Below, piece by piece: positions 1-64,000 of a stretch of DNA of 64,000 nucleotides. Within the stretch, counting starts at the first letter, position 1. Each line of letters starts with the position of its first letter. Both the position numbers and the translations under genes were made by a program. The DNA comes from a bacterium (GTDB lineage Bacteria; Gemmatimonadota; Gemmatimonadetes; Gemmatimonadales; Gemmatimonadaceae): contig JAIXTI010000123.1 in the NCBI GenBank assembly GCA_027484025.1, forward strand, positions 1-64,000, read 5' to 3'. The notes beneath the pieces are model-generated. The model did no database searches. It was not told the origin of the DNA and saw only the letters and a program-made list of their open reading frames with translations.

Positions 1-1462
1 AGTAGGCCGACAGCATCGGATCGAGTGAGAAGCTGACGAACAACGACACCAACACGGCGCATGCGATCGTGAGCGCGAAGGGCTTGAAGTACTGGCCGGC
101 CAACCCGTTCATGAAGCCCACCGGCACGAACACCACCACGATCGCCGCGGTCGTCGCCAGCACTGCCAATCCGATTTCGCGCGTTCCGTCGCGCGATGCG
201 GTGACATGGTCTTTGCCCATTTCCACGTGCCGCACGATGTTTTCGCGCACCACGATGGCGTCATCGATGAGAATGCCGATCGCGAGCGACAGCCCCAGCA
301 GCGACATGGTATTGAGCGTGAACCCGAACGCCCACACGGCCACGAAGCTCGCCAGCACCGACACCGGAAGTGCAAGCCCCGTGATGACCGTGGAGCGCCA
401 CGAGTTGAGGAACACGAATACCACGAGCACCGTGAGCAGCGCGCCTTCGATGAGCGCGCTCTGCACGTTGTCCACCGAGTTCTCGACGCGGACGCCCTTG
501 TTCTTCACGACTTCGAAGTTCGCGCCCTTGGGGAGCGTGGGGCGAAGCTCGTCGACCTTGCGGATGATCGCCTCCGAGACCGCCGTGGTGCTGTAGCCCT
601 TCGTCTTCTTCACTTCGAGACCGACCGCATCGCGGCCATTGTACAGCGACATCGTGCGCTGCTCTTCGATGCCGTCGGTCGCGGTCGCAACGTCACCCAG
701 ACGCACGACGCGTCCAGCCTTCTCGGCAATCACGAGCGCCATGAAGTCCTGCGGGCCGTCGAGACGACCGCGCAACCGGATGGTGCGTTCGTCGAGCGCG
801 CCGGTGAGACGACCCACGGGCACGGCCAGATTACCCTGCTGCAGTGCGCCCACGACCTGCGGCACGCTCACACCGGCAGCCTGCATGCGGAGCGGATCGA
901 GGTTCACCGTGAGCTCGCGCTTCACGGCGCCAGTGACCGAGACGTCGGCGACGCCGGGAATCGCGCGCAGTTCGCGCGAGATCGCCGGATCGGCGAGGAG
1001 TGTGAGCTGCGCGGGCGAGAGTGAGTTCGACCACATCGACAGCGTCACAATGGGACCGTCGGTGTCGTTGAACTTCTTGATGATCGGTTCTTCGAGCTCC
1101 TGTGGCAGATCCTGACGCTTGGTGGAGATGGCGTCGCGGATATCCTGCGTGGCTTCCTGCACATCCTTCGAGAAGACGAACTCGACGCGGATGAGGGCGA
1201 AACCATCGCGCGCTTCACCGTTGATGGATTTGACGCCGGAGATCGACTGAATGGCTTCTTCGATCGGCTCGAGTACTTCGCGCTCGACCTGCTCCGGCGA
1301 CGCCCCCGGGTACACCGCCGTCGTCACGACGATGGGCGGCTGCACCTCAGGGAACTCGTCGGTTTGCAACTGGAACAACGAGACCAGACCGAAGCCCACC
1401 AACGCCAACATGGCGACGACGGTGATGAGGGGTCGCTTGATCGCAAAATCTGAAATGAACAT
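1..1462 (-). CDS. RND multidrug efflux permease, AcrB/HAE1 type (partial)
   Basis: Inner-membrane proton-driven pump of a tripartite efflux complex. Translating the minus strand from the ATG at 1460-1462 gives the typical RND start: a cytoplasmic MFISDFAIKRPL segment, a first membrane helix, then the periplasmic porter domain with FPEVQPP and YPGASPEQVE. The second transmembrane block follows (LTVLVVFVFLNSWRST, then LAIGILIDDAIVVREN, the signature of helix 4 with its two intramembrane Asp residues). The window edge cuts it at about residue 487 of an expected 1000 or more. It lies 7 bp downstream of the adaptor gene and is the last visible gene of the tetR operon. Substrate cannot be inferred. 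Confidence 0.95.
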   Translation of the reverse strand, partial: MFISDFAIKRPLITVVAMLALVGFGLVSLFQLQTDEFPEVQPPIVVTTAVYPGASPEQVEREVLEPIEEAIQSISGVKSINGEARDGFALIRVEFVFSKDVQEATQDIRDAISTKRQDLPQELEEPIIKKFNDTDGPIVTLSMWSNSLSPAQLTLLADPAISRELRAIPGVADVSVTGAVKRELTVNLDPLRMQAAGVSVPQVVGALQQGNLAVPVGRLTGALDERTIRLRGRLDGPQDFMALVIAEKAGRVVRLGDVATATDGIEEQRTMSLYNGRDAVGLEVKKTKGYSTTAVSEAIIRKVDELRPTLPKGANFEVVKNKGVRVENSVDNVQSALIEGALLTVLVVFVFLNSWRSTVITGLALPVSVLASFVAVWAFGFTLNTMSLLGLSLAIGILIDDAIVVRENIVRHVEMGKDHVTASRDGTREIGLAVLATTAAIVVVFVPVGFMNGLAGQYFKPFALTIACAVLVSLFVSFSLDPMLSAY

Positions 1463-1469
1463 GGTCAGC

Positions 1470-2636
1470 TCAGTTCTTGGAGGGCTTTGCCGAGTCCGGC
1501 GTCACGGTGGCGCTCTTCGGCGTCGTGCTGCGTGCGGCATCCGTGGGCGCCGCGACCCGGACCGTCGTCCCAATGGTGATACCGCGTGCGGCGCCAAGCA
1601 GTACCGTGTCGCCGCCGGCGAGACCCGCGGTGATTTCGACACGTTCCGCCGCGTCGTCACGCAATCCCACCTGCACTTCGATCTTTTCGACCTTGCCACC
1701 CTTGAGGCGCATGACATTGGGCACGATACCCGTCTGATCGACGGCGGCCTCGGGCACCAGGACGCCAACGCGCTTTTCCGCCGACACACGCCCGTCGACA
1801 AACAACCCGGCAACGAGCACGCCCGCGCTGTTGGGAATGGACGCCTGAATGGCGACCTGCTTCGTCTGCGCATTCACCATCGGCGACACACGCGTAATGC
1901 GTCCTTCGAGTTCGCGATCGGCACCGTTCACGGTGAAACGCACCGGGGCACCGACTTTCACATCACTCAATGCGGCCGCGGGGACCGACGCCTCGACGCG
2001 CAAGCTGCGCGGGTCGATCACGGTGAACAATGCGCCCCCCGGTGCGACGATATCGCCCGGACTGACGCTCTTTTCCGCGACCACTCCGGCGAAGGGCGCG
2101 CGCACCTGCGTGTTGCGGAGGTTCTTCTCAGCCGATGAAAGTCGGGCGCGCGCATCCGCCAGCACGGCCTGCGCCGACAGATTGCCGCGTTCAGCGCTTT
2201 CGACATCGCGTTCGGCAATGGCACCGGCCGCCACCAGCGACCGGGCGCGCTGCAGCTCCTTCTCGGCCTGCTGCGCGGCGACGGTGGCCTGCGTTACCCC
2301 GGAGCGTGCCGAGATGGCGGCATCGCGCACGGCCGAGTCGTCGATGCGGGCGAGCAGCGTGCCTTCGCTGACCCGCTCACCGGCGTCGACATACACCTGC
2401 AGCACCGCGCCGCCTACTTCGGCGCGGATACGTGCGTCACGATCGGCAGTGAGCGTGCCGGAGATCGCTGGCCCGCTGCTCAAGGTATCGACGGCCGCGA
2501 CCGCGATATTGTCGGGACCGATGGTCTGTGGCGTGTTGGAGGCATCGGGCGCTTCGGCGGCGTCCTTCTTCCCGCACGCAGCAACCGAAAGCACCAAGAG
2601 AGCGAGAGGCGCCGTGCGGCGCAACGTGGTAATCAT
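1470..2636 (-). CDS. RND periplasmic adaptor (membrane fusion) lipoprotein
   Basis: Links the inner-membrane RND pump to the TolC-type channel. The 388-aa product has a lipoprotein signal with lipobox SVAAC (Cys21), so it is probably lipid-anchored. A biotinyl-lipoyl half motif follows (DARIRAEVGGAVLQVYVDAG), then an alpha-hairpin rich in Ala, Gln and Glu (about residues 95-165). The second half motif (VRAPFAGVVAEKSVSPGDIV) and the beta-barrel and membrane-proximal domains come last. The C-terminus is a Thr/Ser/Pro/Lys-rich tail. The start overlaps the stop of the tolC-like gene by 4 bp, indicating translational coupling. Confidence 0.95.
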   Translation of the reverse strand: MITTLRRTAPLALLVLSVAACGKKDAAEAPDASNTPQTIGPDNIAVAAVDTLSSGPAISGTLTADRDARIRAEVGGAVLQVYVDAGERVSEGTLLARIDDSAVRDAAISARSGVTQATVAAQQAEKELQRARSLVAAGAIAERDVESAERGNLSAQAVLADARARLSSAEKNLRNTQVRAPFAGVVAEKSVSPGDIVAPGGALFTVIDPRSLRVEASVPAAALSDVKVGAPVRFTVNGADRELEGRITRVSPMVNAQTKQVAIQASIPNSAGVLVAGLFVDGRVSAEKRVGVLVPEAAVDQTGIVPNVMRLKGGKVEKIEVQVGLRDDAAERVEITAGLAGGDTVLLGAARGITIGTTVRVAAPTDAARSTTPKSATVTPDSAKPSKN

Positions 2637-4192
2637 CGCGAAGGTCCAGTAGTCGTGGAAGCCGACGGCGCGGCAGACGCGCTGCCGGACTGCGACAGCG
2701 GAAGGTACGGGAGAAGTTCCAGGCGCTTGCGCGCGACCTGCAGATCACGCGCAGCACGCGCGCGGTTGGCGAGTGCCTGCTGCAATTGCACGCGCGTTTC
2801 GGAAAGTTCGAGCTGCGTGGAGATGCCTTCGCGGAAGCGGACTTCCGCGATTTCGTAGGCCCGCTGCGCCTGCGCGGCGGTGCCGATGCTCGCCTGCCAG
2901 TTGGATTCTGCTTCGGTCAGTTGCAGCGCGGCCAAGCGGGCATCGAGCGTGGCGCCTTCCTGGGCCAGCTTGAGTCGCTGACGCGCTTCGATGACACCCG
3001 CTTCAGCGGCCACGATTTCGTTGCGCACACGACCGCCCGTAAACAGCGGGTACGAGAGACCGATCCCGACGGTCCAGTTCGGGAAGAAATCCGCGAGGCT
3101 TCGTGGCAGCACGCCCGAGGGGTAGGCCAGGCGCTGATAGTTCGTCGTGGCAGACAGTTGCGGCAGTCGCTGCGACTTGGTGGACTTGAGCTGCAACTGC
3201 GCCACATCGACGCTCTTCTGCGCCTGACGGACGGCGGCCCGCGCGCGCGCCGAGGTGTCGGTGGCCGAGACGACACTGGCCACACTGCGCTGCACCCGCG
3301 GATCGAGCGCGAGTACCTGTGCGGCGTCCACGTTCACCGAGGTGAATGTTTCGGCGGCCTCTACCGGCGCCGTCGATTCGGCAATGCTGTCGGTGAGCTG
3401 GAGCGGCTGGTTCGCCGGCAGGTCGAGCAGCTGGCGCAGTCGAATGAGTGCCGCTTCCCGGTTGGTGCGCGCCTGCAGCAGCTGCGGCCGCTGATTGTCG
3501 CGCGTGACGCGGGCGCGGATCAGCTCGAACTCGGACGTAGACCCCACGTTGCGCGTGAGCTGTACCTGGCGGAGCGTACGCTCCGCCTGCACGAGCGTAC
3601 TGTCGGCGATTGCCGACAGACGTTCGGTGAGGAGCGCATCGTAGTACGCCTGCGTGACGTCGAGCTGCACCTGCGCTTCGGCGCTGGTGATGCCGATCTC
3701 CGCCGACTCCCGCGTGGCCTGCGCCGCGCGGACATCGGCACGGAGACGACCACCGGTGAAGATCGGCTGACTGGCCGACAGCCCGAAATTGAAGTTGTAC
3801 TGGGAAGCGAAGATTCGCGTGATGGGATTGTCGGCGGCCGACGTCGTGTCGCTGCCACCGCCCGTTCCGCCGCCGGTACCTGACGAATTACTGCGCGACG
3901 CAATCGCCGCGAACTGATTCTGCAGCTGCTTCTGCCAGTTGAGCGTCGTGTTGATTTGCGGCAGCAGCGCCGCGCGCCGCTGGCCAACCTGACCGCGCGC
4001 GCGCTGCTCGCCGGCACGCGCGATACCGACACTTTCGCTGCTGCCCTTGGCGAGTCGGAGCGCTTCGGCCAGCGACAACGGTGTCGGAGCTTGCGGCGCC
4101 TGCGCCGGCAGGGCGCCGGGTACCATCAGGTACGCGACGCCGGCGAGCGGCAGTGCCACACACCAACGGCGGGCACGAGAGAGAGCCATCAT
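2633..4192 (-). CDS. TolC-family outer-membrane efflux channel
   Basis: Outer-membrane exit duct of the efflux system. The 519-aa product has a Sec signal (cleavage near ALPAQA) and then the duplicated outer-membrane efflux domain: two long Ala/Gln/Arg-rich helical repeats, each with a short beta segment (FGLSASQPIFTGGRL in the first, VGIGLSYPLFTGGRV in the second). These paired xxPxFTGGR motifs are diagnostic of the TolC fold. A Ser/Gly/Thr-rich insertion lies around residues 100-120. It overlaps both neighbours by 4 bp (tetR upstream, adaptor downstream), so the four genes are one operon. Confidence 0.95.
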   Translation of the reverse strand: MMALSRARRWCVALPLAGVAYLMVPGALPAQAPQAPTPLSLAEALRLAKGSSESVGIARAGEQRARGQVGQRRAALLPQINTTLNWQKQLQNQFAAIASRSNSSGTGGGTGGGSDTTSAADNPITRIFASQYNFNFGLSASQPIFTGGRLRADVRAAQATRESAEIGITSAEAQVQLDVTQAYYDALLTERLSAIADSTLVQAERTLRQVQLTRNVGSTSEFELIRARVTRDNQRPQLLQARTNREAALIRLRQLLDLPANQPLQLTDSIAESTAPVEAAETFTSVNVDAAQVLALDPRVQRSVASVVSATDTSARARAAVRQAQKSVDVAQLQLKSTKSQRLPQLSATTNYQRLAYPSGVLPRSLADFFPNWTVGIGLSYPLFTGGRVRNEIVAAEAGVIEARQRLKLAQEGATLDARLAALQLTEAESNWQASIGTAAQAQRAYEIAEVRFREGISTQLELSETRVQLQQALANRARAARDLQVARKRLELLPYLPLSQSGSASAAPSASTTTGPSR

Positions 4193-4854
4193 TCGGAGCC
4201 CACAGGTGAAGGCGGAACGGAGGACGATTGATCGCGGTCGGACGTAGCGACCGTCTCGAGACGAAGAGCGACACCGAGGCCGCGAAGGAAAAAGCGCACG
4301 TAGGAGCGCAGGCTGACGTCGACCGGCTGCGGGAACATCTCCGGCATCAGATCGCGGTTCATGCTATCGGCAAAGACGGCGCCCATGAGCATCGTGACCG
4401 CTGCCGACTGGTCGGCCGCGCTCGTAGAATCGTGGTGCTCCACGAAGCCCATGGTGTGCAGTCGTTCGACATAGCCGCGCAGCTGAGAGGTCGCGCTGTT
4501 GGGGCCGTTGGTGGCGCAGGGGTGCAGATCGGGGTGCTCCTGCAGATCAGAAACGAGCTGCCGGATGAACGGGCGCCGGGCACACATCTCGGTGTGGTGC
4601 GCACGCACCCAGCCCTCGAGCTCCGCCGCCGGATCTCCCGGAACAGCCGGAAGGGTCATCCCCTCCTTGGGCTCTGTGAGATGCAGCATCATCTGCTCGA
4701 GGAGTGCGTCCTTGGCGCCGAAATGACGGAACAGCGTCACTTCGTTCACCCCGGCCTCCTCGGCGATGCGCTTGGTCGTCGACCCGCGCCACCCGTGTTG
4801 GGCGTAGACGCGGGCGGCGGCCTGCAGGATGCGATGTCTGTGGTCGTCGGTCAT
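4189..4854 (-). CDS. TetR-family repressor of the efflux operon
   Basis: The 221-aa regulator has the TetR N-terminal helix-turn-helix at about residues 5-50 (ILQAAARVYAQHGWRGSTTK, then AGVNEVTLFRHFGAKDALLE), followed by a divergent helical ligand-binding domain. It is the first gene of the efflux operon, overlapping the tolC-like gene by 4 bp, and a palindrome lies over the promoter just upstream, so autoregulation with induction by an efflux substrate is the simplest reading. The ATG chosen (4852-4854) has no Shine-Dalgarno sequence. The predicted -10 hexamer lies only 8 bp upstream, so the transcript may be leaderless or nearly so. Confidence 0.93.
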   Translation of the reverse strand: MTDDHRHRILQAAARVYAQHGWRGSTTKRIAEEAGVNEVTLFRHFGAKDALLEQMMLHLTEPKEGMTLPAVPGDPAAELEGWVRAHHTEMCARRPFIRQLVSDLQEHPDLHPCATNGPNSATSQLRGYVERLHTMGFVEHHDSTSAADQSAAVTMLMGAVFADSMNRDLMPEMFPQPVDVSLRSYVRFFLRGLGVALRLETVATSDRDQSSSVPPSPVGSE

Positions 4855-4862
4855 ATGTCACA

Positions 4863-4904
4863 AGTTTATGCAAGTACATGCTTGCAGGCAAGTGGGTACT
4901 TGCA
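4863..4904 (-). promoter_or_regulatory. Promoter with palindromic operator of the tetR efflux operon
   Basis: Reading the minus strand, a -35-like TTGCCT (4886-4891), a 17-bp spacer and a -10-like TAAACT (4863-4868) precede the tetR start. A 36-bp imperfect palindrome centred at 4886.5 covers 4869-4904: outer arms TGCAAGTAC and GTACTTGCA are perfect and the inner CTTGC/GCAAG pair shares the same centre (14 of 18 positions pair). It covers the -35 and the spacer, a usual site for a TetR repressor. The binding assignment is inferred. Confidence 0.7.
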
Positions 4905-5097
4905 GTCACCACAGATAAACACCGTTAGGTGGAATAACGACACGGGGGGCGCCAAGGTTTCGGTGCTCGGGACCGCCACGCCGGTCGAGGCAGCGCCGGC
5001 TGGTCGGATCGGTTGGCGGGAGGCCGCGACGCGCCCTATTCTTCCCGGGTTAGGGATCCGCTCGCATTCTGCGGGCGCCCCGCTCGCATGTCCCCGA

Positions 5098-5115
5098 GAC
5101 GCTGGAGCGTCCGTG
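5098..5115 (+). promoter_or_regulatory. Hairpin over the xdhC ribosome-binding site
   Basis: The only plausible Shine-Dalgarno for the GTG at 5113, GGAG at 5104-5107, sits inside the perfect inverted repeat GACGCT-GG-AGCGTC (5098-5111). As RNA it would fold as a 5-bp stem with a TGGA loop directly before the start codon, partly hiding the ribosome-binding site. It also decides the start choice; no other start nearby has a better SD. Confidence 0.45.
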
Positions 5116-6345
5116 ACCGGCTTTGTCGAACTCGCGCGCGCCGCACAGGCCGCGCGTCAGGCTCGCCCGCAAGTGCCGCTGGCGCTCGCGACGCTCGTGC
5201 AGGTGGACGGGTCGTCGTACCGACAGCCCGGCGCCCGCTTGCTGGTGGACGCCGAAGGTCGCGTGTTGGCCGGCGCCGTGAGCGGCGGCTGCCTCGAGGG
5301 CGATGTCGCCGCGCGTGCCGCCGAGGTGTGCGCCAGCGGACGCGCCGCGCGCCTCATGTACGACTTGCGCGCCGACCTCGAGAGCATCTGGGGATTCGGC
5401 GCCCGTTGCGATGGCGTCGCCCATCTGCTGCTCGAACCGCTCACCGACTGGCGCTGGATGGCCCAGGCAGAAGCCGTGCGCGCGCGCCGCTCGGGAGGCG
5501 CGGTCGTGACGATCCTCGACGCGAGCAGTGGGGGGGCCACCTGTGTATTGCTCGATGGCGTACACACGCCCGGGAAGTGGCACGTGTTGCACGACGACGC
5601 GAGTCTCGTTTCCACGGCCGAACTGTTGCCACTGGCCCGTACGGCCATGCGCACCGGGAACGCCATGCAGCATGCGGTCGCCGACGACATCACGGTCTTT
5701 ATCGAACCGCTGGTCGCGCCGATCGCGCTGCACTGCGTGGGAGCCGGCCGCGGCGCCGAGGCCTTCGCGCGCATCGCGCACACGCTGGGCTGGCAGGTCA
5801 CGGTGCTGGACCACCGCCCCGCCCTGCTCGACAGCATCGACGTCCCTGATGGGATCGTGCGACGCCATGTTCGCCAGCTCGATGCCGTGCACCAGGCACT
5901 CACCGAATTGCCGCACGACGGCCGCACGGCGGTCGCGCTGTTGTCGCACATCTTCGATGTGGATAGCGCATGGTTGACGTCGACGCTGCCACTCCCGTTG
6001 GGGTACGTGGGGGTGTTGGGATCGCGCAAACGCGCCGAGCAATTGGTGGAACACGCCGAGGCCGCGCTGCTCGCGCTGGGAACGCCGCTCACCGCGCGCA
6101 TGCGCCACAAGTTGTACGCGCCGATTGGTCTCGATCTGGGGGGCGAAAGTCCCGCGTCGATTGCGTTGGCTGCGATCGGCGAAATCGAAGCGGTCATGCA
6201 CGGGCGCCCGGCGGGATTCTTGCGCGAGCGCCAGAGCCCCATTCATTCGCGCACACCGACGCCGCAGCTACTCACCCGTGACATCGCGCCCATCGTGCCC
6301 GAGGTGCCGCTGCGCTGTGACCTGCCCGAGCCGCCGGAGCCCTGA
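5113..6345 (+). CDS. xdhC: XdhC/CoxI-family molybdoenzyme maturation factor
   Basis: XdhC-type proteins bind molybdenum cofactor and promote its sulfuration and insertion into xanthine-dehydrogenase-family enzymes. From the GTG start the protein is 410 aa. The N-terminal XdhC/CoxI domain has GSSYRQPGARLLVD and GAVSGGCLEGDV, with the conserved Cys of SGGC. The C-terminal Rossmann-like XdhC domain has ALHCVGAGRGAEAF and ends with LYAPIGLDLGGESPASIALA. The open frame continues upstream to 4228, but that part is antisense to tetR and shows no XdhC similarity. mocA follows after 3 bp. No dehydrogenase subunit gene is in the window. Confidence 0.92.
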   Translation: MTGFVELARAAQAARQARPQVPLALATLVQVDGSSYRQPGARLLVDAEGRVLAGAVSGGCLEGDVAARAAEVCASGRAARLMYDLRADLESIWGFGARCDGVAHLLLEPLTDWRWMAQAEAVRARRSGGAVVTILDASSGGATCVLLDGVHTPGKWHVLHDDASLVSTAELLPLARTAMRTGNAMQHAVADDITVFIEPLVAPIALHCVGAGRGAEAFARIAHTLGWQVTVLDHRPALLDSIDVPDGIVRRHVRQLDAVHQALTELPHDGRTAVALLSHIFDVDSAWLTSTLPLPLGYVGVLGSRKRAEQLVEHAEAALLALGTPLTARMRHKLYAPIGLDLGGESPASIALAAIGEIEAVMHGRPAGFLRERQSPIHSRTPTPQLLTRDIAPIVPEVPLRCDLPEPPEP

Positions 6346-6348
6346 GTT

Positions 6349-6969
6349 GTGCCGGCACTGACCGGCGTAGCCGGCGTGTTGCTCGCCGCGGGCGCCTCTC
6401 GGCGATTGGGATCACCCAAGCAACTCTTGCAGGACCACTCCGGTACCACGGCCGTCGTGCGCATGACGCGGGCGCTACGCGAGGCTGGTTGCGAGATGGT
6501 CGTCGTGGTTCTGGGCGCCGAAGCGGCGCGCGTGCGGGATGCGCTGATCGGCGAGACCGTGCACGTCGTGGAGAACCCGGCATGGGCCGATGGGATGGGG
6601 CGCTCGATTGCCGTGGGTGTCGAGACGGTGCGCCTACATGGGCCCGATGTGCAGGCGGTAGTCATTGCGGCCTGCGACATGCCGTCGGTCTCCGCATCGC
6701 ACCTGCGAGCCCTATGCGCGCGCGCCCAAGGAAATCGCCGAGTCGCCTCGCTGTACACCCGTGATGACGGCGTGCAGGTTCGTGGCATTCCCGCGGTATT
6801 GCCGTGCGAGGATTGGCCGTGGCTCGAACAGCTCAGCGGTGATCAGGGCGCGCGCCCGCTGTTGCAACACGCCGACACCCTGACGGAGTTTCTCGCCGAC
6901 GGGGTCTTCGATCTGGATACGCCCGCGGATGTGCAGCGGTGGCGACTCGCGCAGGAGCGCCCCACGTAG
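6349..6969 (+). CDS. mocA: MocA-like molybdenum cofactor nucleotidyltransferase
   Basis: MobA-like NTP transferase of the MocA branch, which attaches CMP to molybdopterin to make the dinucleotide cofactor used by xanthine-dehydrogenase-family enzymes. The 206-aa protein begins with the nucleotide-binding signature VLLAAGASRRLGSPKQLL and later has NPAWADGMGRS and AACDMPSVS, the conserved metal-binding Asp. GTG start at 6349, 3 bp after the xdhC stop, so the two are co-transcribed. A purely CTP-using specificity is inferred from the xdhC neighbour. Confidence 0.88.
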   Translation: MPALTGVAGVLLAAGASRRLGSPKQLLQDHSGTTAVVRMTRALREAGCEMVVVVLGAEAARVRDALIGETVHVVENPAWADGMGRSIAVGVETVRLHGPDVQAVVIAACDMPSVSASHLRALCARAQGNRRVASLYTRDDGVQVRGIPAVLPCEDWPWLEQLSGDQGARPLLQHADTLTEFLADGVFDLDTPADVQRWRLAQERPT

Positions 6970-7010
6970 GCTTCTTCGTCGTAATTCTTCTCGTCTTTTT
7001 CGGAGCTTCC

Positions 7011-7508
7011 ATGTCGACGATGGCTGAGTTGGCCCTGATGGACCTCGCGCCCGAGTTCGCGAGCACGCGCCGCATGTTCGAGCGGCTTCCGTTCGATCAG
7101 CGGGACTTCACCCCGCACGCGAAAAGCTGGCCACTCGGCAAGCTCGCCATTCACTTGCTCGATCCGCCGCTCTGGGGCACGGTGACGTGCACGACCACGG
7201 AACTCGCCTTCGACGCGCCCGCGCCCGGCAAGGTGGATCCGCAGTCGGCCGCCGAGTTTCTGGAGATCTGGGATGCGCGCGTCGCGGCGTTCTCCGACGT
7301 GCTCGCCACCATGACCGATGAAACGTTGCAGCAGACGTGGCAAGCGACGGCCGGCGGTCATGTGGTGATGAGCATGCCGCGCATCGCCGTGCTGCGTTCG
7401 ATGGTGCTGAATCACATGATTCATCATCGCGCCCAGCTGACGATGTACTATCGTCTGCTCGATGTGCCGGTGCCGGGGTTGTACGGACCGTCGGCCGACG
7501 AGCACTAA
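7011..7508 (+). CDS. DinB-fold metal-binding protein
   Basis: A 165-aa protein of the DinB/YfiT four-helix superfamily, whose members bind one metal through three histidines and often act as thiol-dependent transferases or stress proteins. Candidate ligands are His48 (KLAIHLLD) and His135/His139 in the helix NHMIHHRAQL, the usual spacing. The ATG at 7011 is preceded by GGAG at 7002-7005; the longer frame from 6939 overlaps mocA and would add an unrelated hydrophobic stretch. It ends 21 bp before a strong hairpin terminator. Its substrate is unknown. Confidence 0.85.
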   Translation: MSTMAELALMDLAPEFASTRRMFERLPFDQRDFTPHAKSWPLGKLAIHLLDPPLWGTVTCTTTELAFDAPAPGKVDPQSAAEFLEIWDARVAAFSDVLATMTDETLQQTWQATAGGHVVMSMPRIAVLRSMVLNHMIHHRAQLTMYYRLLDVPVPGLYGPSADEH

Positions 7509-7529
7509 GGCCTCGTGGTGACAAACGAC

Positions 7530-7562
7530 AACGGGGACCATCAGTGTGCGATGGTCCCCGTT
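7530..7562. terminator. Bidirectional hairpin terminator
   Basis: A perfect 13-bp inverted repeat, AACGGGGACCATC (7530-7542) and GATGGTCCCCGTT (7550-7562), with a 7-nt loop. It lies between the convergent DinB gene and the Spy-like gene. The arms end in AA/TT, giving a short U-run in either direction. It probably ends both transcripts. Confidence 0.8.
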
Positions 7563-7578
7563 GCGGTCATGCCGTGAG

Positions 7579-8301
7579 TCAGAGGCTGTCGGGCGGCAGC
7601 TCCTGACTGGCCGGCGGCATCATGCCGCGACGGCGGTTGCCGTTCGGCGCCATCGGCGGCTGTCCCATGCCGGGGCCACCCATGCCGGGGCCACCCATCC
7701 CACGGCCGCGCATTCCCCCAGCGCCCATACCGGGGCCGCCCTGTCCACGCGGTCCCTGGCCGCGATTCATGCCGCGGCCACCCTGCCCGCGACCACGCCG
7801 CGCCTTCCCCGCACGCTGCTGGCGCAAATTGTCGAGGGTCGACTTCTGCGCTGTCGTGAGCACGGCCCGGACCTCCTGACGCTGCCGCAAGGCGGCAATC
7901 ATCTGCTCGTTGCGTAACGCACTCATGCGGTCGAGTGCCGTCCGCGCTTTCGCGAGGTTTCCGTCACCCTGCATGGCGTCCATGAGGTCGGCCTGCGCCC
8001 GCAAACGGTCGGATGCGTTCGGCTTCGGGGACGCGCTGTTCTGCAGCGCTTCGAGCTTCTTGACCTGATCTTCGGTGAGGTTGAGCTGACTCCTCATGCG
8101 GAGCAGCATGGCTGCCGGATTACCGCGCGCGCCGCCCCTCGCCTGAGCGTCTGCTCCGCGCGCCATCCCCGGAGCGCCGCCTTGCGCGCCACGCGGACGG
8201 GGACCGCCCGGTGCGCCGGGCCCCTGCGCCGACGCGCCGCTGGAGAATGCCAATCCCGCCACAGTCGCGGCGAGAAACAGATGGGAACGGATATGTGTCA
8301 T
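7579..8301 (-). CDS. Spy/CpxP-like periplasmic protein with Gly/Met/Arg-rich tail
   Basis: A 240-aa secreted protein: signal peptide ending near SSGASA, a Gly/Pro/Ala/Arg-rich linker, then a helical LTxxQ-type core (LNLTEDQVKKLEALQ and LTTAQKSTLDNLRQQRAG) as in Spy/CpxP envelope chaperones and metal-stress sensors. The last 75 residues are a low-complexity Gly/Met/Arg repeat with GPGMG and GMGG units, possibly metal-binding. The ATG at 8299-8301 is preceded by GGAAGG five bases upstream; a 12-residue longer frame has no signal. It may respond to envelope stress; the chaperone role is by family analogy. Confidence 0.75.
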   Translation of the reverse strand: MTHIRSHLFLAATVAGLAFSSGASAQGPGAPGGPRPRGAQGGAPGMARGADAQARGGARGNPAAMLLRMRSQLNLTEDQVKKLEALQNSASPKPNASDRLRAQADLMDAMQGDGNLAKARTALDRMSALRNEQMIAALRQRQEVRAVLTTAQKSTLDNLRQQRAGKARRGRGQGGRGMNRGQGPRGQGGPGMGAGGMRGRGMGGPGMGGPGMGQPPMAPNGNRRRGMMPPASQELPPDSL

Positions 8302-8430
8302 CAGAGCCTTCCGGTTGAGTGCAGCGGTCGCCCGCACGGCGCCCGCCTCACCCTCTTGGACGACATTCCGGACCGGGCGTTAATGACCGGGTCGGTGGCG
8401 CAGCGCCCACAACATCCCGCGGTGCTGCTG

Positions 8431-8511
8431 CGTCAACAGTGGACGGCAGCCGCGCCGCGCTGCACTGTCTGTTGACGGCCATGCATCTCGGGCAGGCGCA
8501 CCGTTTGCCCG
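8431..8511. promoter_or_regulatory. Inverted repeats in the divergent spy-like/VWA intergenic region
   Basis: The 258-bp region 8302-8559 separates two divergent genes. It holds an imperfect palindrome with outer arms CGTCAACAG (8431-8439) and CTGTTGACG (8469-8477) and inner GGCAGC/GCTGC arms. A second inverted repeat is CGGGCA (8489-8494) with TGCCCG (8506-8511). These are candidate regulator sites or leader hairpins for the large downstream operon. No convincing -10/-35 pair was identified. Confidence 0.4.
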
Positions 8512-8559
8512 ATCGCGGTGTCCAATGTTCCGGCAGTCCCCTTCACCAGCTGAGCACAC

Positions 8560-10851
8560 GTGGGATCCTGGTTCGACACGATTGGCACGTGGCTCTTCAA
8601 GTATCCCCCGCGCGCCTTTGCCCGCGGGGAGTTCGTCGTGGCGCCCGTGTTGCCCGTGGTCGTGCTCTCGGTGGCGGCGGTTGCGTTCGTGCTGCTCGTG
8701 CTCTTCACGCACAGCCGGTTGCGCACGCTCCCGCTTCGTGATCGCGCCGTGCTTGGCGCGCTGCGCCTGGCGGCTTTGCTTTTGGTGGTTGCCTGTCTGT
8801 TTCGTCCGGGGCTCGTGACCGCCGCCGCGGTGCCGCAGCGCAATGTGCTCGCGGTGCTCTACGACGATTCACGCAGCATGCGCATTGCCGACGCCGACAG
8901 CAGCACACGGCTCGCAGCAGTCCAGCGCACCTTTGCCGACAGCAGCGCGCTCATGCGAACGCTGGCCACGCGCTTCGCCTTGCGGCGTTTCCGTTTTGCC
9001 GCCGGGGCGACACCGGTGCGCAGCGCCGGAGAGGTGCAAGCCACCGGCACGCGCTCGGACCTCGCACAATCACTGCAGGACGCCCGCGACGACCTCGAAG
9101 GGATGCCGCTCGCCGGTGTCGTGCTGGTATCCGACGGTGCCGACAACGGCACCGCATCCATGGACGACGCGCTGCTGGCGCTGCGCGCACGGCGCGTGCC
9201 GGTCTACACGGTTGGTGTGGGGCGCGAGCGATTCGATCGCGATATCGCCATCGAGCGGGTACAGGCGCCGCGGCGCATGCTTTCCGGCGCGGCGGGTGTG
9301 GTCGAAGTCGATGTTCGTGTACGTGGCCTTGGGCGAAACGCGGTGCCGCTCACCCTCGAAGCCGACGGGCGCGTGGTCGCGACAGAAACCGTCGCGCCGC
9401 CCGCGCGCGGCGATCTCACCACCGTACGCGTGCGCGTTCCGCCGCTGCCGGTGGGCGTGCATCGGCTCGCGGTGCGGGTCGCGCCGCTTGCCAGCGAAAT
9501 CGTCACGCAAAACAACGAATGGCAGACGAGCCTCGAAGTGCGCGGCGGTCCCGACCGGGTACTGTACGTCGAAGGCGAACCGCGACCGGAGTTTGCCTTT
9601 CTGCGTCGCGCCGTGAACGACGACAGCGCGGTGGTCGTGGTGGGACTCATGCGCAGCGCCGACAAGAAGTACCTGCGCCTTGGCGTGCGCGACAGCCTCG
9701 AACTGCTCAACGGGTTTCCCACCACGCGTGACGAACTGTTCGCGTATCGTGCCATCATTCTCGGGAGTGTCGAGGCGGCGTTCTTCACTGGCGACCAGCT
9801 GCGCATGCTCGCCGACTTCGTGAGCGTGCGCGGTGGCGCGCTGCTCGTCCTCGGCGGACGCGCGTCGCTGGCGGAGGGCGGATTTGCCGGGACGCCGCTG
9901 TCCGACGTGCTGCCGCTGACGGTCGCGCGCGGCGAGGTGAACGCCGAGGGCCCTGCCACCGAAGTGCAGCTGCGCCCCACGCGTGCTGGTGAGGTGCACC
10001 CGGCGTTGCAGTTGCGTGAATCGCTCGCGGGCTCGCGGCAGCGTTGGGATTCGCTGCCGTCGCTCACGATCGTGAACCGCCTCGGTGCGCTGCGCGCCGG
10101 CGCGACGATGCTGTTGAGCGGTCGGAGCACGGATGGGCGTAGCGACATTCCGATTTTGTCGTGGCAGCGTTATGGCCGCGGGATGAGTGCGGTGTTCGGC
10201 GCTCAGGACTCGTGGCTCTGGCGCATGGACGTGAATACGCCCGTCGAAGACCGCACGCATCAGACGTTCTGGCGCCAGATGATCCGCTGGCTCGTGGATG
10301 ATGTGCCGGCGCCACTTGCCGTCACCGCAACACCGGCGCGCGTGGCGCCGGGCGAATCGGTGGTGTTGCGTGCCCAGGTTGCCACCGCAGAGTTCGTCGA
10401 CATCAACGACGCCACCGTGTCGGCAACGGTGACGAGCCCGACGGGCACGAGTGAACTACTGTCGCTCGAGTGGTCACTGCGCGACGACGGGAGCTACAGT
10501 GCGACGTTCACGCCGCGCGATACGGGTCGTTACACCGTCGATGCGCTCGCACGGACGGGCCGCGACTCGGTGCAGGCGGTCACGACGACGGTGCTCGTCG
10601 ATGAGCGTGGCGCCGACGTGGCGCAGGCCGAGCTTCGCACACCGCTTCTGCGCCGTATCGCCGACGAAACCGGCGGGCGCTATTACCCGCTCGACGATGC
10701 GGCACGGCTCGCCGACGACGCCACCTTCACCAACGCCGGCGTCACGGTGCGCGAAGCGAAGGATCTGTGGGACATGCCGGCGGTATTCCTCCTGTTGGCG
10801 GTCATGCTGATCGCGGAATGGGGCTACCGTCGGTGGAGGGGGTTGGCATGA
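8560..10851 (+). CDS. VWA-domain membrane protein with glutamine-amidotransferase-like region
   Basis: First gene of an eight-gene module. The 763-aa protein has two N-terminal membrane helices (about 26-50 and 65-88) and then a VWA domain whose metal-ion-dependent adhesion site is intact: YDDSRSM (DxSxS), a following Thr/Asp segment and VLVSDGADNG. Beta-sandwich segments follow, then a class-I-amidotransferase-like fold at about 335-450 (DRVLYVEGEPRPEFAF, GGALLVLGG) without a recognised catalytic Cys. A final helix near the C-terminus (PAVFLLLAVMLIAEWG) ends it. Such proteins accompany MoxR ATPases. GTG start, poor SD. It overlaps the next gene by ATGA. Confidence 0.85.
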   Translation: MGSWFDTIGTWLFKYPPRAFARGEFVVAPVLPVVVLSVAAVAFVLLVLFTHSRLRTLPLRDRAVLGALRLAALLLVVACLFRPGLVTAAAVPQRNVLAVLYDDSRSMRIADADSSTRLAAVQRTFADSSALMRTLATRFALRRFRFAAGATPVRSAGEVQATGTRSDLAQSLQDARDDLEGMPLAGVVLVSDGADNGTASMDDALLALRARRVPVYTVGVGRERFDRDIAIERVQAPRRMLSGAAGVVEVDVRVRGLGRNAVPLTLEADGRVVATETVAPPARGDLTTVRVRVPPLPVGVHRLAVRVAPLASEIVTQNNEWQTSLEVRGGPDRVLYVEGEPRPEFAFLRRAVNDDSAVVVVGLMRSADKKYLRLGVRDSLELLNGFPTTRDELFAYRAIILGSVEAAFFTGDQLRMLADFVSVRGGALLVLGGRASLAEGGFAGTPLSDVLPLTVARGEVNAEGPATEVQLRPTRAGEVHPALQLRESLAGSRQRWDSLPSLTIVNRLGALRAGATMLLSGRSTDGRSDIPILSWQRYGRGMSAVFGAQDSWLWRMDVNTPVEDRTHQTFWRQMIRWLVDDVPAPLAVTATPARVAPGESVVLRAQVATAEFVDINDATVSATVTSPTGTSELLSLEWSLRDDGSYSATFTPRDTGRYTVDALARTGRDSVQAVTTTVLVDERGADVAQAELRTPLLRRIADETGGRYYPLDDAARLADDATFTNAGVTVREAKDLWDMPAVFLLLAVMLIAEWGYRRWRGLA

Positions 10852-11783
10852 GCAGCGAGCGTGGCATACGGTGTTCGTTGTTGGCAGCGGCGCTCATGCT
10901 GAGTACGGCTGTCCCGGCCATGGCGCAGCGCACTCATGCGCTCGTCGTCGCCGGGTTGTCCGGCGATCCGGCGTTTCGCACCCGCTTCACCACCGCCGTG
11001 ACGGCCACGCGCACTGCCGCGACCGAACGCTGGGGAGTCGCCGATTCCAGTCTCATCGTACTGACCGAAGACTCTGCCGCGTTCAACGGGCGCTCGACGA
11101 AAGAGAACATCGGCCAGGCGTTCGTCACCCTCTCCAAGCGTGTAGCGCCTGGCGACATCCTGCTTGTGTTGCTGCTGGGGCATGGCAGCGGTGAAGGCGC
11201 GGCTTCCAAGGTGAACTTGCCGGGTCCCGATGCGACGGCCGCCGAGTACGCGAGTTGGCTTGCGCCATTTACGAAGCAGCAAGTGGTGTTCGTCAACGCC
11301 GCCACCGGCAGCGGCGACTTCGTGCCCGTGCTTGCCACTCCCGGGCGGGTGGTGGTCACGGCGACGCGGTCGGCGGTGGAAAAGAACGACGCGGAATTCC
11401 TGCAGTTCTTCACGCGGGCGCTGACAAGTGACGACGCCGATGCCGACAAGGATGGCCGGCTCTCGGTGCTCGAGGCATTCCGTTTTGCCCGGACCGAAGT
11501 GGGGAAGTCGTACGAGGCCGGCAATCGGATGCTCACCGAACATGCCGTGTTGAGTGACTCGGTCGTGGCGGCACGAATTGCCTTCGGCAAGCGTGGTAGC
11601 TCGACCAATCCGAAGGTTGCCGCGCTGTTGGCGGAACGGCAGGCATTGGAATCGCAGGTGGCGGCACTGCGCACGCGCAAATCCACCATGGACGCCGCCG
11701 CCTACGAGGCGGAGTTGGAGCGTCTGCTGCTGGCGCTCGCAGAAAAGTCGGCAGCCATCAAGGCAGCGGGCGGCAGCCAGTGA
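10848..11783 (+). CDS. Caspase-like (C13/C14 fold) protein lacking the catalytic cysteine, with EF-hand
   Basis: The 311-aa exported protein (signal ending VPAMAQ) resembles bacterial caspase-like domains: a strand, then LLLGHGSGEG with the catalytic-type His112, then the strand that normally carries DxC. Here that strand reads VVFVNAATGSG, so the position expected for Cys is Ala152. A perfect EF-hand loop follows, Asp198-x-Asp200-x-Asp202-Gly203-x-Leu205-x3-Glu209, placed where metacaspase-like proteins often have regulatory inserts. The C-terminus is a coiled coil (about 245-311). The start was chosen by the 4-bp overlap with the VWA gene and a GGAGGGGG upstream. Likely a non-proteolytic, Ca-responsive scaffold; this is inference. 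Confidence 0.7.
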   Translation: MSSERGIRCSLLAAALMLSTAVPAMAQRTHALVVAGLSGDPAFRTRFTTAVTATRTAATERWGVADSSLIVLTEDSAAFNGRSTKENIGQAFVTLSKRVAPGDILLVLLLGHGSGEGAASKVNLPGPDATAAEYASWLAPFTKQQVVFVNAATGSGDFVPVLATPGRVVVTATRSAVEKNDAEFLQFFTRALTSDDADADKDGRLSVLEAFRFARTEVGKSYEAGNRMLTEHAVLSDSVVAARIAFGKRGSSTNPKVAALLAERQALESQVAALRTRKSTMDAAAYEAELERLLLALAEKSAAIKAAGGSQ

Positions 11784-14107
11784 TGCGCCGACCTGTACTT
11801 TCGGTAGGGCTCGCGTTCGCCACCGCGCTCGCGGCCGGCGTTGCCGTAGCGCAACCCGCTGCCCGCGCGGATCGTTTCGAGGGCGACGTCGCGGCCCCCG
11901 ACGCGCTGGCGCGACGCGGCGCGCATTCCGATGCCGCGCAGCGCGCCCGTCGCGTCACGGCGGCGTACGAACAGCAGGGCGCCCGCAACAGCAGCGAATA
12001 CAACTCCGTTGGCCGCGCCTACGTGTTGCTCGGTACGGGCAATGCCGGTGCCGTTCGGTCGGCGCTCTCGGCCTTTGACCGCGCGGTGAAGGCCGACTCG
12101 TCGAACCTCGACGCACAGCGGCGCATCGGCGCGCTTTTCCTGGACAAGTACAATGCTCCCGAAGCACGCGCCTCGTACGAAGCGGTGCTGAAGCGCGCCC
12201 CGAACGATGTGGACGCGTTGTTGGGGTTGGCGCAGGTGGAAGAATTCGAGGGTAAGGGTACGGCGCTCGTGACCGCGCGTCGTGCGCTGGCCATCGCACC
12301 ACAGCATGCGGGCGTGCTGGCGTATGTCGCTCGCCTGCACCTCGATGCGGAAACGTTCGACTCGGCACGAACGACCGCGCAGCGCGCCATTGCCGCCGAC
12401 AGCAGCTCGATCGACGCGTGGTCGGTACTTGGGGCGCACGCCTGGCTGAGCGGCGACTCGGCAGCGTATCGACGTGCGTTGCAGGCGGTTACCGGGTTGC
12501 AGCCGCAACCGAGTGCCTTTTATACGGCGCTGGCCGAAGCGGCGGGGAGACAGCGACGTTATGCGGAATCGGTGCAGCTGGCGCAGCTGGCCGTGCGCTA
12601 CGACAGCAGCTCCACCAAGGCGTTAGGTGTGCTGGGCACTACGCAACTGCGCGTGGGGCAAATGACCGAAGGACGCGCTGCGGTGGAGCGGGCTTTCGCA
12701 CTCGATCCGTTCAACCTGTGGCACAAGAACACGCTCGATCTGCTGGACAAGATGCGAAGCTTTCGCACGGTCTCGCGCGGTCGTTTCGAAGTGGTCGCGC
12801 CTGTTGACGATGCCGAACTGCTGTCGCTGTACATCATCCCATTGCTCGAGCGTGCGTACGATTCGTTGTCGGTACGCTATGCGTTCAAAGCACCGACACC
12901 GGTCCGTCTCGAGTTCTTCCGGCAACACGCCGACTTCTCGGTACGGACCGTGGGGTTGGTGGGGCTGGGTGCTTTGGGGGTGAGCTTCGGGAGTCTGCTG
13001 GCGATGGACACCCCCAACGCGCGCGAACGCGGCACGTTCAACTGGGGCAGCACGGCGTGGCACGAACTCACGCACGCGTTCACGCTCGGTGCCTCGGCGC
13101 ATCGCGTGCCGCGGTGGCTGTCCGAGGGGCTGTCGGTGCACGAGGAACGTCGCGCAAACAGCGGCTGGGGAGCGCGCACGACGCTGCCGTGGATTCTGGC
13201 CTACAAGAACGGACGCTTGCGCCCCATCAGCCAACTGACCGATGGCTTCATGCGGCCGCGCTACGCCGAAGAGACCTCATTCAGCTATTACCACGCCTCA
13301 CTGTTCTGTGAGTGGGTGGAGCGCACCAAGGGGGCTGCCGCGTTGCCGGCGCTGCTGGTGGCGTATCGTGATGGCCTCGACACTCCCGCGGTGATGCAGC
13401 GCGTTCTCGGATTGACCATGCCTCAAGTCGACGCGCAGTTCGATCTGTGGCTCACGCAGCGGTTCTCACAGGAGCTCGAGGCAGTGGCATCGAGTGCGCC
13501 GGGCGACAGCAGCGGCGGCACCTTCGTACAGACGATGCGACGTGCCGCGGAACTGGTCGATTCGCCGCGCGAGGCGCAGCGCGACTCGGCGCGGGCATTG
13601 CTCGAGCGGGCGCGTCGGGCATTCCCTTCGTACGCCGGGGATGACGGCCCCGCATGGTACCTCACGCGCGTGGCGTTGTCGGTGCACGATACTGCGTTGG
13701 CGTTGCAGATGATCGAGCAGGTCACCGACCGCGATGAAACCGCGTATGCCGCGAACAAGCTCGAAGCGGAGCTCCGCGAGCGCCGTGGAGATCTCGTTGG
13801 CGCAGTGGCGGCGCTGGAGCGCATGATCTGGGTGTGGCCGTATGTGGCCGGCGATCACGAGGCCCTGGCCGTGCTGGCGGGCAAGCAGGGAGATCACGCG
13901 CGTGCCATTCGTGAGCGGCGCGCGGTGATTGCATTGCGCCCGCCCGATCTCACCGAGGCGCGTTACGAGCTGGCGCGGGCGTTGGCAGCCGGCGGCGACA
14001 TTCCGGGCGCGCGCCGTGAGCTGTTGAGCATTCTCGAAGACGCGCCGAGCTACGAGAACGCGCAGCTGTTGCTGCTCGAACTGCGCAAGCGCGGCGGTGG
14101 CGCATGA
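11783..14107 (+). CDS. TPR-repeat gluzincin metallopeptidase, periplasmic
   Basis: A 774-aa exported protein (signal cleaved near GVAVAQ). Residues about 45-310 form tetratricopeptide-like helical repeats. A zinc peptidase domain follows with HELTH at 427-431 and WLSEGLSVHEE giving the third ligand Glu448, the gluzincin arrangement of M1/M61-like peptidases. Further TPR-like helices fill 560-774. All catalytic residues are present, so it is probably active. The ATG at 11783 overlaps the previous stop by one base (TGATG); the GTG three bases earlier is an alternative. In the module it may process envelope proteins presented by the VWA/MoxR components. Confidence 0.85.
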   Translation: MRRPVLSVGLAFATALAAGVAVAQPAARADRFEGDVAAPDALARRGAHSDAAQRARRVTAAYEQQGARNSSEYNSVGRAYVLLGTGNAGAVRSALSAFDRAVKADSSNLDAQRRIGALFLDKYNAPEARASYEAVLKRAPNDVDALLGLAQVEEFEGKGTALVTARRALAIAPQHAGVLAYVARLHLDAETFDSARTTAQRAIAADSSSIDAWSVLGAHAWLSGDSAAYRRALQAVTGLQPQPSAFYTALAEAAGRQRRYAESVQLAQLAVRYDSSSTKALGVLGTTQLRVGQMTEGRAAVERAFALDPFNLWHKNTLDLLDKMRSFRTVSRGRFEVVAPVDDAELLSLYIIPLLERAYDSLSVRYAFKAPTPVRLEFFRQHADFSVRTVGLVGLGALGVSFGSLLAMDTPNARERGTFNWGSTAWHELTHAFTLGASAHRVPRWLSEGLSVHEERRANSGWGARTTLPWILAYKNGRLRPISQLTDGFMRPRYAEETSFSYYHASLFCEWVERTKGAAALPALLVAYRDGLDTPAVMQRVLGLTMPQVDAQFDLWLTQRFSQELEAVASSAPGDSSGGTFVQTMRRAAELVDSPREAQRDSARALLERARRAFPSYAGDDGPAWYLTRVALSVHDTALALQMIEQVTDRDETAYAANKLEAELRERRGDLVGAVAALERMIWVWPYVAGDHEALAVLAGKQGDHARAIRERRAVIALRPPDLTEARYELARALAAGGDIPGARRELLSILEDAPSYENAQLLLLELRKRGGGA

Positions 14108-14877
14108 GGACTGCGATGCGTCGTATGCTGTTGGTGATCGTATCCCTGTCAGGCCTTCTGGGTGCGTCGACTGCTCAGGCGCAGCGCCGGCGAGCGCCGG
14201 AGTTCGAACCCAACGTCGCCTACGATGGGCGGTTCACGTGGGTGCGGGTGAAGTACATGCTGCCCGACCTGAGCAGCGGGAGCGGCTTCCGCGGCGGTCG
14301 CGACCTGCCATGGTCGCACGACTATCCACGCGGCGAACGCAACTTTACCAAGATCCTGAGCACGCTGTCCACAGCCCGCATTCGACTGGGATCGAGCAAC
14401 ATCCTGACGCTCGACGATCCCGAGATGGGCAAGTTCCCGGTGGCGTACATGGCCGAACCGGGTTTCTGGCGACCGAACGACAAGGAAGTGCTTGGGCTGC
14501 GGAATTATCTCGCGAAGGGCGGCTTCATCATTTTCGACGATTTTGCCGGACAGCACTGGCTCAACTTCGAGAGTCAGATGCGCCGGGTGCTGCCGAATGC
14601 GCGCGCCATCCCGATGGAGCTCACGCATCCGGTGTTCGATGCGTTCTACAAGGTGAAGACGCTGGCGTACACGCATCCGTATTACGGGCTCAAGTCGGAG
14701 TTCTACGGGTTCTTCGAGGACAACGACCCCAAGAAGCGGCTGCTGGCCATCGCGAACTACAACAACGACCTGTCCGAAATGTGGGAGTTCTCCGACGTCG
14801 GAATGTTTCCCGTGGACCTGTCGAACGAAGCGTACAAGCTGGGCGTGAATTACATCATCTACGCGTTGACGCGTTGA
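14104..14877 (+). CDS. DUF4159 exported protein
   Basis: A 257-aa protein with a signal peptide (cleavage near AQAQRR) and the DUF4159 fold, a class-I-amidotransferase-like domain of unknown activity that regularly accompanies MoxR/DUF58/BatA genes. Visible family features are FTWVRVKY near the start, the central WSHDYPRGERNF, GGFIIFDDF, and NYNNDLSEMWEFSD followed by ANYIIYAL-like residues (here VNYIIYAL) at the end. It overlaps the peptidase gene by 4 bp (ATGA) and precedes moxR by 27 bp. Confidence 0.88.
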   Translation: MRTAMRRMLLVIVSLSGLLGASTAQAQRRRAPEFEPNVAYDGRFTWVRVKYMLPDLSSGSGFRGGRDLPWSHDYPRGERNFTKILSTLSTARIRLGSSNILTLDDPEMGKFPVAYMAEPGFWRPNDKEVLGLRNYLAKGGFIIFDDFAGQHWLNFESQMRRVLPNARAIPMELTHPVFDAFYKVKTLAYTHPYYGLKSEFYGFFEDNDPKKRLLAIANYNNDLSEMWEFSDVGMFPVDLSNEAYKLGVNYIIYALTR

Positions 14878-14904
14878 CCTTTCCCCTCTCTGCCGAGGAC
14901 CTGC

Positions 14905-15933
<1,029 letters not shown>

Positions 15934-15945
15934 CCGGTATCTCCT

Positions 15946-16845
15946 GTGTCTGCTGCTCCGGCTGCCTTTCTCGACCCCGCGCTGCTCGCGAAGATCTCCG
16001 ATCTCGCGCTGTTGGCGCGTACCGTCGTGGACGGCTTCATGCACGGTCAGCATCGCTCCATGCGCAAAGGTTCGTCGCTCGACTTTGCGGAACATCGGTC
16101 GTATCAGCCGGGGGACGACCTGCGGCGCATCGACTGGCGTGTGTACGGCCGGACTGACCGGTTTTACATCAAGGAGTACGACGCCGACACCAATGCGAGC
16201 GTACTCTTCGCGGTCGACACATCGGGAAGCATGAACTACGGCAGCGGCGCGGTCACGAAGTTCGCGTACGCGCGTATGCTTACCGCCAGCCTGGCCTGGC
16301 TCTCCAAAACGCAGGGTGACCGCGTTGGACTGGCGACGTTCACACAGGAGCTCGTCGACGTCATCCCGCCGTCGGTGCGGCACCTGCAGCGCATGCTGCA
16401 CACGCTGGCGGCGACCAAGGCTGGCGGGCCGAGCCAGCTGATCACGTCGCTCGAGAAGGTGGGGCTGCTTTCGCAGCGTGCCGGCATTCTGGTGCTGGTG
16501 AGCGACTGTTACGAGCAACCCGACGCTGTCGGGCGCGCTGTCGACGCGCTGCGCATGCACGGGCACGACGTGATCGTGTTCCACGTGGTCGATCCGAGCG
16601 AACGCGACTTGCCCGGCGACGACGACACGACGTTCGAAGATGCCGAGACCGGTGCGCTGCTCCCACTCAAGCCGGCGGCCTTGCGCGAAAAGTACAAGGC
16701 ACTCGTGACAGCCCACCATCAGGCGCTGCAGTCGCGCTTCACGGCGGCCGGTGCCGATTACGTGCGCCTCGACACCAGCGAGCCGCTCGATCGCGCGCTG
16801 CACAGCTACCTCGACGCGCGGCTGTCGCGCAGCCGGGTGCGCTGA
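15946..16845 (+). CDS. DUF58 protein (MoxR partner)
   Basis: The 299-aa product carries the DUF58 signature YQPGDDLRRIDWRVYGR followed by a VWA-like fold with an intact DTSGS (AVDTSGSMNYG). It has no membrane segment, so it probably sits in the cytoplasm as the adaptor between MoxR and the membrane VWA proteins. GTG start at 15946; the VWA gene downstream begins 2 bp after the stop. Confidence 0.93.
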   Translation: MSAAPAAFLDPALLAKISDLALLARTVVDGFMHGQHRSMRKGSSLDFAEHRSYQPGDDLRRIDWRVYGRTDRFYIKEYDADTNASVLFAVDTSGSMNYGSGAVTKFAYARMLTASLAWLSKTQGDRVGLATFTQELVDVIPPSVRHLQRMLHTLAATKAGGPSQLITSLEKVGLLSQRAGILVLVSDCYEQPDAVGRAVDALRMHGHDVIVFHVVDPSERDLPGDDDTTFEDAETGALLPLKPAALREKYKALVTAHHQALQSRFTAAGADYVRLDTSEPLDRALHSYLDARLSRSRVR

Positions 16846-16847
16846 CG

Positions 16848-18875
16848 ATGGGCTTCCTCGTCCCGGCGTTTCTCGCCGCCATGGCGGCACTGGCCGTGCC
16901 GCTGCTGCTGCACTTGCGCCACCGTGATCGCGACAAGCCTCAGCTGTTCCCGTCGCTGATGTTCCTCGAGAAGCTCACCATCCGCACCGAACAGCGGCAG
17001 CGGGTCAGCGACTGGCCGCTCTTGCTGCTGCGTCTCGCGGCGCTGGCACTGCTCGTGTTGGCCTTCTCGCGCCCGCTCTTCCGTTCGCAGCGCGCGAGCG
17101 CGGGCGATGCCCGCAGCCGCGCCGTTGTCGTGCTCGTCGACCGCTCGCTGAGTATGGGCTACGAGGGCACGTGGGCCCGCGCACTCGATTCGGCGCGCGC
17201 CGTGATCGCGACACTTGGCAACAACGATCGTGTCGCGATCGTGGCGTACGACGACATGGCAGAAACACGGCAGCGTCTGACCACCGACAAAGCCGCGGCC
17301 GTCGCCTCGCTGGGGAGCCTCTCACCGCGGGCACGCGGTACCCGCCTCGCGCCGGCCCTGCGCGTCGCGCGCCAGCAGCTGCTCGATGCGCCGTTTGCCG
17401 CGGCACAGATCGTCGTCATATCCGATCTGCAACGGTCCGGCGCCGTGGGGGTTGCCGGCGTAGAACTCCCAACCGGCGTATCGGTGCGCGGCATTGCCGT
17501 TGGTCCCGAACGTTGGGAGAACAGCACCGTACACGCCGTCGATGCGCGACGCGTGGTGAGTGGCGAGCGGACGCTACTTGCGGTGAAGGCGCGCCTGCAG
17601 CGTCACGGGGGGACGGCGCCGCAGGAGCGCGCAGTGCGCCTTGTGCTCAACGGACGCGAAGCCGCCACGCAGCAGGTCACGCTGGCCGCAACCGGAGAAA
17701 CGGTCGTCACGTTTGCGCCGGTACCGGCGCCGGAAGGTGCCGTGGCGGTGCAACTCTCACTGTCGCCGGATGCGCTCGCCGCAGACGATACGCTGGTGGC
17801 CGTTGTGCCCCGCGACGATGACCTGCGCGTGACGCTTATCAACGGCGGCGTCGAAACGCTGTTCCTCGAACGCGCGCTCGATATCGGACGCGCGCCGTCG
17901 GTCCAGCTGACACGCGACGCGAGCGAAGCGTCCCCCTCGGCGCGCACTGGTGTCATGGTGTATTGGGACGCCGTGCCCGGGAGCAGCATTACCCCCTGGC
18001 TGGAAGCCGGCGGCGGGGCGGTGGTCGTGGTTGGCCGTCGGCTTGGGGCACGCCGCGGCAGCCTGTCGCCGCTCATTCCGGCGACGGTGGCCGGCAACGC
18101 TGACCGGCTGAGTGATCGTGGCGGCACGCTACGCGATGTCCGCACGGAGCACCCGCTCTTCGCGCCCTTTCGCGAGGTACCCGATGCACTCGGCGCGGTA
18201 CGCCTCTTCCGATACGCTCGGCTCGACGCAGCACCCGAGGGCGATGTCCTGGCACGCTTTGATGATGGGCTCCCGGCAGTGGTCGAGCGACGCGTCGGTC
18301 AGGGGCGGGTGCTCGTGTTGGCACTGCCGCTCGACAACAACGCTGGAGACTTCCCGCTGCAGCCCGCGTTTCTCCCGTTCGTGCGACAGCTGGTCATGCA
18401 CGCATCAGGGCGTGACGCGACGCCGCTCTGGCGCACCACGGGTGAGCGCTGGGCGCTCTCGCGTGCCATCGCGTCACCGGTGGTGGAAGCGCCCGACGGA
18501 TCACTCATTCGCCCGGTGGCCGATTCGCAGGGCACCGCGATTCCCCTGACCGACGCCGGCGTGTATCGCGCGTACGCCGAACGTGTTGGTGGCGACGCGG
18601 TCAGTGTGCTGGCTGTGAACGTACCCACGTCGGAGTCAGTCCTCACGCCCATGGACACCGCCGAGCTGTTGCTTGGCGTACAGACCGGCGCGGACAGCTT
18701 GGGTCGCGCCGCCGACGCGCCGCAGTCCGACGAGGAACTCGAGCGTCGACAGTCGCCATGGCGCTTGCTCCTGCTGGCCGCGCTGCTGCTGTTGGTGCTG
18801 GAAACTTTTGTTGCCACACGCGGTCGCCGTGGTACGGCGCGTCGTATCGTGGCACAGTCGCGGAGTCAGTCGTGA
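16848..18875 (+). CDS. BatA-like aerotolerance VWA membrane protein
   Basis: A 675-aa membrane protein beginning with the BatA N-terminal motif (FLVPAFLAAMAALAVPLLLHL, then FPSLMFLEKL) and a second helix near 58-76. A VWA domain follows with MIDAS VDRSLSMG, then an amidotransferase-like region around 330-480 (VTLINGGVETLFLERAL, GGGAVVVVGRRLG, RVLVLALPLDNNAGDFPLQP). A C-terminal helix (WRLLLLAALLLLVLETFVA) anchors it again. The architecture parallels the first gene of the module. It shares with Bacteroides BatA only the general layout, so its role in stress tolerance is by analogy. Confidence 0.9.
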   Translation: MGFLVPAFLAAMAALAVPLLLHLRHRDRDKPQLFPSLMFLEKLTIRTEQRQRVSDWPLLLLRLAALALLVLAFSRPLFRSQRASAGDARSRAVVVLVDRSLSMGYEGTWARALDSARAVIATLGNNDRVAIVAYDDMAETRQRLTTDKAAAVASLGSLSPRARGTRLAPALRVARQQLLDAPFAAAQIVVISDLQRSGAVGVAGVELPTGVSVRGIAVGPERWENSTVHAVDARRVVSGERTLLAVKARLQRHGGTAPQERAVRLVLNGREAATQQVTLAATGETVVTFAPVPAPEGAVAVQLSLSPDALAADDTLVAVVPRDDDLRVTLINGGVETLFLERALDIGRAPSVQLTRDASEASPSARTGVMVYWDAVPGSSITPWLEAGGGAVVVVGRRLGARRGSLSPLIPATVAGNADRLSDRGGTLRDVRTEHPLFAPFREVPDALGAVRLFRYARLDAAPEGDVLARFDDGLPAVVERRVGQGRVLVLALPLDNNAGDFPLQPAFLPFVRQLVMHASGRDATPLWRTTGERWALSRAIASPVVEAPDGSLIRPVADSQGTAIPLTDAGVYRAYAERVGGDAVSVLAVNVPTSESVLTPMDTAELLLGVQTGADSLGRAADAPQSDEELERRQSPWRLLLLAALLLLVLETFVATRGRRGTARRIVAQSRSQS

Positions 18876-18927
18876 AGTCTACTGTGAGCTGTCCCATGTG
18901 CGTTCCCAGCAAGCCGGAGCACTACGC

Positions 18928-21900
18928 ATGAGCCCCGATCGGCAGTTGCTCACTACGTTGGCGGCCCTGCGTCGGCAGTGGCGCCTGCGCGTGTTGCTCG
19001 AATCACTGGTCTGGTTGGCCGTCGCAATCGTGCTGGCCACGCTGGCGGCACTCGTGGTGATGCGATTCACCGACGGAAGCGCCACCGCCCCCGTCATCGC
19101 GCGCGCATTCGGCTACATGGTGATTGCCGGCGCGTTGGTATATGGCCTGCTCGTGCCATTGCTCCGTCGCGCTTCGGATGAGCGGTTTGCGTTGTACGTC
19201 GAGGAGCGGGAACCATCGCTCAAGCAGGCGCTCCTCACCGCGGTGCAGGAGGCGCAGCTCCCGGAACATGAGCGTCCGTCACCATCGCTGTCGGCACGCC
19301 TCATGTCACGTGCTGCAGCGGCCATTCGCCCGCTCGAAGCGCACATGGCGCTCGAGCGGCCTCGCATGATTCGCGCGGGACAGGCATTTGCCGGTGTGTC
19401 CGCTGGCGCCGCGCTGCTCTTGTTCTTCGGACCGCAGGCGGTGCGCGATGTGGCCCGGTTGCTGTTCGTGCCGTACAGCACCGCACAAGCTGCGGTGCCG
19501 GTACGTATGCTTACGGTAACGCCCGGAAACGCGAGCGTCCCGCGTGGCGGCGCCATCGAGGTGGAAGCGGCGCTGGTGGGCTTTGCGGCGTCGAACGCGG
19601 AGCTCGTGTTCAGGAGCGACAGTGCGGGCGAATGGCAGCGTCTGCCCATGGCCCCCGATGCGGATTCGTCGCGTTTCGGTTCGCGGTTGTTCGACATCGT
19701 GCAGCGCACTGAGTACTACGTGGAGTCGGCCGAGGTGCGCTCGGCGATCTTCACACTCACGGTGAACGATCTGCCGGCCGTCTCGCGCGTGTCGCTCGAC
19801 TTGCAGTTCCCGTCGTATAGCGGATTACCTGCCGAGCACATTGATGACACGGGCGACCTGGCGGCTGTCGTTGGTACGACGGTGGTCGTACGCGCCAAGG
19901 TGACGCGCGCCGTCGCCGGCGGCACACTCCGTTTCGACGACGGTCGTACGGTGGCGATGGCGCGCGAGAGTGACAGCACCGTCGTGGGGCGCTTTACGGT
20001 GCAGAAGAGCGGTTTCTATCACGTGGATCTCTCCACCGCCGACGGCACGGTGGTGGCGGGCGGCGTGGAGTATGTGGTCGATGCCATTCCCGATCGCGCG
20101 CCCATTGTACGCATCGAGGAGCCCGGCCGCGACACCAAGGTGAGTAACACCGATGAAGTCACGATTTCCGTGCAGGCGTCGGACGACTTGGGAGTGCGCT
20201 CGCTCGAGCTGCGCTATCGCGTCAACGGCGGTGACGAGAAGCGGGTGACGATCGCGGGCGGCTCGAGTCGTCCGCGCGATACGCGCGGGGCGCACACGCT
20301 CTTTCTCGAGGAGATGTCGCTGCAGCCCGGCGACCTGGTGGCGTACCACGCGGTCGCCAAAGATGGTGCGGGGCTCGTGGGGAGCAGCGACGTGTACTTC
20401 CTCGAAGTGCGTCCCTTCGGGAAGGATTACCGGCAATCGGACCAACGCGCGCAGCAGCAACAGCAGGGTGGTGGTGGTCAACCACAAGGCGATTCGCCCG
20501 ACGGGTTCGTCGCGCGTCAGCGTGAAGTGGTGGCGGGCACCTTCAACTGGTTGCGCGACAGTGCGGCCACCAATGCCAAGCAGCGTCGCGAGAACATGAC
20601 GACGCTGGCGATTGCCGAAGGGCGTTTGCGTGAGGACGTCGATCAGCTGGTGAAGCGTTTGGCCGAACGAGGCGTGGCCGCGCAAGACACCAACTTCGCG
20701 AAGATTCGCGCCGAACTGCAGCAGGCCACCGTCGAGCTCAAGAGCGCTGAGGAGCAACTGGGGCTGGTGCGCGGTAACGACGCCTTGGGGCCTGAACAGC
20801 GCGCCTTGCAGCGGCTGCAGCGTGCCGAGGCGCTGTATCGCGACGTGCAGGTGCAGATGGGCGGCGGCGGGGGTGGCGGCGGAGGCGGCGGGGGTGGCCA
20901 GCAGCGCGCAGAAGATCTCGCCGACCTGTTCGAGTTGCAGAACGACAAACAGCGCAACCAGTACGAGACGGTGCAGCAGCAGCGTGCGCAGGACGGCGCG
21001 CAGCCGCAGGTCGACGAAACGCTCGACCGGTTGCGTCAACTGGCGAGTCGTCAGCAGCAGGAGAACGAACGGATGCAGCGCATGGCAGAAGCCATGCGGC
21101 AGCGACTCGCGCAGGAGGGAGGCGCGTCGGGATCCTCGTCCGGTGGTGCGTCGTCAGGCGGTGCATCAGCCGGTGCGGCGGGGCGTTCGTCTTCGGGGAG
21201 CCCGAGCGGTGGCAACAGTGCGAGCGGTGCGCAGCGTGAGCTGGCGCGGCAGGCCGAAGAAGAAGCCCGTCGCCTTGAGCGGTTGGCGCGCGAGGAGAAC
21301 AACCAGGAGTTGCAGCGTGCCGCACAGCAGTTGCAGCAGGCGGCCGACAACATGCGCCGCGCGGCGACCGGGTCATCAGCGCAAGGCGGCGCGGCGCTCG
21401 AGGAGTTGAACAGAGCGGCGCGGAATCTGGAGGGGGCGCGGGCCTCGGGCACCACGCGTGGCATTCAGGAGCTCGCCGACAAGGCGCGCGATCTCGAGGC
21501 GCGTCAACAGCAGATTGCCGAAAGCGTGAAGGAGATGCAGGGCGCATCGGCCGGGGAGCGCGCCCAGCGTCAGCAGCAGGTCACGCAGCAGAAGGACAAG
21601 CTCAGTGCCGATGTGCGTCAGCTGGAGAGTGCTGCCGATCGTCTGTCGCGTGCAGCGCGGCGAGAGCAGCCCAAGGCCGCCGGCCAAGTCGCCGGGGCCG
21701 CCGATGCCATTCGCGAAACACGCCTTGCGGACAAGATCGACTTCTCCAAGCAGGTCGCGCGAAGCGGCAGCGCGGAGTACGCCGAGGCCTTCGAGAATCA
21801 GATTGGCGAGAATCTGCGCGACGTGTCCGAACGTCTTCGTAGCGCGTCCGGGGCATTGCAGGGCGAGTCGGCGTCACGCGGGCAGGAACGCACACTCGAG

Positions 21901-22578
21901 CGCACGCGTGATCTCGTGTCGGGGATGGAATCGCTACGCGAACGCGTGGCGCAGCGCGCACAGGGGCAACAGGGCCAGCCAGGCCAGCAGGGCCAGCCAG
22001 GCCAGCAGGGCCAGCCAGGCCAGCAGGGCCAGCAGGGCCAGCAGGGCCAGCAGGGCCAGCAGGGCCAGCAAGGCCAGCAAGGCCAGCAAGGCCAGCAGGG
22101 CCAGCAAGGCCAGAGCCAGCAGGGCGCACGCGGCGGTGCGGCACAAGGCGCGGCGCGTCCCGGTGGACAGCCCGGCAATCAGATGGGACGTGGCGGAGGT
22201 GCGATGCCTACCGGGGTCACGCGCGCCGACGCTGAGCAGTTCGCGCGGGAAATGCGCATGCGCAGGCAAAGCGCCGAAGAGGTTCGCCGTGACGCCGCGG
22301 CGCAGGGCGTCGGCACGCAGGATCTCGATCGGGCCATTCAGGCGATGCGCGAGTTCGAGAACAGCGGCGCCTTTGGCGATCCCAAAGGGGTAGAGCAGCT
22401 CCAGAGCGCGCTGGTCGAACGGCTCAAGGACTTCGAGTTCTCGCTCTATCGCGCCGTAGCCGGCAGCGCGGAAGGTCGCCCCGCGGTTGGCGCGCGGACG
22501 AGTGCGCCCGCGGAATATCGCCAGATGGTCGAGGAGTACTATCGCTCGCTGGCCGGCGGGAAGAAGCGGGCGCCGTAA
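18928..22578 (+). CDS. DUF4175-family membrane-anchored coiled-coil protein with GQX repeat
   Basis: A 1216-aa protein, last gene of the module. Three N-terminal hydrophobic segments (about 28-52, 57-75 and 155-170) are followed by beta-sandwich domains to about 490. The remainder is a very long Gln/Arg/Glu/Ala-rich coiled coil. Inside it are a run of 13 glycines near 644-656, a Ser/Gly linker near 730-770 and 17 Gly-Gln-X triplets at 1013-1063. A globular end has MPTGVTRADAEQFAREM. ATG at 18928 with GGAG upstream; the open frame from 18673 overlaps the previous gene and is not used. It may span the periplasm as a tether. Confidence 0.85.
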   Translation: MSPDRQLLTTLAALRRQWRLRVLLESLVWLAVAIVLATLAALVVMRFTDGSATAPVIARAFGYMVIAGALVYGLLVPLLRRASDERFALYVEEREPSLKQALLTAVQEAQLPEHERPSPSLSARLMSRAAAAIRPLEAHMALERPRMIRAGQAFAGVSAGAALLLFFGPQAVRDVARLLFVPYSTAQAAVPVRMLTVTPGNASVPRGGAIEVEAALVGFAASNAELVFRSDSAGEWQRLPMAPDADSSRFGSRLFDIVQRTEYYVESAEVRSAIFTLTVNDLPAVSRVSLDLQFPSYSGLPAEHIDDTGDLAAVVGTTVVVRAKVTRAVAGGTLRFDDGRTVAMARESDSTVVGRFTVQKSGFYHVDLSTADGTVVAGGVEYVVDAIPDRAPIVRIEEPGRDTKVSNTDEVTISVQASDDLGVRSLELRYRVNGGDEKRVTIAGGSSRPRDTRGAHTLFLEEMSLQPGDLVAYHAVAKDGAGLVGSSDVYFLEVRPFGKDYRQSDQRAQQQQQGGGGQPQGDSPDGFVARQREVVAGTFNWLRDSAATNAKQRRENMTTLAIAEGRLREDVDQLVKRLAERGVAAQDTNFAKIRAELQQATVELKSAEEQLGLVRGNDALGPEQRALQRLQRAEALYRDVQVQMGGGGGGGGGGGGGQQRAEDLADLFELQNDKQRNQYETVQQQRAQDGAQPQVDETLDRLRQLASRQQQENERMQRMAEAMRQRLAQEGGASGSSSGGASSGGASAGAAGRSSSGSPSGGNSASGAQRELARQAEEEARRLERLAREENNQELQRAAQQLQQAADNMRRAATGSSAQGGAALEELNRAARNLEGARASGTTRGIQELADKARDLEARQQQIAESVKEMQGASAGERAQRQQQVTQQKDKLSADVRQLESAADRLSRAARREQPKAAGQVAGAADAIRETRLADKIDFSKQVARSGSAEYAEAFENQIGENLRDVSERLRSASGALQGESASRGQERTLERTRDLVSGMESLRERVAQRAQGQQGQPGQQGQPGQQGQPGQQGQQGQQGQQGQQGQQGQQGQQGQQGQQGQSQQGARGGAAQGAARPGGQPGNQMGRGGGAMPTGVTRADAEQFAREMRMRRQSAEEVRRDAAAQGVGTQDLDRAIQAMREFENSGAFGDPKGVEQLQSALVERLKDFEFSLYRAVAGSAEGRPAVGARTSAPAEYRQMVEEYYRSLAGGKKRAP
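21964..22116 (+). repeat. 9-bp tandem repeat coding Gly-Gln-Gln/Gly-Gln-Pro triplets
   Basis: Seventeen in-frame copies of the nonamer GGCCAGCAG and variants: GQQ-GQP alternating three times, ten GQQ, then GQS. It is collagen-like in its Gly-X-Y periodicity but Gln-rich. Such arrays expand or contract by slippage without changing frame. All reverse-strand frames are open here, which produces spurious collagen-like and Cys-Trp-Pro-rich ORFs. Confidence 0.95.
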
Positions 22579-22595
22579 GCGGCGCCCCCTCCGCG

Positions 22596-22686
22596 CCTGC
22601 CGTCTAGAACCCTGCCGTCTGCCGACTCGGCGCGATACCGCAGCATCGCGCCGAGAACGCAGACGGCAGAAACTACAGACGGCAGG
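22596..22686. repeat. Nested palindromic repeat element, copy A
   Basis: A 91-bp element filling the gap between convergent genes. Outer arms are CCTGCCGTCT (22596-22605) and AGACGGCAGG (22677-22686). Inner arms are CTGCCGTCTGC (22612-22622) and GCAGACGGCAG (22659-22669). The core hairpin is CTCGGCGCGAT (22626-22636) and ATCGCGCCGAG (22645-22655) with an 8-nt loop. Two more copies with the same order occur at 51647-51742 and 52633-52722. It may serve as a bidirectional terminator. Confidence 0.85.
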
Positions 22687-22704
22687 GACGCAGTAACCGC
22701 GGTG

Positions 22705-24585
22705 TTACCCCTCGCTCGCCGCCCACAGCTTGCGGGTGACGCTCAACAACACCAGGCCGCTCACCGCGAAGACGCCCGTGAGTATCCACGCGTCCGTGAC
22801 GCGCGACGGATCGCCCGACGCGTACAGGAAGTTGCCGATCGCGAAGAGCGACGACCAGATCACGACGCAGCCGGACAACCAGCCGATCATCGACGTGCCG
22901 ATGCGATTCTCTTCGGCGACTTCGCGATCGCTGATACCGGCTTCAGCGCGCTGTGCGGTCCATCCCGGCCCGGCGGGTTTCACCTTGCGCACGAAACTGA
23001 GCAGCGTTGCGCGGTCCGTCTGCGGACCCACGAAGGCGGTAATGAGCCACGCCAAGGTAGTGATGCCCACCTGCACGATCGTGGTCGTGGCAAAGTCGGC
23101 ACCGGGCATGAGACGTGGTACCGCGAGCGACGTGACCAGCGAGACGACCATGGCCACGATTTCACACCACGCCGAGACGCGCCACCAGAACCATCGCGCG
23201 ATGTACAGCAGCCCCGTACCCGCACCGATGGACAGCAACACCTGAAACGCCTGCTGCGCGGAGCTCATCGTGAGACTGAGGAGCGCCGCAAAGACGTATA
23301 GCACGACCGTGGAGAGGCGTCCGGCATTCACGTAGTGCGAGTCCGGCGCGTCCTTGCGCACGAAGCGGCGATAGAAGTCGTGCACCAGATACGACGATCC
23401 CCAGTTGAGGTGTGTGAGAATCGTCGATGAATTCGCGGCGAGCAGTCCGCCGATCATGAGCCCCACAAAACCCACCGGCAGAAACTTGAGCATGGCCGGG
23501 AACGCCGAATCGTGCCCAATGAGGGTAGGGTCGGCCGTGGGGAACGCCGCCTTGATGGAGGCGAGGTCCGGGTAGACGATGATCGAGCAGAGTGCCGTGA
23601 TGATCCACGGCCACGGGCGCAGGACGTAGTGCGCAATGTTGAAGAACAGCGTACCACCCAACGAGTCCTTTTCGGACTTGGAGGCGAGCATGCGCTGCGC
23701 GATATACGATCCACCGCCCGGTTCGGCGCCCGGATACCAGTTGGCCCACCAGCTGATGGCGATGGGCAGAATGAAAATCATGAGCGCCAAATCCGACATG
23801 CTGAAGTTCGGCATCATGTCGAGAATGGGCTGACCAGTGCCGTTCTGCGTCGACATGACCGGCTGCGCATCACCGGCGCCCTGCACCACCTGCAACGTGG
23901 AGAGTCGCTCGACGAGCAACTTGAGCCCCAACCAGCCGTTCGCGTCGTTCCCCAAGCGGCGGCCGACCTCGACGAGCGAGAACCACGCCGCGGCAAATAC
24001 CGCCGTCATCTTGATGAAGAACTGAATCATGTCGATGACGAGCACCCCCCACAGCCCGGAGTGCGCGGCGAACACCACGTTGAGCACGCCGGTGAGCAGA
24101 ATCGTCTGCCACGGCGAGAGCCCGAACAGAATGTTGGCGATCTTGCAGGCGGCCAGCGTCACCATGCCCATGATGAAGCAGTTGAAAAACAGGCCGAGGT
24201 AGACCGCGCGGAACCCGCGCACGAGCGACGCCTCCTTGCCGGAGTAGCGCAGCTCGTAGAACTCGAGGTCGGTGAGCACGCCCGAGCGGCGCCAGAGGCG
24301 CGCGAAGAAGAACACCGTGGCGATCCCGGTGAGCACGAAGGCCCACCACTGCCAGTTGCCCGCCACGCCGTAGCGTCGCACCTGCTCCGTCACCCAGTTG
24401 GGGGTGTCGGAGGAGAAGGTCGTGGCGACCATGGACAGGCCGGCGAGCCACCAGGGGACGGAGCGGCCGGAGGCGAAGAATTCGGTGGTGCTCGACCCCG
24501 ATCGCTTGGCCAGGAAGAGCGCCGGCACGAAGCAGACCAGAATCGTGATCAGGACGATGACCCAGTCGATCCAGGAAATGGTCAT
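22705..24585 (-). CDS. Sodium:solute symporter (SSS family)
   Basis: A polytopic membrane transporter of 626 aa with about 13-14 helices, belonging to the sodium/solute symporter family. Family features include the N-terminal helix IDWVIVLITILVCFVPALFL, the early loop FFASGRSVPWWLAGLSMVAT followed by TPNWV, and the mid-protein NSSTILTHLNWGSSYLVHDF resembling the sodium-binding helix 8 region. The ATG at 24583-24585 begins the conserved helix; the frame extends 27 codons further with a Pro-rich leader that is unlikely to be translated. Substrate (sugar, amino acid or other) cannot be read from the neighbours. Confidence 0.9.
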   Translation of the reverse strand: MTISWIDWVIVLITILVCFVPALFLAKRSGSSTTEFFASGRSVPWWLAGLSMVATTFSSDTPNWVTEQVRRYGVAGNWQWWAFVLTGIATVFFFARLWRRSGVLTDLEFYELRYSGKEASLVRGFRAVYLGLFFNCFIMGMVTLAACKIANILFGLSPWQTILLTGVLNVVFAAHSGLWGVLVIDMIQFFIKMTAVFAAAWFSLVEVGRRLGNDANGWLGLKLLVERLSTLQVVQGAGDAQPVMSTQNGTGQPILDMMPNFSMSDLALMIFILPIAISWWANWYPGAEPGGGSYIAQRMLASKSEKDSLGGTLFFNIAHYVLRPWPWIITALCSIIVYPDLASIKAAFPTADPTLIGHDSAFPAMLKFLPVGFVGLMIGGLLAANSSTILTHLNWGSSYLVHDFYRRFVRKDAPDSHYVNAGRLSTVVLYVFAALLSLTMSSAQQAFQVLLSIGAGTGLLYIARWFWWRVSAWCEIVAMVVSLVTSLAVPRLMPGADFATTTIVQVGITTLAWLITAFVGPQTDRATLLSFVRKVKPAGPGWTAQRAEAGISDREVAEENRIGTSMIGWLSGCVVIWSSLFAIGNFLYASGDPSRVTDAWILTGVFAVSGLVLLSVTRKLWAASEG

Positions 24586-24813
24586 GCGAGGGTCACCGGG
24601 GACAGGAGGCGGGAGAAGACAGGTACCATGAGGCGGGAATGTGGGGGGCGGTGGCGCTCCGGGCAACGAGGTTGGCGCCGGAGGGACGAATTGTGTGTCC
24701 GTAGGACTAAAGTCGTACCCCGGAGGGGCCGACCCTCATTTCTGGGGGCCGTCCCGTCGGTCGATGTCGACCACGCCGCCCCCCCACCGAATGTGGTCCC
24801 GCGTCACCGTCCA
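24586..24813. other. Divergent intergenic region between the SSS and PYP-like genes
   Basis: 228 bp between divergent starts, so it should contain two promoters. Only weak signals are visible: a short inverted repeat GGACTAAAGTCG near 24702-24713 and GGAC/GTCC pairs flanking AATTGTGT near 24682-24702. No clear -35/-10 pair or ribosome-binding site was found for either gene. Confidence 0.35.
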
Positions 24814-25221
24814 ATGCCCCTCGACACCACCACCCGCATTCTCGCGCCTTTCCTCGACCGCCTGACGGTCGAGGAACTCGATGCTATCCCCTACGGCATC
24901 ATTCAACTCGATCCCACCGGCGCGGTCCTGAGCTACAACCGCACGGAACGCGAACAGGCGGGGAGCATTCCACGCCCGTTGGGCCAGGACTTCTTCCAGG
25001 ATGTATGCCCCGGGGCGCGGATTCCCGCCTTCTTCGGCCGATTCCAGGATGGCGTGCGCGACGAGAAGCTGGATGAGACATTCGCGTTCACGTTCACCTG
25101 CGCTCCGTCGCCGCGACGCGTGCTGTTGCGCATGTACTACTCGGTGCGCTCGAAGTCGGTCTGGGTGTTCGTGGCCAAGCCCGATGGCTCGCCGCTCAAG
25201 GCGCCTGCGGCGGCAGCGTGA
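24814..25221 (+). CDS. Photoactive-yellow-protein-like PAS domain protein, chromophore Cys missing
   Basis: A single-PAS-domain protein of 135 aa that aligns almost end to end with photoactive yellow protein: LDAIPYGIIQLDPTGAVLSY, then FFQDVCPGARIPAFFGRFQD and SVWVFVAKPD at the end. Tyr41 and Glu45 match the PYP chromophore contacts Tyr42 and Glu46. The residue at the Cys69 position is Gly67, while a Cys sits two positions earlier (Cys65). Thr50 of PYP is Ala49 here. So it cannot bind p-coumaric acid in the canonical way and may sense another ligand. The ATG at 24814 lacks a good SD. Its end overlaps the convergent methyltransferase by 26 bp. Confidence 0.8.
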   Translation: MPLDTTTRILAPFLDRLTVEELDAIPYGIIQLDPTGAVLSYNRTEREQAGSIPRPLGQDFFQDVCPGARIPAFFGRFQDGVRDEKLDETFAFTFTCAPSPRRVLLRMYYSVRSKSVWVFVAKPDGSPLKAPAAAA

Positions 25222-25867
25222 ACTGACTGGTGGGAGGCACGAGCGCCTTGGTGGTCCACTTCACGCCGCGTTTGTTCACCATCGTGACTTCATCGAGCGC
25301 CGTGTAGCGCTCGTGCACCTCGGCCCAGATCGCATCGTTGCGCTCTTTGCCGTGCATGGAGATCAACACGACCCCGTCGGGGTTGAGGAACTGTTCGTAG
25401 CGCTGCAAGCCCTTCTGCGTGTCGTGCAGATAGTAGATGCTCTCGTTGAAGACGATGACATCGAAGCGTTCGGTCGTGGTGAACTCATTCATGTCGCCGA
25501 CCACGAAGCGTGTGGTCGCGTTGTTCTTGTGGGCCGCCTTCTGAATGGGCGCCTCGAAATCCACGCCGAGATACCGGCCCGCAGCGCCTCGCAGCTGCTC
25601 CTGAAAGACACCCTCGCCGCAGCCGACGTCGAGCACACTGCCACCCGGCTTGAGATAGCTGACGTAGCCGGCCAACACGCAGTGGTGCGCCAGTTCGTCG
25701 ATGTTGCGCAACCAGTCCCAGCCCCCTTCGGTGTACTCGCGATTCCAGCGGCTCTCGCGGTCGACGCCAAACGCCTTGCGGACGCCGCGTGCGAGGCGGG
25801 CCGTGAGCGGCAACGCAGAGCTGTCGGCGCCGATGACCGGCGTATCGGTGGGGTGCTGTTCACTCAT
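25196..25867 (-). CDS. Class I SAM-dependent methyltransferase
   Basis: A 223-aa enzyme with the SAM-binding motif GSVLDVGCGEGVFQEQL, the acidic end of strand 2 (YLGVDFEAPI), VVGDMNEF and the motif FDVIVFNESIYYL. The preceding EYTEGGWDWL is typical of small-molecule or sugar methyltransferases. It lies downstream of a deacetylase and a glycosyltransferase on the same strand, which suggests, without proof, a part in cell-surface glycan or lipid modification. The start at 25865-25867 begins MSEQHPT; the upstream frame overlaps the deacetylase end region and lacks homology. Confidence 0.85.
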   Translation of the reverse strand: MSEQHPTDTPVIGADSSALPLTARLARGVRKAFGVDRESRWNREYTEGGWDWLRNIDELAHHCVLAGYVSYLKPGGSVLDVGCGEGVFQEQLRGAAGRYLGVDFEAPIQKAAHKNNATTRFVVGDMNEFTTTERFDVIVFNESIYYLHDTQKGLQRYEQFLNPDGVVLISMHGKERNDAIWAEVHERYTALDEVTMVNKRGVKWTTKALVPPTSQFTLPPQAP

Positions 25868-25899
25868 AGGGACGGCTTCGTCGGAAGAGGGATGGTAGA

Positions 25900-26619
25900 T
25901 CAGGAAAACGACGGGGTGAAGAACATCTTGGTGAGCTTTGCGCGCAGCCTCCACGGCGGCAGCGGACCGCCCACGCTCATGCGCCCCAATCGATAGGGAT
26001 TGGTCCGCGCGCCATTGGCCCAGCGCTTGAGCGTGAGCGCGCCGCGATACCCCGCCCGCTGCACGCGCGCGAGCGTATCCGGATCGTGGGAGCCATACGG
26101 GAACGCCACGCTCTCACACGAGACGCCGAGCAGCTGCTCCAGATCGTACTTGGCACCGGACAACTCTTCCATCGCGTCCGGCTCGTCGAGTCCGCGCACT
26201 CGACGGTGGTGCCGGGTATGCGCGCCGATGTCGTGGCCAGCGGCAAGGAGACCGCGAAGCGCGGTCGCGTCGAGCAGTGTGGCCGGGGGCGCGTTGGGAT
26301 CCCAGACGTTTCTGCCGCCCACGTAGCCGGACACGGCAAAGACGGAGCATGGCCATCCGTATACATCGAGCGCAGGCACCGCGTGCGTCACCACACTCGC
26401 GTACGCGTCGTCGAAGGTGATGGCGATGGGCTTGGCCGGGAGCGGTCGTTCGCCGCGCTGCCACGCCAGCAGGTCTCGCACGGTCACGCCCGTAAAGCCC
26501 GCACCATGCAGGCTTGCCAGATGGCCGGCGAAGAGCGCAGGCGTTACGAAGTTCGTGTCATCGGCCGCGCCCGCCGGCGGCGTTTCGATGCGGTGATAAC
26601 AGAGAATAGGAACGCGCAT
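25900..26619 (-). CDS. Polysaccharide deacetylase (NodB homology, CE4)
   Basis: A 239-aa carbohydrate esterase 4 family protein that removes acetyl (or formyl) groups from glycans. It opens with VPILCYHRI, has the metal/catalytic motif TFDDAY (68-73), the HxxxH metal pair His134/His138 (GAHTRHH), and the FPYGSHDP region. No signal peptide is evident, so it may act on cytoplasmic lipid-linked intermediates, as in LPS biosynthesis. It sits 6 bp after the glycosyltransferase gene, forming a probable three-gene operon with the methyltransferase. Confidence 0.9.
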   Translation of the reverse strand: MRVPILCYHRIETPPAGAADDTNFVTPALFAGHLASLHGAGFTGVTVRDLLAWQRGERPLPAKPIAITFDDAYASVVTHAVPALDVYGWPCSVFAVSGYVGGRNVWDPNAPPATLLDATALRGLLAAGHDIGAHTRHHRRVRGLDEPDAMEELSGAKYDLEQLLGVSCESVAFPYGSHDPDTLARVQRAGYRGALTLKRWANGARTNPYRLGRMSVGGPLPPWRLRAKLTKMFFTPSFS

Positions 26620-26625
26620 GCGCCC

Positions 26626-27483
26626 CTATGCCCGCTGTACGAAGGGCCCGTCCTCGGCGAGGTCGATAAGGGCGGAGGCGTCCGCAGCGTTGTACAAGGC
26701 CCCATTGTTGTGCGCGTACGAAATGGCGCCGGCCTTGCGCTCGGCATCCCAGAGCAGCGCGTATTTGCTGAAGGCACACCAAGCGTGCACCATGCAGAAC
26801 ACGAAGCCGCGCCATCCTTCGCGCCACATCCCTTCGAGCAGGTATGTCTTGACGAAACGCCACAGCGGATTGAGCAGCAGCTGCGACGCGCGCACCCGCT
26901 TGCCGCGATGGCGCAGATCGTCGGCGCCCCACACCGAGTAGCGGACCGCCTTCTCCAGTTGGTGGGCGAGGTCGCGATATGACTCGTGCTCGAGCCGACC
27001 GGATAGCGTGGCGACCGGACCGTCGACGTCGAGGCGCTCGTGCACCTTGTGCGTCGTCCAGCGGTGGACGCTGGGAAAGAGTCGCACATGATAATCACGC
27101 GCCCATCCACCACGATCGAAGGACGCTCCCAGATATCGGTTGCGCAGATGCACACGATATGCAGCCGCCGCCGGCGCCTCAACGGCCTTCGTGATGGCCG
27201 CCTGCAACTCGGGGGTGACCCGCTCGTCGGCGTCAATGGAGAGAATCCACGGGTGACGCGCCACGTCGATGCCCGCGTTCTTCTGCGCACCGATGGTGGG
27301 ACCGCACTCCTCGATGACTCGCGCCCCAAAGCGCCGCGCGATCTCGACGGTGTTATCGGTCGATCCCGCATCGGCAACGATGACATCGTCGGCCCAGAGC
27401 ACCGACGCCAGACACGCCGGCAAGCGGTCTGCTTCGTTGAGCGTGGGGATCACGACGGAAACAGGAACGACGCGTGAAGTCAC
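26626..27483 (-). CDS. Glycosyltransferase family 2 (WaaE/KdtX-like)
   Basis: A 285-aa GT-A-fold transferase. The N-terminus has VSVVIPTLNEADRLPACLAS, the nucleotide-sugar-binding VADAGSTDNT and the metal-binding SIDADERVTP. The region RNRYLGASFDRGGWARDYHVR is characteristic of the WaaE/KdtX group that adds a hexose to the LPS inner core. The C-terminus is helical and hydrophobic (RFVKTYLLEGMWREGWRGFV), suggesting membrane association. First gene of the GT2-deacetylase-methyltransferase set. Confidence 0.9.
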   Translation of the reverse strand: MTSRVVPVSVVIPTLNEADRLPACLASVLWADDVIVADAGSTDNTVEIARRFGARVIEECGPTIGAQKNAGIDVARHPWILSIDADERVTPELQAAITKAVEAPAAAAYRVHLRNRYLGASFDRGGWARDYHVRLFPSVHRWTTHKVHERLDVDGPVATLSGRLEHESYRDLAHQLEKAVRYSVWGADDLRHRGKRVRASQLLLNPLWRFVKTYLLEGMWREGWRGFVFCMVHAWCAFSKYALLWDAERKAGAISYAHNNGALYNAADASALIDLAEDGPFVQRA

Positions 27484-27497
27484 GACGAGGAGCCAAA

Positions 27498-27591
27498 GGG
27501 TACACGACCTGCGCAGGAACCAGAACCTTTCGTTTCACTACACGTGGGGGCACGCTTCTCCCCCTGCGCGGTTCGTTCCTGTTGAGTACCC
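27498..27591. promoter_or_regulatory. Spaced inverted repeats upstream of the glycosyltransferase
   Basis: The 231-bp region 27484-27714 precedes the GT2 gene. It holds two nested inverted repeat pairs: GGGTAC (27498-27503) with GTACCC (27586-27591), and GCGCAGG (27511-27517) with CCTGCGC (27563-27569), around CACGTG at 27541-27546. The promoter of the GT2 operon should lie here. Nearer 27700, a weak TTCTC/GAGAA hairpin followed by TTTATT may end the next gene upstream. Confidence 0.4.
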
Positions 27592-27714
27592 AAAGGTCTT
27601 GCGTCTCGTCACACGAACAAGAGCAGGACTGTCGACTTAACGCGGCCTTAACAGCGGCTCGCGTGCAATTGCCTCAGCGTTGAATAAACTTCTCGCATTT
27701 GAGAAAAGGGAAAC

Positions 27715-28197
27715 TCACAACCATCGGCGCACCGTCGCGCAATAGCGTGCATACTCCTCCGGGAACGCGGTGCGCAAATGCGCTTCCTCGCGTTGCACGA
27801 CGTGCACGAACAACAGGCGCAGCACAATCGGGAGCAGCAGCAGCGCCCCGAGCGAGTGCAACAACAGCACACCGCCCACGTAAAACGCGGTCATGCCCAC
27901 GTACATGGGATTGCGCGTGTGCGCATACACGCCGTGCGCCACCAGTGTCGACGCGGGACGGTTTGGATACACCGCCGTGCGGTGCCGGCGAAACGAAATG
28001 ATTCCGGTGTAGACCAGCGCCAGTCCGATGGCGCCGAGCGCGACGCCAAGCACTTCCAAGAGGCGGTGACCAGGAGGCACCCAGCCAGCGGGAATGACGC
28101 GGTCGATCAAAACCCCCGCGCCCAGCCCCGCCACGAAGAGGGCCGGTGGCGGGAATTTCACCGCGGGGCCGAGGTCCGGCTGGGCGTCGTTCATCAT
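27715..28197 (-). CDS. Isoprenylcysteine carboxyl methyltransferase-like membrane protein
   Basis: A 160-aa membrane protein with four hydrophobic segments and the ICMT/PEMT motif: VAHGVYAHTRNPMYVGM, then EEAHLRTAFPEEYARYCATV near the C-terminus, the conserved SAM-binding region of the Ste14-like family. Bacterial members methylate diverse substrates; true prenyl-cysteine substrates are not established. Start at the first of two tandem ATGs (28195-28197). It lies 32 bp downstream of the M48-like membrane gene on the same strand. Confidence 0.85.
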   Translation of the reverse strand: MMNDAQPDLGPAVKFPPPALFVAGLGAGVLIDRVIPAGWVPPGHRLLEVLGVALGAIGLALVYTGIISFRRHRTAVYPNRPASTLVAHGVYAHTRNPMYVGMTAFYVGGVLLLHSLGALLLLPIVLRLLFVHVVQREEAHLRTAFPEEYARYCATVRRWL

Positions 28198-28229
28198 GCG
28201 TTGTTCGTCATGCCGGAGAATGTACCGCG

Positions 28230-29408
28230 TCAGTCCCCCGGCAACATCGCCCACAGCGCGGGGCGTCCCACATTGCAGTGCACCGCACGCGAGAGCGGCG
28301 TGAGCGCCCCCCAGTTCATCCAAAGGGCGTGCCGCGCCAGATGATGGGCGTGCACAGAACCAAGCGGTGACGAGGTACCTGACAGCCGCGCAATACGGTT
28401 GGCACGCGACGGGACCGGATGAAAAATGCGCTCGACATTCCGTGCGCGCGTGGGTTCGTCGTCCTGCCACTTGTCGAGCAGCTCGATGCCGGTGCGTACC
28501 TGAGCGACACCGTGCACGGTGGCGGCGCTGCGATCGGCGGCATACACGGCCGCGCGAGATGGCGTGGGCAGCACGAGCACGCCCACGAAGGCCCAGAGCG
28601 TCATCCCCGCCATGATCGTGACCAAGCCGGCGGCCGTGGCCGGCGTGGCGGCAGTGGCGAGCAGCACCACCCCCAACCCCGCCGTATTCCAGGCCAGGGC
28701 GCCCAAGACGCCGCGCGTATGCGCGCCGCTGGCGGCAATCGCCTGCCGACGCGCCAGCTGCGCCGCGAGCACGTCGACCGGTAACATGGCCCAGCGACGC
28801 GGTACCACGAGCGTGCCCGGCAGCACCCCGCTCCACCCGCCAACGAACCCCTCGTCGGCCGTCTCCAGCACCTGCACCCGCGCCGCTGGAATGCCGGCCT
28901 TTTCGGCCGCCTGAGCCACCACCGGCGGCATCGGGACGCGTTCCAGGCGGGCAATCACACGCGCCAGCGGGCCCCTGAACTGCGCCAGCAGCATCTGCAC
29001 GCCCACGAACACCATCACCGCGGCCAGCACACCGCCACGGCGCGCCGCGACCATGAGCACGGTCCCCGTCAGCATCCATACGACCCACTGGACCGTGATG
29101 CCTCGAACCCAGGTTCCGAACCAGCTCGGGGCATTGTCGCGTCGCCGAACGACCCACGCCCCGCCTACCAAATCGAACAGAAAGAAGAGGCCGAACACCA
29201 ACAAAAAGAACAGCCCCACCGCGAACATGGAGCGAGCCACCGATATCTCGGTGGTGGTCGGGAAACCGACCGAGGGAATGTCGAACGCCAGCAGGCAACC
29301 CGCGGCGAGGACGGCCGTGCCGACGCCGGAAATGCCGAGATAGAGTCGTGACCGCGCGTAGGTCAGAGCGCCGAAGCCGGCGCGGGAGGATGTGATGGGT
29401 GTTGTCAT
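28230..29408 (-). CDS. M48-like membrane protein with degenerate zinc motif
   Basis: A 392-aa protein with two strong N-terminal hydrophobic regions (28-45 and 60-85), two more near 105-145, and a soluble region resembling the M48 (HtpX/Ste24) core: FVGGWSGVLPGTLVVPRRW at 188-206. In M48 enzymes this is followed by LAHELGH; here the aligned residues are LAAQLAR (214-220), so both His and the catalytic Glu are lost (Ala216, Gln217, Arg220). It is probably not a peptidase. Start ATG at 29406-29408 has no SD; the longer frame to 29678 is antisense to phoD. The M48 relationship is by eye. Confidence 0.6.
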   Translation of the reverse strand: MTTPITSSRAGFGALTYARSRLYLGISGVGTAVLAAGCLLAFDIPSVGFPTTTEISVARSMFAVGLFFLLVFGLFFLFDLVGGAWVVRRRDNAPSWFGTWVRGITVQWVVWMLTGTVLMVAARRGGVLAAVMVFVGVQMLLAQFRGPLARVIARLERVPMPPVVAQAAEKAGIPAARVQVLETADEGFVGGWSGVLPGTLVVPRRWAMLPVDVLAAQLARRQAIAASGAHTRGVLGALAWNTAGLGVVLLATAATPATAAGLVTIMAGMTLWAFVGVLVLPTPSRAAVYAADRSAATVHGVAQVRTGIELLDKWQDDEPTRARNVERIFHPVPSRANRIARLSGTSSPLGSVHAHHLARHALWMNWGALTPLSRAVHCNVGRPALWAMLPGD

Positions 29409-29500
29409 GGGGAGGTAACGCGTCGGTACAGATTTTGGTTTTCGCCATTTTTCTCGGGCGATGCCGCTCGCGTTTTCATTGGGGAGCGGTAGGCTATGGC

Positions 29501-31039
29501 ATGGACCGTCGACTCTTCGTTTCCGACCTCGCCCGCTACGCCGCGCTCTGCGCCGTCGTCCCCAACGTGTGGCGCGTGACCAGCCGCCCCCGCTTTGCCG
29601 ACGACCCGTTCCAGTTGGGGGTCGCCTCGGGTGATCCCACGGCCTCGGGCGGCGTCCTGTGGACGCGCCTCGCGCCACGCCCCCTCGAACCCGAGGGAGG
29701 AATGGACGGGTTGCGCACGACCGTCAATTGGGAAGTCGCGGACGACGACGGCTTCACCAAGATCGTGAAAAAGGGCACGGCCACCGCGGCGCCGGAGCTG
29801 TCGTACAGCGTGCACGTCAATCTCGACGGCCTCCCCGCCGATCGCTGGTACTTCTATCGCTTTCAGTCGGGCGGGGCCACCAGCAGCGTAGGACGATTCC
29901 GGACCGCGCCCGCCGAGGGCTCGCTCACCCCGCTCTCGCTCGGCGTGGCGTCCTGCCAGCACTGGGAGCAGGGACTCTTCACCGCACTCGGCCACCTCGC
30001 GCGCGAAGAGATCGACCTCGTGACGCATCTTGGCGATTACATCTACGAGTACGCCGGCAACCCGCGCACGGTGCGGACCCACGCCGGCCTCGAGATTCGC
30101 ACGGTCGACGATTACCGCCGCCGCTACGCGCAGTACAAAACCGATCCGCATCTGCAGGCCGCGCACGCACGGTGTCCGTGGGTGGTCACGTGGGACGATC
30201 ACGAAGTCGACAACAACTACGCGGGACTGGTTGGCGAGAACGGGTTCGAAAGCGTCGAGCAGATGCGTACCCGTCGTGCGGCCGCGTATCAGGCCTGGTG
30301 GGAGCACCAGCCGGTGACCGTGCCTCGGGCGCAATCGTGGGCGGATCTCAACATCACGCGCAGCATCAATTGGGGAGCGCTCGCTCGCTTCTGGGTGCTC
30401 GATACGCGCCAGTATCGCGATGATCAGGCGTGCAACGATGGTACGCAGCTCATGTGCGATGCCGCGCGCGATCCCCGTCGCGGCTTGCTCGGGGCCGCGC
30501 AGGAGCAGTGGCTCACCAATGGGCTCGGCGCGTCGCGCTCACACTGGCAGGTGTTGGCGCAGCAGATCATGATGGCGCCCTATGATGCCGCGCCGGGCGC
30601 CGACGTGCGCGTGTCGATGGATCAGTGGAGCGGCTATCCGGTGGCGCGCGACCGGTTGCTGAACGAAGTCGCCAAGCGCGCACCCAACCGTACGGTCGTG
30701 CTCACCGGCGACATTCACACGAATTGGGTGAACGAACTGCACAGTGATTTCTCGCGTCCCGACAAGCCCGTGGTGGCGGCGGAGTTCGTGGGTACGAGTA
30801 TCTCGTCAGGGGGCGATGGTGCCGCAGTCACTTCGCAGCGCTTCGACGCCATGAAGCGCGAGAACCCGCACCTCAAGTGGTTCGAAAACCGCCGTGGCTA
30901 CTTCAAGTGCACGGTCAACGCCGATAGTTGGACCACCGATTATCGCAGCGTGGCGTTCGTGGAGAAACCCGATGCACCGGTAACGACCTCGAGTTCGTGG
31001 CGCGTCACGCACGGCAAGCCGGGGATCATGGCCGTTTAA
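29501..31039 (+). CDS. phoD: PhoD-family alkaline phosphatase/phosphodiesterase
   Basis: A 512-aa metallophosphatase of the PhoD family, which releases phosphate from mono- and diesters outside the cell. The N-terminal PhoD domain has FQLGVASGDPTASGGVLWTR. The metallophosphoesterase core shows LGVASCQHW, THLGDYIYEY, WDDHEVDNNY (Asp and His ligands) and LTGDIHTNWV. The N-terminus MDRRLFVSDLARYAALC lacks a clear twin-arginine motif but could be an atypical export signal. ATG at 29501 with GGAG at 29483. Its stop overlaps that of the convergent antiporter gene. Confidence 0.92.
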   Translation: MDRRLFVSDLARYAALCAVVPNVWRVTSRPRFADDPFQLGVASGDPTASGGVLWTRLAPRPLEPEGGMDGLRTTVNWEVADDDGFTKIVKKGTATAAPELSYSVHVNLDGLPADRWYFYRFQSGGATSSVGRFRTAPAEGSLTPLSLGVASCQHWEQGLFTALGHLAREEIDLVTHLGDYIYEYAGNPRTVRTHAGLEIRTVDDYRRRYAQYKTDPHLQAAHARCPWVVTWDDHEVDNNYAGLVGENGFESVEQMRTRRAAAYQAWWEHQPVTVPRAQSWADLNITRSINWGALARFWVLDTRQYRDDQACNDGTQLMCDAARDPRRGLLGAAQEQWLTNGLGASRSHWQVLAQQIMMAPYDAAPGADVRVSMDQWSGYPVARDRLLNEVAKRAPNRTVVLTGDIHTNWVNELHSDFSRPDKPVVAAEFVGTSISSGGDGAAVTSQRFDAMKRENPHLKWFENRRGYFKCTVNADSWTTDYRSVAFVEKPDAPVTTSSSWRVTHGKPGIMAV

Positions 31040-32832
31040 CGCGGCGGTGTCGCGGTTGGCATCATCATCGACGTGAACTCACGCGTGTGCATGCGTCCAC
31101 CGCCGCGCAGCTGTTGAATCACGTCGTCCGCGCGATCGTCGTCACAGCCGACGGAGCGCAGGCTGTGATACGCCATGCCGAATGCGAGTTCACGCTCGCC
31201 CATGAGGGCCTTGCTTACCCCGAGCTGCTCGAAGAACTCCTGCTCGGTATCGGCGTGTGTGCGCACGATGATGTCGATGTCCGCGTTCTTGGCGCGCGCG
31301 AGTTCGATGATGTGCCGCGCGTGATACGGATCGGGTGAGGCAATCACGAGCAGTCGTGCAAACTCCGGGCGGGCATGCTCGAGAATGCCGGGCCGAGTAG
31401 CGTCACCGTATACCGCCGTCACGCCCAGTGTGCGCATGGCGTCGACGACGCGACGGTCCTGATCGATGGCAATGAATGGCACGCCGATGCGCTGAAAGGC
31501 TTCGCCGATGGTGCGCCCCACGCGGCCGTACCCAATGAGTATGGCGTGATTCGCCGGCGTGGCCATCCAGAGATCGGTCGTGACCAGGCGTGGGGCTTTC
31601 TGTCGCTCCAGCCGATCGAGCAGCTTGGGAAAACGTGACAGCCAGCTGTCGATCTTGCTCACCAGCCAGAACAGGAACGGATTGAGTACGATGGTGCACA
31701 ACGCGCCGGCGAGGATGAGACTGCGTCCTTCATCGGACAGCACGCCAAGCTTTACGCCAAGTGCGGCGAGGATGAAGGAAAACTCGCCGATCTGTCCGAG
31801 GCTCGCCCCCAAGCGCAGTGAGGCGCCGAGCGGATGACGCAGCAGCACCATGAGGATCGTCGACACGACGGTGTTGCCCAGGAGAATTACACCGACCGTG
31901 GCCGCGACCTTGAGCGGCTGCTGCAGCAGCACCTGCGGGTCGATGAGCATCCCCGCCGACACGAAGAAGATGACGGCAAAGGCATCCTGCATGGGGAGCG
32001 CGTCGGCACCCGCGCGATAGCTCAGGTCGGACTCGCTGATGACCACGCCGGCCACGAATGCCCCAAGCGCGAACGAGACGCCGAACAACGCCGCCGCGCC
32101 CACCGCGACGCCCATTGCCACCGCCAGAACCGCGAGCGTAAAGAGCTCACGCGACCCGGTGCGCGCGACATGCGTGAGCAGCCACGGCACCGCACGCCGG
32201 CCGACAGCCGCCATGAGTAGAATGAAGGCGGCAACCTTGACGACCGTAAGGGCAACGACCTTCGCGAGCGCGACGCCGTCCGTTGCCGCACCGCTCGCGC
32301 TACCGCCCACCGCCTCGAGCACCGCCGGCAGCAGCACCAGCGCGATGACGACAAACAAGTCCTCGACAACCAGCCACCCCACCGCAATTCGGCCGTCGAC
32401 CGAGTCGAGGAGATTGCGGTCTTCGAGCACGCGCAACACGACGACGGTGGAGGCCACCGACAACGACAGGCCGAAGACGATGGCACCACCCGCCGCCCAT
32501 CCCCACGAGAGGGCGAGCGACGTGCCCAGCGCGAGGGCGACGAGCATCTGCAGCAGCGCGCCGGGCAGCGCGATGCGCCGCACCTTCATGAGATCGCCCG
32601 GGGAGAAATGCAGGCCGACGCCGAACATGAGCAGAATGACGCCGATTTCGGCCAACTGGCCCGCCAGTTCCACGTCGGCGACGAACCCCGGTGAATGGGG
32701 CCCGAGGGTCATGCCGGCGAGCAGATAGCCCACGAGCGGCGGCATGCGCAGCTTCGCGGCGATCAGACCGAACACGAACGCGACGCCGAAGGCGCCGGCC
32801 AGTGTGACGAGGAGGGCGGTCTCTGGGTGCAT
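31036..32832 (-). CDS. CPA2 cation:proton antiporter with RCK domain (YbaL/KefB type)
   Basis: A 598-aa protein with about 12-13 membrane helices of the CPA2 fold (GYLLAGMTLGPHSPGF, GVILLMFGVGLHFSPGDL, VEDLFVVIALVLLP), followed by a cytosolic RCK/TrkA-N nucleotide-binding domain starting HAILIGYGRVGRTIGEAFQ. Family members exchange K+ or Na+ for protons under control of a bound nucleotide. The C-terminal RCK-C domain is absent or very short. Single-gene unit. Convergent with phoD, with overlapping stop codons. Confidence 0.9.
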   Translation of the reverse strand: MHPETALLVTLAGAFGVAFVFGLIAAKLRMPPLVGYLLAGMTLGPHSPGFVADVELAGQLAEIGVILLMFGVGLHFSPGDLMKVRRIALPGALLQMLVALALGTSLALSWGWAAGGAIVFGLSLSVASTVVVLRVLEDRNLLDSVDGRIAVGWLVVEDLFVVIALVLLPAVLEAVGGSASGAATDGVALAKVVALTVVKVAAFILLMAAVGRRAVPWLLTHVARTGSRELFTLAVLAVAMGVAVGAAALFGVSFALGAFVAGVVISESDLSYRAGADALPMQDAFAVIFFVSAGMLIDPQVLLQQPLKVAATVGVILLGNTVVSTILMVLLRHPLGASLRLGASLGQIGEFSFILAALGVKLGVLSDEGRSLILAGALCTIVLNPFLFWLVSKIDSWLSRFPKLLDRLERQKAPRLVTTDLWMATPANHAILIGYGRVGRTIGEAFQRIGVPFIAIDQDRRVVDAMRTLGVTAVYGDATRPGILEHARPEFARLLVIASPDPYHARHIIELARAKNADIDIIVRTHADTEQEFFEQLGVSKALMGERELAFGMAYHSLRSVGCDDDRADDVIQQLRGGGRMHTREFTSMMMPTATPPR

Positions 32833-32941
32833 GCTGCAAACTACTGCCGAGCGGCGCCCCGTCGTACCTCGGGGTGCCAGATGGCGATTGCGTCATCGGC
32901 GATGCCACCGGGTATGCCGCGGCTGTGGCTGCCGCCCCGCG

Positions 32942-33970
32942 TCAACGATCGAGAAGCGCGAGCAGCGCGAACGTCGCGAGCCAATGCTCACCCATGTAAT
33001 CACCGGCTACGTGCGGCAAACTCGCGGCCAGGTGTCGCGCGGCGGTATCGTGCGCCACCTGACGACGTGCGTCGTCTGCCGGCAGCGCACGAGCAATGGC
33101 GCGCCAGCACCAGGCACGCGAGAGGTTGAGCCCGTCGAGGTGCGCGATCTTGCCGTCGCTGCGATCGCTCACGAAAGCGGGGGTGAAGAGCGTAGCGGGC
33201 TCGCCTGTCGGTACGCGAGGGAGAAAGGCGTCGAACCACGGCACAAAGGCGGCGCCGTCGAGCACCACGCGCATACACTCGGCTTCCATGAGCGCCGACG
33301 ACAGAAAATCGTCGCCTCCGGGCTCCCACGCCTGACAGTCGCGGTCGCTGAGGAACCAGCGCTGCGCTGCGTCGCGTACCATGGCCGACAGTGCCGTGTG
33401 GCCGGCGGCATCGGCATACTCGAGCGCAAGTCGACACGCGAATGCCGAATTGAAGTGCGTGCCCACCCGAATGGGATAGGTGGCCTTTGGCAAAAAGGAC
33501 ATGAAGCGGCCCACGAACACATCGGTGAGTGGCTGCAGCACCGCTGCCCACTGTCTCCCGGCGTCGTGCTCATGCCGGTCCAGCTCGGCTTGCAGAGCGA
33601 GGATCCACGCCCATCCGTACGGGCGCTCGAAGCCGGCGCGTGACGGATGCGCGGCATACTGCACTTCCGTGTGCATCTTTCCCGCCGTGAACTGCGACTC
33701 GAAGAGCGCATGAATGCGCGTCCCGGTGTCATCGTGCGGGTCGTTTGCGAGCGTCGTGCGGTACAGCGTCGCCAGCAGCCAATAGCCGTGCACGCATGAA
33801 TGCCAGTCGAAGCTGCCATAGAACACCGGATGCAGCGCGGCCGGCCCCATGGCATCGCCATCGTTGAGCAACACGTGGTCGAGCTTGTTGGGATACTCAC
33901 GCTGCACGTGCGACAACGCGAGATGCGCGAAGTGCACGGCGGTGGCGCGGTCGAGCACAGGGAGTGTCAT
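32942..33970 (-). CDS. DUF2891 protein
   Basis: A 342-aa soluble protein of the DUF2891 family with an all-helical, toroid-like pattern. Family motifs include HPVFYGSFDWHSCVHGYW, RPYGWAWILAL, and GGDDFLSSALMEAECMRVVL. Several conserved His and Trp residues suggest an enzyme or sugar/peptide-binding protein, but no activity is established. It is 11 bp downstream of the DUF979 gene, a common gene neighbourhood with the 5-oxoproline-type transporter. ATG at 33968-33970 without clear SD. Confidence 0.88.
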   Translation of the reverse strand: MTLPVLDRATAVHFAHLALSHVQREYPNKLDHVLLNDGDAMGPAALHPVFYGSFDWHSCVHGYWLLATLYRTTLANDPHDDTGTRIHALFESQFTAGKMHTEVQYAAHPSRAGFERPYGWAWILALQAELDRHEHDAGRQWAAVLQPLTDVFVGRFMSFLPKATYPIRVGTHFNSAFACRLALEYADAAGHTALSAMVRDAAQRWFLSDRDCQAWEPGGDDFLSSALMEAECMRVVLDGAAFVPWFDAFLPRVPTGEPATLFTPAFVSDRSDGKIAHLDGLNLSRAWCWRAIARALPADDARRQVAHDTAARHLAASLPHVAGDYMGEHWLATFALLALLDR

Positions 33971-33981
33971 CTGGACGGCGA

Positions 33982-34935
33982 TTACCGTGGAAACGCGAAG
34001 AGCGACAGCAGGACGATGTTGGCCGCGAGCAGGACGAGTGCCGTGGGGACCTGCGCCTTGATGACACCGTAGCGATCGTGCAACTCGAGTAGGGCGGCGG
34101 ACACGATGTTGAAGTTGGCCGCCATGGGTGTCATGAGAGTGCCGCAGAAGCCCGAGAGCATCCCAATGGCCGTCACGATTACCACGTCGCCGCCGTACTG
34201 CTGCACGACCAGCGGCAGGCCAATACCGGCGGTCATGACCGGGAAGGCCGCAAACGCGTTGCCCATGATCATGGTGAACAGCGCCATGCCAATGGCATAC
34301 GCTGCCACCGCGGCCACTGGTGAGCCCAGCGGCAGATACGTGGTGGCGAGGGTGCTCACCACCTTCCCGACCCCTGCGGCGGCAAAGACGGCGCCGAGTG
34401 CGGCCAACGATTGCGGCAGCACCGCCGCCCATCCAACGCTATCCATGAGCCTTCGTGCTTCGACAATGGGGGCGGCAGCCGGTGGCCGCAGCATGATGAA
34501 GCCGGTGAGCAGCCCCAACACCGTGGCCACGCCAAGTGCAATCTGCGTAACCTGCTTGGGATCGACGAGCGGGTGCCCGTTGAACGTGAGGTCTTTCAGC
34601 AGCAGGCTGCCGAGGAACGTGGCGAAGGGAACGACCAGCACTGGCACGAAGAGTCGATTGCCATATCGCTGCGCCGATGCGGCGCGTTGCGGTGCGGTAA
34701 CCGATTCGCGTGCGTCCTGCCCCAGCCCGGTGGCTGCAGTGGCCACCATGACGATCACGAGCAGACCACTCGCGAGACTGCTGATGTACGAGCCAGCAAA
34801 GAAGAGCAACGCGTACACACCCCAGAACAGTGTGTTGCGCCAGCGACGCGGGTTGCTGTCGTCGCGTGCGTTCACCAGCGCGATACCACCGGTGAGCAGC
34901 CCCATGAGCACGTAGATCGCTTCGAGCGTGATCAT
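33982..34935 (-). CDS. DUF979 permease subunit (5-oxoproline-type transporter)
   Basis: A 317-aa membrane protein with about nine helices. It pairs with the DUF969 subunit; database naming links this pair to 5-oxoproline (pyroglutamate) transport because they cluster with oxoprolinase and pyrrolidone-peptidase genes. Family-like segments include GNAFAAFPVMTAGIGLPL and GFCGTLMTPMAANFNIVSAALLEL. ATG at 34933-34935 overlaps the DUF969 stop by 4 bp. Neither oxoprolinase nor pyrrolidone peptidase is present in the window, so the substrate remains tentative. Confidence 0.88.
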   Translation of the reverse strand: MITLEAIYVLMGLLTGGIALVNARDDSNPRRWRNTLFWGVYALLFFAGSYISSLASGLLVIVMVATAATGLGQDARESVTAPQRAASAQRYGNRLFVPVLVVPFATFLGSLLLKDLTFNGHPLVDPKQVTQIALGVATVLGLLTGFIMLRPPAAAPIVEARRLMDSVGWAAVLPQSLAALGAVFAAAGVGKVVSTLATTYLPLGSPVAAVAAYAIGMALFTMIMGNAFAAFPVMTAGIGLPLVVQQYGGDVVIVTAIGMLSGFCGTLMTPMAANFNIVSAALLELHDRYGVIKAQVPTALVLLAANIVLLSLFAFPR

Positions 34936-35636
34936 GCGCGTGGCTCCGCATTGACGGAGCGCTCGCGTTCGGCGCGCACGGCGCTCGTGATGTCTCGGTC
35001 GAGCATCAGCAGGCGCGCCCCGTGCACGACAAACGCAATGATCGCCGTGGGAATGGCCCATCGCGCCAGCTGCAACGGCTCCACGACAATGCCATTCTGC
35101 TCGAGGAATCCACGAATGAGCAGGATGGAGCCGATGGCCACGAAGACATCTTCGCCGAAGAACATCCCCACGTTGTCGCTCGCCGCGGCCATGCTCTTGA
35201 TGCGTTCGCGCGTGTGTGCGGGCAACGTACCGTGCGTGTTGTCGGCGGCCCCTTCTGCCATAGGCGCTACCAGCGGCCGTACCATTTGCGCGTGTCCGCC
35301 AAGGGACACCAGTCCCAGCGCCGATGTGGCTTGCCGGAGTGCGAGATAGACCAGCAAGACACGTCCGGCCGTCGCCGCTTGAATGCGACTGATGACCTCC
35401 CGCGAACGCTCCTTGAGCCCCGAGCGTTCGGCCAGCCCGATGACCGGCAGCGCGAGCCACACGATGGCGATGTACCGGCTGTCGACGAATGCTTTGCCGA
35501 AGGCGGAAATGACCTCGGGGAGCGACTGGCCACTGACGAGCCCCGTGGCCACGCCGGCGAGTGTCACCACGAGCAGCGCGTTGAGCCGCAGCGCGAATCC
35601 CACGATGACGATGAGAATTCCGATCAGGGGGAGCAT
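34932..35636 (-). CDS. DUF969 permease subunit (5-oxoproline-type transporter)
   Basis: A 234-aa membrane protein with six or so helices, the partner of DUF979. Recognisable segments are MLPLIGILIVIVGFALRLN, ALPVIGLAERSGLKER and the conserved LVAPMAEGAA followed by SDNVGMFFGEDVF. First gene of the DUF969-DUF979-DUF2891 operon. The start at 35634-35636 is the first ATG that begins the conserved helix; the open frame continues to 36032 on the antisense of the ChaN gene and is rejected. Confidence 0.88.
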   Translation of the reverse strand: MLPLIGILIVIVGFALRLNALLVVTLAGVATGLVSGQSLPEVISAFGKAFVDSRYIAIVWLALPVIGLAERSGLKERSREVISRIQAATAGRVLLVYLALRQATSALGLVSLGGHAQMVRPLVAPMAEGAADNTHGTLPAHTRERIKSMAAASDNVGMFFGEDVFVAIGSILLIRGFLEQNGIVVEPLQLARWAIPTAIIAFVVHGARLLMLDRDITSAVRAERERSVNAEPRA

Positions 35637-35742
35637 GGCGACCACGTTACTTCGCAAACCGGTCCGGCACCATGGAGCCGCACGAGACATGGCGGTACCT
35701 TTCCTGTCGGGTTTCCCTCTCATTGGCCACCGCCAGGTCCGC

Positions 35743-36693
35743 ATGTCGCTGCGTTTCCCCTCCACCATCGCCCTCAGCGTGTGCGCGCTGCTCACGACCG
35801 CCTGTATGTCCGGCGGTCGCGCGGCGTACCTGCCCTCGTTGCAGGCCGAGCCCGCGCTTCGCGTGTACGACACGAAGGCGCAGAAGTTCATCCCCTTCGG
35901 GCAACTGGCGACGGCGATCGCGTCGAAGGACCTCGTGTTCTTCGGGGAGCAGCACAACGATCCCGCCACACATGCGGCGGAGACGGCGGTGCTTGCCGCA
36001 CTGGGTGAGCGTCGGTCACGCGTCGTGCTCACCCTCGAGATGTTCGAGCGGGACGTGCAGCCTGTCCTCGATCAGTATCTGGCGGGCACGATTTCCGAAG
36101 AGAAGTTTCTCGCCGCCTCCCGTCCGTGGGACAACTACGCGACCGATTATCGCCCCATGGTGGAGCTTGCCCGGGTCCGCGGATGGCCGGTAGTGGCGGC
36201 GAACGTCCCGCGCCGTCTGGCAAGTGCCGTCAGCCGACGCGGCCTGGCCGTGCTCGACACGATGAACGCGCGTGATCGTGGTTACATGGCGCGTGAGCAT
36301 TCGTGCCCGAAAGACGCGTACTACGCGAAGTTCGCCGAAACAATGCAGGGGCACAGCGCCGGCGGCGGACCGCCTACTGCAGCCGACCAGGCGGCCATGG
36401 CGCAGATGACCGATCGCTTCTACGAAGCGCAGTGCGTGAAGGACGAAGCGATGGGTGAAGCGATTGCTGACGCGTTCACGCGGTCACCCAAAGGCACGGT
36501 GATCTTTCAGGTGGACGGCGCGTTTCATAGCGATAACGGACTCGGCACCGTCGAGCGCGCCCGCCGCCGAGTGCCCAAGGCGTCGAGCGTCGTACTGAGC
36601 GCCATTCCCGTGGACGATCTTTCCAAGGCCAACGGCGACGACAAGCGCAGCACGGCCGACTACCTGCTTTTCACGCGCGCGCCAAAGAAGTAA
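35743..36693 (+). CDS. ChaN/haem-binding-uptake (Tiki-like) family lipoprotein
   Basis: A 316-aa lipoprotein: signal with lipobox LTTAC (Cys21), then a ChaN-type alpha/beta domain with the family motif FFGEQHNDPATH and VLTLEMFERDVQP, and late VIFQVDGAFHSDNGLG. ChaN-like proteins bind haem or have EreA/Tiki-like metal sites (Glu and His of GExH); activity here is unknown. The ATG at 35743, after AGG, begins the signal; an in-frame ATG at 35689 would extend it by 18 residues. Divergent from the transporter operon. Confidence 0.85.
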   Translation: MSLRFPSTIALSVCALLTTACMSGGRAAYLPSLQAEPALRVYDTKAQKFIPFGQLATAIASKDLVFFGEQHNDPATHAAETAVLAALGERRSRVVLTLEMFERDVQPVLDQYLAGTISEEKFLAASRPWDNYATDYRPMVELARVRGWPVVAANVPRRLASAVSRRGLAVLDTMNARDRGYMAREHSCPKDAYYAKFAETMQGHSAGGGPPTAADQAAMAQMTDRFYEAQCVKDEAMGEAIADAFTRSPKGTVIFQVDGAFHSDNGLGTVERARRRVPKASSVVLSAIPVDDLSKANGDDKRSTADYLLFTRAPKK

Positions 36694-36698
36694 CCGCG

Positions 36699-37247
36699 CT
36701 ACGACGCGTCTTCGTTCTCGTCGCGATAGCCGCGTTCGAGCAGAAACGCCCGGACCTTTTCGGGGTTGCGCTCCACTTCGAGCGACCCCGGACGCAGCCC
36801 GGTGCGAATGAGCATGCCACGGCCGACGCTCGAGGCCACCACGAAGGCGTCGGTGGTGACGCACACCACTTCGGCGGTTTCGGACAGCTGCCCCGGATGG
36901 CCGGAAAAGACCATCGCCGACGACTCGGCAATGCCCTCGGCTTTCACGGGACCGTGCGGCTCACTCCAGCTCATGCCGGTGAAGAGCACGATGTCGTTGT
37001 TGCCGTCGATGAAGTCTTCGACAGGCACCCCGGAAATGCCGGGATCGTCGACGAGTTCAGCGCGAATGCGATACGCGTCGAAGAGCCCCTCCACATCGGC
37101 GGTGTCGAGGCCGACCCGCACGAACTGCCCATCGCGGAGCACGATGGTGAGCTCGTGTTCGGCAGTCGCCAATCCGCGCCAAGCGCCGCGCAACTTGCGC
37201 AGAGCTTCCATGGTGTCGGCGGTAGCCTGAAAGTGATATTCGCGCAC
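36699..37247 (-). CDS. Hypothetical protein, 182 aa
   Basis: No family recognised. The soluble product has no signal or membrane segment, an acidic composition, and begins YHFQATADTMEALRKLRG. It alternates predicted strands and helices (HELTIVLRDGQFVRVGL, VVCVTTDAFVVASSVGRG), which suggests a small alpha/beta fold. Coding evidence is the full-length frame with conserved-looking composition and its convergent, non-overlapping placement 5 bp from the ChaN gene. Upstream lies the giant palindrome, so its promoter must be in a very short space or inside that element. Confidence 0.7.
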   Translation of the reverse strand: MREYHFQATADTMEALRKLRGAWRGLATAEHELTIVLRDGQFVRVGLDTADVEGLFDAYRIRAELVDDPGISGVPVEDFIDGNNDIVLFTGMSWSEPHGPVKAEGIAESSAMVFSGHPGQLSETAEVVCVTTDAFVVASSVGRGMLIRTGLRPGSLEVERNPEKVRAFLLERGYRDENEDAS

Positions 37248-37288
37248 AAGACGTCCCGGATGAGTACGCGCGAAATCTAGCCTCTGAT

Positions 37289-37529
37289 TTCTCAGAATTC
37301 AGGCCTGAACTCTGAGTTCTGAGAGCTGCGAGCTCAGACCTCAGAACTCAGTTCCGGATAGGCGTGAGAGTCGAGGAACGCAGAAGCGAGCAGCCAGGAC
37401 CCGCGGTGGCGGTTTCGCCAACTGCCGGTCCTCGCTGCTCGCCTCTGCGTGACTCGACTCTCACGCCGATCAAGAGCTGAGCTCTGAGCTCTGAGCTCTG
37501 AGTTCTCAGGACTCAGTACTCAGTTCTGA
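37289..37529. repeat. Giant imperfect palindrome with 107-bp core hairpin
   Basis: The core 37361-37467 folds almost end to end: arms GGCGTGAGAGTCGAG (37361-37375) and CTCGACTCTCACGCC (37453-37467), then ACGCAGA/TCTGCGT, GCGAGCAGC/GCTGCTCGC and AGGACC/GGTCCT, separated by symmetric one- or two-base mismatches, with an apical TGGCG-GTTT-CGCCA. The flanks (about 37289-37356 and 37472-37529) are rich in CTGAG/CTCAG and CTGAGCT tandem units and pair with each other imperfectly. It lies just after the stop of the sortilin-like gene. Confidence 0.85.
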
Positions 37530-37532
37530 CCG

Positions 37533-40500
37533 TTACTTCCCCTCGTCGTCCAGCTGGAAGCCGAAGGGGTTCCCCCCTCCCACGGCTCCCGTGTTCTCGA
37601 CGCGCAGCATCTGCTTCTGCACCGTCGTGCCGATCTGCAGGACGATGCCGTAGTCGCCGGTCGTCGCGGTCGAGCTGCCACCACCGAAGCCGCCGAAACC
37701 GCCGCGACCCTGAGAGGGCACCGGCAAGCCGATCAGATCGAACACCTTCCGCACCGCCGGGTTGCTGCCGGCGTTCTGGAGCTGCGCTGCGCGCTGCTGC
37801 AGCTCAGCCACATTGGCCTGCGGGCCGCGGGCCGTTGCTTCGGCGGGGCGTTCACAGAACGTCTCCCACTGCGTCAACGGACGCTCGCACGGGCCCTGGG
37901 CGCCACGTCCGCCGCCACCGCCGCCGCCGCGGAAATTGCCGGCGCCACCGACGGGGTTGAGCAGCTGCTTCGCCAGCGCGAGTGCGGTGCTGTCGTACTT
38001 GGCCTTCGTGAGCGAATCGAGCACCTGCGGCATCCGCACCGCGCGCAGAATGCTGTCACGCTTTTCGCTCGCCGACAGCGGCGCGCGCGGTGCGGGACGG
38101 CCGTTCACGGTGAAGTTCCACGACACCGTGTGGAGTCCCACCGTACCGGGCCCGGAGATCGTGGACACCGTATCGCCAACCGCGTTCAACACGCTGATGC
38201 GCGCCGGTGCACCGGCCTGCGTGATGCGATACGTGATGTTCGCGCCGTACGCCGGATTGGGCGTCGCGAAGAAGCCCTGCGCGTTGCCGTTCCCCGACGC
38301 GCCACGGAGCGGTTCTTCGCCCCACTGGAACGCGGTCCGGGGCTGGAACAGATGCACCGGCTTGGCGGCCACCGTCTTGTTCATCTGCTGCAGCGCCGAC
38401 ACGTCGACAATCCAGAACCCGCGGCCGTGCGTGGCGGCAATGAGCTCACGATCACGCGGATGAATCTGCAGATCGTACACCGGCACGCTCGGCAGTCCCG
38501 ACGCGAGCTTCGACCACGTGATGCCACGATCGATCGAGGCGTAGACGCTGAGCGAGCTGCCCACGTAGAGCACGTCGGCATTCGTCGGGTCTTCGCGCAC
38601 CACGTGCAGGAAGTCGGCGTTGCCATCGGCGGGCAGGTTGTTCACGAGGCTCGTGAAGCTCTTGCCGCCATCCTTGGAGACGAACAGGTACGGCTTGAAA
38701 TCACCGTTGCGGTGGTTGTCGAACGCCACGTACACGACGTTCTCGTCGAACTTCGACGCTTCGATGCGCGTGACATACACTTCGCCGCCGTTCGGCAGCC
38801 CCGGAATGCGCGGCGCCAGGTTCTCCCATGTTGCGCCATCGTTGCTGCTCTTCCACACGTTGCCGTCATCGGTCCCGGCATACAGCAGACCAGGCTTGGC
38901 CGGGCTCTCTTCGAGCGCGACCACAGTGCCGTACGTTTCGGCGCCCGTCGCATCGAGCGTGATGCCACCCGTCAGGCGAAGCGCCGTATCCAGTTTGGCC
39001 GTCAGCCCCTTCGACATGTCAGGGGAGATGAGCTGGAAATCCTCACCGCGCTTGTTCGACTTGAGCACACGGTTGCCGCCGAAGTACACCACTGACGGGT
39101 TGTGCGGCGACAGGAAGAACGGGGTGTTCCAGTTGAAGCGCAGCGCGAGATCGGCCGAGTCCTTCGCCTGCTGCTTGCGCAGCGCGACAATGGCGCTGTT
39201 CTGCGCCTTCGTCGCCGGCGTGAGCGGGTTACCGCGCACGGTCGCGATGGAGTCTTCCCACTCCTTGTACTTGGCCTGCCACGACGGCTTCTGGAACGCG
39301 TAACGCTCACCGGTCTTGAGGTTGAGCCGCGACGCGTTGCCGCCCTGCGACTCACCGTACACGACGTTCGGGTCGGTGGGATCCATGGCCGCGTAGAATC
39401 CGTCACCGCCGGCGATGGTGAACCAGTAGCCGAGGCTCGTCTGATTCACGCGACGCTTGCTGGGGCCGCACCAGGTGCCGTTGTCCTGCGCACCGCCGCA
39501 GATGTTGTAGGGCACGGCCATGTCGTACGCGACTTCGTAGAACTGCCCGATGGGGAGGTTCTGCATCTGCACGAAGTTGCCACCGGCATCGTAGGTGATC
39601 GCGATACCGCCGTCGTTGGCCAGGAACCAGCGCTGCGGATCGTTGGGATCGATCCAGATACCGTGATCATCCACGTGGACGTTCTGCGCCGCGTTGCGCG
39701 ACGTCTTGCCGCCGTCTTCCGACAGCTGCAGTTCGGTGCTCGAGAAGTACACGCGATTGGGATTCTTGGGATCGCTGCGCACCTGCGAGTAGTAGAACGG
39801 GCGCACGTTGATGTTGTTCATCTGCGCCCAGGTGGTGCCGCCATCGGTGCTCTTGTACAACCCATTGAGCTTCGGCGAACGCTCGCCGACGATCGGCCCC
39901 GTGGTGTTGCTCGCCGCCTCGACCATCATGTACATGACGTCGGGGTTGGCCAGATTGATATCGAGGCTCATGCGTCCCTTGTAGCCCGCCGGGAAGCCGT
40001 TGCCCTTCACTTCCGCCCACGTTTCGCCGCCGTCGGTGCTCTTCCAGAGCGCCGAGCCCGGGCCGCCGCTGAAGAGCGAGTACGGCGTGCGCCGGCGCTC
40101 CCAGCTCGTCGCGAAAACGACGTTGGGGTTCTTGGGGTGGATGGCGACGTCGACGAAGCCAGCCTTGTCACTGATGAACTTGACCAGCTTCCAGTTCTGC
40201 CCGCCGTCGGTCGTCTTGTACAGACCACGGTCCGGATTGGAACGCCACGCCGCACCGAGCGCGGCGACGAACACGACGTTCGGATTGGTCGGATGCACCG
40301 CGATACGCCCGATGTGCTCGGTCTTCTCGAGTCCCATGGGCTTCCAGGTGAGGCCGCCGTCGGTGCTCTTGAAGATGCCGCCGCCGGGCTCGATGGAATT
40401 GCGCGAGTTGGGCTCGCCCGTGCCGGCCCATACCTGCTGCGTATCGGTCGGCGCAATCGCCAGCATCCCCATGGAGATGATGCGCTTGTCGTCGAACGTG

Positions 40501-40766
40501 GGACGCCAAGTGACGCCGTTATTGGTGCTCTTCCAGATGCCGCCGCCGGCTGCCGCAACGAAAATCGTCTTGGACGGGCTGGGGATACCGACGACGTCGG
40601 AGAGACGGCCCATGAAGTTGGCCGGGCCAACCGTGCGCCAGCGCATACCGGCCACGGTGGCCGAGTCGAGCGCCTGGGCGCCGAGAGCCGAGGCGAGCAG
40701 CGTGCCGTGGAGCACAAGCCCACCGGTCACCGCGGCCAGCCGCGGGACGAAGCGTGTAAGGGACAT
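37533..40766 (-). CDS. Sortilin/VPS10-like BNR-repeat exported protein
   Basis: A 1077-aa secreted protein: signal peptide ending near ASALGAQA, then two seven-bladed beta-propellers built of BNR/Asp-box units. At least nine are visible (KSTNNGVTW, KSTDGGLTW, KTTDGGQNW, KSTDGGETW, KSTDGGTTW, SEDGGKTS, KSSNDGATW, SKDGGKSF, SIDRGITW). A C-terminal region has RPAPRAPLS and a Gly-rich stretch of about nine residues. Such proteins are annotated as VPS10 or GH74-like glycosyl hydrolases; no catalytic residues could be assigned. The start is the ATG at 40764-40766 with the signal peptide. A palindromic operator lies 25 bp upstream. Confidence 0.85.
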   Translation of the reverse strand: MSLTRFVPRLAAVTGGLVLHGTLLASALGAQALDSATVAGMRWRTVGPANFMGRLSDVVGIPSPSKTIFVAAAGGGIWKSTNNGVTWRPTFDDKRIISMGMLAIAPTDTQQVWAGTGEPNSRNSIEPGGGIFKSTDGGLTWKPMGLEKTEHIGRIAVHPTNPNVVFVAALGAAWRSNPDRGLYKTTDGGQNWKLVKFISDKAGFVDVAIHPKNPNVVFATSWERRRTPYSLFSGGPGSALWKSTDGGETWAEVKGNGFPAGYKGRMSLDINLANPDVMYMMVEAASNTTGPIVGERSPKLNGLYKSTDGGTTWAQMNNINVRPFYYSQVRSDPKNPNRVYFSSTELQLSEDGGKTSRNAAQNVHVDDHGIWIDPNDPQRWFLANDGGIAITYDAGGNFVQMQNLPIGQFYEVAYDMAVPYNICGGAQDNGTWCGPSKRRVNQTSLGYWFTIAGGDGFYAAMDPTDPNVVYGESQGGNASRLNLKTGERYAFQKPSWQAKYKEWEDSIATVRGNPLTPATKAQNSAIVALRKQQAKDSADLALRFNWNTPFFLSPHNPSVVYFGGNRVLKSNKRGEDFQLISPDMSKGLTAKLDTALRLTGGITLDATGAETYGTVVALEESPAKPGLLYAGTDDGNVWKSSNDGATWENLAPRIPGLPNGGEVYVTRIEASKFDENVVYVAFDNHRNGDFKPYLFVSKDGGKSFTSLVNNLPADGNADFLHVVREDPTNADVLYVGSSLSVYASIDRGITWSKLASGLPSVPVYDLQIHPRDRELIAATHGRGFWIVDVSALQQMNKTVAAKPVHLFQPRTAFQWGEEPLRGASGNGNAQGFFATPNPAYGANITYRITQAGAPARISVLNAVGDTVSTISGPGTVGLHTVSWNFTVNGRPAPRAPLSASEKRDSILRAVRMPQVLDSLTKAKYDSTALALAKQLLNPVGGAGNFRGGGGGGGRGAQGPCERPLTQWETFCERPAEATARGPQANVAELQQRAAQLQNAGSNPAVRKVFDLIGLPVPSQGRGGFGGFGGGSSTATTGDYGIVLQIGTTVQKQMLRVENTGAVGGGNPFGFQLDDEGK

Positions 40767-40791
40767 GATCAGGTAGAAAGGGAGCTGGGGA

Positions 40792-40811
40792 GTAAACATG
40801 GGGATGTTTAC
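40792..40811. promoter_or_regulatory. Perfect palindrome in divergent promoter region
   Basis: GTAAACAT (40792-40799) and ATGTTTAC (40804-40811) form a perfect 8-bp inverted repeat with GGGG between. It stands in the 85-bp gap between the divergent sortilin-like and alcohol dehydrogenase genes, 26 bp from the former start and 41 bp from the latter. A dimeric regulator acting on both is likely. A smaller GAATC-GATTC repeat spans the dehydrogenase start codon. Confidence 0.55.
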
Positions 40812-40851
40812 GTATTGAGAACGTACGCCGCCACCGGCACGTTTAGAATCT

Positions 40852-41907
40852 ATGATTCCAACTTCCGGTATTGCCGCCTTCGACGCGGCTTCCCCCCTCG
40901 CCCCCTGGCGGTTCGACCGCCGCGATGTGGGTGCGCAGGACGTACACATTCAGGTCCTCTTTTGCGGGATCTGCCACTCGGACCTTCACACCGTGCGCGG
41001 CGAATGGGGACCGTGTGCCTACCCCCAGGTGCCGGGACACGAGGTGGTCGGGCGCGTGGTGACCGTTGGCGCCGACGTCACCCGCTGGAAGGCCGGTGAC
41101 CTCGTGGGCGTGGGGTGCATGGTGGACAGCTGCCAGAGCTGCCAGCCCTGTGGCGATGGCCTCGAGCAGTACTGCGACAACGGCATGACCGGCACCTACG
41201 GCTCGGTCGAAAAGGAAACGGGGCGCCCCACCCAGGGGGGCTATTCCTCCGATATCGTCGTCAACGAGAAGTTCGTCCTCCGCGTCCCCGAGAATCTCGA
41301 TCCGGCCGCCGTCGCCCCGCTGCTCTGTGCCGGCATCACCACCTGGTCGCCGCTGCGCCAGTGGAAGGTCGGCAAGGGCTCACGAGTCGGCGTCGTCGGG
41401 ATTGGCGGGCTCGGGCACATGGCGGTCAAGCTGGCTGCCGCGCTGGGTGCGCACGTCGTCGTACTGACCACTTCCCCCTCCAAGGCCGACGACGCCCGTC
41501 GCCTCGGCGCGCATGAGGTGGTGGTATCCAAGGACGCGCAGGCCATGAAGGGGCTCCGCAATTCGCTCGATCTCATCATCGATACCGTCGGCACGCCGCA
41601 CGACATCGATAGCGAAATGCAGCTGCTGCGCCTCGACGGCACCCTGGTCCTGCTGGGCGGGTCACCCGAGCCGCACCCGGCGCCCGGCGCCTTTACGTTC
41701 ATCATGAAGCGCCGCCGCCTGGCTGGCTCCCTCATTGGCGGCATTGCCGAAACGCAGGAAATGCTCGACTTCTGCGGCCAGCATGGCATTACCGCCGACA
41801 TCGAACTGATCGCCGCGGATGCCGTCAACGACGCCTATGAGCGCATGCTCAAGTCCGACGTCAAGTACCGCTTCGTGATCGACCTCGGCACGCTCGGCGC
41901 CGCGTAA
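40852..41907 (+). CDS. Zinc-dependent alcohol dehydrogenase, CAD/YahK type
   Basis: A 351-aa medium-chain dehydrogenase/reductase. Catalytic zinc ligands are in CGICHSDLH and PGHEVVG; structural zinc cysteines are in CQSCQPCGDGLEQYC; the Rossmann motif is VGIGGLGHMAVK. The sequence YGSVEKETGRPTQGGYS is typical of the NADPH-preferring cinnamyl-alcohol-dehydrogenase-like aldehyde reductases such as YahK. Probably reduces aldehydes to alcohols. Single gene, followed by a hairpin. Confidence 0.93.
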   Translation: MIPTSGIAAFDAASPLAPWRFDRRDVGAQDVHIQVLFCGICHSDLHTVRGEWGPCAYPQVPGHEVVGRVVTVGADVTRWKAGDLVGVGCMVDSCQSCQPCGDGLEQYCDNGMTGTYGSVEKETGRPTQGGYSSDIVVNEKFVLRVPENLDPAAVAPLLCAGITTWSPLRQWKVGKGSRVGVVGIGGLGHMAVKLAAALGAHVVVLTTSPSKADDARRLGAHEVVVSKDAQAMKGLRNSLDLIIDTVGTPHDIDSEMQLLRLDGTLVLLGGSPEPHPAPGAFTFIMKRRRLAGSLIGGIAETQEMLDFCGQHGITADIELIAADAVNDAYERMLKSDVKYRFVIDLGTLGAA

Positions 41908-41923
41908 GACCTAGGTCCGAAAT

Positions 41924-41954
41924 GCCCGTCCCTTCGGATTTCGGAGGGACGGGC
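41924..41954 (+). terminator. Hairpin after the alcohol dehydrogenase
   Basis: A perfect 10-bp inverted repeat, GCCCGTCCCT (41924-41933) with AGGGACGGGC (41945-41954), and an 11-nt loop. It starts 17 bp after the stop. There is no U-run. A second possible pairing, TCCGAAAT (41916-41923) with ATTTCGGA (41938-41945), shares one base with it and could form an alternative or pseudoknotted structure. Confidence 0.6.
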
Positions 41955-42002
41955 CGATACTCCGCAGCAGACCCCCGCTGCCGACGGAGAACGACGACGT
42001 TC

Positions 42003-42587
42003 ATGGATGATGTGACTTTGATGGATCTGTTTCCGCAGTTCTCCGCCGAGGGGGCTACGGAGGAGTTGGACTCGCGCGCCATTGCGGAGTCGCTGCAGAA
42101 CCGGGAGCGGCTTCGGGAGATCGCGGCACTTCGCCTCACCGAACCGGACGTCCAGCACATTTTGCAGGACGTCTGCCGCGAGGCCTCGGCGGCCATGGGT
42201 GTTCCCATGGGGCTCGTGACCATCGTGCTCGACGAAGCGCAGCATTTTGCCGCGCAGCATGGGCTGGGCGGATGGCTCGAGGAAGCGGGTGGGACCCCGT
42301 CCGAGTGGTCGTTCTGCCGCTATACCGTGGCGACCAAGGCGGCGTTTGTGGTGAACGACGCGCAGACCAATCCGCTGGTTCAGGATAGTCCGCTGGTCTC
42401 TCAGGATGGGCTGCGGTGCTACGCCGGCATGCCGCTGGTCAGTTCGCGCGGACACGCGCTGGGATCGCTGTGCGTCGCGGGCGTTGAAGCGAAGGCATTC
42501 ACGGACGCGGAATTAGCCACGTTGAAGCGGTATACCGCTGAAGCCATGCGTCGTATCGAGACCCGTCGTGTAGAGCTGCTGCCGTGA
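42003..42587 (+). CDS. GAF-domain protein
   Basis: A 194-aa cytoplasmic protein with a single GAF domain at about 45-190: LREIAALRLTEPDVQHILQD, AAMGVPMGLVTIVLDEAQHF, the CRYTVATKAAFVVNDA segment, YAGMPLVSSRGHALGSLCV. GAF domains of this type sense small ligands or redox state, and the EWSFCRY Cys matches the position often used in such proteins. It is followed, with a GTGA overlap, by a small unknown gene and then a two-component system. It may feed a signal to them; this is inference. Confidence 0.88.
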   Translation: MDDVTLMDLFPQFSAEGATEELDSRAIAESLQNRERLREIAALRLTEPDVQHILQDVCREASAAMGVPMGLVTIVLDEAQHFAAQHGLGGWLEEAGGTPSEWSFCRYTVATKAAFVVNDAQTNPLVQDSPLVSQDGLRCYAGMPLVSSRGHALGSLCVAGVEAKAFTDAELATLKRYTAEAMRRIETRRVELLP

Positions 42588-42886
42588 CCGAGACGATTCC
42601 AGGCTACGGCCTCGAGGCGCCGTCGCGGGCCATGGTACTCGCCTCGCTGGCCCGGTATGTGGAGGACGACGAGGTAGAAGAGCTATGGCGCTCGGCGTGC
42701 ATCGCGGCAGGGTATGACGCGACCATGCCCCTCTCCCCCGAGGAGTTGCTGCCGGTGGTGGATGCGCTCGAGCGGCTGAACGAGCTGGCCGCCGTGTGTG
42801 CAAAAGGATTGCGTATCCGCATCATGTCGTACGTGGTGCTCGCGCGCGTCGCGAAGCAGCATACGGGCGTCCCCGCCGCACACTGA
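42584..42886 (+). CDS. Small hypothetical protein, 100 aa
   Basis: A soluble, mostly helical, acidic protein (EDDEVEELWRSACIAAGYD, LLPVVDALERLNELAAV). No family is recognised. The GTG start at 42584 overlaps the GAF gene stop by 4 bp, so translation is coupled and the two may work together. It has two cysteines and no signal or membrane segment. A GC-rich hairpin follows 9 bp after the stop. Confidence 0.7.
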   Translation: MTETIPGYGLEAPSRAMVLASLARYVEDDEVEELWRSACIAAGYDATMPLSPEELLPVVDALERLNELAAVCAKGLRIRIMSYVVLARVAKQHTGVPAAH

Positions 42887-42894
42887 CGACGGGG

Positions 42895-42910
42895 GCCGTC
42901 CGCAGACGGC
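42895..42910 (+). terminator. Hairpin after the GAF operon
   Basis: A perfect 6-bp stem GCCGTC-CGCA-GACGGC, followed by AACCGG and a T-rich TTTGTTATT. It may end the GAF transcript. It is short, and the T-run is interrupted. Confidence 0.45.
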
Positions 42911-42917
42911 AACCGGT

Positions 42918-42947
42918 TTGTTATTCGCGTCCTCTGGGGATTAGGAT
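42918..42947 (+). promoter_or_regulatory. Putative sigma-70-type promoter of the two-component operon
   Basis: TTGTTA (42918-42923), an 18-bp spacer and TAGGAT (42942-42947) resemble -35 and -10 boxes. They lie 87 bp upstream of the response regulator start in a gene-free gap of 147 bp. Confidence 0.45.
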
Positions 42948-43033
42948 ATACGGGTGCAGCAGCGGTCCATTGGTCCCGCTGGGCCGGCGGATCATCTGGT
43001 CCTACCGTCTATCGCCTCGTTCGACAGAGCGCC

Positions 43034-43753
43034 ATGCCGTATCAAATCGGGGAGTGGCTCGATCCGGAACGGATACTCATCGTCGAAGATGACGATGCGT
43101 TGCGCGAGACGCTTGCCCATACTCTCGGGACCATCTGCCGCGACGTCCGCACGGCCTCCACGTTGGCCGATGCCTTTCGCGAAGCCGGCAACGCGAAACC
43201 CGATTTGATCGTGCTCGATCTGGGGCTCCCCGATGGTGACGGGACCGAACTGGTCACCCGACTGCGGGCGTTGACCGACGTCCCGATCATCGTGTTGTCG
43301 GGGCGCGACACCGAAGATGCCAAGGTCGCGCTGCTCGACGCGGGCGCGGACGACTTTCTCATCAAGCCGTGCGGCGCCTCCGAGCTGCTCGCCCGCGTCC
43401 GAGGCCAGCTCCGTCGCTCTATCACCTCGCTCGCTGCGCGCTCGTGGGCACAGATCGTTGTCGACGGTGTCGAGATCGACCTGGTCAGTCAGCGCATCGT
43501 GCGTAACGGGCAGCCACAGCGCCTCACGCCGACCGAATGGGCGCTGCTTCGGGCCTTGGTACTGCACGCGGGGCGGACCCTCTCCCCGAAACAGCTGTGG
43601 GACCTCGTGTGGGATCGTGAGTTCGGCGACTACTCGACGCATGTGCGCGTGCACATCACGCACTTGCGTCGCAAGATCGAACCCAACCCGCAGATGCCGC
43701 GCCTGATCATCACCGAGCCCGGAGTCGGGTACCGGTTCAACGGGCCCAAGTGA
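43034..43753 (+). CDS. KdpE-like OmpR-family response regulator
   Basis: A 239-aa regulator: receiver domain with the acidic pair Asp19/Asp20 (ILIVEDDDAL), phosphoacceptor Asp62 (VLDLGLPDGDG) and the Lys of LIKP, then an OmpR winged-helix DNA-binding domain ending with THVRVHITHLRRKIEPN and GVGYRFNGPK. Closest in pattern to KdpE. Overlaps the histidine kinase gene by 4 bp. No kdpFABC genes are nearby, so its target is unknown. Confidence 0.93.
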   Translation: MPYQIGEWLDPERILIVEDDDALRETLAHTLGTICRDVRTASTLADAFREAGNAKPDLIVLDLGLPDGDGTELVTRLRALTDVPIIVLSGRDTEDAKVALLDAGADDFLIKPCGASELLARVRGQLRRSITSLAARSWAQIVVDGVEIDLVSQRIVRNGQPQRLTPTEWALLRALVLHAGRTLSPKQLWDLVWDREFGDYSTHVRVHITHLRRKIEPNPQMPRLIITEPGVGYRFNGPK

Positions 43754-44859
43754 CACAGCGAACAGCGCGGGTGTGGCTGTTCTGGTTGACCATGTATCTG
43801 GTGGTGACGGTCTTCTTTTTTTCCGTCTCCCAGCTCCCCGACATTCGCGTGGCGCACGGCATGCTTGGCTATCTCGTGCTGATCATCGCGGCGAGCCGGC
43901 ATGGTGGCCGCGCGCTGTCTCTCACGCTCGTGGTGCTGAGCTATCTGGCCGTGGACTGGTACTTCGTGCCGCCACGCTTCACGGTCCTTTCCGCGACGAA
44001 TCTCGACTGGATCGTACTGCTCGGATTTTTGGCGACGGGGTGGATGATCTCCGAGCGGTTCGCCACCGAGCAGGCGGCACGACGCGTTGCCGAGGAGCGT
44101 ACGCGCGAAGTGGAGCGCCTCAGCAGCGAGCGCCTGCAGCTGGAGCGTGAGGCGTCGACCTCGCGTGTTCTGAAAGAGGCCGATCGCCTCAAGAACGCCC
44201 TCATCAGCTCCGTAGCGCATGATCTCCGCTCGCCGGTCGCGACCTTGTCGCTGCTCGCCGACCCCGCCTCGGGGTTCGAGCCTGATGTGGCGCTTCGACG
44301 CATTGGCGAAGAAGCGATGCGACTGGGCGAGTTCATCGGGACCATGCAGCGCTTCGCGAGCGAAGGTGGGAGTGCGCTCCTGATGTCGCGGTACCATGCG
44401 CCCCACGAGGTCATTCAAACGGCGCTGAAGTCATGGGAGGCGGCACTCACCAATCGGGAGGTGCGTGTGGCCGCGATGGATGGAACGCTGCAGGTCGCCT
44501 GCGACCTGACGTTGTCGGTGCAGGTGCTAGGCAACCTGCTGCAGAACGCGGCGCGTTACTCGGCGCCCGCGACGCCGATCGACGTGTACGTACACGCGGC
44601 GGATACCACCATCGACATGATTGTCGCGGACCGCGGCCCCGGCATTTCCGGCGACGTGGAGAAACTGTTCACCCCCATGCGCCGCTACACGCGCAGTTAC
44701 GTCGAGACGTCCAGCGAAGCCAGCATGGGGATGGGACTCAACATCGCCCGCACGTTTGCGCGTGCGCAACGCGGCGACGTGCTGTACCGCGCGCGAGAGG
44801 GAGGCGGAGCGGAGTTCGTCCTCCGCTTGCCTCGCGAGCTCCCGAAGTTCGTGCAGTGA
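43750..44859 (+). CDS. Histidine kinase, DUF4118 (KdpD C-terminal type)
   Basis: A 369-aa sensor kinase. Three or four N-terminal hydrophobic segments form the DUF4118 membrane domain (AVDWYFVPPRFTVLSATN is characteristic), followed by a coiled linker, the H-box SVAHDLRSPVATLS with His157, the N-box LGNLLQNAARYS, and the G-boxes DRGPGISGDVEKLF and GMGLNIARTF. Compared with KdpD it lacks the cytosolic N-terminal KdpD and universal-stress domains, so it is a short version with a different input. GTG start overlapping the response regulator by 4 bp. Confidence 0.93.
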   Translation: MTQRTARVWLFWLTMYLVVTVFFFSVSQLPDIRVAHGMLGYLVLIIAASRHGGRALSLTLVVLSYLAVDWYFVPPRFTVLSATNLDWIVLLGFLATGWMISERFATEQAARRVAEERTREVERLSSERLQLEREASTSRVLKEADRLKNALISSVAHDLRSPVATLSLLADPASGFEPDVALRRIGEEAMRLGEFIGTMQRFASEGGSALLMSRYHAPHEVIQTALKSWEAALTNREVRVAAMDGTLQVACDLTLSVQVLGNLLQNAARYSAPATPIDVYVHAADTTIDMIVADRGPGISGDVEKLFTPMRRYTRSYVETSSEASMGMGLNIARTFARAQRGDVLYRAREGGGAEFVLRLPRELPKFVQ

Positions 44860-46008
44860 CTACCTGAGGCAATCCCGGAAGACGGACTTCTTTGCCGTCT
44901 CGTCGGTGCGGATTTCCTTGTAGAACTCATCGTAGTACGCCAGCGTGTTCTTGATGGTACCTGGCGCAATCAACCGGCCGATGCTATCGGCGTAGAGCGC
45001 TTCAATCGCGGGGCGTTTCTGGCGGAAGATTTCGTAGACCGCTGGGTACGCCTCTTCCTGTGAGCACCAGCCGCGGAAGAGCCGCGTGCGCACACTGCGA
45101 ATGGGGAGCGACGGATCGGTCCCGGCATAGTGGGCATTGATCACGCCGGCGAAATCGAAGTCGTAGGACACCGGCGCGTACAGTCCGCTGGGAAGCGAGA
45201 CGATTTCGCCGTTGTGCAGCCCGTTGAAGGACACGTCGGTGTTCGCGATGAAATACAAGAACGTGTAGGCCATGGCGCTGGCGGACGGCTCGAGATCGTC
45301 GGCCTTGGCCCCTTTTCGCGCGAGGATCTTGCCGCCGGCGCGCGCGGCCATTTGCGCAGGATCTTCGATAATGAACCCATAGCGCGTCGTTTCCACCGTG
45401 CCCGTGGCGCTGTCGGCGTAGGCGATGCGGAGAATACGCACCTTGTGCGACAGGTCGGTGAGCTGGCGGTACACGCGGTACAACTGTGCTTCCTGCAGGT
45501 TGTACTGCTCGTACTGCGGGGTGTTACGGCAGTAGCCCACGAGCTTGGGCTCGTCGAGATTGGCGAACGCGGTGCCATCGGCAGACTTGTCGCCGAATTT
45601 GAGACGCAGCGGCGGGAAGTCACAATGCTTGAGGCGCCACACGCCGCGCGTTTTTGCGCGTACCGGAACCGTGACCTTCTTGCCTGACGAATCCGTGTAG
45701 CTCACCGTGGCCATGCGCCACGGTGCATCCTGCTGTTTGTCCTTCTTGATCTGCTTGAGGTTGAGCGTCAGCGTGATATCGAACGGCGCTTCGCTGCGGA
45801 ACAACCGCGGGTTGGGAATTTTGGGCGGAGTGGAATCTCCCTCCGCCTTCTGCTTGTCGCCCTTGGCCTTGTCGCCCTTCGCCTTCTCGACCTTCGGCGT
45901 TTTGGGCTTGGCCTCCTGTGCGGAAGCGAGTATGGGCGTGGTGCACGTGAGCACGAACGATACGGCGGCCGTGGCCTGTACGAACGAGCGTCGCAACGTG
46001 TGCAACAT
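44860..46008 (-). CDS. Exported CotH-like protein
   Basis: A 382-aa exported protein: signal ending TPILASAQ, a Lys/Glu/Asp-rich linker, then PFDITLTLNLKQIKKDKQ and VRAKTRGVWRLKHCDFPPLR, a pattern resembling CotH-family kinase-like proteins (R-x-RG and FPxKLxF). No CotH Asp-rich catalytic motif was confirmed, so the assignment is tentative. The start at 46006-46008 follows AAGGGGGGG, a strong SD; the alternative ATG at 46033-46035 overlaps the DUF4956 stop but would put nine residues before the signal. It follows a DUF4956 gene, a frequent companion of CotH and polyphosphate-polymerase genes. Confidence 0.6.
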   Translation of the reverse strand: MLHTLRRSFVQATAAVSFVLTCTTPILASAQEAKPKTPKVEKAKGDKAKGDKQKAEGDSTPPKIPNPRLFRSEAPFDITLTLNLKQIKKDKQQDAPWRMATVSYTDSSGKKVTVPVRAKTRGVWRLKHCDFPPLRLKFGDKSADGTAFANLDEPKLVGYCRNTPQYEQYNLQEAQLYRVYRQLTDLSHKVRILRIAYADSATGTVETTRYGFIIEDPAQMAARAGGKILARKGAKADDLEPSASAMAYTFLYFIANTDVSFNGLHNGEIVSLPSGLYAPVSYDFDFAGVINAHYAGTDPSLPIRSVRTRLFRGWCSQEEAYPAVYEIFRQKRPAIEALYADSIGRLIAPGTIKNTLAYYDEFYKEIRTDETAKKSVFRDCLR

Positions 46009-46031
46009 ACGCCCCCCCTTCGACGAGTATG

Positions 46032-47069
46032 TCATTCGATTTCCGCCGCCGACAGTTGTGACGCACCGGCCGCGCGCACGAGCGAGAGCAAGTCTTCGGG
46101 GGTGCTCTTCTTGCGCAGCTGCACGCGGTACTCGATGACCGTCTGCTCTTCACCCACCTCCATGCTGCCGAAACGCCACGTCTTCGTAAACTCCGATAGC
46201 CGTGGTTCGAGCGACCGTCGCAGTGTCGTCGCATTGACGGTGGTGAGACGGAGCGTCTTTTCTTCGACCACCACAGGCATTTCGGTGGTCATGTTGTTCG
46301 CCTTGGCGCGACGCCAGGCTCGATCGGCGAGTCCTTCGAGTTGCTCGGTGGTCATGTTCTTGAGCACTTCGTCATCCATGCGCGCAACGAACGTCCCGGT
46401 GCGGGACATCTGCTTGGCACGCTGGAGCTTGCGTTCGGCCAACCGTCCGTCGAGCTCCACGGGGGCGTTGCCGAAATCGGTGTACCAGAGCGCAAAGGCC
46501 AGGACGTTGAATCCCATCGAGAGTACCGCCGCCACCGGCAGATTCACCGCCGACGACAACCCGATGGCCGTAGCCAGAAACACATAGACCGCATCTTTCG
46601 AGTCATCGAGCGAGTTGCGGAAGCGGACCGCCGCGACGATGCCGGCGAGCGAGAAGGCGAGCGCGAGCGAGTACTTCACCAGCAGCACGATGCCGGCGAC
46701 CACCGTGGGGAGGACCACCAGCAGCTGCACGACCGACTGCTGGTAACCGCGCTTGGCGCGCGTGAGCAGATAGATCCACGCCACCGGTAGCGACAGCAGT
46801 GCCGCTGCCGCCATGGCCACGCCGACCGTGACCGCCAGCGTGGCTTCGTCGAGGCCGACCGTTGGCGGCGCGTTGGCCAGATCGCTGAACGAGGCAGATG
46901 GGCTGACCGACTGGGCGCCCATGCCCATGAGTGCTTCCAGCGAAGGGGGCAACCGGCTGGCTCCCCGTCGCGCGAGGTAGGCCGTAACCCCGACGAGCAC
47001 CGAGTAGTACACGAGGCAGCGCACGACCACCCGACTGGCCGGAGTAGACCGCCACCCGCGTCCGCTCAT
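46032..47069 (-). CDS. DUF4956 membrane protein
   Basis: A 345-aa protein with about five to six membrane helices followed by a cytosolic tail. The family core is in YQQSVVQLLVVLPTVVAGIV, FSLAGIVAAVRFRNSLDDSK and DAVYVFLATAIGLSSAVNLP. DUF4956 genes often neighbour VTC-type polyphosphate polymerase and CotH genes in other bacteria; a VTC gene is not seen here. The start at 47067-47069 is preceded by GGAG. It is 23 bp upstream of the CotH-like gene. Confidence 0.88.
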   Translation of the reverse strand: MSGRGWRSTPASRVVVRCLVYYSVLVGVTAYLARRGASRLPPSLEALMGMGAQSVSPSASFSDLANAPPTVGLDEATLAVTVGVAMAAAALLSLPVAWIYLLTRAKRGYQQSVVQLLVVLPTVVAGIVLLVKYSLALAFSLAGIVAAVRFRNSLDDSKDAVYVFLATAIGLSSAVNLPVAAVLSMGFNVLAFALWYTDFGNAPVELDGRLAERKLQRAKQMSRTGTFVARMDDEVLKNMTTEQLEGLADRAWRRAKANNMTTEMPVVVEEKTLRLTTVNATTLRRSLEPRLSEFTKTWRFGSMEVGEEQTVIEYRVQLRKKSTPEDLLSLVRAAGASQLSAAEIE

Positions 47070-47167
47070 GAACGATTGCTCCACCAAGATGGTATCAGAG
47101 ACAAACTGGAAAACGACACAACGTCCAGTATCGTGCGTCCACGGCGTTCGCGCCATACATTCGGCTC

Positions 47168-48775
47168 ATGAAGCGTTCTCTATACGGACTCTCCCTGCTT
47201 TTCGCCGTGGCCTGCATGGCCGGAGCGGCCGCGCCCGTCCCACCGCCGGTCTCCCCCGAGAGCGCCGAGGGGGCGCAGCAAAAGCCATCGTTGGTCGTGC
47301 TCATCACGATCGACCAATTCCGCGCGGACTATCTCGACCGGTACGGCGCCCAGCTGACCGGCGGCATTGCCCGACTCGCCAAGGGCGGCGCCCGGTTCGC
47401 CGATGCGCATCACGATCATGCCATCACCGAGACCGCGCCGGGCCACGCCACCCTGCTCTCGGGGCGTTTCCCGCGCTCGACGGGCATCATGATGAACGCC
47501 ATCGGGGTGGATGACCCCTCGGCGCCACTGGTGGCGGCCGGCTATGGCCCGGGGGCCTCCCCCACCCGCTTTCGCGGCACCACGCTCGTGGACTGGATGA
47601 CCGCCGCCGACAAGCGCTCGCGCACGCTCTCGGTCTCCATGAAGGACCGCGGCGCCATCCTCCCGGTGGGGCGCTCCAAGGCCGACGTGTATTGGTACTC
47701 CATCGACGGCCGTTTTCTCACCAGTACCTACTATCGCAAAGACCTGCCGCCGTGGGTGTCGGCGTTCAATGAGCGCCAGATGGTCGCGAAATATGCCGGG
47801 ACGTCCTGGTCGCTCCTTCTTCCCGATAGTGCCTATGCCGAGAAGGACAGCGTCCCCATCGAGATGGCGGGACGTGACTTTGTCTTTCCGCACAAAGTGA
47901 CTGAAGACGTCATCGATGCCGGCGCCGCGGTGCGCATCACCCCGTTCATCGACGACATGGTGCTCGCGTTCGCGCTGCACGGGGTGGAATCCCTGAAACT
48001 GGGTGCAGGCACCGGGGCGAATGCGCAGACCGACTTGCTCGCCGTCTCGCTGTCGGCCACCGATGTGATCGGACACAACTACGGGCCCGACTCGCGCGAA
48101 ATGCACGATCAGGTGCTGCGCGTCGATCGCGCCGTCGGGGTGTTCCTCGACTCGCTCTACAAAATGCGGGACTCGTCGAGCATCACGGTGGTACTCACGA
48201 GCGATCACGGCGTGGGGACCATTCCCGAGCTGGCGGCGGCGAGCGTGCAGCCCACGCCGCGCCGCGTCTCGCTCGCGCCCATCATTCCCGCGCTCCGCGA
48301 CAAATTGCGCGCGCTCAAGGTGGACACATTCGCCATCGAGACCGACGTCAACATCGTGCTCGCCGACCGCCGGCTGTTCAAGAAGCCCGCCGACTTCGAG
48401 GCCGCACTCGATTTCTTTCTCGCGCAAATCCGCACGGTGCCGGGGGTGGCGCGGGTCGATCGCTTTCAGCAACTGCTGGCCGACAGCGCGAATGATGTGA
48501 TTGCACGACGCTGGTCACACCAGTTCCCGGCAGATGTCAACGTGGAGGCGGTCATCACGCTCGACCCGCTCTCCACGTGGGGCGGCAACATCGCGTCACA
48601 CGGATCGCCGCGCGACTACGACTCGCACGTCCCGCTGCTGTTCAGCGGCTTCGGCGTCACGCCGGGCGTGCGGTCGCAGTTCGTACGCACAGTCGACATT
48701 GCGCCAACGCTGGCGCAATTGCTGGGGGTGAAGGTGCTGGAACGAGTTGACGGGGTCGCGTTGCCGTTGAAGTAA
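47168..48775 (+). CDS. PafA-like alkaline phosphatase / nucleotide pyrophosphatase superfamily
   Basis: A 535-aa secreted enzyme of the alkaline phosphatase superfamily. After a signal peptide with a lipobox-like VACMAG it has VLITIDQFRADYL (metal Asp), the nucleophile segment HAITETAPGHATLLSG (Thr), LSATDVIGHNYGPDS (Asp and His ligands), LTSDHGVG (Asp-His), and a late ASHGSPRDYDSHVPLLFSG with the final His. All metal-site motifs are present. It resembles PafA-type phosphatases. Divergent from the DUF4956 operon. Confidence 0.92.
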   Translation: MKRSLYGLSLLFAVACMAGAAAPVPPPVSPESAEGAQQKPSLVVLITIDQFRADYLDRYGAQLTGGIARLAKGGARFADAHHDHAITETAPGHATLLSGRFPRSTGIMMNAIGVDDPSAPLVAAGYGPGASPTRFRGTTLVDWMTAADKRSRTLSVSMKDRGAILPVGRSKADVYWYSIDGRFLTSTYYRKDLPPWVSAFNERQMVAKYAGTSWSLLLPDSAYAEKDSVPIEMAGRDFVFPHKVTEDVIDAGAAVRITPFIDDMVLAFALHGVESLKLGAGTGANAQTDLLAVSLSATDVIGHNYGPDSREMHDQVLRVDRAVGVFLDSLYKMRDSSSITVVLTSDHGVGTIPELAAASVQPTPRRVSLAPIIPALRDKLRALKVDTFAIETDVNIVLADRRLFKKPADFEAALDFFLAQIRTVPGVARVDRFQQLLADSANDVIARRWSHQFPADVNVEAVITLDPLSTWGGNIASHGSPRDYDSHVPLLFSGFGVTPGVRSQFVRTVDIAPTLAQLLGVKVLERVDGVALPLK

Positions 48776-48829
48776 CCACGCTCTGCGGGTCTGCGCCGTC
48801 TCCGCCCATTCATCTCTCCAGCGAACTGA

Positions 48830-49183
48830 TCAGCCGGTCGACTCGATGCACCGGACACTGATGCTGCCGCGGGAGTCCGCGTGCGGGCAGCTCTGGGCGA
48901 TGGCGACCGCCTCGTCGTAGTCTGCCGCCTGCACAATGAAGAACCCCGAAACGACTTCACGGAGCTCGGCGTAGGGTCCATCGCGCACCACGACCTTGCC
49001 CCCCTCCTTTCGCAGCAGCTTTCCCCCCTCGTCCGCGAGCTTCTCTCCGCCCACGAGCTTACCCTCTGCACCCAGCCGGTCGGACCACGCCATGTATCGC
49101 GCGATCACGGCCTGCAGCTCAGCCGGTGACATGGTGGCATACTCGCTGGGATCGTCGGTGAGCAACAGCATGAACTTCGCCAT
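48830..49183 (-). CDS. YCII/DGPF-domain protein
   Basis: A 117-aa protein of the YCII-related family with the diagnostic DGPYAELREVVSGFFIVQA and MAKFMLLLTDDPSEY at the start, which follows GGAAG. It has no catalytic residues that can be assigned with certainty. Divergent from an ECF42-type sigma gene. The pair is a known association in which the sigma factor is thought to control DGPF genes. Confidence 0.92.
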   Translation of the reverse strand: MAKFMLLLTDDPSEYATMSPAELQAVIARYMAWSDRLGAEGKLVGGEKLADEGGKLLRKEGGKVVVRDGPYAELREVVSGFFIVQAADYDEAVAIAQSCPHADSRGSISVRCIESTG

Positions 49184-49258
49184 GGTCTTCTTCCTCTTCG
49201 AAAACGGTGGAGCACGTGGCCCATCTGTCCCGTGCACAGGGATGACGCAGCATCGCTG

Positions 49259-50530
49259 ATGGAATCGACATCCTTCAATTTGGGGCTCGCGATCCTGGAC
49301 GACGCCCGCGGTTTTCGCGAGGCCGCCGCCGCCGTGAGTTCGGTGCTGCTGCGACGCTTTGGTACGCACCGGCTCGACCTCGTAGAAGATGCGGTGCAGG
49401 ACGCCTTCGTGGCGGCGACGCGCCGCTGGCCGCTTCAGGGGGCTCCCCAGCAGCCGTTGGCCTGGCTGATGCGGGTGGCGGAACGGCGGTATCTCGATCG
49501 TCTTCGGCCGGAGCGGCGCCTCGCACCCGACGCCGACGTGCATCTCGAGAGCGCGCCGGCGCCCGACCCATCTGCCACGTCTGAGGGCGAGGACGACCAG
49601 CTCCGCCTCTTGTTCATGTGCTGCCATCCGTCGCTCAGCCCCGAGTCGCGGGTGGCCCTCACGCTCAAGACGGTCGCACAGCTCAGTGTCGACGAGATCG
49701 GCCGCCTGTTGTGTGCCGCACCGTCGGCGGTCGCCCAGCGGATCGTGCGCGCAAAGCGTTCGCTGCATGACGTGCGTCCGTCGTTCGTGGTGCCGGAAGG
49801 GGAAGCGTTGGTGGCGCGCCTCGATGACGTGCTGGCCGTGGTGTACGCCATCTTCACCGCGGGCCACTTGCCTACCGCCGACGAATCGCAACGGCGGATG
49901 GAGCTGTGCGGGGAGGCGCTGCGACTCGTTCGCCTGCTCCTCGCATCCCCCGCCACAGCCACCGCCGACGGACAAGCACTCGCCGCCCTCCTGTACTTCA
50001 CGAGTGCACGGTTGCCCGCGAACAGCGACGAGGCGGTGGTGTCGCTCGCCCAACAAGACCGTTCTCGCTGGGACCAGCGCGCGATCGCGATGGGCGCACG
50101 CGCACTGGCGGCGTCGGCTACCGGCACGCGGCGGACGCGCTACCATCTGGAGGCGGAAATCGCCTGCCTGCATGTGACGTCATCAACGTACGCCGACACA
50201 CCGTGGGATCGCATCGTCGCGGTGTACGACGACCTGCTGCGCAGTACGCCAACCTCTGCAATCCAGCTCGCGCGTTTGGTGGCGCTGGCGGAGGCCGGAC
50301 ACGCGGCGGTCGCACTCGAGGAACTGGAGGCACAACGACCGGGCCTTGAACGAGCCCTCGGTGATTGGGCCGGCTGGCCCGCAGCGATGGGGCTACTGCA
50401 CGAGCGAGCCGGCAATTTTTCGACCGCGAGCCGTTTCTACCAACAGGCCCTCACCTTTGATATCCCCGAACCGGTCCGTCGTTTTTGGGAAGACGCGCGC
50501 GACCGGCTCGAGGGATCGCGCGCACTGTAA
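49259..50530 (+). CDS. ECF42-type RNA polymerase sigma factor with TPR-like C-terminal extension
   Basis: A 423-aa sigma factor: region 2 (HRLDLVEDAVQDAFVAATRR), region 4 (FMCCHPSLSPESRVALTLKT, then LSVDEIGRLLCAAPSAVAQR), then a 200-residue helical extension (DDVLAVVYAIFTAGHL, AAMGLLHERAGNFSTASRFY) typical of the ECF42 group, which needs no separate anti-sigma factor. Start set at the ATG 49259; a GTG at 49232 would add nine residues. It lies divergent from the YCII gene, its usual partner. Confidence 0.9.
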   Translation: MESTSFNLGLAILDDARGFREAAAAVSSVLLRRFGTHRLDLVEDAVQDAFVAATRRWPLQGAPQQPLAWLMRVAERRYLDRLRPERRLAPDADVHLESAPAPDPSATSEGEDDQLRLLFMCCHPSLSPESRVALTLKTVAQLSVDEIGRLLCAAPSAVAQRIVRAKRSLHDVRPSFVVPEGEALVARLDDVLAVVYAIFTAGHLPTADESQRRMELCGEALRLVRLLLASPATATADGQALAALLYFTSARLPANSDEAVVSLAQQDRSRWDQRAIAMGARALAASATGTRRTRYHLEAEIACLHVTSSTYADTPWDRIVAVYDDLLRSTPTSAIQLARLVALAEAGHAAVALEELEAQRPGLERALGDWAGWPAAMGLLHERAGNFSTASRFYQQALTFDIPEPVRRFWEDARDRLEGSRAL

Positions 50531-50550
50531 CAGCGAACGATATTCGTCAG

Positions 50551-50691
50551 ATGCGATCTGCCCGCGCTGCCATGCTCGCCTTCGCCCTGTTGGTCCTTGC
50601 GGCCCTCTACTTCTCGGCAACAGCACCGGTCGAGCCGTCTCCTGTGACTGGGGTAGTCCCCGCCCGTCCGAGCGATGGGCGTGCGCCGTAG
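50551..50691 (+). CDS. Possible small membrane protein, 46 aa
   Basis: A short frame begins with MRSARAAMLAFALLVLAALY, a single transmembrane helix, and ends in a Pro/Ser-rich tail. It overlaps the start of the hydrolase gene by 17 bp and has no good SD. The hydrophobic helix is the only support; it may be a chance frame. Confidence 0.25.
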   Translation: MRSARAAMLAFALLVLAALYFSATAPVEPSPVTGVVPARPSDGRAP

Positions 50692-51625
50692 ACGCTGGCG
50701 ACTACCCGCTCTCGCTGGTGCGTGTGCGCTGGCCGTAGCGGCACTGGCCATACGCGCGCCAGACCGGAGCGTCGCCGAGCTCTCGATGCGTTGGGCCCCG
50801 TCGCCGTCGCGCTTTCGGCCGGTGGATGGCCTGCAGGCGCACTATCGAGACGAAGGGTTAGCTGCCGACAGCGTGCCGGTGCTGCTGCTGCACGGCACGT
50901 CCGCCAGCCTGCATACGTGGGAAGGGTGGTCCGCCGCGTTGCGCGGGTCACGACGGGTGATCTCGGTGGACCTGCCGGGGTTCGGGCTCACGGGCCCCGA
51001 CAGCGCCAGCGATTATCGCATGACGCGATACACGCGCTTTGTCGTGGCACTACTCGATTCCCTGCGCATCGCGCGCGCGGACATCGCCGGCAATTCGCTG
51101 GGGGGCGAGATCGCCTGGGAAGTCGCCGCAGCGTATCCCACGCGCGTGCGCAAGTTGGTGCTCGTCGACCCGGCCGGGTTTCCGCTCGCGTCAACGTCGG
51201 TCCCGATTGGCTTCCGCATGGCCCGCACGCCGTCGCTGTCGTGGATCTTCACGCGCATTCTGCCGCGCAACGTGGTGGAGTCGAGCGTGAAGAACGTGTA
51301 CGGCGATCCGTCGCGCGTGACGCCCGACCTGGTGACGCGCTACTACGAGCTGACGCTCCGCGCAGGAAACCGCGCCGCGCTTCCCGCGCGCTTTGCGCAA
51401 ATGGCGTCGGGTGCCGACACGGCGAGGCTTGCCACGATTACCGCGCCCACGCTGTTGCTGTGGGGCGGTCGCGACCAGCTCATTCCGCCCTCGACCGCGG
51501 CGCGTTTTCAACGACTATTGCCCAACGCACAGCTGGTCATCTATCCGGAGCTCGGGCACGTGCCGCACGAGGAAGACGCGGCACGGACGGTAGCGGATGC
51601 GCAACGGTTCTTGAATTCACCCTGA
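50675..51625 (+). CDS. Alpha/beta hydrolase, membrane-anchored or exported
   Basis: A 316-aa alpha/beta hydrolase. An N-terminal hydrophobic segment (LPALAGACALAVAALAIRAP) probably anchors or exports it. The fold follows: oxyanion motif LLLHGTSAS, nucleophile elbow GNSLGG with the Ser, strand GRDQLIP with the acid, and the catalytic His in ELGHVPHEE. Substrate unknown; the family includes haloalkane dehalogenase and ester hydrolases. ATG at 50675 with no close SD. Confidence 0.9.
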   Translation: MGVRRRRWRLPALAGACALAVAALAIRAPDRSVAELSMRWAPSPSRFRPVDGLQAHYRDEGLAADSVPVLLLHGTSASLHTWEGWSAALRGSRRVISVDLPGFGLTGPDSASDYRMTRYTRFVVALLDSLRIARADIAGNSLGGEIAWEVAAAYPTRVRKLVLVDPAGFPLASTSVPIGFRMARTPSLSWIFTRILPRNVVESSVKNVYGDPSRVTPDLVTRYYELTLRAGNRAALPARFAQMASGADTARLATITAPTLLLWGGRDQLIPPSTAARFQRLLPNAQLVIYPELGHVPHEEDAARTVADAQRFLNSP

Positions 51626-51646
51626 GCGTCGGTGATGCGCGCTGCG

Positions 51647-51742
51647 CTCCTGCCCTCTGTCGTTTCTGCCGTCCGCCGTCTCGGCGTGATGCGGCGACAT
51701 CGCGCCGAGACCGCAGACCGCAGAAACAACAGACGGCAGGAG
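51647..51742. repeat. Nested palindromic repeat element, copy B
   Basis: A 96-bp element between convergent genes. The arms of about 45 bp pair nearly throughout: CTCCTGCC at 51647 with GGCAGGAG ending at 51742, then a TCTGTCGTTTCTG/CAGAAACAACAGA segment, and the core CTCGGCGTGATG and CATCGCGCCGAG. It has the same order of motifs as the copy at 22596. It starts 22 bp after the hydrolase stop. Confidence 0.85.
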
Positions 51743-51756
51743 CGGGGGAACTGCGG

Positions 51757-52581
51757 TTATCGCAACACCGTCATCGGCACCGGCTCCATATCGGCGTAGT
51801 CCTGGTTCTCTCCGCCCATTGCCCAGCAGAACGCGTACGCCTGCGTGCCACAGCCAGCGTGCACACTCCACCCCGGTGAGAGTGCCACCTGCCCGTCACG
51901 CACGACAAGCGACCGCGTCTCAGTCGGCTCGCCAACGAGATGCAGGACCATGGCGTCGGCCGGGAGATCGAAATACAGATAGACCTCACTGCGCCGATCA
52001 TGCGTGTGGGCCGGCATGGTGTTCCACACACTCCCGGGAGACAGCACGGTGACGCCCATGACCAATTGGGCGCTCCGCACGCCGCCGGCATGCACGTAAC
52101 GCCGGACTTCGCGCTGGTTGGCGGTGCTCGTCGCGCCCAGTCGCAAGACATCGGCGTCGGCCGGTGTGATGCGCGCCGTGGGGTACGACGCGTGTGCCGG
52201 GTAGCTGACCAGATAGAATCGCGCCGGCGCCGCTACGTCGTCGCTGGCGAACTGCACATCGCGTGCACCCCGACCAACGTAGAGGGCCTCGTGCGCACGG
52301 AGCGCGTAGATCGCTCCGTCGACGGTGACCGTACCCGCGCCACCAATGCTGAGCACACCCAGTTCACGGCGTTCGCAGAAGAAGGCCGCCTTGAGCGCCT
52401 CTGGATTGGGCAACGCCAGCGGTTCGTGCAGCGGCACCGCTCCGCCCAACACGACACGATCGAGATCCACGACTTCGCAGTGCACCGTGCCTTCCCGAAA
52501 AAGGCCCTCGACAAGAAAGTGCGAGCGCAGCGATTCGGTATCGAGGGTGCGGGTCGTGCGAGCGTCAGGCAGGTAGCGCAT
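51757..52581 (-). CDS. kduI: 5-keto-4-deoxyuronate isomerase
   Basis: A 274-aa cupin-fold isomerase that converts 4-deoxy-L-threo-5-hexosulose uronate into 3-deoxy-D-glycero-2,5-hexodiulosonate, the step before KduD in polyuronate breakdown. KduI signatures are the start RYLPDARTTRTLDTESLRSH, the metal site PAHTHDRRSEVYLYFDL and the C-terminal FCWAMGGENQDYADMEPV. Length is normal for the family. The start at 52579-52581 is the ATG at the family N-terminus. It is the last gene of the locus, separated from the MFS gene by repeat copy C. Confidence 0.95.
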   Translation of the reverse strand: MRYLPDARTTRTLDTESLRSHFLVEGLFREGTVHCEVVDLDRVVLGGAVPLHEPLALPNPEALKAAFFCERRELGVLSIGGAGTVTVDGAIYALRAHEALYVGRGARDVQFASDDVAAPARFYLVSYPAHASYPTARITPADADVLRLGATSTANQREVRRYVHAGGVRSAQLVMGVTVLSPGSVWNTMPAHTHDRRSEVYLYFDLPADAMVLHLVGEPTETRSLVVRDGQVALSPGWSVHAGCGTQAYAFCWAMGGENQDYADMEPVPMTVLR

Positions 52582-52632
52582 GATGGGGCGAATGGGAGAG
52601 AGGATCGAGTGGGACAAACACAGGACGGCGTT

Positions 52633-52722
52633 CCTGCCGTCTGTGTGGCTGCGGTCTGCTATCTCGGCGTGATGCCGCGGGTTCTCGCCGAGACGGCGGA
52701 CGGCAGGAACCCAGACGGCAGG
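52633..52722. repeat. Nested palindromic repeat element, copy C
   Basis: A 90-bp element between the MFS transporter stop and the kduI start, both on the minus strand. Outer arms are CCTGCCGTCTG (52633-52643) and CAGACGGCAGG (52712-52722). Inner arms and the core (CTCGGCG with CGCCGAG) resemble copies A and B. It starts 51 bp upstream of kduI and could attenuate or stabilise the operon transcript. Confidence 0.85.
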
Positions 52723-52747
52723 GGCGGGGGAACGGCCGTTTGCAACG

Positions 52748-54037
52748 TTAGCGTGCCGATCCCACGAACTCGGGCACGCGTTCGATACGGCGGATGATGA
52801 GCGCCCATCCCGTGGCGCCCACCATCCCCATGATCGCCACCATAATGAACACCGGCTGATAAGAATAGTGATCGACGACCCAGCCGACGAGCAACGTGAA
52901 CGCCATGCTCGCGGTGCCGGCCGCTGCGCCACCGATCCCGGCGACCGCGCCCACATCCGCCCGGGGAAAGCAGTCACTCGGCAGCGTCAGCACATTCACG
53001 ATCCATCCCTGAAATCCGAAGGCGATCATGCTGATCGCGGTGAGCGCGGCCGCGTCGGATTGCGAGGAGAGCAGTACGAGGACGCCGAGCGGCGCCAGCG
53101 CGATGTGCGCGAACATCACCGTCTTTCGCGCGCGGTCGACGGCCCAGCCCCGACGCAGCAACAGACTGGAGGCGCCGCCTCCAACGAGATTTCCTACGTC
53201 GGCGAACAGGAACGGAATCCACGCCAGCATCCCGATAAGCGACAGACTGAAGCCACGCTCGTTCTTGAGATAGCTCGGCAACCACGAAATCAGAAACCAC
53301 CAGATGGGATCGGTGAAGAACCGCGCCACGATGAGCGCCCACGTCTGGCGGTGTGCAAACAGTGCCAACCACGGCCGAGGCGCGCCGCCGGTATGAACCG
53401 GCTGATCGCTCACGATGTACGCACGTTCTTCGTCGCTCAGGCGCGGATGTTCCGACGGTGACCGGAAGTTGAAATACCAGAGCACCATGAGCACGGCACT
53501 GAACGACGCGCCAATGAAGAACGCGGAACGCCAACCGAAGGTGAGTGCCACCCACGCGATGAGCGGCGGCGCAATGACCGCGCCGATGACGGCACCGCTG
53601 TTGAAGATGGCCATGGCAAACGCGCGCTCGCGCGCCGGAAACCATTCGGACACCGCCTTCGCGGCGCCAGGCCAATTCCCGGCTTCACCAAGACCCAGCA
53701 GAAAGCGGAAGCCGGCCAACTGCACGGCAGAACGCGCAGTGCTGTGCAGCATCGACGCGATGGTCCAGATCCCCACGAACAGCATGAAGCCGGCACGGGT
53801 CCCGATACGATCGAGAATTTTTCCGGAGACGACCTGCGAGATGGTGTAGGCGGCGAGGAACGTGGTGACGACGCGCGAGTAATCCACGTTCGTCATCCCG
53901 AACTCGTCCATGATCGTGGGCGCGAGTACCGAGAGGGTCTGGCGATCGATGTAGTTGATGACCGTGAGCAGGCAGATCATGCCGATGATCCACCAGCGCA
54001 GGTTGCGCACGGGTGTCCGCGCCGTGGGGAGACTCAC
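52748..54037 (-). CDS. MFS hexuronate transporter (ExuT-like)
   Basis: A 429-aa major facilitator with 12 helices. Family motifs are INYIDRQTLSVLAPTIMDEF at the first helix, GLGEAGNWPGAAKAVSEWFP in helix 4 and MVGATGW near the last, as in the anion:cation symporter group with ExuT and DgoT. Probable substrate: hexuronate or unsaturated uronate released by the lyases. GTG start at 54035-54037 overlaps the kdgF stop by 4 bp. Confidence 0.92.
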   Translation of the reverse strand: MSLPTARTPVRNLRWWIIGMICLLTVINYIDRQTLSVLAPTIMDEFGMTNVDYSRVVTTFLAAYTISQVVSGKILDRIGTRAGFMLFVGIWTIASMLHSTARSAVQLAGFRFLLGLGEAGNWPGAAKAVSEWFPARERAFAMAIFNSGAVIGAVIAPPLIAWVALTFGWRSAFFIGASFSAVLMVLWYFNFRSPSEHPRLSDEERAYIVSDQPVHTGGAPRPWLALFAHRQTWALIVARFFTDPIWWFLISWLPSYLKNERGFSLSLIGMLAWIPFLFADVGNLVGGGASSLLLRRGWAVDRARKTVMFAHIALAPLGVLVLLSSQSDAAALTAISMIAFGFQGWIVNVLTLPSDCFPRADVGAVAGIGGAAAGTASMAFTLLVGWVVDHYSYQPVFIMVAIMGMVGATGWALIIRRIERVPEFVGSAR

Positions 54038-54378
54038 GGGTGGGGGAGAAAATCGTCGCGGCGCGGCGTGAACACATCGACCAGCGTGCCCGCCTCGAGC
54101 GCGACGACCCCATGCGATACGTTGGCGACCGTGATGAAGCAGTCGCCCACTCCGAGTTCGCTCACCGTTTCTCCAACGGTCACGCGAAAGCGTCCGGCGG
54201 CGACGTAGGACGCCTGCCGGTGTGGGTGACTGTGGACCACGCCCACCGCATCCGCATCGAAGTCCACCCGCACCATCATGAGATCGGCAAGATGCCCAAG
54301 AATCTGGCGGCGAACGCCGCCCCCGACGACTTCCCATGGGAGGTCGGCCGTGCGCGCAATCGGCTGCAGCATCGGCAT
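54034..54378 (-). CDS. kdgF: KdgF-type cupin, unsaturated monouronate linearising enzyme
   Basis: A 114-aa single-domain cupin. The N-terminus LPWEVVGGGVRRQILGHLAD, the metal motif HSHPHRQASYVAAG and the end SHGVVALEAGTLVDVFTPRRDDFL match KdgF, which opens 4,5-unsaturated monouronates from pectin or alginate to the linear ketouronate. The start at 54376-54378 lies 10 bp after the SDR stop, without a clear SD. Next to the MFS gene with a GTGA overlap. Confidence 0.93.
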   Translation of the reverse strand: MPMLQPIARTADLPWEVVGGGVRRQILGHLADLMMVRVDFDADAVGVVHSHPHRQASYVAAGRFRVTVGETVSELGVGDCFITVANVSHGVVALEAGTLVDVFTPRRDDFLPHP

Positions 54379-54388
54379 GACGACAGCG

Positions 54389-55165
54389 TCAGACAAAGTA
54401 GAGTCCTCCGTTGATCTCGATCGACTCGCCAGTGATGTACGCGGACGCCGGTGAGGCGAGGAAGTGCACGGCGTTGGCGACATCGGCCGCCGTGCCTTCG
54501 CGTCCCACGCTCGTGCGCGCCGCCACGGCCTGCCGGACTTCGGGCTTGGTGAACGTGTCGTGAAAGGTGGTGGCAATCATCCCGGGCGATACGCAGTTCA
54601 CGCGAATGCGCCGGGACGCCAGCTCCTTCGAGAGGCCGCGCGTGAGCGTCAGCACGGCGCCTTTGGCCGCCGAATACGCGAGGGCGCCGCCGCCGCCGCC
54701 ATCGCGGGCGGCGAGCGACGACAGATTCACGATGGTGCCACCGTCGGGCATATGCGGGAGCACGGCCTTGGTGACGGCGAACACGCTGGTGAGGTTGAGG
54801 TCGAGCACCTCGCGCCAGAATGCGAAGTCCATCGCATCCATCGTGCGCCGCGCCACGAGCCCACCGGCGTTGTTCACAAGGATGTCGATACGCGCCCCCG
54901 TGAGTGAGAGCACGGCAGCGATCATGCCGTCAATCGCGGCCGGGTCGGTGACGTCGCCCGCCACCACGTGCGCGGTGCCACCAGCGGCGCGAATTTCACC
55001 AACAAGCGCTTCCGCGCGATCCACGCTGTGCAAGGTGTTGATCATGACCGTGGCGCCGTGTGCAGCCAGCGTGCGCGCAACGGCGGCACCGATATCGCGG
55101 GCACCACCGGTTACGAGGGCAACCTTTCCGGTGAGTGCGTAGGGTCCGTGTGACATGGAAGACAT
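54389..55165 (-). CDS. SDR oxidoreductase, KduD/DEH-reductase type
   Basis: A 258-aa short-chain dehydrogenase/reductase with cofactor motif TGGARDIG, NNAG (VNNAGG), catalytic Ser (NLSSLAAR) and YxxxK (AYSAAKGA). In this context it should reduce 4-deoxy-5-hexosulose uronate (DEH) or the KduI product to 2-keto-3-deoxygluconate. Whether NADH or NADPH is used is unknown, and similarity to FabG prevents certainty. Start at 55163-55165, five bases after the lyase stop; an internal ATG three codons later is the alternative. Confidence 0.9.
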   Translation of the reverse strand: MSSMSHGPYALTGKVALVTGGARDIGAAVARTLAAHGATVMINTLHSVDRAEALVGEIRAAGGTAHVVAGDVTDPAAIDGMIAAVLSLTGARIDILVNNAGGLVARRTMDAMDFAFWREVLDLNLTSVFAVTKAVLPHMPDGGTIVNLSSLAARDGGGGGALAYSAAKGAVLTLTRGLSKELASRRIRVNCVSPGMIATTFHDTFTKPEVRQAVAARTSVGREGTAADVANAVHFLASPASAYITGESIEINGGLYFV

Positions 55166-55170
55166 GGAGA

Positions 55171-57396
55171 TCAGGGAAGGGGCTCGAGTCCGGTGACCTG
55201 GACATTGCCGGTGAACGTGAAGCTGCTTCCAGCATTGCGCACCGTCCGCGCGGCAGTCCGGGATGCCGCACCATGCGTGACGGAGACCTGCCACCGCAGT
55301 CCGCGTGGACCGGTCAGCTCCACGACCGAACCCTCCGCGTCGCTCGCGAGCACGCGGATGCCGGTCACGAGTGGCCGTGCCTGCTCCGAGCGCTCCAGGC
55401 TTTCGCTGAAGAACCCGTGAGGCTCGATCACCGACGCGAACAGCTGTGTGGTGCCGCGACGCCGCAGCAGGTACATCGGCTCGACGATCAGATTGAAGAG
55501 CGAATCCTTGGCACCGGTTCTGGCATAGATCACCTCGGTCCCCGGTGCGGCAGCCGTGCTGACCGTGTAGTACCGTGATCCATCGAGCCACGTGACGCGC
55601 ACGGTGCTGTCGGAACGACCGGCGGCTTCCTTCCACAAGTGCTCATAGCCGAACCGCGAGCCCAGCGCACTTCGCTGACTGCCGAAGAACTGATATCCCA
55701 CGTTGGTGGCGATGAGCTGGCCGCGGTAGTGAATGGGGAAGTCGTACTGATGCTCCGTCTCCGAGACGACCCGGAAGAGATCGACGACGATCGGATTCGG
55801 AAGACGCCGATCGCGCAGCAGCAGCATCGTGCGCTGCGCCGTCACCCCGGGCCAATACCCCTTCGCAAAGGCGCTGACGGCCTGCACCGACGGCGACTGG
55901 ACTTCGAAGAAGTGTCGCTCGCCAGAAAGCTTCTCGGACTCCTTCTCGACGAAATCGCTCTGCGTGCGTTCGTCCACCACCACCGTGTTATGCGCGATGG
56001 TCTGCATGGCCCACGAGTCGTTCTCCGGCAGATACCGACCACCGGTTTTCGGCTCGATGTTGATCCAGCGCGCGAAGCCGTAGTCGGGGATGACCTCGCG
56101 ACCGTTGTCGAACAGGCTGAAGTGCAGCTTGTCGAAATGCCCATGCCCTTCGCCGTGCACGCCGTACTTGAGCAGCAGCATCGTGGCCTGCGGTCCCTGC
56201 CCTGCGCGCAAGACGCCGTGGCCACCGCGCTGCCCGTTGGCGCCATCGGTGTACTCCACACTGCGCCACGCCAACACCGGCGGCGTGCGACTCGCCGCAA
56301 GATCCGTCGCCACCGCGGCGCCCGCCGCGCTGAGCAACACGCTCCCCTGCTGCTGCGCCACAGCGAGCAGGTTGCGATCGGCGCCGTAGCGGGCGTACGC
56401 CAGATCGACCGCGGTGATCACCTCTGGCGCATCCACCGCCATGGTGCGTGACGCATCGTTGATGGGCGGAAACACGCCGTTGGGGAACGCGCTGTTCACC
56501 GCGGCGAAGAGCGCCTTCTTCAGGATGCTGTCCCGGTACGCATAGATGCGCACCGCCGGTCGTCCGCGTTGCACCGCCTCGGCAAACTGGAAGAACGGGA
56601 GCAACGCATAGCGTACGTAGTACGGCCCCTCCATGTACCAGCCATCCGGAGAGAACAGCTCATCCAGCTGGCGAAGGAATCCGCCGCTGCGATCGCCCTT
56701 GGTGCCATATAGCGCGCGATTGACGTACGCCGAATCGTTGAGCACGAAGCCGAGCATGCCCACAGCCGCGACGGCCCAGGTACCGTGATTGTGAATGCGG
56801 TCGAACTCCTTCGCCTGTCGCACCGACAGCCAGTCGGCCATGGAGCGAAGCACGTCACGCTCAATCCGTGTGCGCTGCGCAGGCGTGAGGGCATCGTACA
56901 CGCAGTCGTATGCGATGGAGACGGCCACCAGCCAGTTGGCTTCGTTGAGCGACTGGTGAAACAGTCGTCCAGGAGCCTGGTTCTTCGAGAGCGGATGCGG
57001 ACCGAGCGCGGGGTACATGCCGGCGTACTGCTCGAGCACACGTCCCACCCAACTGGCATACCGCCGGTCGCCGGTGATGGTATACAGCATCCCGGCAAGC
57101 TGCATCTCGCGATAGTTCTGCTTGTGACGCTCGTGCGAATAGCCTCCAGCCTCACCGGGCGGCGGTGTTTCGATGGGCGCGCGCATCGCGGCCTCAACGG
57201 TTGCCTTCGCCTGCGTGAGCGTACGACCGAGCAACGGTGCCGTGGCAGCGCGGGCGCGAACCTGCTGTCCCTCCGCACGCGTGAGAAAGATGCTGGGATG
57301 TGCGCCGCTCTGAGCGCCCAAGGGCGTACTGCCGAACATGCTCATGCCGGCGCTGATGGCAGCTGCGGTGACCATGACCCGCAAATGATGTCGCAT
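55171..57396 (-). CDS. Polysaccharide lyase family 17-like exo-oligoalginate lyase
   Basis: A 741-aa exported lyase: signal ending LGAQS, an alpha-toroid N-terminal domain with GGYSHERHKQNY and IHNHGTW (Asn203, His204), the GWYMEGPYYVRYALLPFF segment with candidate catalytic Tyr259/Tyr260, and the heparinase II/III-like beta-sheet domain with HGEGHGHFDKLH (His414, His418, His420) and VIPDYGFARW (Tyr439). This matches PL17, which releases unsaturated monouronates from oligoalginate ends. Other heparinase-like families (PL15, PL39) are less likely alternatives. Starts one base after the neighbouring lyase stop. Confidence 0.88.
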   Translation of the reverse strand: MRHHLRVMVTAAAISAGMSMFGSTPLGAQSGAHPSIFLTRAEGQQVRARAATAPLLGRTLTQAKATVEAAMRAPIETPPPGEAGGYSHERHKQNYREMQLAGMLYTITGDRRYASWVGRVLEQYAGMYPALGPHPLSKNQAPGRLFHQSLNEANWLVAVSIAYDCVYDALTPAQRTRIERDVLRSMADWLSVRQAKEFDRIHNHGTWAVAAVGMLGFVLNDSAYVNRALYGTKGDRSGGFLRQLDELFSPDGWYMEGPYYVRYALLPFFQFAEAVQRGRPAVRIYAYRDSILKKALFAAVNSAFPNGVFPPINDASRTMAVDAPEVITAVDLAYARYGADRNLLAVAQQQGSVLLSAAGAAVATDLAASRTPPVLAWRSVEYTDGANGQRGGHGVLRAGQGPQATMLLLKYGVHGEGHGHFDKLHFSLFDNGREVIPDYGFARWINIEPKTGGRYLPENDSWAMQTIAHNTVVVDERTQSDFVEKESEKLSGERHFFEVQSPSVQAVSAFAKGYWPGVTAQRTMLLLRDRRLPNPIVVDLFRVVSETEHQYDFPIHYRGQLIATNVGYQFFGSQRSALGSRFGYEHLWKEAAGRSDSTVRVTWLDGSRYYTVSTAAAPGTEVIYARTGAKDSLFNLIVEPMYLLRRRGTTQLFASVIEPHGFFSESLERSEQARPLVTGIRVLASDAEGSVVELTGPRGLRWQVSVTHGAASRTAARTVRNAGSSFTFTGNVQVTGLEPLP

Positions 57397-57397
57397 C

Positions 57398-58630
57398 TCA
57401 GCGACCTCCCCGGAACAAGAGTGTCGAACGATCCTTGGCTACCACATCGCGCGGCAGTCGCTCCAGCGCATCGGTGTAGTCTTTGCTGCCAAGCGCGAGC
57501 CTGGCGCGCGCAATCACGCGCAGAAGATCGGTGCGACTCATCTCGTCGATCTGCTCTCCTGGCCATTCCTGCTCGCGGCCGGCGTATTTGGCCAGCAGAG
57601 AGACGGTCTTGCCAAGACTGCCGCCGGAGGGCGCCTGATAGCTCCACAGATCCACCCCGACCCGCCGTGCGACCTCGGCAATCCGCGAAAGCGCCTCCGC
57701 ATTGAAGGCGGTGTAGTGCATGCTGCGCGTCCGTACCATCTCTTCCGCCTGCATGCCATCGGCCGCTATCTGCCATCCGATGCGCGCCTTCGTTTCCAGC
57801 GCGATGTCACGTACGAGCGCCGTGTCTCCGGCATACCACGCCAAGGCCGACGTCTGTGCCGCGTACCACGACCCGTGATTGTTCTTCGCGTTTCGCTCTT
57901 TTTTGCCCATCGAGCTGGTCGTGAGCCACGTGAGATACTCACGGAACCACGCGCGAAGCGCCCGCTCGTCGCTTGGCGTCCACTCCGCCGATTTCTCCAG
58001 CATGCCCATGGCATCGACTACCTCCATGAAACCGCGCGCATCGATCAAGCCGGTACCGCGTTCCTCGGTACGCCCGCGAATGAGTTGCGCGTACTGGAGA
58101 TTCGGTGTCATGCGCGTGGCGGGGTCGATGAACCAGGTGCGCACTTGCTGCGCCGCCAGCCTCGACCACCGCGCATCACCTGACACCCACCACGCGAGCG
58201 TGAACAGCTGCACGCGCTCGGCCAACGCGGCGAGCCGGGGCTGATCGAGATCGCGCTTGCTCTCCGGGTTGGTGACCCCGTCGCGGCGGATGTATGGCAG
58301 CCCGTCGGCCTTGCTGCTGTCGGGCCACCAGTACGGACTCAGGCTGAGATAGTCGTGACGGTCGCCTGACGGTGGCATCACGGTCTTCTTGTCGGTAACC
58401 GACACCATGGGCAACGCGGCCTGTTTCTCCGCATCGGACATCAGCTTGCGAATCGCGGCATCCGTCGAGGGATCGCGGCGCGCGGCGGCCCCGCGCAGCG
58501 GTGCCAGTGCCTCGTCACGCGAGATCACGGTCCGCAGCGCGGTCGACGACGGCGCCCCCTGCGCGAGCACGTGCGTGGACACACTGCTGGCCGATACGGC
58601 CAGCAGGATGACTCGGTTCATCAATCGCAT
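57398..58630 (-). CDS. Exported alginate-lyase-domain protein (PF05426 type, PL5/PL38-like)
   Basis: A 410-aa secreted lyase: signal ending HVLAQ, then an all-helical alpha/alpha-barrel with HDYLSLSPYWWPDSSKADGL, LPYIRRDGVTNPES and AKNNHGSWYAAQT (Asn251, His252) and YQAPSGGSLGKTVSLLAKY. This pattern belongs to the PF05426 alginate lyase family, whose PL38 members cleave glucuronan and PL5 members polymannuronate. Probably the endo-acting enzyme that precedes the PL17 lyase. The ATG overlaps the SusD stop by one base (TGATG). Confidence 0.85.
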   Translation of the reverse strand: MRLMNRVILLAVSASSVSTHVLAQGAPSSTALRTVISRDEALAPLRGAAARRDPSTDAAIRKLMSDAEKQAALPMVSVTDKKTVMPPSGDRHDYLSLSPYWWPDSSKADGLPYIRRDGVTNPESKRDLDQPRLAALAERVQLFTLAWWVSGDARWSRLAAQQVRTWFIDPATRMTPNLQYAQLIRGRTEERGTGLIDARGFMEVVDAMGMLEKSAEWTPSDERALRAWFREYLTWLTTSSMGKKERNAKNNHGSWYAAQTSALAWYAGDTALVRDIALETKARIGWQIAADGMQAEEMVRTRSMHYTAFNAEALSRIAEVARRVGVDLWSYQAPSGGSLGKTVSLLAKYAGREQEWPGEQIDEMSRTDLLRVIARARLALGSKDYTDALERLPRDVVAKDRSTLLFRGGR

Positions 58631-60237
58631 CACCACCCCGGATTCTGACGAATACCCAACGTCGGGTTGAGCTCGAAGGCGCGTTGCGGGATGGGATACA
58701 ACCGCCACCGATCGCCGATCGGCGCGGCATTGAGCTTGGGCACCAGGCTCGTGAACGGCGCGCGGTTGATGCCCGCGCCCGTGCTCCCGGTGAGCGCCAT
58801 GTTGGCCTCGACGCGTGCGCGCGCCCAGTTCCAGTTGCGACGACTGTCGAACACGCCATGCCCTTCGACGGCGAACTCGAACCGTCGCTGCACGAAGACG
58901 CTGTCGCGGAACGCCGGCGCGGGAAGGCTGCTCACGAGTGCCGGTACCCCGGCCCGTGTACGCACCGCGTTGACCGCATCATAGCCTTCGGCGGTGGGGC
59001 CTACGGCTTCGGCCAGCATGAGCAGCACGTCGGCATGCCGGAGCAGTACGTAGTCGATGCCTTCTGCTCCTTCTACCGCGCCGAAGTCGATGTACTTGCG
59101 GGGCACTGGGCCACCTGTCTGACCACCATACCCGTTGTTGAGGTTGTTGCGATCGGCGGTCACCGTGGGGAGCGTCAGCGGGAAGCTGACCGTGCGACCA
59201 TCCTGTTGGAACGCCAGCAGCCACGTGCCGGCCCGACGCACGTCATTGGGATGGTACGACTGCAGGAAGGGCCACTCCACGGAGAAGTGCGTCAGTGCGC
59301 CGGGGAAGACGGCCGATCCCGATCGCGGCGCCGGCGCGAACCACTGGCTCAGGCGGCCGCCCGCTCCGTCCACGCGCGTATGCTGCAGCGAGAAGATCAT
59401 CTCGCGGCTGCGCTCGTTGGTGCCGTCGAAGAGGCTCGCATAGTTGGCATCGAGCGCGTACTCATTGCTGCGGATGACCTGCCGCAACAGCTCGGCGGCA
59501 TCGGATACCGCGCTCGCGGGCGCATTGCCAGTCGCTGCCGCCTGCAGCAGCGCCTTGGCGTGCAGCGTGCGCGCCGCGCCACGGGTCGCGCGACCGTAAT
59601 CGTTCGACGAGTACCCGGTACGCTCCGGCAGCACCGCCGCCGCCTCCTGCAAGTCACGGGCGATCTGCAGATACACCGAGTCCGCGCGCATACGACCGGT
59701 CTGCAGATTCTCCAACGTGGTCGTTTCGTCGAGACGCACCGGCACGTCGCCGAAGAGCGCGACGAGGTTGTAGTAGTGCAGCGCGCGCAGGAACTTCGCT
59801 TCACCGACAAGACGCCGGCGCAGCGTGGTATCCATGGCGATCGCCGGTACCCGCGTGATCACGGCGTTCGCCCGATTGATTCCCGCGTACGCCGACTGCC
59901 ACACCGTCTGCAGATACGGGTGCGCCGCGTTCATGATCGGGTTGAAGTTGTCGAACACACTCCGTTCGTTGCCGGCGCTGAGGCGATTGGTCACCACCTC
60001 CGTCGGGTACTCCACGATCATGAAGAAATTGCGACCGTAGTAGCCGTCGTTCGACAGCGGCGACGGCAGTGTAACGAACGAGGCGTACGCGGCATTCGTC
60101 GCGGCCAGCGCATCGGCCGCGGTGTTGTAGAAGTTGGACGGGCCGACGAAATCGATCGGCTGTTCCGTGAGAAAGCTGTCACTGCAGGCGGCGAGGGCGA
60201 ACGCGCTCGACGCGACGAGAATGGGAAGTCGCTTCAT
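58630..60237 (-). CDS. SusD/RagB-family nutrient-binding outer-membrane lipoprotein
   Basis: A 535-aa surface lipoprotein (lipobox ALAAC, Cys18) that forms the lid of the SusC channel. It has the typical start SDSFLTEQPIDFVGPSNFYN, TPR-like helices, RFEFAVEGHGVFDSRRNW and the end LYPIPQRAFELNPTLGIRQN. It recognises the polysaccharide at the cell surface. Partner of the SusC gene, which ends 12 bp before it. Confidence 0.95.
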   Translation of the reverse strand: MKRLPILVASSAFALAACSDSFLTEQPIDFVGPSNFYNTAADALAATNAAYASFVTLPSPLSNDGYYGRNFFMIVEYPTEVVTNRLSAGNERSVFDNFNPIMNAAHPYLQTVWQSAYAGINRANAVITRVPAIAMDTTLRRRLVGEAKFLRALHYYNLVALFGDVPVRLDETTTLENLQTGRMRADSVYLQIARDLQEAAAVLPERTGYSSNDYGRATRGAARTLHAKALLQAAATGNAPASAVSDAAELLRQVIRSNEYALDANYASLFDGTNERSREMIFSLQHTRVDGAGGRLSQWFAPAPRSGSAVFPGALTHFSVEWPFLQSYHPNDVRRAGTWLLAFQQDGRTVSFPLTLPTVTADRNNLNNGYGGQTGGPVPRKYIDFGAVEGAEGIDYVLLRHADVLLMLAEAVGPTAEGYDAVNAVRTRAGVPALVSSLPAPAFRDSVFVQRRFEFAVEGHGVFDSRRNWNWARARVEANMALTGSTGAGINRAPFTSLVPKLNAAPIGDRWRLYPIPQRAFELNPTLGIRQNPGW

Positions 60238-60249
60238 GGCGAAGTGTCC

Positions 60250-63200
60250 TCAGTAGCCGATGTTGATGCCGAGCGTCCACGAACGCGCGAGCGGGTAGGC
60301 GCCGATATCCACACCACGATTTGCCGATCCGACGCCGCCACTGCTGACGTCGGGATTGAATCCGTCGTAGCGCGTCCAGGTGAGCAGGTTCGCCCCGGTG
60401 AGATACAACCGTGCGCTCGCGAAGCCACGGCGCTGCACCAGCTGCTCCGGCATGGCCCACGACAGGGTCACCGTGCGGAGGCGAAGGAACGAGCCGTCCT
60501 CGAGAAGATCGGAGGTGTAGTTGTTGGTACCCACCTGATTCGGATTCTCCCCGATGGCCGGGAAGCGCGCGTTGGGATTCTCGGGCGTCCAGCGATCGAA
60601 GTAGCGATCGCGCTGCACGTTCGAGCGCGGGCTTGCCTCGCTGCGGAGACGGTTCACGTTGAGCACCTTGTTCCCGTGCACTCCCTGCAGCAGCGACACG
60701 ACTTCGAAGCTCCGCCAGCTGAACGTATTGCTGAAGCCGTAGGTGAAGCGCGGTGTCGGATCACCGATGGTGGTCCGGTCATCGAGCGTGATGCGTCCGT
60801 CCGGCGTCATCACCAGTTGACCGAGCGAGTCGCGCCCCGCGACGTCGCGAATCTTCAGTTCACCGGGCCGCGCGCGACGACCATTGGCAAAGTTCAGCGT
60901 GGTGTATTCGGTCGAGTCGGCGGCGTTGCGAATGATGCCGTCGGAGATGAAGCCGAAGAAGGTGCCGATGGGTTGCCCCACCAGAATGCGCGAGCCGGGC
61001 AGATTGAAATCCTGCGTGACGAACTGTGCCTGCAGCTCCTGAATGCCGCCGAGGTCGAGCACCATGTTGCGATTGCGGGCGAAGTTGCCGGCCACGCGCC
61101 ACGAGAACCCCTTGGCAGAACTCGCCTTTCGCACCTGCCATCCGAGATCGATCTCGACACCGCTATTGCGCACCGCACCAAGATTCTGCAGCGCGTTCAC
61201 GAAGCCGGTTTCCATCGGCAGTTGCACGGTGAGCAACAGGTCGCGGGTCGTCTTGGTGTACGCATCCGCGGTGATGGTGAGCCGATCGAAGAGCCCGAGA
61301 TCGAAGCCGATGTTTCGCTCGCGGGTGGACTCCCAGGTGAGATCGGGGTTGGCCACCGCAAACGGGTAGTAGCCCGCGACGAGCGTACCGCCGAAGCTGT
61401 AGTTCTGCGGGGCGAGGCGCGCGAGGGAGTTGTACGGACGAATCGACGGATTGCCGACGAGACCCACCGAGCCGCGCAGCTTGAATTCGTCGAGCGGTTT
61501 GATGTCGCGCAGGAACGACTCACGCGAGAGGCGCCACGCGGCGGCGGCCGACGGGAACACGCCCCACTTCTTCCCGGCACCGAAGCGTGACGATCCGTCG
61601 CGACGGCCAGTAAGGGTCACAAGGAAGCGGTCATCGTAGCCCCAGTTCACACGCGCCAGATACGACATCAGCGTCCAGGCCTGGCGGCGGGAGTCGGCAA
61701 CGGGACCGCCAAGCTGCGTGCCGGCACCGATGTCGTTGTAGCCATTGATGTCGCTCACGAACTGCGAGTTCGAGATCGACTCGTTCACCTGGTCCTGCCG
61801 CTGCCGGGTGAAACCGCCCAGCACCGTGAGCGAATGCTTGTCGCGGCTCGTCTGCCACGTGAGCGTGTTCTCGTTGAGCCACGACGTCGTGACACCGTCG
61901 GCGCGAATCGCTTCGCCGTTCGCTTCGGAGCCGCGCAGCGTCGTGCGCGGGAAGTACGTCAGACGCGCACGGTTGGCATAGTCACCACCGAGACTCGTGC
62001 GGAACTTGAGCGACGGCCGGATGGCGTATTCGGCAAAGCTGTTCGCCAGAATGCGCGTATCGAACAGGCTGTCCGCCACGTCGAGCGCCTGCGACACCGG
62101 GTTGGGGGTTTCCGGCGGATTGAGCACCGACGGAATGTCGGTGAAGATGTACGAGTAGCTGCCGTTCTCTCGGCGCACCGGCAGGATCGGCTGGTATTGC
62201 AACGCACCAGAGACCACACCGGCACCGCGGTTCTGTTGACCGTCAGTGGCTGCCGAACGCGTCGCGACACGGCTGCCCGAGAGGTTCACCCCCATTTCGA
62301 ACTTGCGGCCGATCGACTGGGTGAGATTGACGCGCCCGGACACGCGCCGGATACCGGACCCGATGACCACGCCATCCTGATCGAGGAGTCCGCCCGAGAG
62401 CGCGTAGCGCGTGCGGTTCACGCTGCCGGCGCTGGCGCCGCGCATCGTCAGCTGAAGGCTCTGCAGACCGGCGGCGCGAAAGACTTGATCCTGCCAGTCG
62501 GTGTCTGCCGTGAGCGTGCGGCGCAACGAATCCGGAAACGGTTCGGCCACGCTCGAGTTCCGCGCCCACTCGTTCGCGTAGTCCATGTACTCCTGCGCAT
62601 TGAGCAGGTCATAGGTACGCGTGACGGCCTGCTGGCCGGCATAGTAGTCGAAGGTGAATTGCGGCTTCTGCCCGGCGCCCTGCTTCGTCGTAATGATGAC
62701 GACGCCGTTCGCGCCACGCGCACCGTAGATACTCGTGGCCGACGCGTCCTTCAGGATCTGAATGGACTCGATGTCGTTGGGGTTGAGCGCGACGAGCGGG
62801 TTCGCCGGCACCGTCCGCCCGCGCCCACCATCACCGACACTCGAGCCTTCGAGATCGTTCTCCACCGGGAATCCGTCGATCACATACAGCGGCTCGGCGT
62901 TGCCGCTGATCGACGCATTACCACGCACGCGCACGGAGATACCACCGCCGGGCGCATTCGAGGCCGAACTGACCGCCACGCCCGGCGCCGTGCCGGCGAG
63001 CAGCTGGTCGATGCTCACGATGGGCGTCTTTTCGAGCGGCGCGGTGTTCACGACGGCGACAGCGCCGGTGAGGTCTTTCTTGCGCTGCGAGCCGTATCCG
63101 ACCGCGACGACGGCGTCGAGTTCGAGGGCGCGCCCTGCGAGCACGAAATCCATTGTGGCCGTCTGCCCGGCCGCAATCGTGACCGACTTCTGCACGGCGT

Positions 63201-63438
63201 TATAGCCGATGCGCTGCGCGCGCACGACGTAAGTGCCGGGCGGCAACCGCAGGTTGTACTGGCCATCGGGGCCCGTACTGCCGGCCACCCGGGAATTGAT
63301 GACCACGAGATTCGTGCCCGGGAGTGGTGAACTACTTGCCGAGTCACGAACGGTGCCGGTCAGTCGACCGGTTGACTGTGCCGCGACGGGCACGGTCGTC
63401 AGCATCAGCGCTGAGAAAACGAACAACAGCCATTTCAT
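60250..63438 (-). CDS. SusC/RagA TonB-linked outer-membrane transporter
   Basis: A 1062-aa TonB-dependent importer. Signal ending VPVAAQ, a carboxypeptidase-regulatory-like domain (GRLTGTVRDSASSSPLPGTN), the plug with SNAPGGGISVRVRGNASISG and PLYVIDGFPV, and a barrel ending WTLGINIGY with the usual terminal aromatic. Imports oligouronides with SusD. First gene of the polyuronate operon. Confidence 0.96.
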   Translation of the reverse strand: MKWLLFVFSALMLTTVPVAAQSTGRLTGTVRDSASSSPLPGTNLVVINSRVAGSTGPDGQYNLRLPPGTYVVRAQRIGYNAVQKSVTIAAGQTATMDFVLAGRALELDAVVAVGYGSQRKKDLTGAVAVVNTAPLEKTPIVSIDQLLAGTAPGVAVSSASNAPGGGISVRVRGNASISGNAEPLYVIDGFPVENDLEGSSVGDGGRGRTVPANPLVALNPNDIESIQILKDASATSIYGARGANGVVIITTKQGAGQKPQFTFDYYAGQQAVTRTYDLLNAQEYMDYANEWARNSSVAEPFPDSLRRTLTADTDWQDQVFRAAGLQSLQLTMRGASAGSVNRTRYALSGGLLDQDGVVIGSGIRRVSGRVNLTQSIGRKFEMGVNLSGSRVATRSAATDGQQNRGAGVVSGALQYQPILPVRRENGSYSYIFTDIPSVLNPPETPNPVSQALDVADSLFDTRILANSFAEYAIRPSLKFRTSLGGDYANRARLTYFPRTTLRGSEANGEAIRADGVTTSWLNENTLTWQTSRDKHSLTVLGGFTRQRQDQVNESISNSQFVSDINGYNDIGAGTQLGGPVADSRRQAWTLMSYLARVNWGYDDRFLVTLTGRRDGSSRFGAGKKWGVFPSAAAAWRLSRESFLRDIKPLDEFKLRGSVGLVGNPSIRPYNSLARLAPQNYSFGGTLVAGYYPFAVANPDLTWESTRERNIGFDLGLFDRLTITADAYTKTTRDLLLTVQLPMETGFVNALQNLGAVRNSGVEIDLGWQVRKASSAKGFSWRVAGNFARNRNMVLDLGGIQELQAQFVTQDFNLPGSRILVGQPIGTFFGFISDGIIRNAADSTEYTTLNFANGRRARPGELKIRDVAGRDSLGQLVMTPDGRITLDDRTTIGDPTPRFTYGFSNTFSWRSFEVVSLLQGVHGNKVLNVNRLRSEASPRSNVQRDRYFDRWTPENPNARFPAIGENPNQVGTNNYTSDLLEDGSFLRLRTVTLSWAMPEQLVQRRGFASARLYLTGANLLTWTRYDGFNPDVSSGGVGSANRGVDIGAYPLARSWTLGINIGY

Positions 63439-63452
63439 CGGAAACGCGCTCC

Positions 63453-63491
63453 GGGAGGGAGGGAGTGCGACTGCAGGAGAGGGAGGGAGGG
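63453..63491 (-). promoter_or_regulatory. Duplicated pyrimidine tract in the susC leader
   Basis: The plus strand reads GGGAGGGAGGGAG at 63453-63465 and AGGGAGGGAGGG at 63480-63491. The susC-strand sequence is therefore two CTCCCTCCCTCCC-like runs 15-27 bases upstream of the start and again 42-53 bases upstream. It lies between lacI and susC in the only space for the operon promoter. A weak GGCGG/CCGCC hairpin at 63552-63566 may end lacI. Confidence 0.5.
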
Positions 63492-63576
63492 TACTGCGGA
63501 CCTGCGGTCGAGCGGAGAAGAGATCAGGCGGGGTGTCTGGGATGGAGAGGAGGCGGCATACCCGCCGACATGGCGT

Positions 63577-64000
63577 TCATACGCTGGTGACCACGCCGTG
63601 CTCGGCGAGCGAGCGCACGGGGCGCGGAGGATCGTTTTGCAGAAGGGCTTCGGGCGTGCGCATGCGCGGCGGCGCGCCGCTCGACACACGCACTACGAGT
63701 TCCGGGGGGAGTACATCCGGAAAGTCCCAGCGTTCACCCGCGAGCTGGGCGAGCACGGCATCCACGGACCGCTGACCAATGCGGTCTACCGGTTGCTGCA
63801 CCGTGGTGAGCGGCACGGGGGACTGCGCCCCCATGGCGATGCCGTCGTAGCCCACGACGGCGATGTCTTCCGGGACGCGCACGCCGCGTTCGGTGAGGCC
63901 GTCGATGAGTCCGAGCGCGCCAAGATCGTTGAAGACGAACAGCGCGTCGGGACGGTCGGTCTGCGCCGCGATATGCAGGCCGATTTCGCGTCCCGAACGG
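63577..64000 (-). CDS. LacI-family transcriptional regulator (C-terminal part)
   Basis: Only the C-terminal 141 residues are inside the window; the N-terminal helix-turn-helix is outside. The visible part has the LacI/PurR effector-domain signature RPDALFVFNDLGALGLIDGL, then GVRVPEDIAVVGYDGIAMG and PLTTVQQPVDRIGQRSVDAV. It ends 138 bp before susC on the same strand, so it probably represses the polyuronate operon and is released by a uronate pathway intermediate. The operator could not be located. Confidence 0.92.
   Translation of the reverse strand, partial: RSGREIGLHIAAQTDRPDALFVFNDLGALGLIDGLTERGVRVPEDIAVVGYDGIAMGAQSPVPLTTVQQPVDRIGQRSVDAVLAQLAGERWDFPDVLPPELVVRVSSGAPPRMRTPEALLQNDPPRPVRSLAEHGVVTSV

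Follow-up and report, generated by a model that had tools for sequence, protein, structure and literature searches.

The eight-gene locus

Positions 8560-22578 of the 64,000-nucleotide stretch of Gemmatimonadaceae DNA analyzed here (the window) hold eight same-strand open reading frames in an uninterrupted run, with intergenic spacings of -4, -4, -4, 27, 12, 2, and 52 bases, which agrees with the compact run described in the first-pass annotation. We refer to the first three products as GAT (VWA/GATase-like), CASP (caspase-like), and PEP (TPR zinc peptidase); gene order in the window is as follows.

8560..10851, + strand: GAT, two N-terminal transmembrane segments, predicted periplasmic VWA domain (MIDAS motif DxSxS) and GATase1-like part, C-terminal transmembrane segment
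10848..11783, + strand: CASP, legumain-fold (clan CD) protein predicted to be exported, with an EF-hand-like loop and a C-terminal helical pair
11780..14107, + strand: PEP, predicted exported TPR protein with a central HELTH...WLSEG zinc-peptidase motif
14104..14877, + strand: DUF4159 protein, predicted exported, PF13709 at 150 bits, hydrophobic stretch at the N-terminus
14905..15933, + strand: MoxR-type AAA+ ATPase, cytosolic, PF07726 (AAA_3) at 208 bits
15946..16845, + strand: DUF58 protein with VWA domain (MIDAS), cytosolic, PF01882 at 176 bits, without a hydrophobic segment
16848..18875, + strand: BatA, two N-terminal transmembrane segments, predicted periplasmic VWA domain, C-terminal transmembrane segment, PF07584 at 73 bits and TIGR02226
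18928..22578, + strand: DUF4175 protein, membrane-anchored, with an Ig-like part followed by a long Q/G/A/R-rich region, PF13779 at 46 bits

The most likely gene starts are the ATG at 10848 for CASP and the ATG at 18928 for DUF4175, the latter giving a product of 1216 amino acids. A promoter scan, with 1 site against 1.3 expected, yielded nothing useful, and neither did a terminator scan or an Rfam search. In the genus, a Spy/CpxP-like LTXXQ gene lies divergently upstream of the locus.

Export and topology were called from simple hydropathy and loop charges (the positive-inside rule) in place of a signal-peptide program. By these calls six products are predicted to be exported or membrane-bound, rather than the five counted initially, and of the two proposed soluble partners DUF58 has no hydrophobic segment while MoxR is listed as cytosolic. 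The same rule would place the VWA domains of both BatA and GAT on the periplasmic side and makes a trans-envelope arrangement of the products plausible. With those domains in the periplasm, MoxR could make direct contact only with the cytosolic VWA domain of DUF58, so that the action through VWA membrane proteins proposed earlier would be indirect at best. The DUF4175 protein has N-terminal hydrophobic segments and a weak Big_7 match beside PF13779, and its long Q/G/A/R-rich region, previously called a giant coiled coil, is probably coiled, a call that comes from its composition.

Occurrence and gene order

Comparison across Gemmatimonadota and Acidobacteriota shows that the same gene order recurs in both phyla, which implies that the arrangement is more than chance. 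The complete eight-gene order is present in 32 of the 40 Gemmatimonadota stretches fetched and in 16 of 39 from Acidobacteriota, and 8 of those 39 carry a circular permutation, PEP-DUF4159-MoxR-DUF58-BatA-DUF4175-GAT-CASP. The two flanking genes tested vary: among 160 stretches searched, which had short flanks and included some loci fetched twice, the divergent LTXXQ gene was found in 11 and a downstream SSF transporter gene in 2, with no LTXXQ gene at the locus beyond close relatives.

The module is patchy, occurring in roughly one in two of the Gemmatimonadota genomes sampled and one in four of those from Acidobacteriota, and GAT, CASP, and PEP are nearly all-or-none (all three in 97 of 270 genomes, none in 169, part of the set in 4). 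Among 121 Gemmatimonadota genomes spanning 62 genera, CASP was found in 61, full-length PEP in 63, GAT in 62, and all three in 61; the corresponding counts for 149 Acidobacteriota genomes are 36 (strong CASP matches), 37, 37, and 36. These counts leave out 8 weak Acidobacteriota CASP matches (E 8e-10 or worse) and short PEP matches, mostly to TPR parts. Co-occurrence of CASP and PEP has a Fisher p of 1e-32 in Gemmatimonadota and 8e-34 in Acidobacteriota, both uncorrected for kinship. Every CASP-holding genome sampled (97 of 97) also has PEP and GAT, including cases where the genes are unlinked; in two genomes, G293 and G175, the PEP-CASP pair sits on a separate contig from the core, with both present. 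A lack of co-occurrence of the peptidase and caspase-like genes with moxR among relatives, which the first-pass annotation had named as a refuting outcome, was looked for and not found.

A few loci depart from the common arrangement. CASP lacks an adjoining PEP in seven genomes (loci L160, L164, L192 = L234, L194, L236, L242, and L257), for six of which PEP lies elsewhere in the genome (G152, G153, G155, G189, G237, and G248); no PEP was detected in G154. In G267 a further copy of GAT lies on a contig lacking any CASP match, and the four genomes with part of the GAT/CASP/PEP set are G093, G051, G240, and G290, three of them holding fragments.

A relatives search covering 61 genomes found CASP in 36 and reached no further phylum; the scan of named genomes took in the best 80 of 181 relatives, and the titles of some MAGs (Kuenenia, Gammaproteobacteria, and some 'Acidobacteria') were given no weight. 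Scanning viral contigs using the CASP alignment revealed no relative. In a plasmid collection, searches with CASP, PEP, GAT, and DUF4159 found Gemmatirosa kalamazoonensis and one weak C13 peptidase match in P. aeruginosa, as well as a Planctomyces plasmid with part of MoxR plus DUF58, BatA, and GAT-like genes and, within the stretch, no CASP or PEP. As this plasmid and the MoxR paralogs illustrate, core genes exist without CASP and PEP and are thus generally independent of them.

Conserved features of the products

The motifs expected of a MoxR/VWA core are well preserved. The GxPGxxKT and ADEINR residues of MoxR are intact in 128 of 128 sequences, and the DxSxS motif is kept in 123 of 126 DUF58 rows (3 gapped) and in 110 or 111 of 121 BatA rows (10 gapped); the DUF58 and BatA genes adjoin, each with a MIDAS-bearing VWA domain, as in Bat-type operons. 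In a MoxR tree, which excludes 5 non-module matches without an assigned locus, the module proteins (28 + 7) form one clade with support of 100/98, separate from 28 sampled paralogs. Neither CASP nor PEP was found in the stretches fetched around the other three strong MoxR loci of the window genome. The bpMoxR model PF20030 also matches the window MoxR (41 bits, cut-off 27), probably as a cross-hit given the AAA_3 score of 208.

PEP has TPR matches and a Peptidase_MA_2 match of 22.4 bits, under the cut-off of 32.4, so its membership of that Pfam family is tentative. HExxH and the downstream Glu, the gluzincin-type ligand set of the Peptidase MA superfamily, are nonetheless complete in all 129 ungapped rows of 133, so that the active-site motif of this putative zinc peptidase is intact. 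GAT scores 26.6 bits against PF07090 (GATase1_like), slightly under the cut-off of 27; its MIDAS residues D102, S104, and S106 are invariant in 11 aligned rows and kept in 138, 139, and 138 of 152 rows, about 11 of which are gapped.

The window CASP has no Pfam match, and Peptidase_C13 is matched by 9 of 23 aligned relatives. Structure prediction points to a clan CD fold nearest to legumain, with 14-18% identity to the listed legumains in a VIA-align structure comparison and a C-terminal helical pair lying beyond the legumain-matched range. Six columns are invariant across 159 CASP sequences (148 distinct), among them His112, which takes the place of the His in an aligned C13 peptidase. No sequence has Cys at the catalytic position, which is occupied by Ser in 138, Thr in 15 (Thr153 in the window), and D, G, P, A, E, or N in the remaining 6; Ser155 is kept in 156. 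Three of those six are among the 8 permuted-type copies, 7 of which also have SF in place of the SG motif. An EF-hand-like loop at 198-209, called from sequence, in which Asp-3 is replaced by Asn in 9 of 159 sequences, may bind calcium, and is missing from the single C13 peptidase aligned with CASP. With Cys absent from all 159 sequences, we rejected classification as a C13 peptidase or caspase and filed CASP as a legumain-fold protein. The initial description of a dead caspase-like EF-hand protein is thus supported in the loss of the Cys and the EF-hand-like loop, and revised in view of the legumain fold and the invariant His.

Evidence for one functional unit and a proposed mechanism

The near all-or-none presence of GAT, CASP, and PEP, together with the kept order, the permuted order, and the unlinked co-occurrence, leaves us with little doubt that the eight genes form one functional unit. 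The first-pass annotation had gone further and proposed one trans-envelope machine; co-occurrence and order bear out the functional unit and the layout is plausible, while a single physical complex is something that we infer. Taken across two phyla, the data suggest one undescribed envelope machine.

Our best reading is a Bat-type core plus a dedicated exported pair, a putative calcium-binding pseudo-legumain and a peptidase with an intact motif. In the cytosol, the MoxR ring would act on DUF58, its presumed VWA partner, and power would be relayed through the inner membrane to three proteins with large, presumably periplasmic domains, BatA, GAT, and DUF4175, the first two with MIDAS metal sites. 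Since the membrane separates MoxR from the periplasmic VWA domains, this coupling is hypothetical. Exported CASP and PEP would be the dedicated cargo. CASP, a legumain-shaped subunit that may hold calcium in its EF-hand-like loop, has lost the catalytic Cys and so would most likely recognize or hold substrate rather than cut it, with the cutting role falling to PEP. The machine may mature, load, or remodel the pair, by analogy with MoxR/VWA pairs that serve metal enzymes. Calcium loading of methanol dehydrogenase may offer a MoxR analogy of this kind; a literature search on that loading found no statement about MoxR. We infer both the direction of action and the substrate. Weighing against the scheme are the loci that depart from the common arrangement, the core genes without CASP and PEP, and the Leptospira biflexa bat deletion without a phenotype (PMC3557215). 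Whether the MoxR/VWA machine has CASP and PEP as its dedicated cargo or effector seems to us an even call, and the full scheme, in which an ATP-driven envelope machine matures or drives the exported pair, is put forward tentatively, as somewhat more likely to be wrong than right.

A different division of labor, nearer in emphasis to the first-pass annotation, would make CASP and PEP the working parts, anchored or positioned by the MoxR core. They would form a periplasmic quality-control protease that removes damaged envelope proteins during stress, scaffolded by DUF4175 and the TPR arms. The intact zinc motif of PEP, the divergent LTXXQ gene in the genus, and the ties of Rhizobium, Riemerella, and Bacteroides MoxR/bat genes to envelope integrity or stress tolerance (PMC3893208, PMC11834572, PMC3557215) are consistent with this reading; we consider it unlikely, since the LTXXQ gene was not seen at the locus outside close relatives and a fully kept ATPase motor seems excessive for an anchor.

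CASP could itself be active, as a calcium-gated serine/threonine hydrolase or ligase on the legumain fold working beside PEP. Retention of His among six invariant columns is not what one would expect of an enzyme in decay, and the Cys position is filled by Ser or Thr in 153 of 159 sequences, with Ser155 strongly kept as well. Nevertheless, a Cys-to-Ser change generally inactivates such enzymes, six sequences have another residue at the Cys position, three of them permuted-type copies, which mostly carry the SF motif, and bacterial caspase-homolog variants with Tyr-Ser have been termed pseudo-variants (PMC6426788), so that we rate catalysis by CASP as distinctly improbable. Less credible still is a two-protease system in which CASP is a calcium-switched Ser/Thr enzyme loaded or assembled across the inner membrane by the cytosolic MoxR/VWA motor; if true, it would link a non-cysteine enzyme of the clan CD fold to an AAA+ machine.

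A role in defence against rivals or phage, along the lines of Arc2 or the MoxR-vWA ternary conflict systems, would fit the patchy presence of the module, the protection by Arc2 (PA4317-23), with its MoxR-like and VWA proteins, against a predicted pore-forming toxin (PMC8926400), and the caspase domains of some conflict systems (PMC7159879). Gene content is, however, near-constant over two phyla, where no exchange of effectors was observed, and PADLOC returned only a weak caspase match (E 3e-4) and a weaker IetA match, making this role very unlikely. Finally, independent neighbors held together by chance or general synteny can be given almost no weight, as both phyla preserve the order although tested flanking genes change, a permuted order exists, and the three parts co-occur even when unlinked; we rejected chance clustering on these grounds. 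The 62 genera in the Gemmatimonadota set speak against the genomes being near-copies of one another.

Comparison with known systems

MoxR/Bat-type operons are widespread, and the accompaniment of one MoxR clade by CASP and PEP provides specific proteins that may act at the periplasmic end of a machine of this type, making the client question testable in bacteria that carry the module. For most of these operons the client and the job are described as unclear (PMC3557215, PMC5700661). Like the module, Bat-type operons (MoxR-DUF58-BatA, including Rhizobium RL3499-RL3502, cmdA-D) encode MoxR, membrane proteins, and DUF58 and BatA with MIDAS VWA domains; the module differs in adding the exported legumain-fold CASP and the TPR zinc peptidase PEP, and in a MoxR forming its own clade against sampled paralogs. 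Elsewhere such operons have been connected with the integrity of the envelope or with stress (PMC3893208, PMC5700661, PMC11834572), with Rhizobium needing the RL3499 MoxR to maintain membrane integrity and its cell shape (PMC3893208), and bat deletion in Leptospira biflexa giving no phenotype (PMC3557215). MoxR proteins are also needed for activation of methanol dehydrogenase and CO dehydrogenase (PMC3893208; also PMC5700661). Our literature search for DUF4159, with or without MoxR, found no paper, and that for DUF4175 found one, on cell division in Acinetobacter.

Compared with legumain/C13 peptidases and metacaspases of clan CD, CASP lacks the Cys throughout, and it differs from legumain/C13 in its EF-hand-like loop (absent from the one C13 aligned) and C-terminal helical pair. 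Pseudo-orthocaspases (Tyr-Ser variants of bacterial caspase homologs) likewise lack the His-Cys dyad in their caspase-like domain (PMC6426788), whereas CASP retains the His, with the Cys alone replaced, and has a legumain-nearest fold and a MoxR cluster context. The sole caspase homolog found in Gemmatimonadetes in an earlier survey did not have an intact Cys-His dyad (PMC3501461).

MoxR-vWA ternary conflict systems share MoxR and vWA proteins and sometimes caspases with the module (PMC7159879), whose gene content is by contrast constant and whose parts are exported; we rejected filing it among them. No VMAP, iSTAND, or beta-propeller domain was named in the Pfam matches of the eight proteins. 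Arc2 of Pseudomonas aeruginosa is similar by description, since its genes include one for a MoxR-like ATPase and one for a VWA protein (PMC8926400). NorQ/NorD resembles the module in its MoxR hexamer, VWA protein with MIDAS, and dedicated target, which ATP and the MIDAS site prepare for iron insertion (PMC9976466); the target of the module, if any, would instead be periplasmic, and the module has several additional membrane VWA/GATase-like parts.

Locus structure and conservation of gene order

The module under study consists of eight genes on one strand, encoding in order a VWA/GATase1-like membrane protein (GAT), a Cys-less legumain-fold protein of clan CD (CASP), a TPR zinc peptidase (PEP), DUF4159, MoxR, DUF58, BatA and DUF4175. 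Features of the window are as follows:

7579-8337, minus strand: gene for an exported LTXXQ (Spy/CpxP-like) protein, divergent from the operon and found in the equivalent position in 11 of 160 stretches, all from close relatives
8560-22578, one strand: the eight-gene module
About 21928-22227: DUF4175 residues 1001-1100, Gln/Gly-rich and of low complexity (37 Q and 29 G per 100)

Junctions of -4, -4, -4, +27, +12, +2 and +52 bases bear out the tight same-strand run described in the first-pass annotation. Its gene list was right overall, except that the most probable start positions are 10848 for CASP and 18928 for DUF4175, and while MoxR and DUF58 do look cytosolic by simple hydropathy, six products rather than five look exported or membrane-bound.

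The comparison of gene order across relatives that the annotation had proposed recovered the complete same-strand order GAT-CASP-PEP-DUF4159-MoxR-DUF58-BatA-DUF4175 in 32 of 40 Gemmatimonadota stretches (annotated using the window proteins and drawn from 39 genomes among the 61 in which CASP was found) and the standard complete order in 16 of 39 Acidobacteriota stretches, the 39 representing every one of the 36 genomes whose CASP match was strong. DUF4159 alone is missing from four of the Gemmatimonadota stretches. Stretch L107 lacks DUF4159 too and is truncated by a contig end; no DUF4175 was found within the 4.2 kb fetched past BatA in L109, with the same outcome in an HMM repeat; and L099 and L100 are two halves of the module of genome G017, with 22 kb between CASP and PEP. 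The distance from CASP to a PEP gene downstream on the same strand is up to 4 kb in 56 of the 61 genomes, up to 8 kb in two and 22 kb in one; the other two have PEP on a separate contig. A scan of named genomes, whose loci overlap partly with the other samples, gave the full order in 40 of the best 80 of 181 relatives, with only DUF4159 missing in six, PEP missing in four, and the remaining loci mostly interrupted by a contig or flank end.

Many loci in both phyla carry a ninth, DUF4159-like gene immediately 5' of GAT (e.g. L098:1940-3232 and L244:6056-7474), which the window does not have. In Gemmatirosa kalamazoonensis, CASP, PEP and GAT lie at 744524-750490 of G080:C3, a 1.1-Mb replicon that is catalogued as a plasmid (cf. 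NZ_CP007129.1).

Co-occurrence of GAT, CASP and PEP

Presence was counted in 121 Gemmatimonadota and 149 Acidobacteriota genomes, a sample of two phyla that includes several fragmentary MAGs. Cut-offs were E 1e-3 for CASP in Gemmatimonadota, 1e-50 or better and 1e-40 for PEP, and 1e-20 for GAT; in Acidobacteriota, searched starting from the locus of G152 (titled Luteitalea), 36 CASP matches at 1.6e-63 or better were counted of 44 at 1e-3. CASP and PEP sets were compared computationally and GAT sets by eye, and Fisher tests treat the genomes without kinship correction.

Occurrence of the three genes is nearly all-or-none: 97 genomes (61 + 36) have all three and 169 have none. The exceptions are G093, broken by contig ends, with GAT and PEP and no CASP; G051 and G290 with PEP only (a fragment in G290); and G240 with a fragment of GAT only. 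In G293 and G175, the core GAT-DUF4159-MoxR-DUF58-BatA-DUF4175 and the PEP-CASP pair lie on different contigs, and no further module gene accompanies the pair in the 20 kb fetched (L255 and L260, respectively), so the co-occurrence is more than linkage. Evidence against strict coupling comes from CASP loci without adjoining PEP in seven genomes (L160, L164, L192 = L234, L194, L236, L242, L257) and from a second GAT in G267 whose contig has no CASP. PEP is located elsewhere in six of these seven genomes, and a genome search detected none in the seventh, G154. G202 has a second GAT-CASP locus.

A distinct MoxR clade and a permuted form of the module

Eight of the 39 Acidobacteriota stretches are circularly permuted, with PEP-DUF4159-MoxR at the start and GAT-CASP at the end. 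PEP was placed within the stretch in two of these loci, on separate stretches in two (L310, L311) and by coordinates only in four, including L237, whose MoxR part is outside the fetched sequence. Four genomes combine one permuted module with PEP and one standard-order module without it.

Stretch pairs of the double-module genomes
G152: L232, L234
G153: L233, L160
G189: L256, L257
G237: L236, L237

In a tree of 63 MoxR proteins, all 28 from standard-order and seven from permuted modules form one branch (support 100/98), and the 28 paralogs included, taken from the window genome and 12 others, fall outside it; the standard-order proteins as a branch of their own are weakly supported (75/87). Around the three other strong MoxR loci of the window genome, no CASP or PEP was found within the 10 to 20 kb fetched. 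There are hints of gene transfer, because the standard-order MoxR sequences of G152, G189 and G237 nest inside a branch of mixed phyla (100/99).

Single in-frame stops are reported in some Acidobacteriota PEP matches (G169, G175, G185, G211, G248, G264, G291, G299, G307), in CASP matches of G291 and G153, and in the GAT match at G237:C25.

Active sites

The residues of GxPGxxKT, ADEINR, ATQNPIE and DRF are conserved in 128/128 MoxR sequences, the MIDAS motif DxSxS in nearly all ungapped rows of the GAT, BatA and DUF58 alignments, and HExxH with a downstream Glu in 129/129 ungapped rows of the 133-sequence PEP alignment. CASP, for which a legumain-type structure is predicted, has Cys at the nucleophile position in none of 159 sequences (148 distinct); Ser (138) or Thr (15, the window included) stands there, with other residues in six, three of them in permuted-type copies. 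An SG motif is replaced by SF in 7/8 permuted-type copies. His112, Gly126, Asp128, Asp198, Glu209 and Glu231 are invariant across the 159 sequences; Asp198 and Glu209 correspond to the first and twelfth residues of the canonical EF-hand loop, and hhalign against one C13 peptidase places a gap opposite this EF-hand-like loop.

Proposed role and comparison with known systems

Among the MoxR systems that have been characterised, the target is usually encoded by the gene that marks one operon off from another. CASP and PEP set the module's MoxR clade apart from its paralogs, and for this reason we consider it an evenly balanced possibility that they are dedicated cargo or effectors of that clade. 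CASP would then be a putative calcium-bound pseudo-legumain that holds substrate, PEP its cutting partner, and the membrane VWA/GATase-like proteins and DUF4175 would provide the connection to the cytosolic motor.

The module core is of an already known kind. MoxR/VWA pairs are reported to use ATP and the MIDAS site to remodel a dedicated target, as in iron insertion into NO reductase by NorQ/NorD (PMC9976466), with methanol dehydrogenase and CO dehydrogenase as other targets (PMC3893208). Envelope or stress phenotypes are reported for MoxR/Bat genes of some species, including Rhizobium and Riemerella, and none for those of Leptospira biflexa (PMC3893208, PMC5700661, PMC11834572, PMC3557215). 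The open-access literature searched gave no description of a form that carries CASP and PEP and has a MoxR clade to itself. A 2012 survey reported a single Gemmatimonadetes caspase homolog, without an intact Cys-His dyad (PMC3501461); compared by description only, that homolog agrees with CASP.
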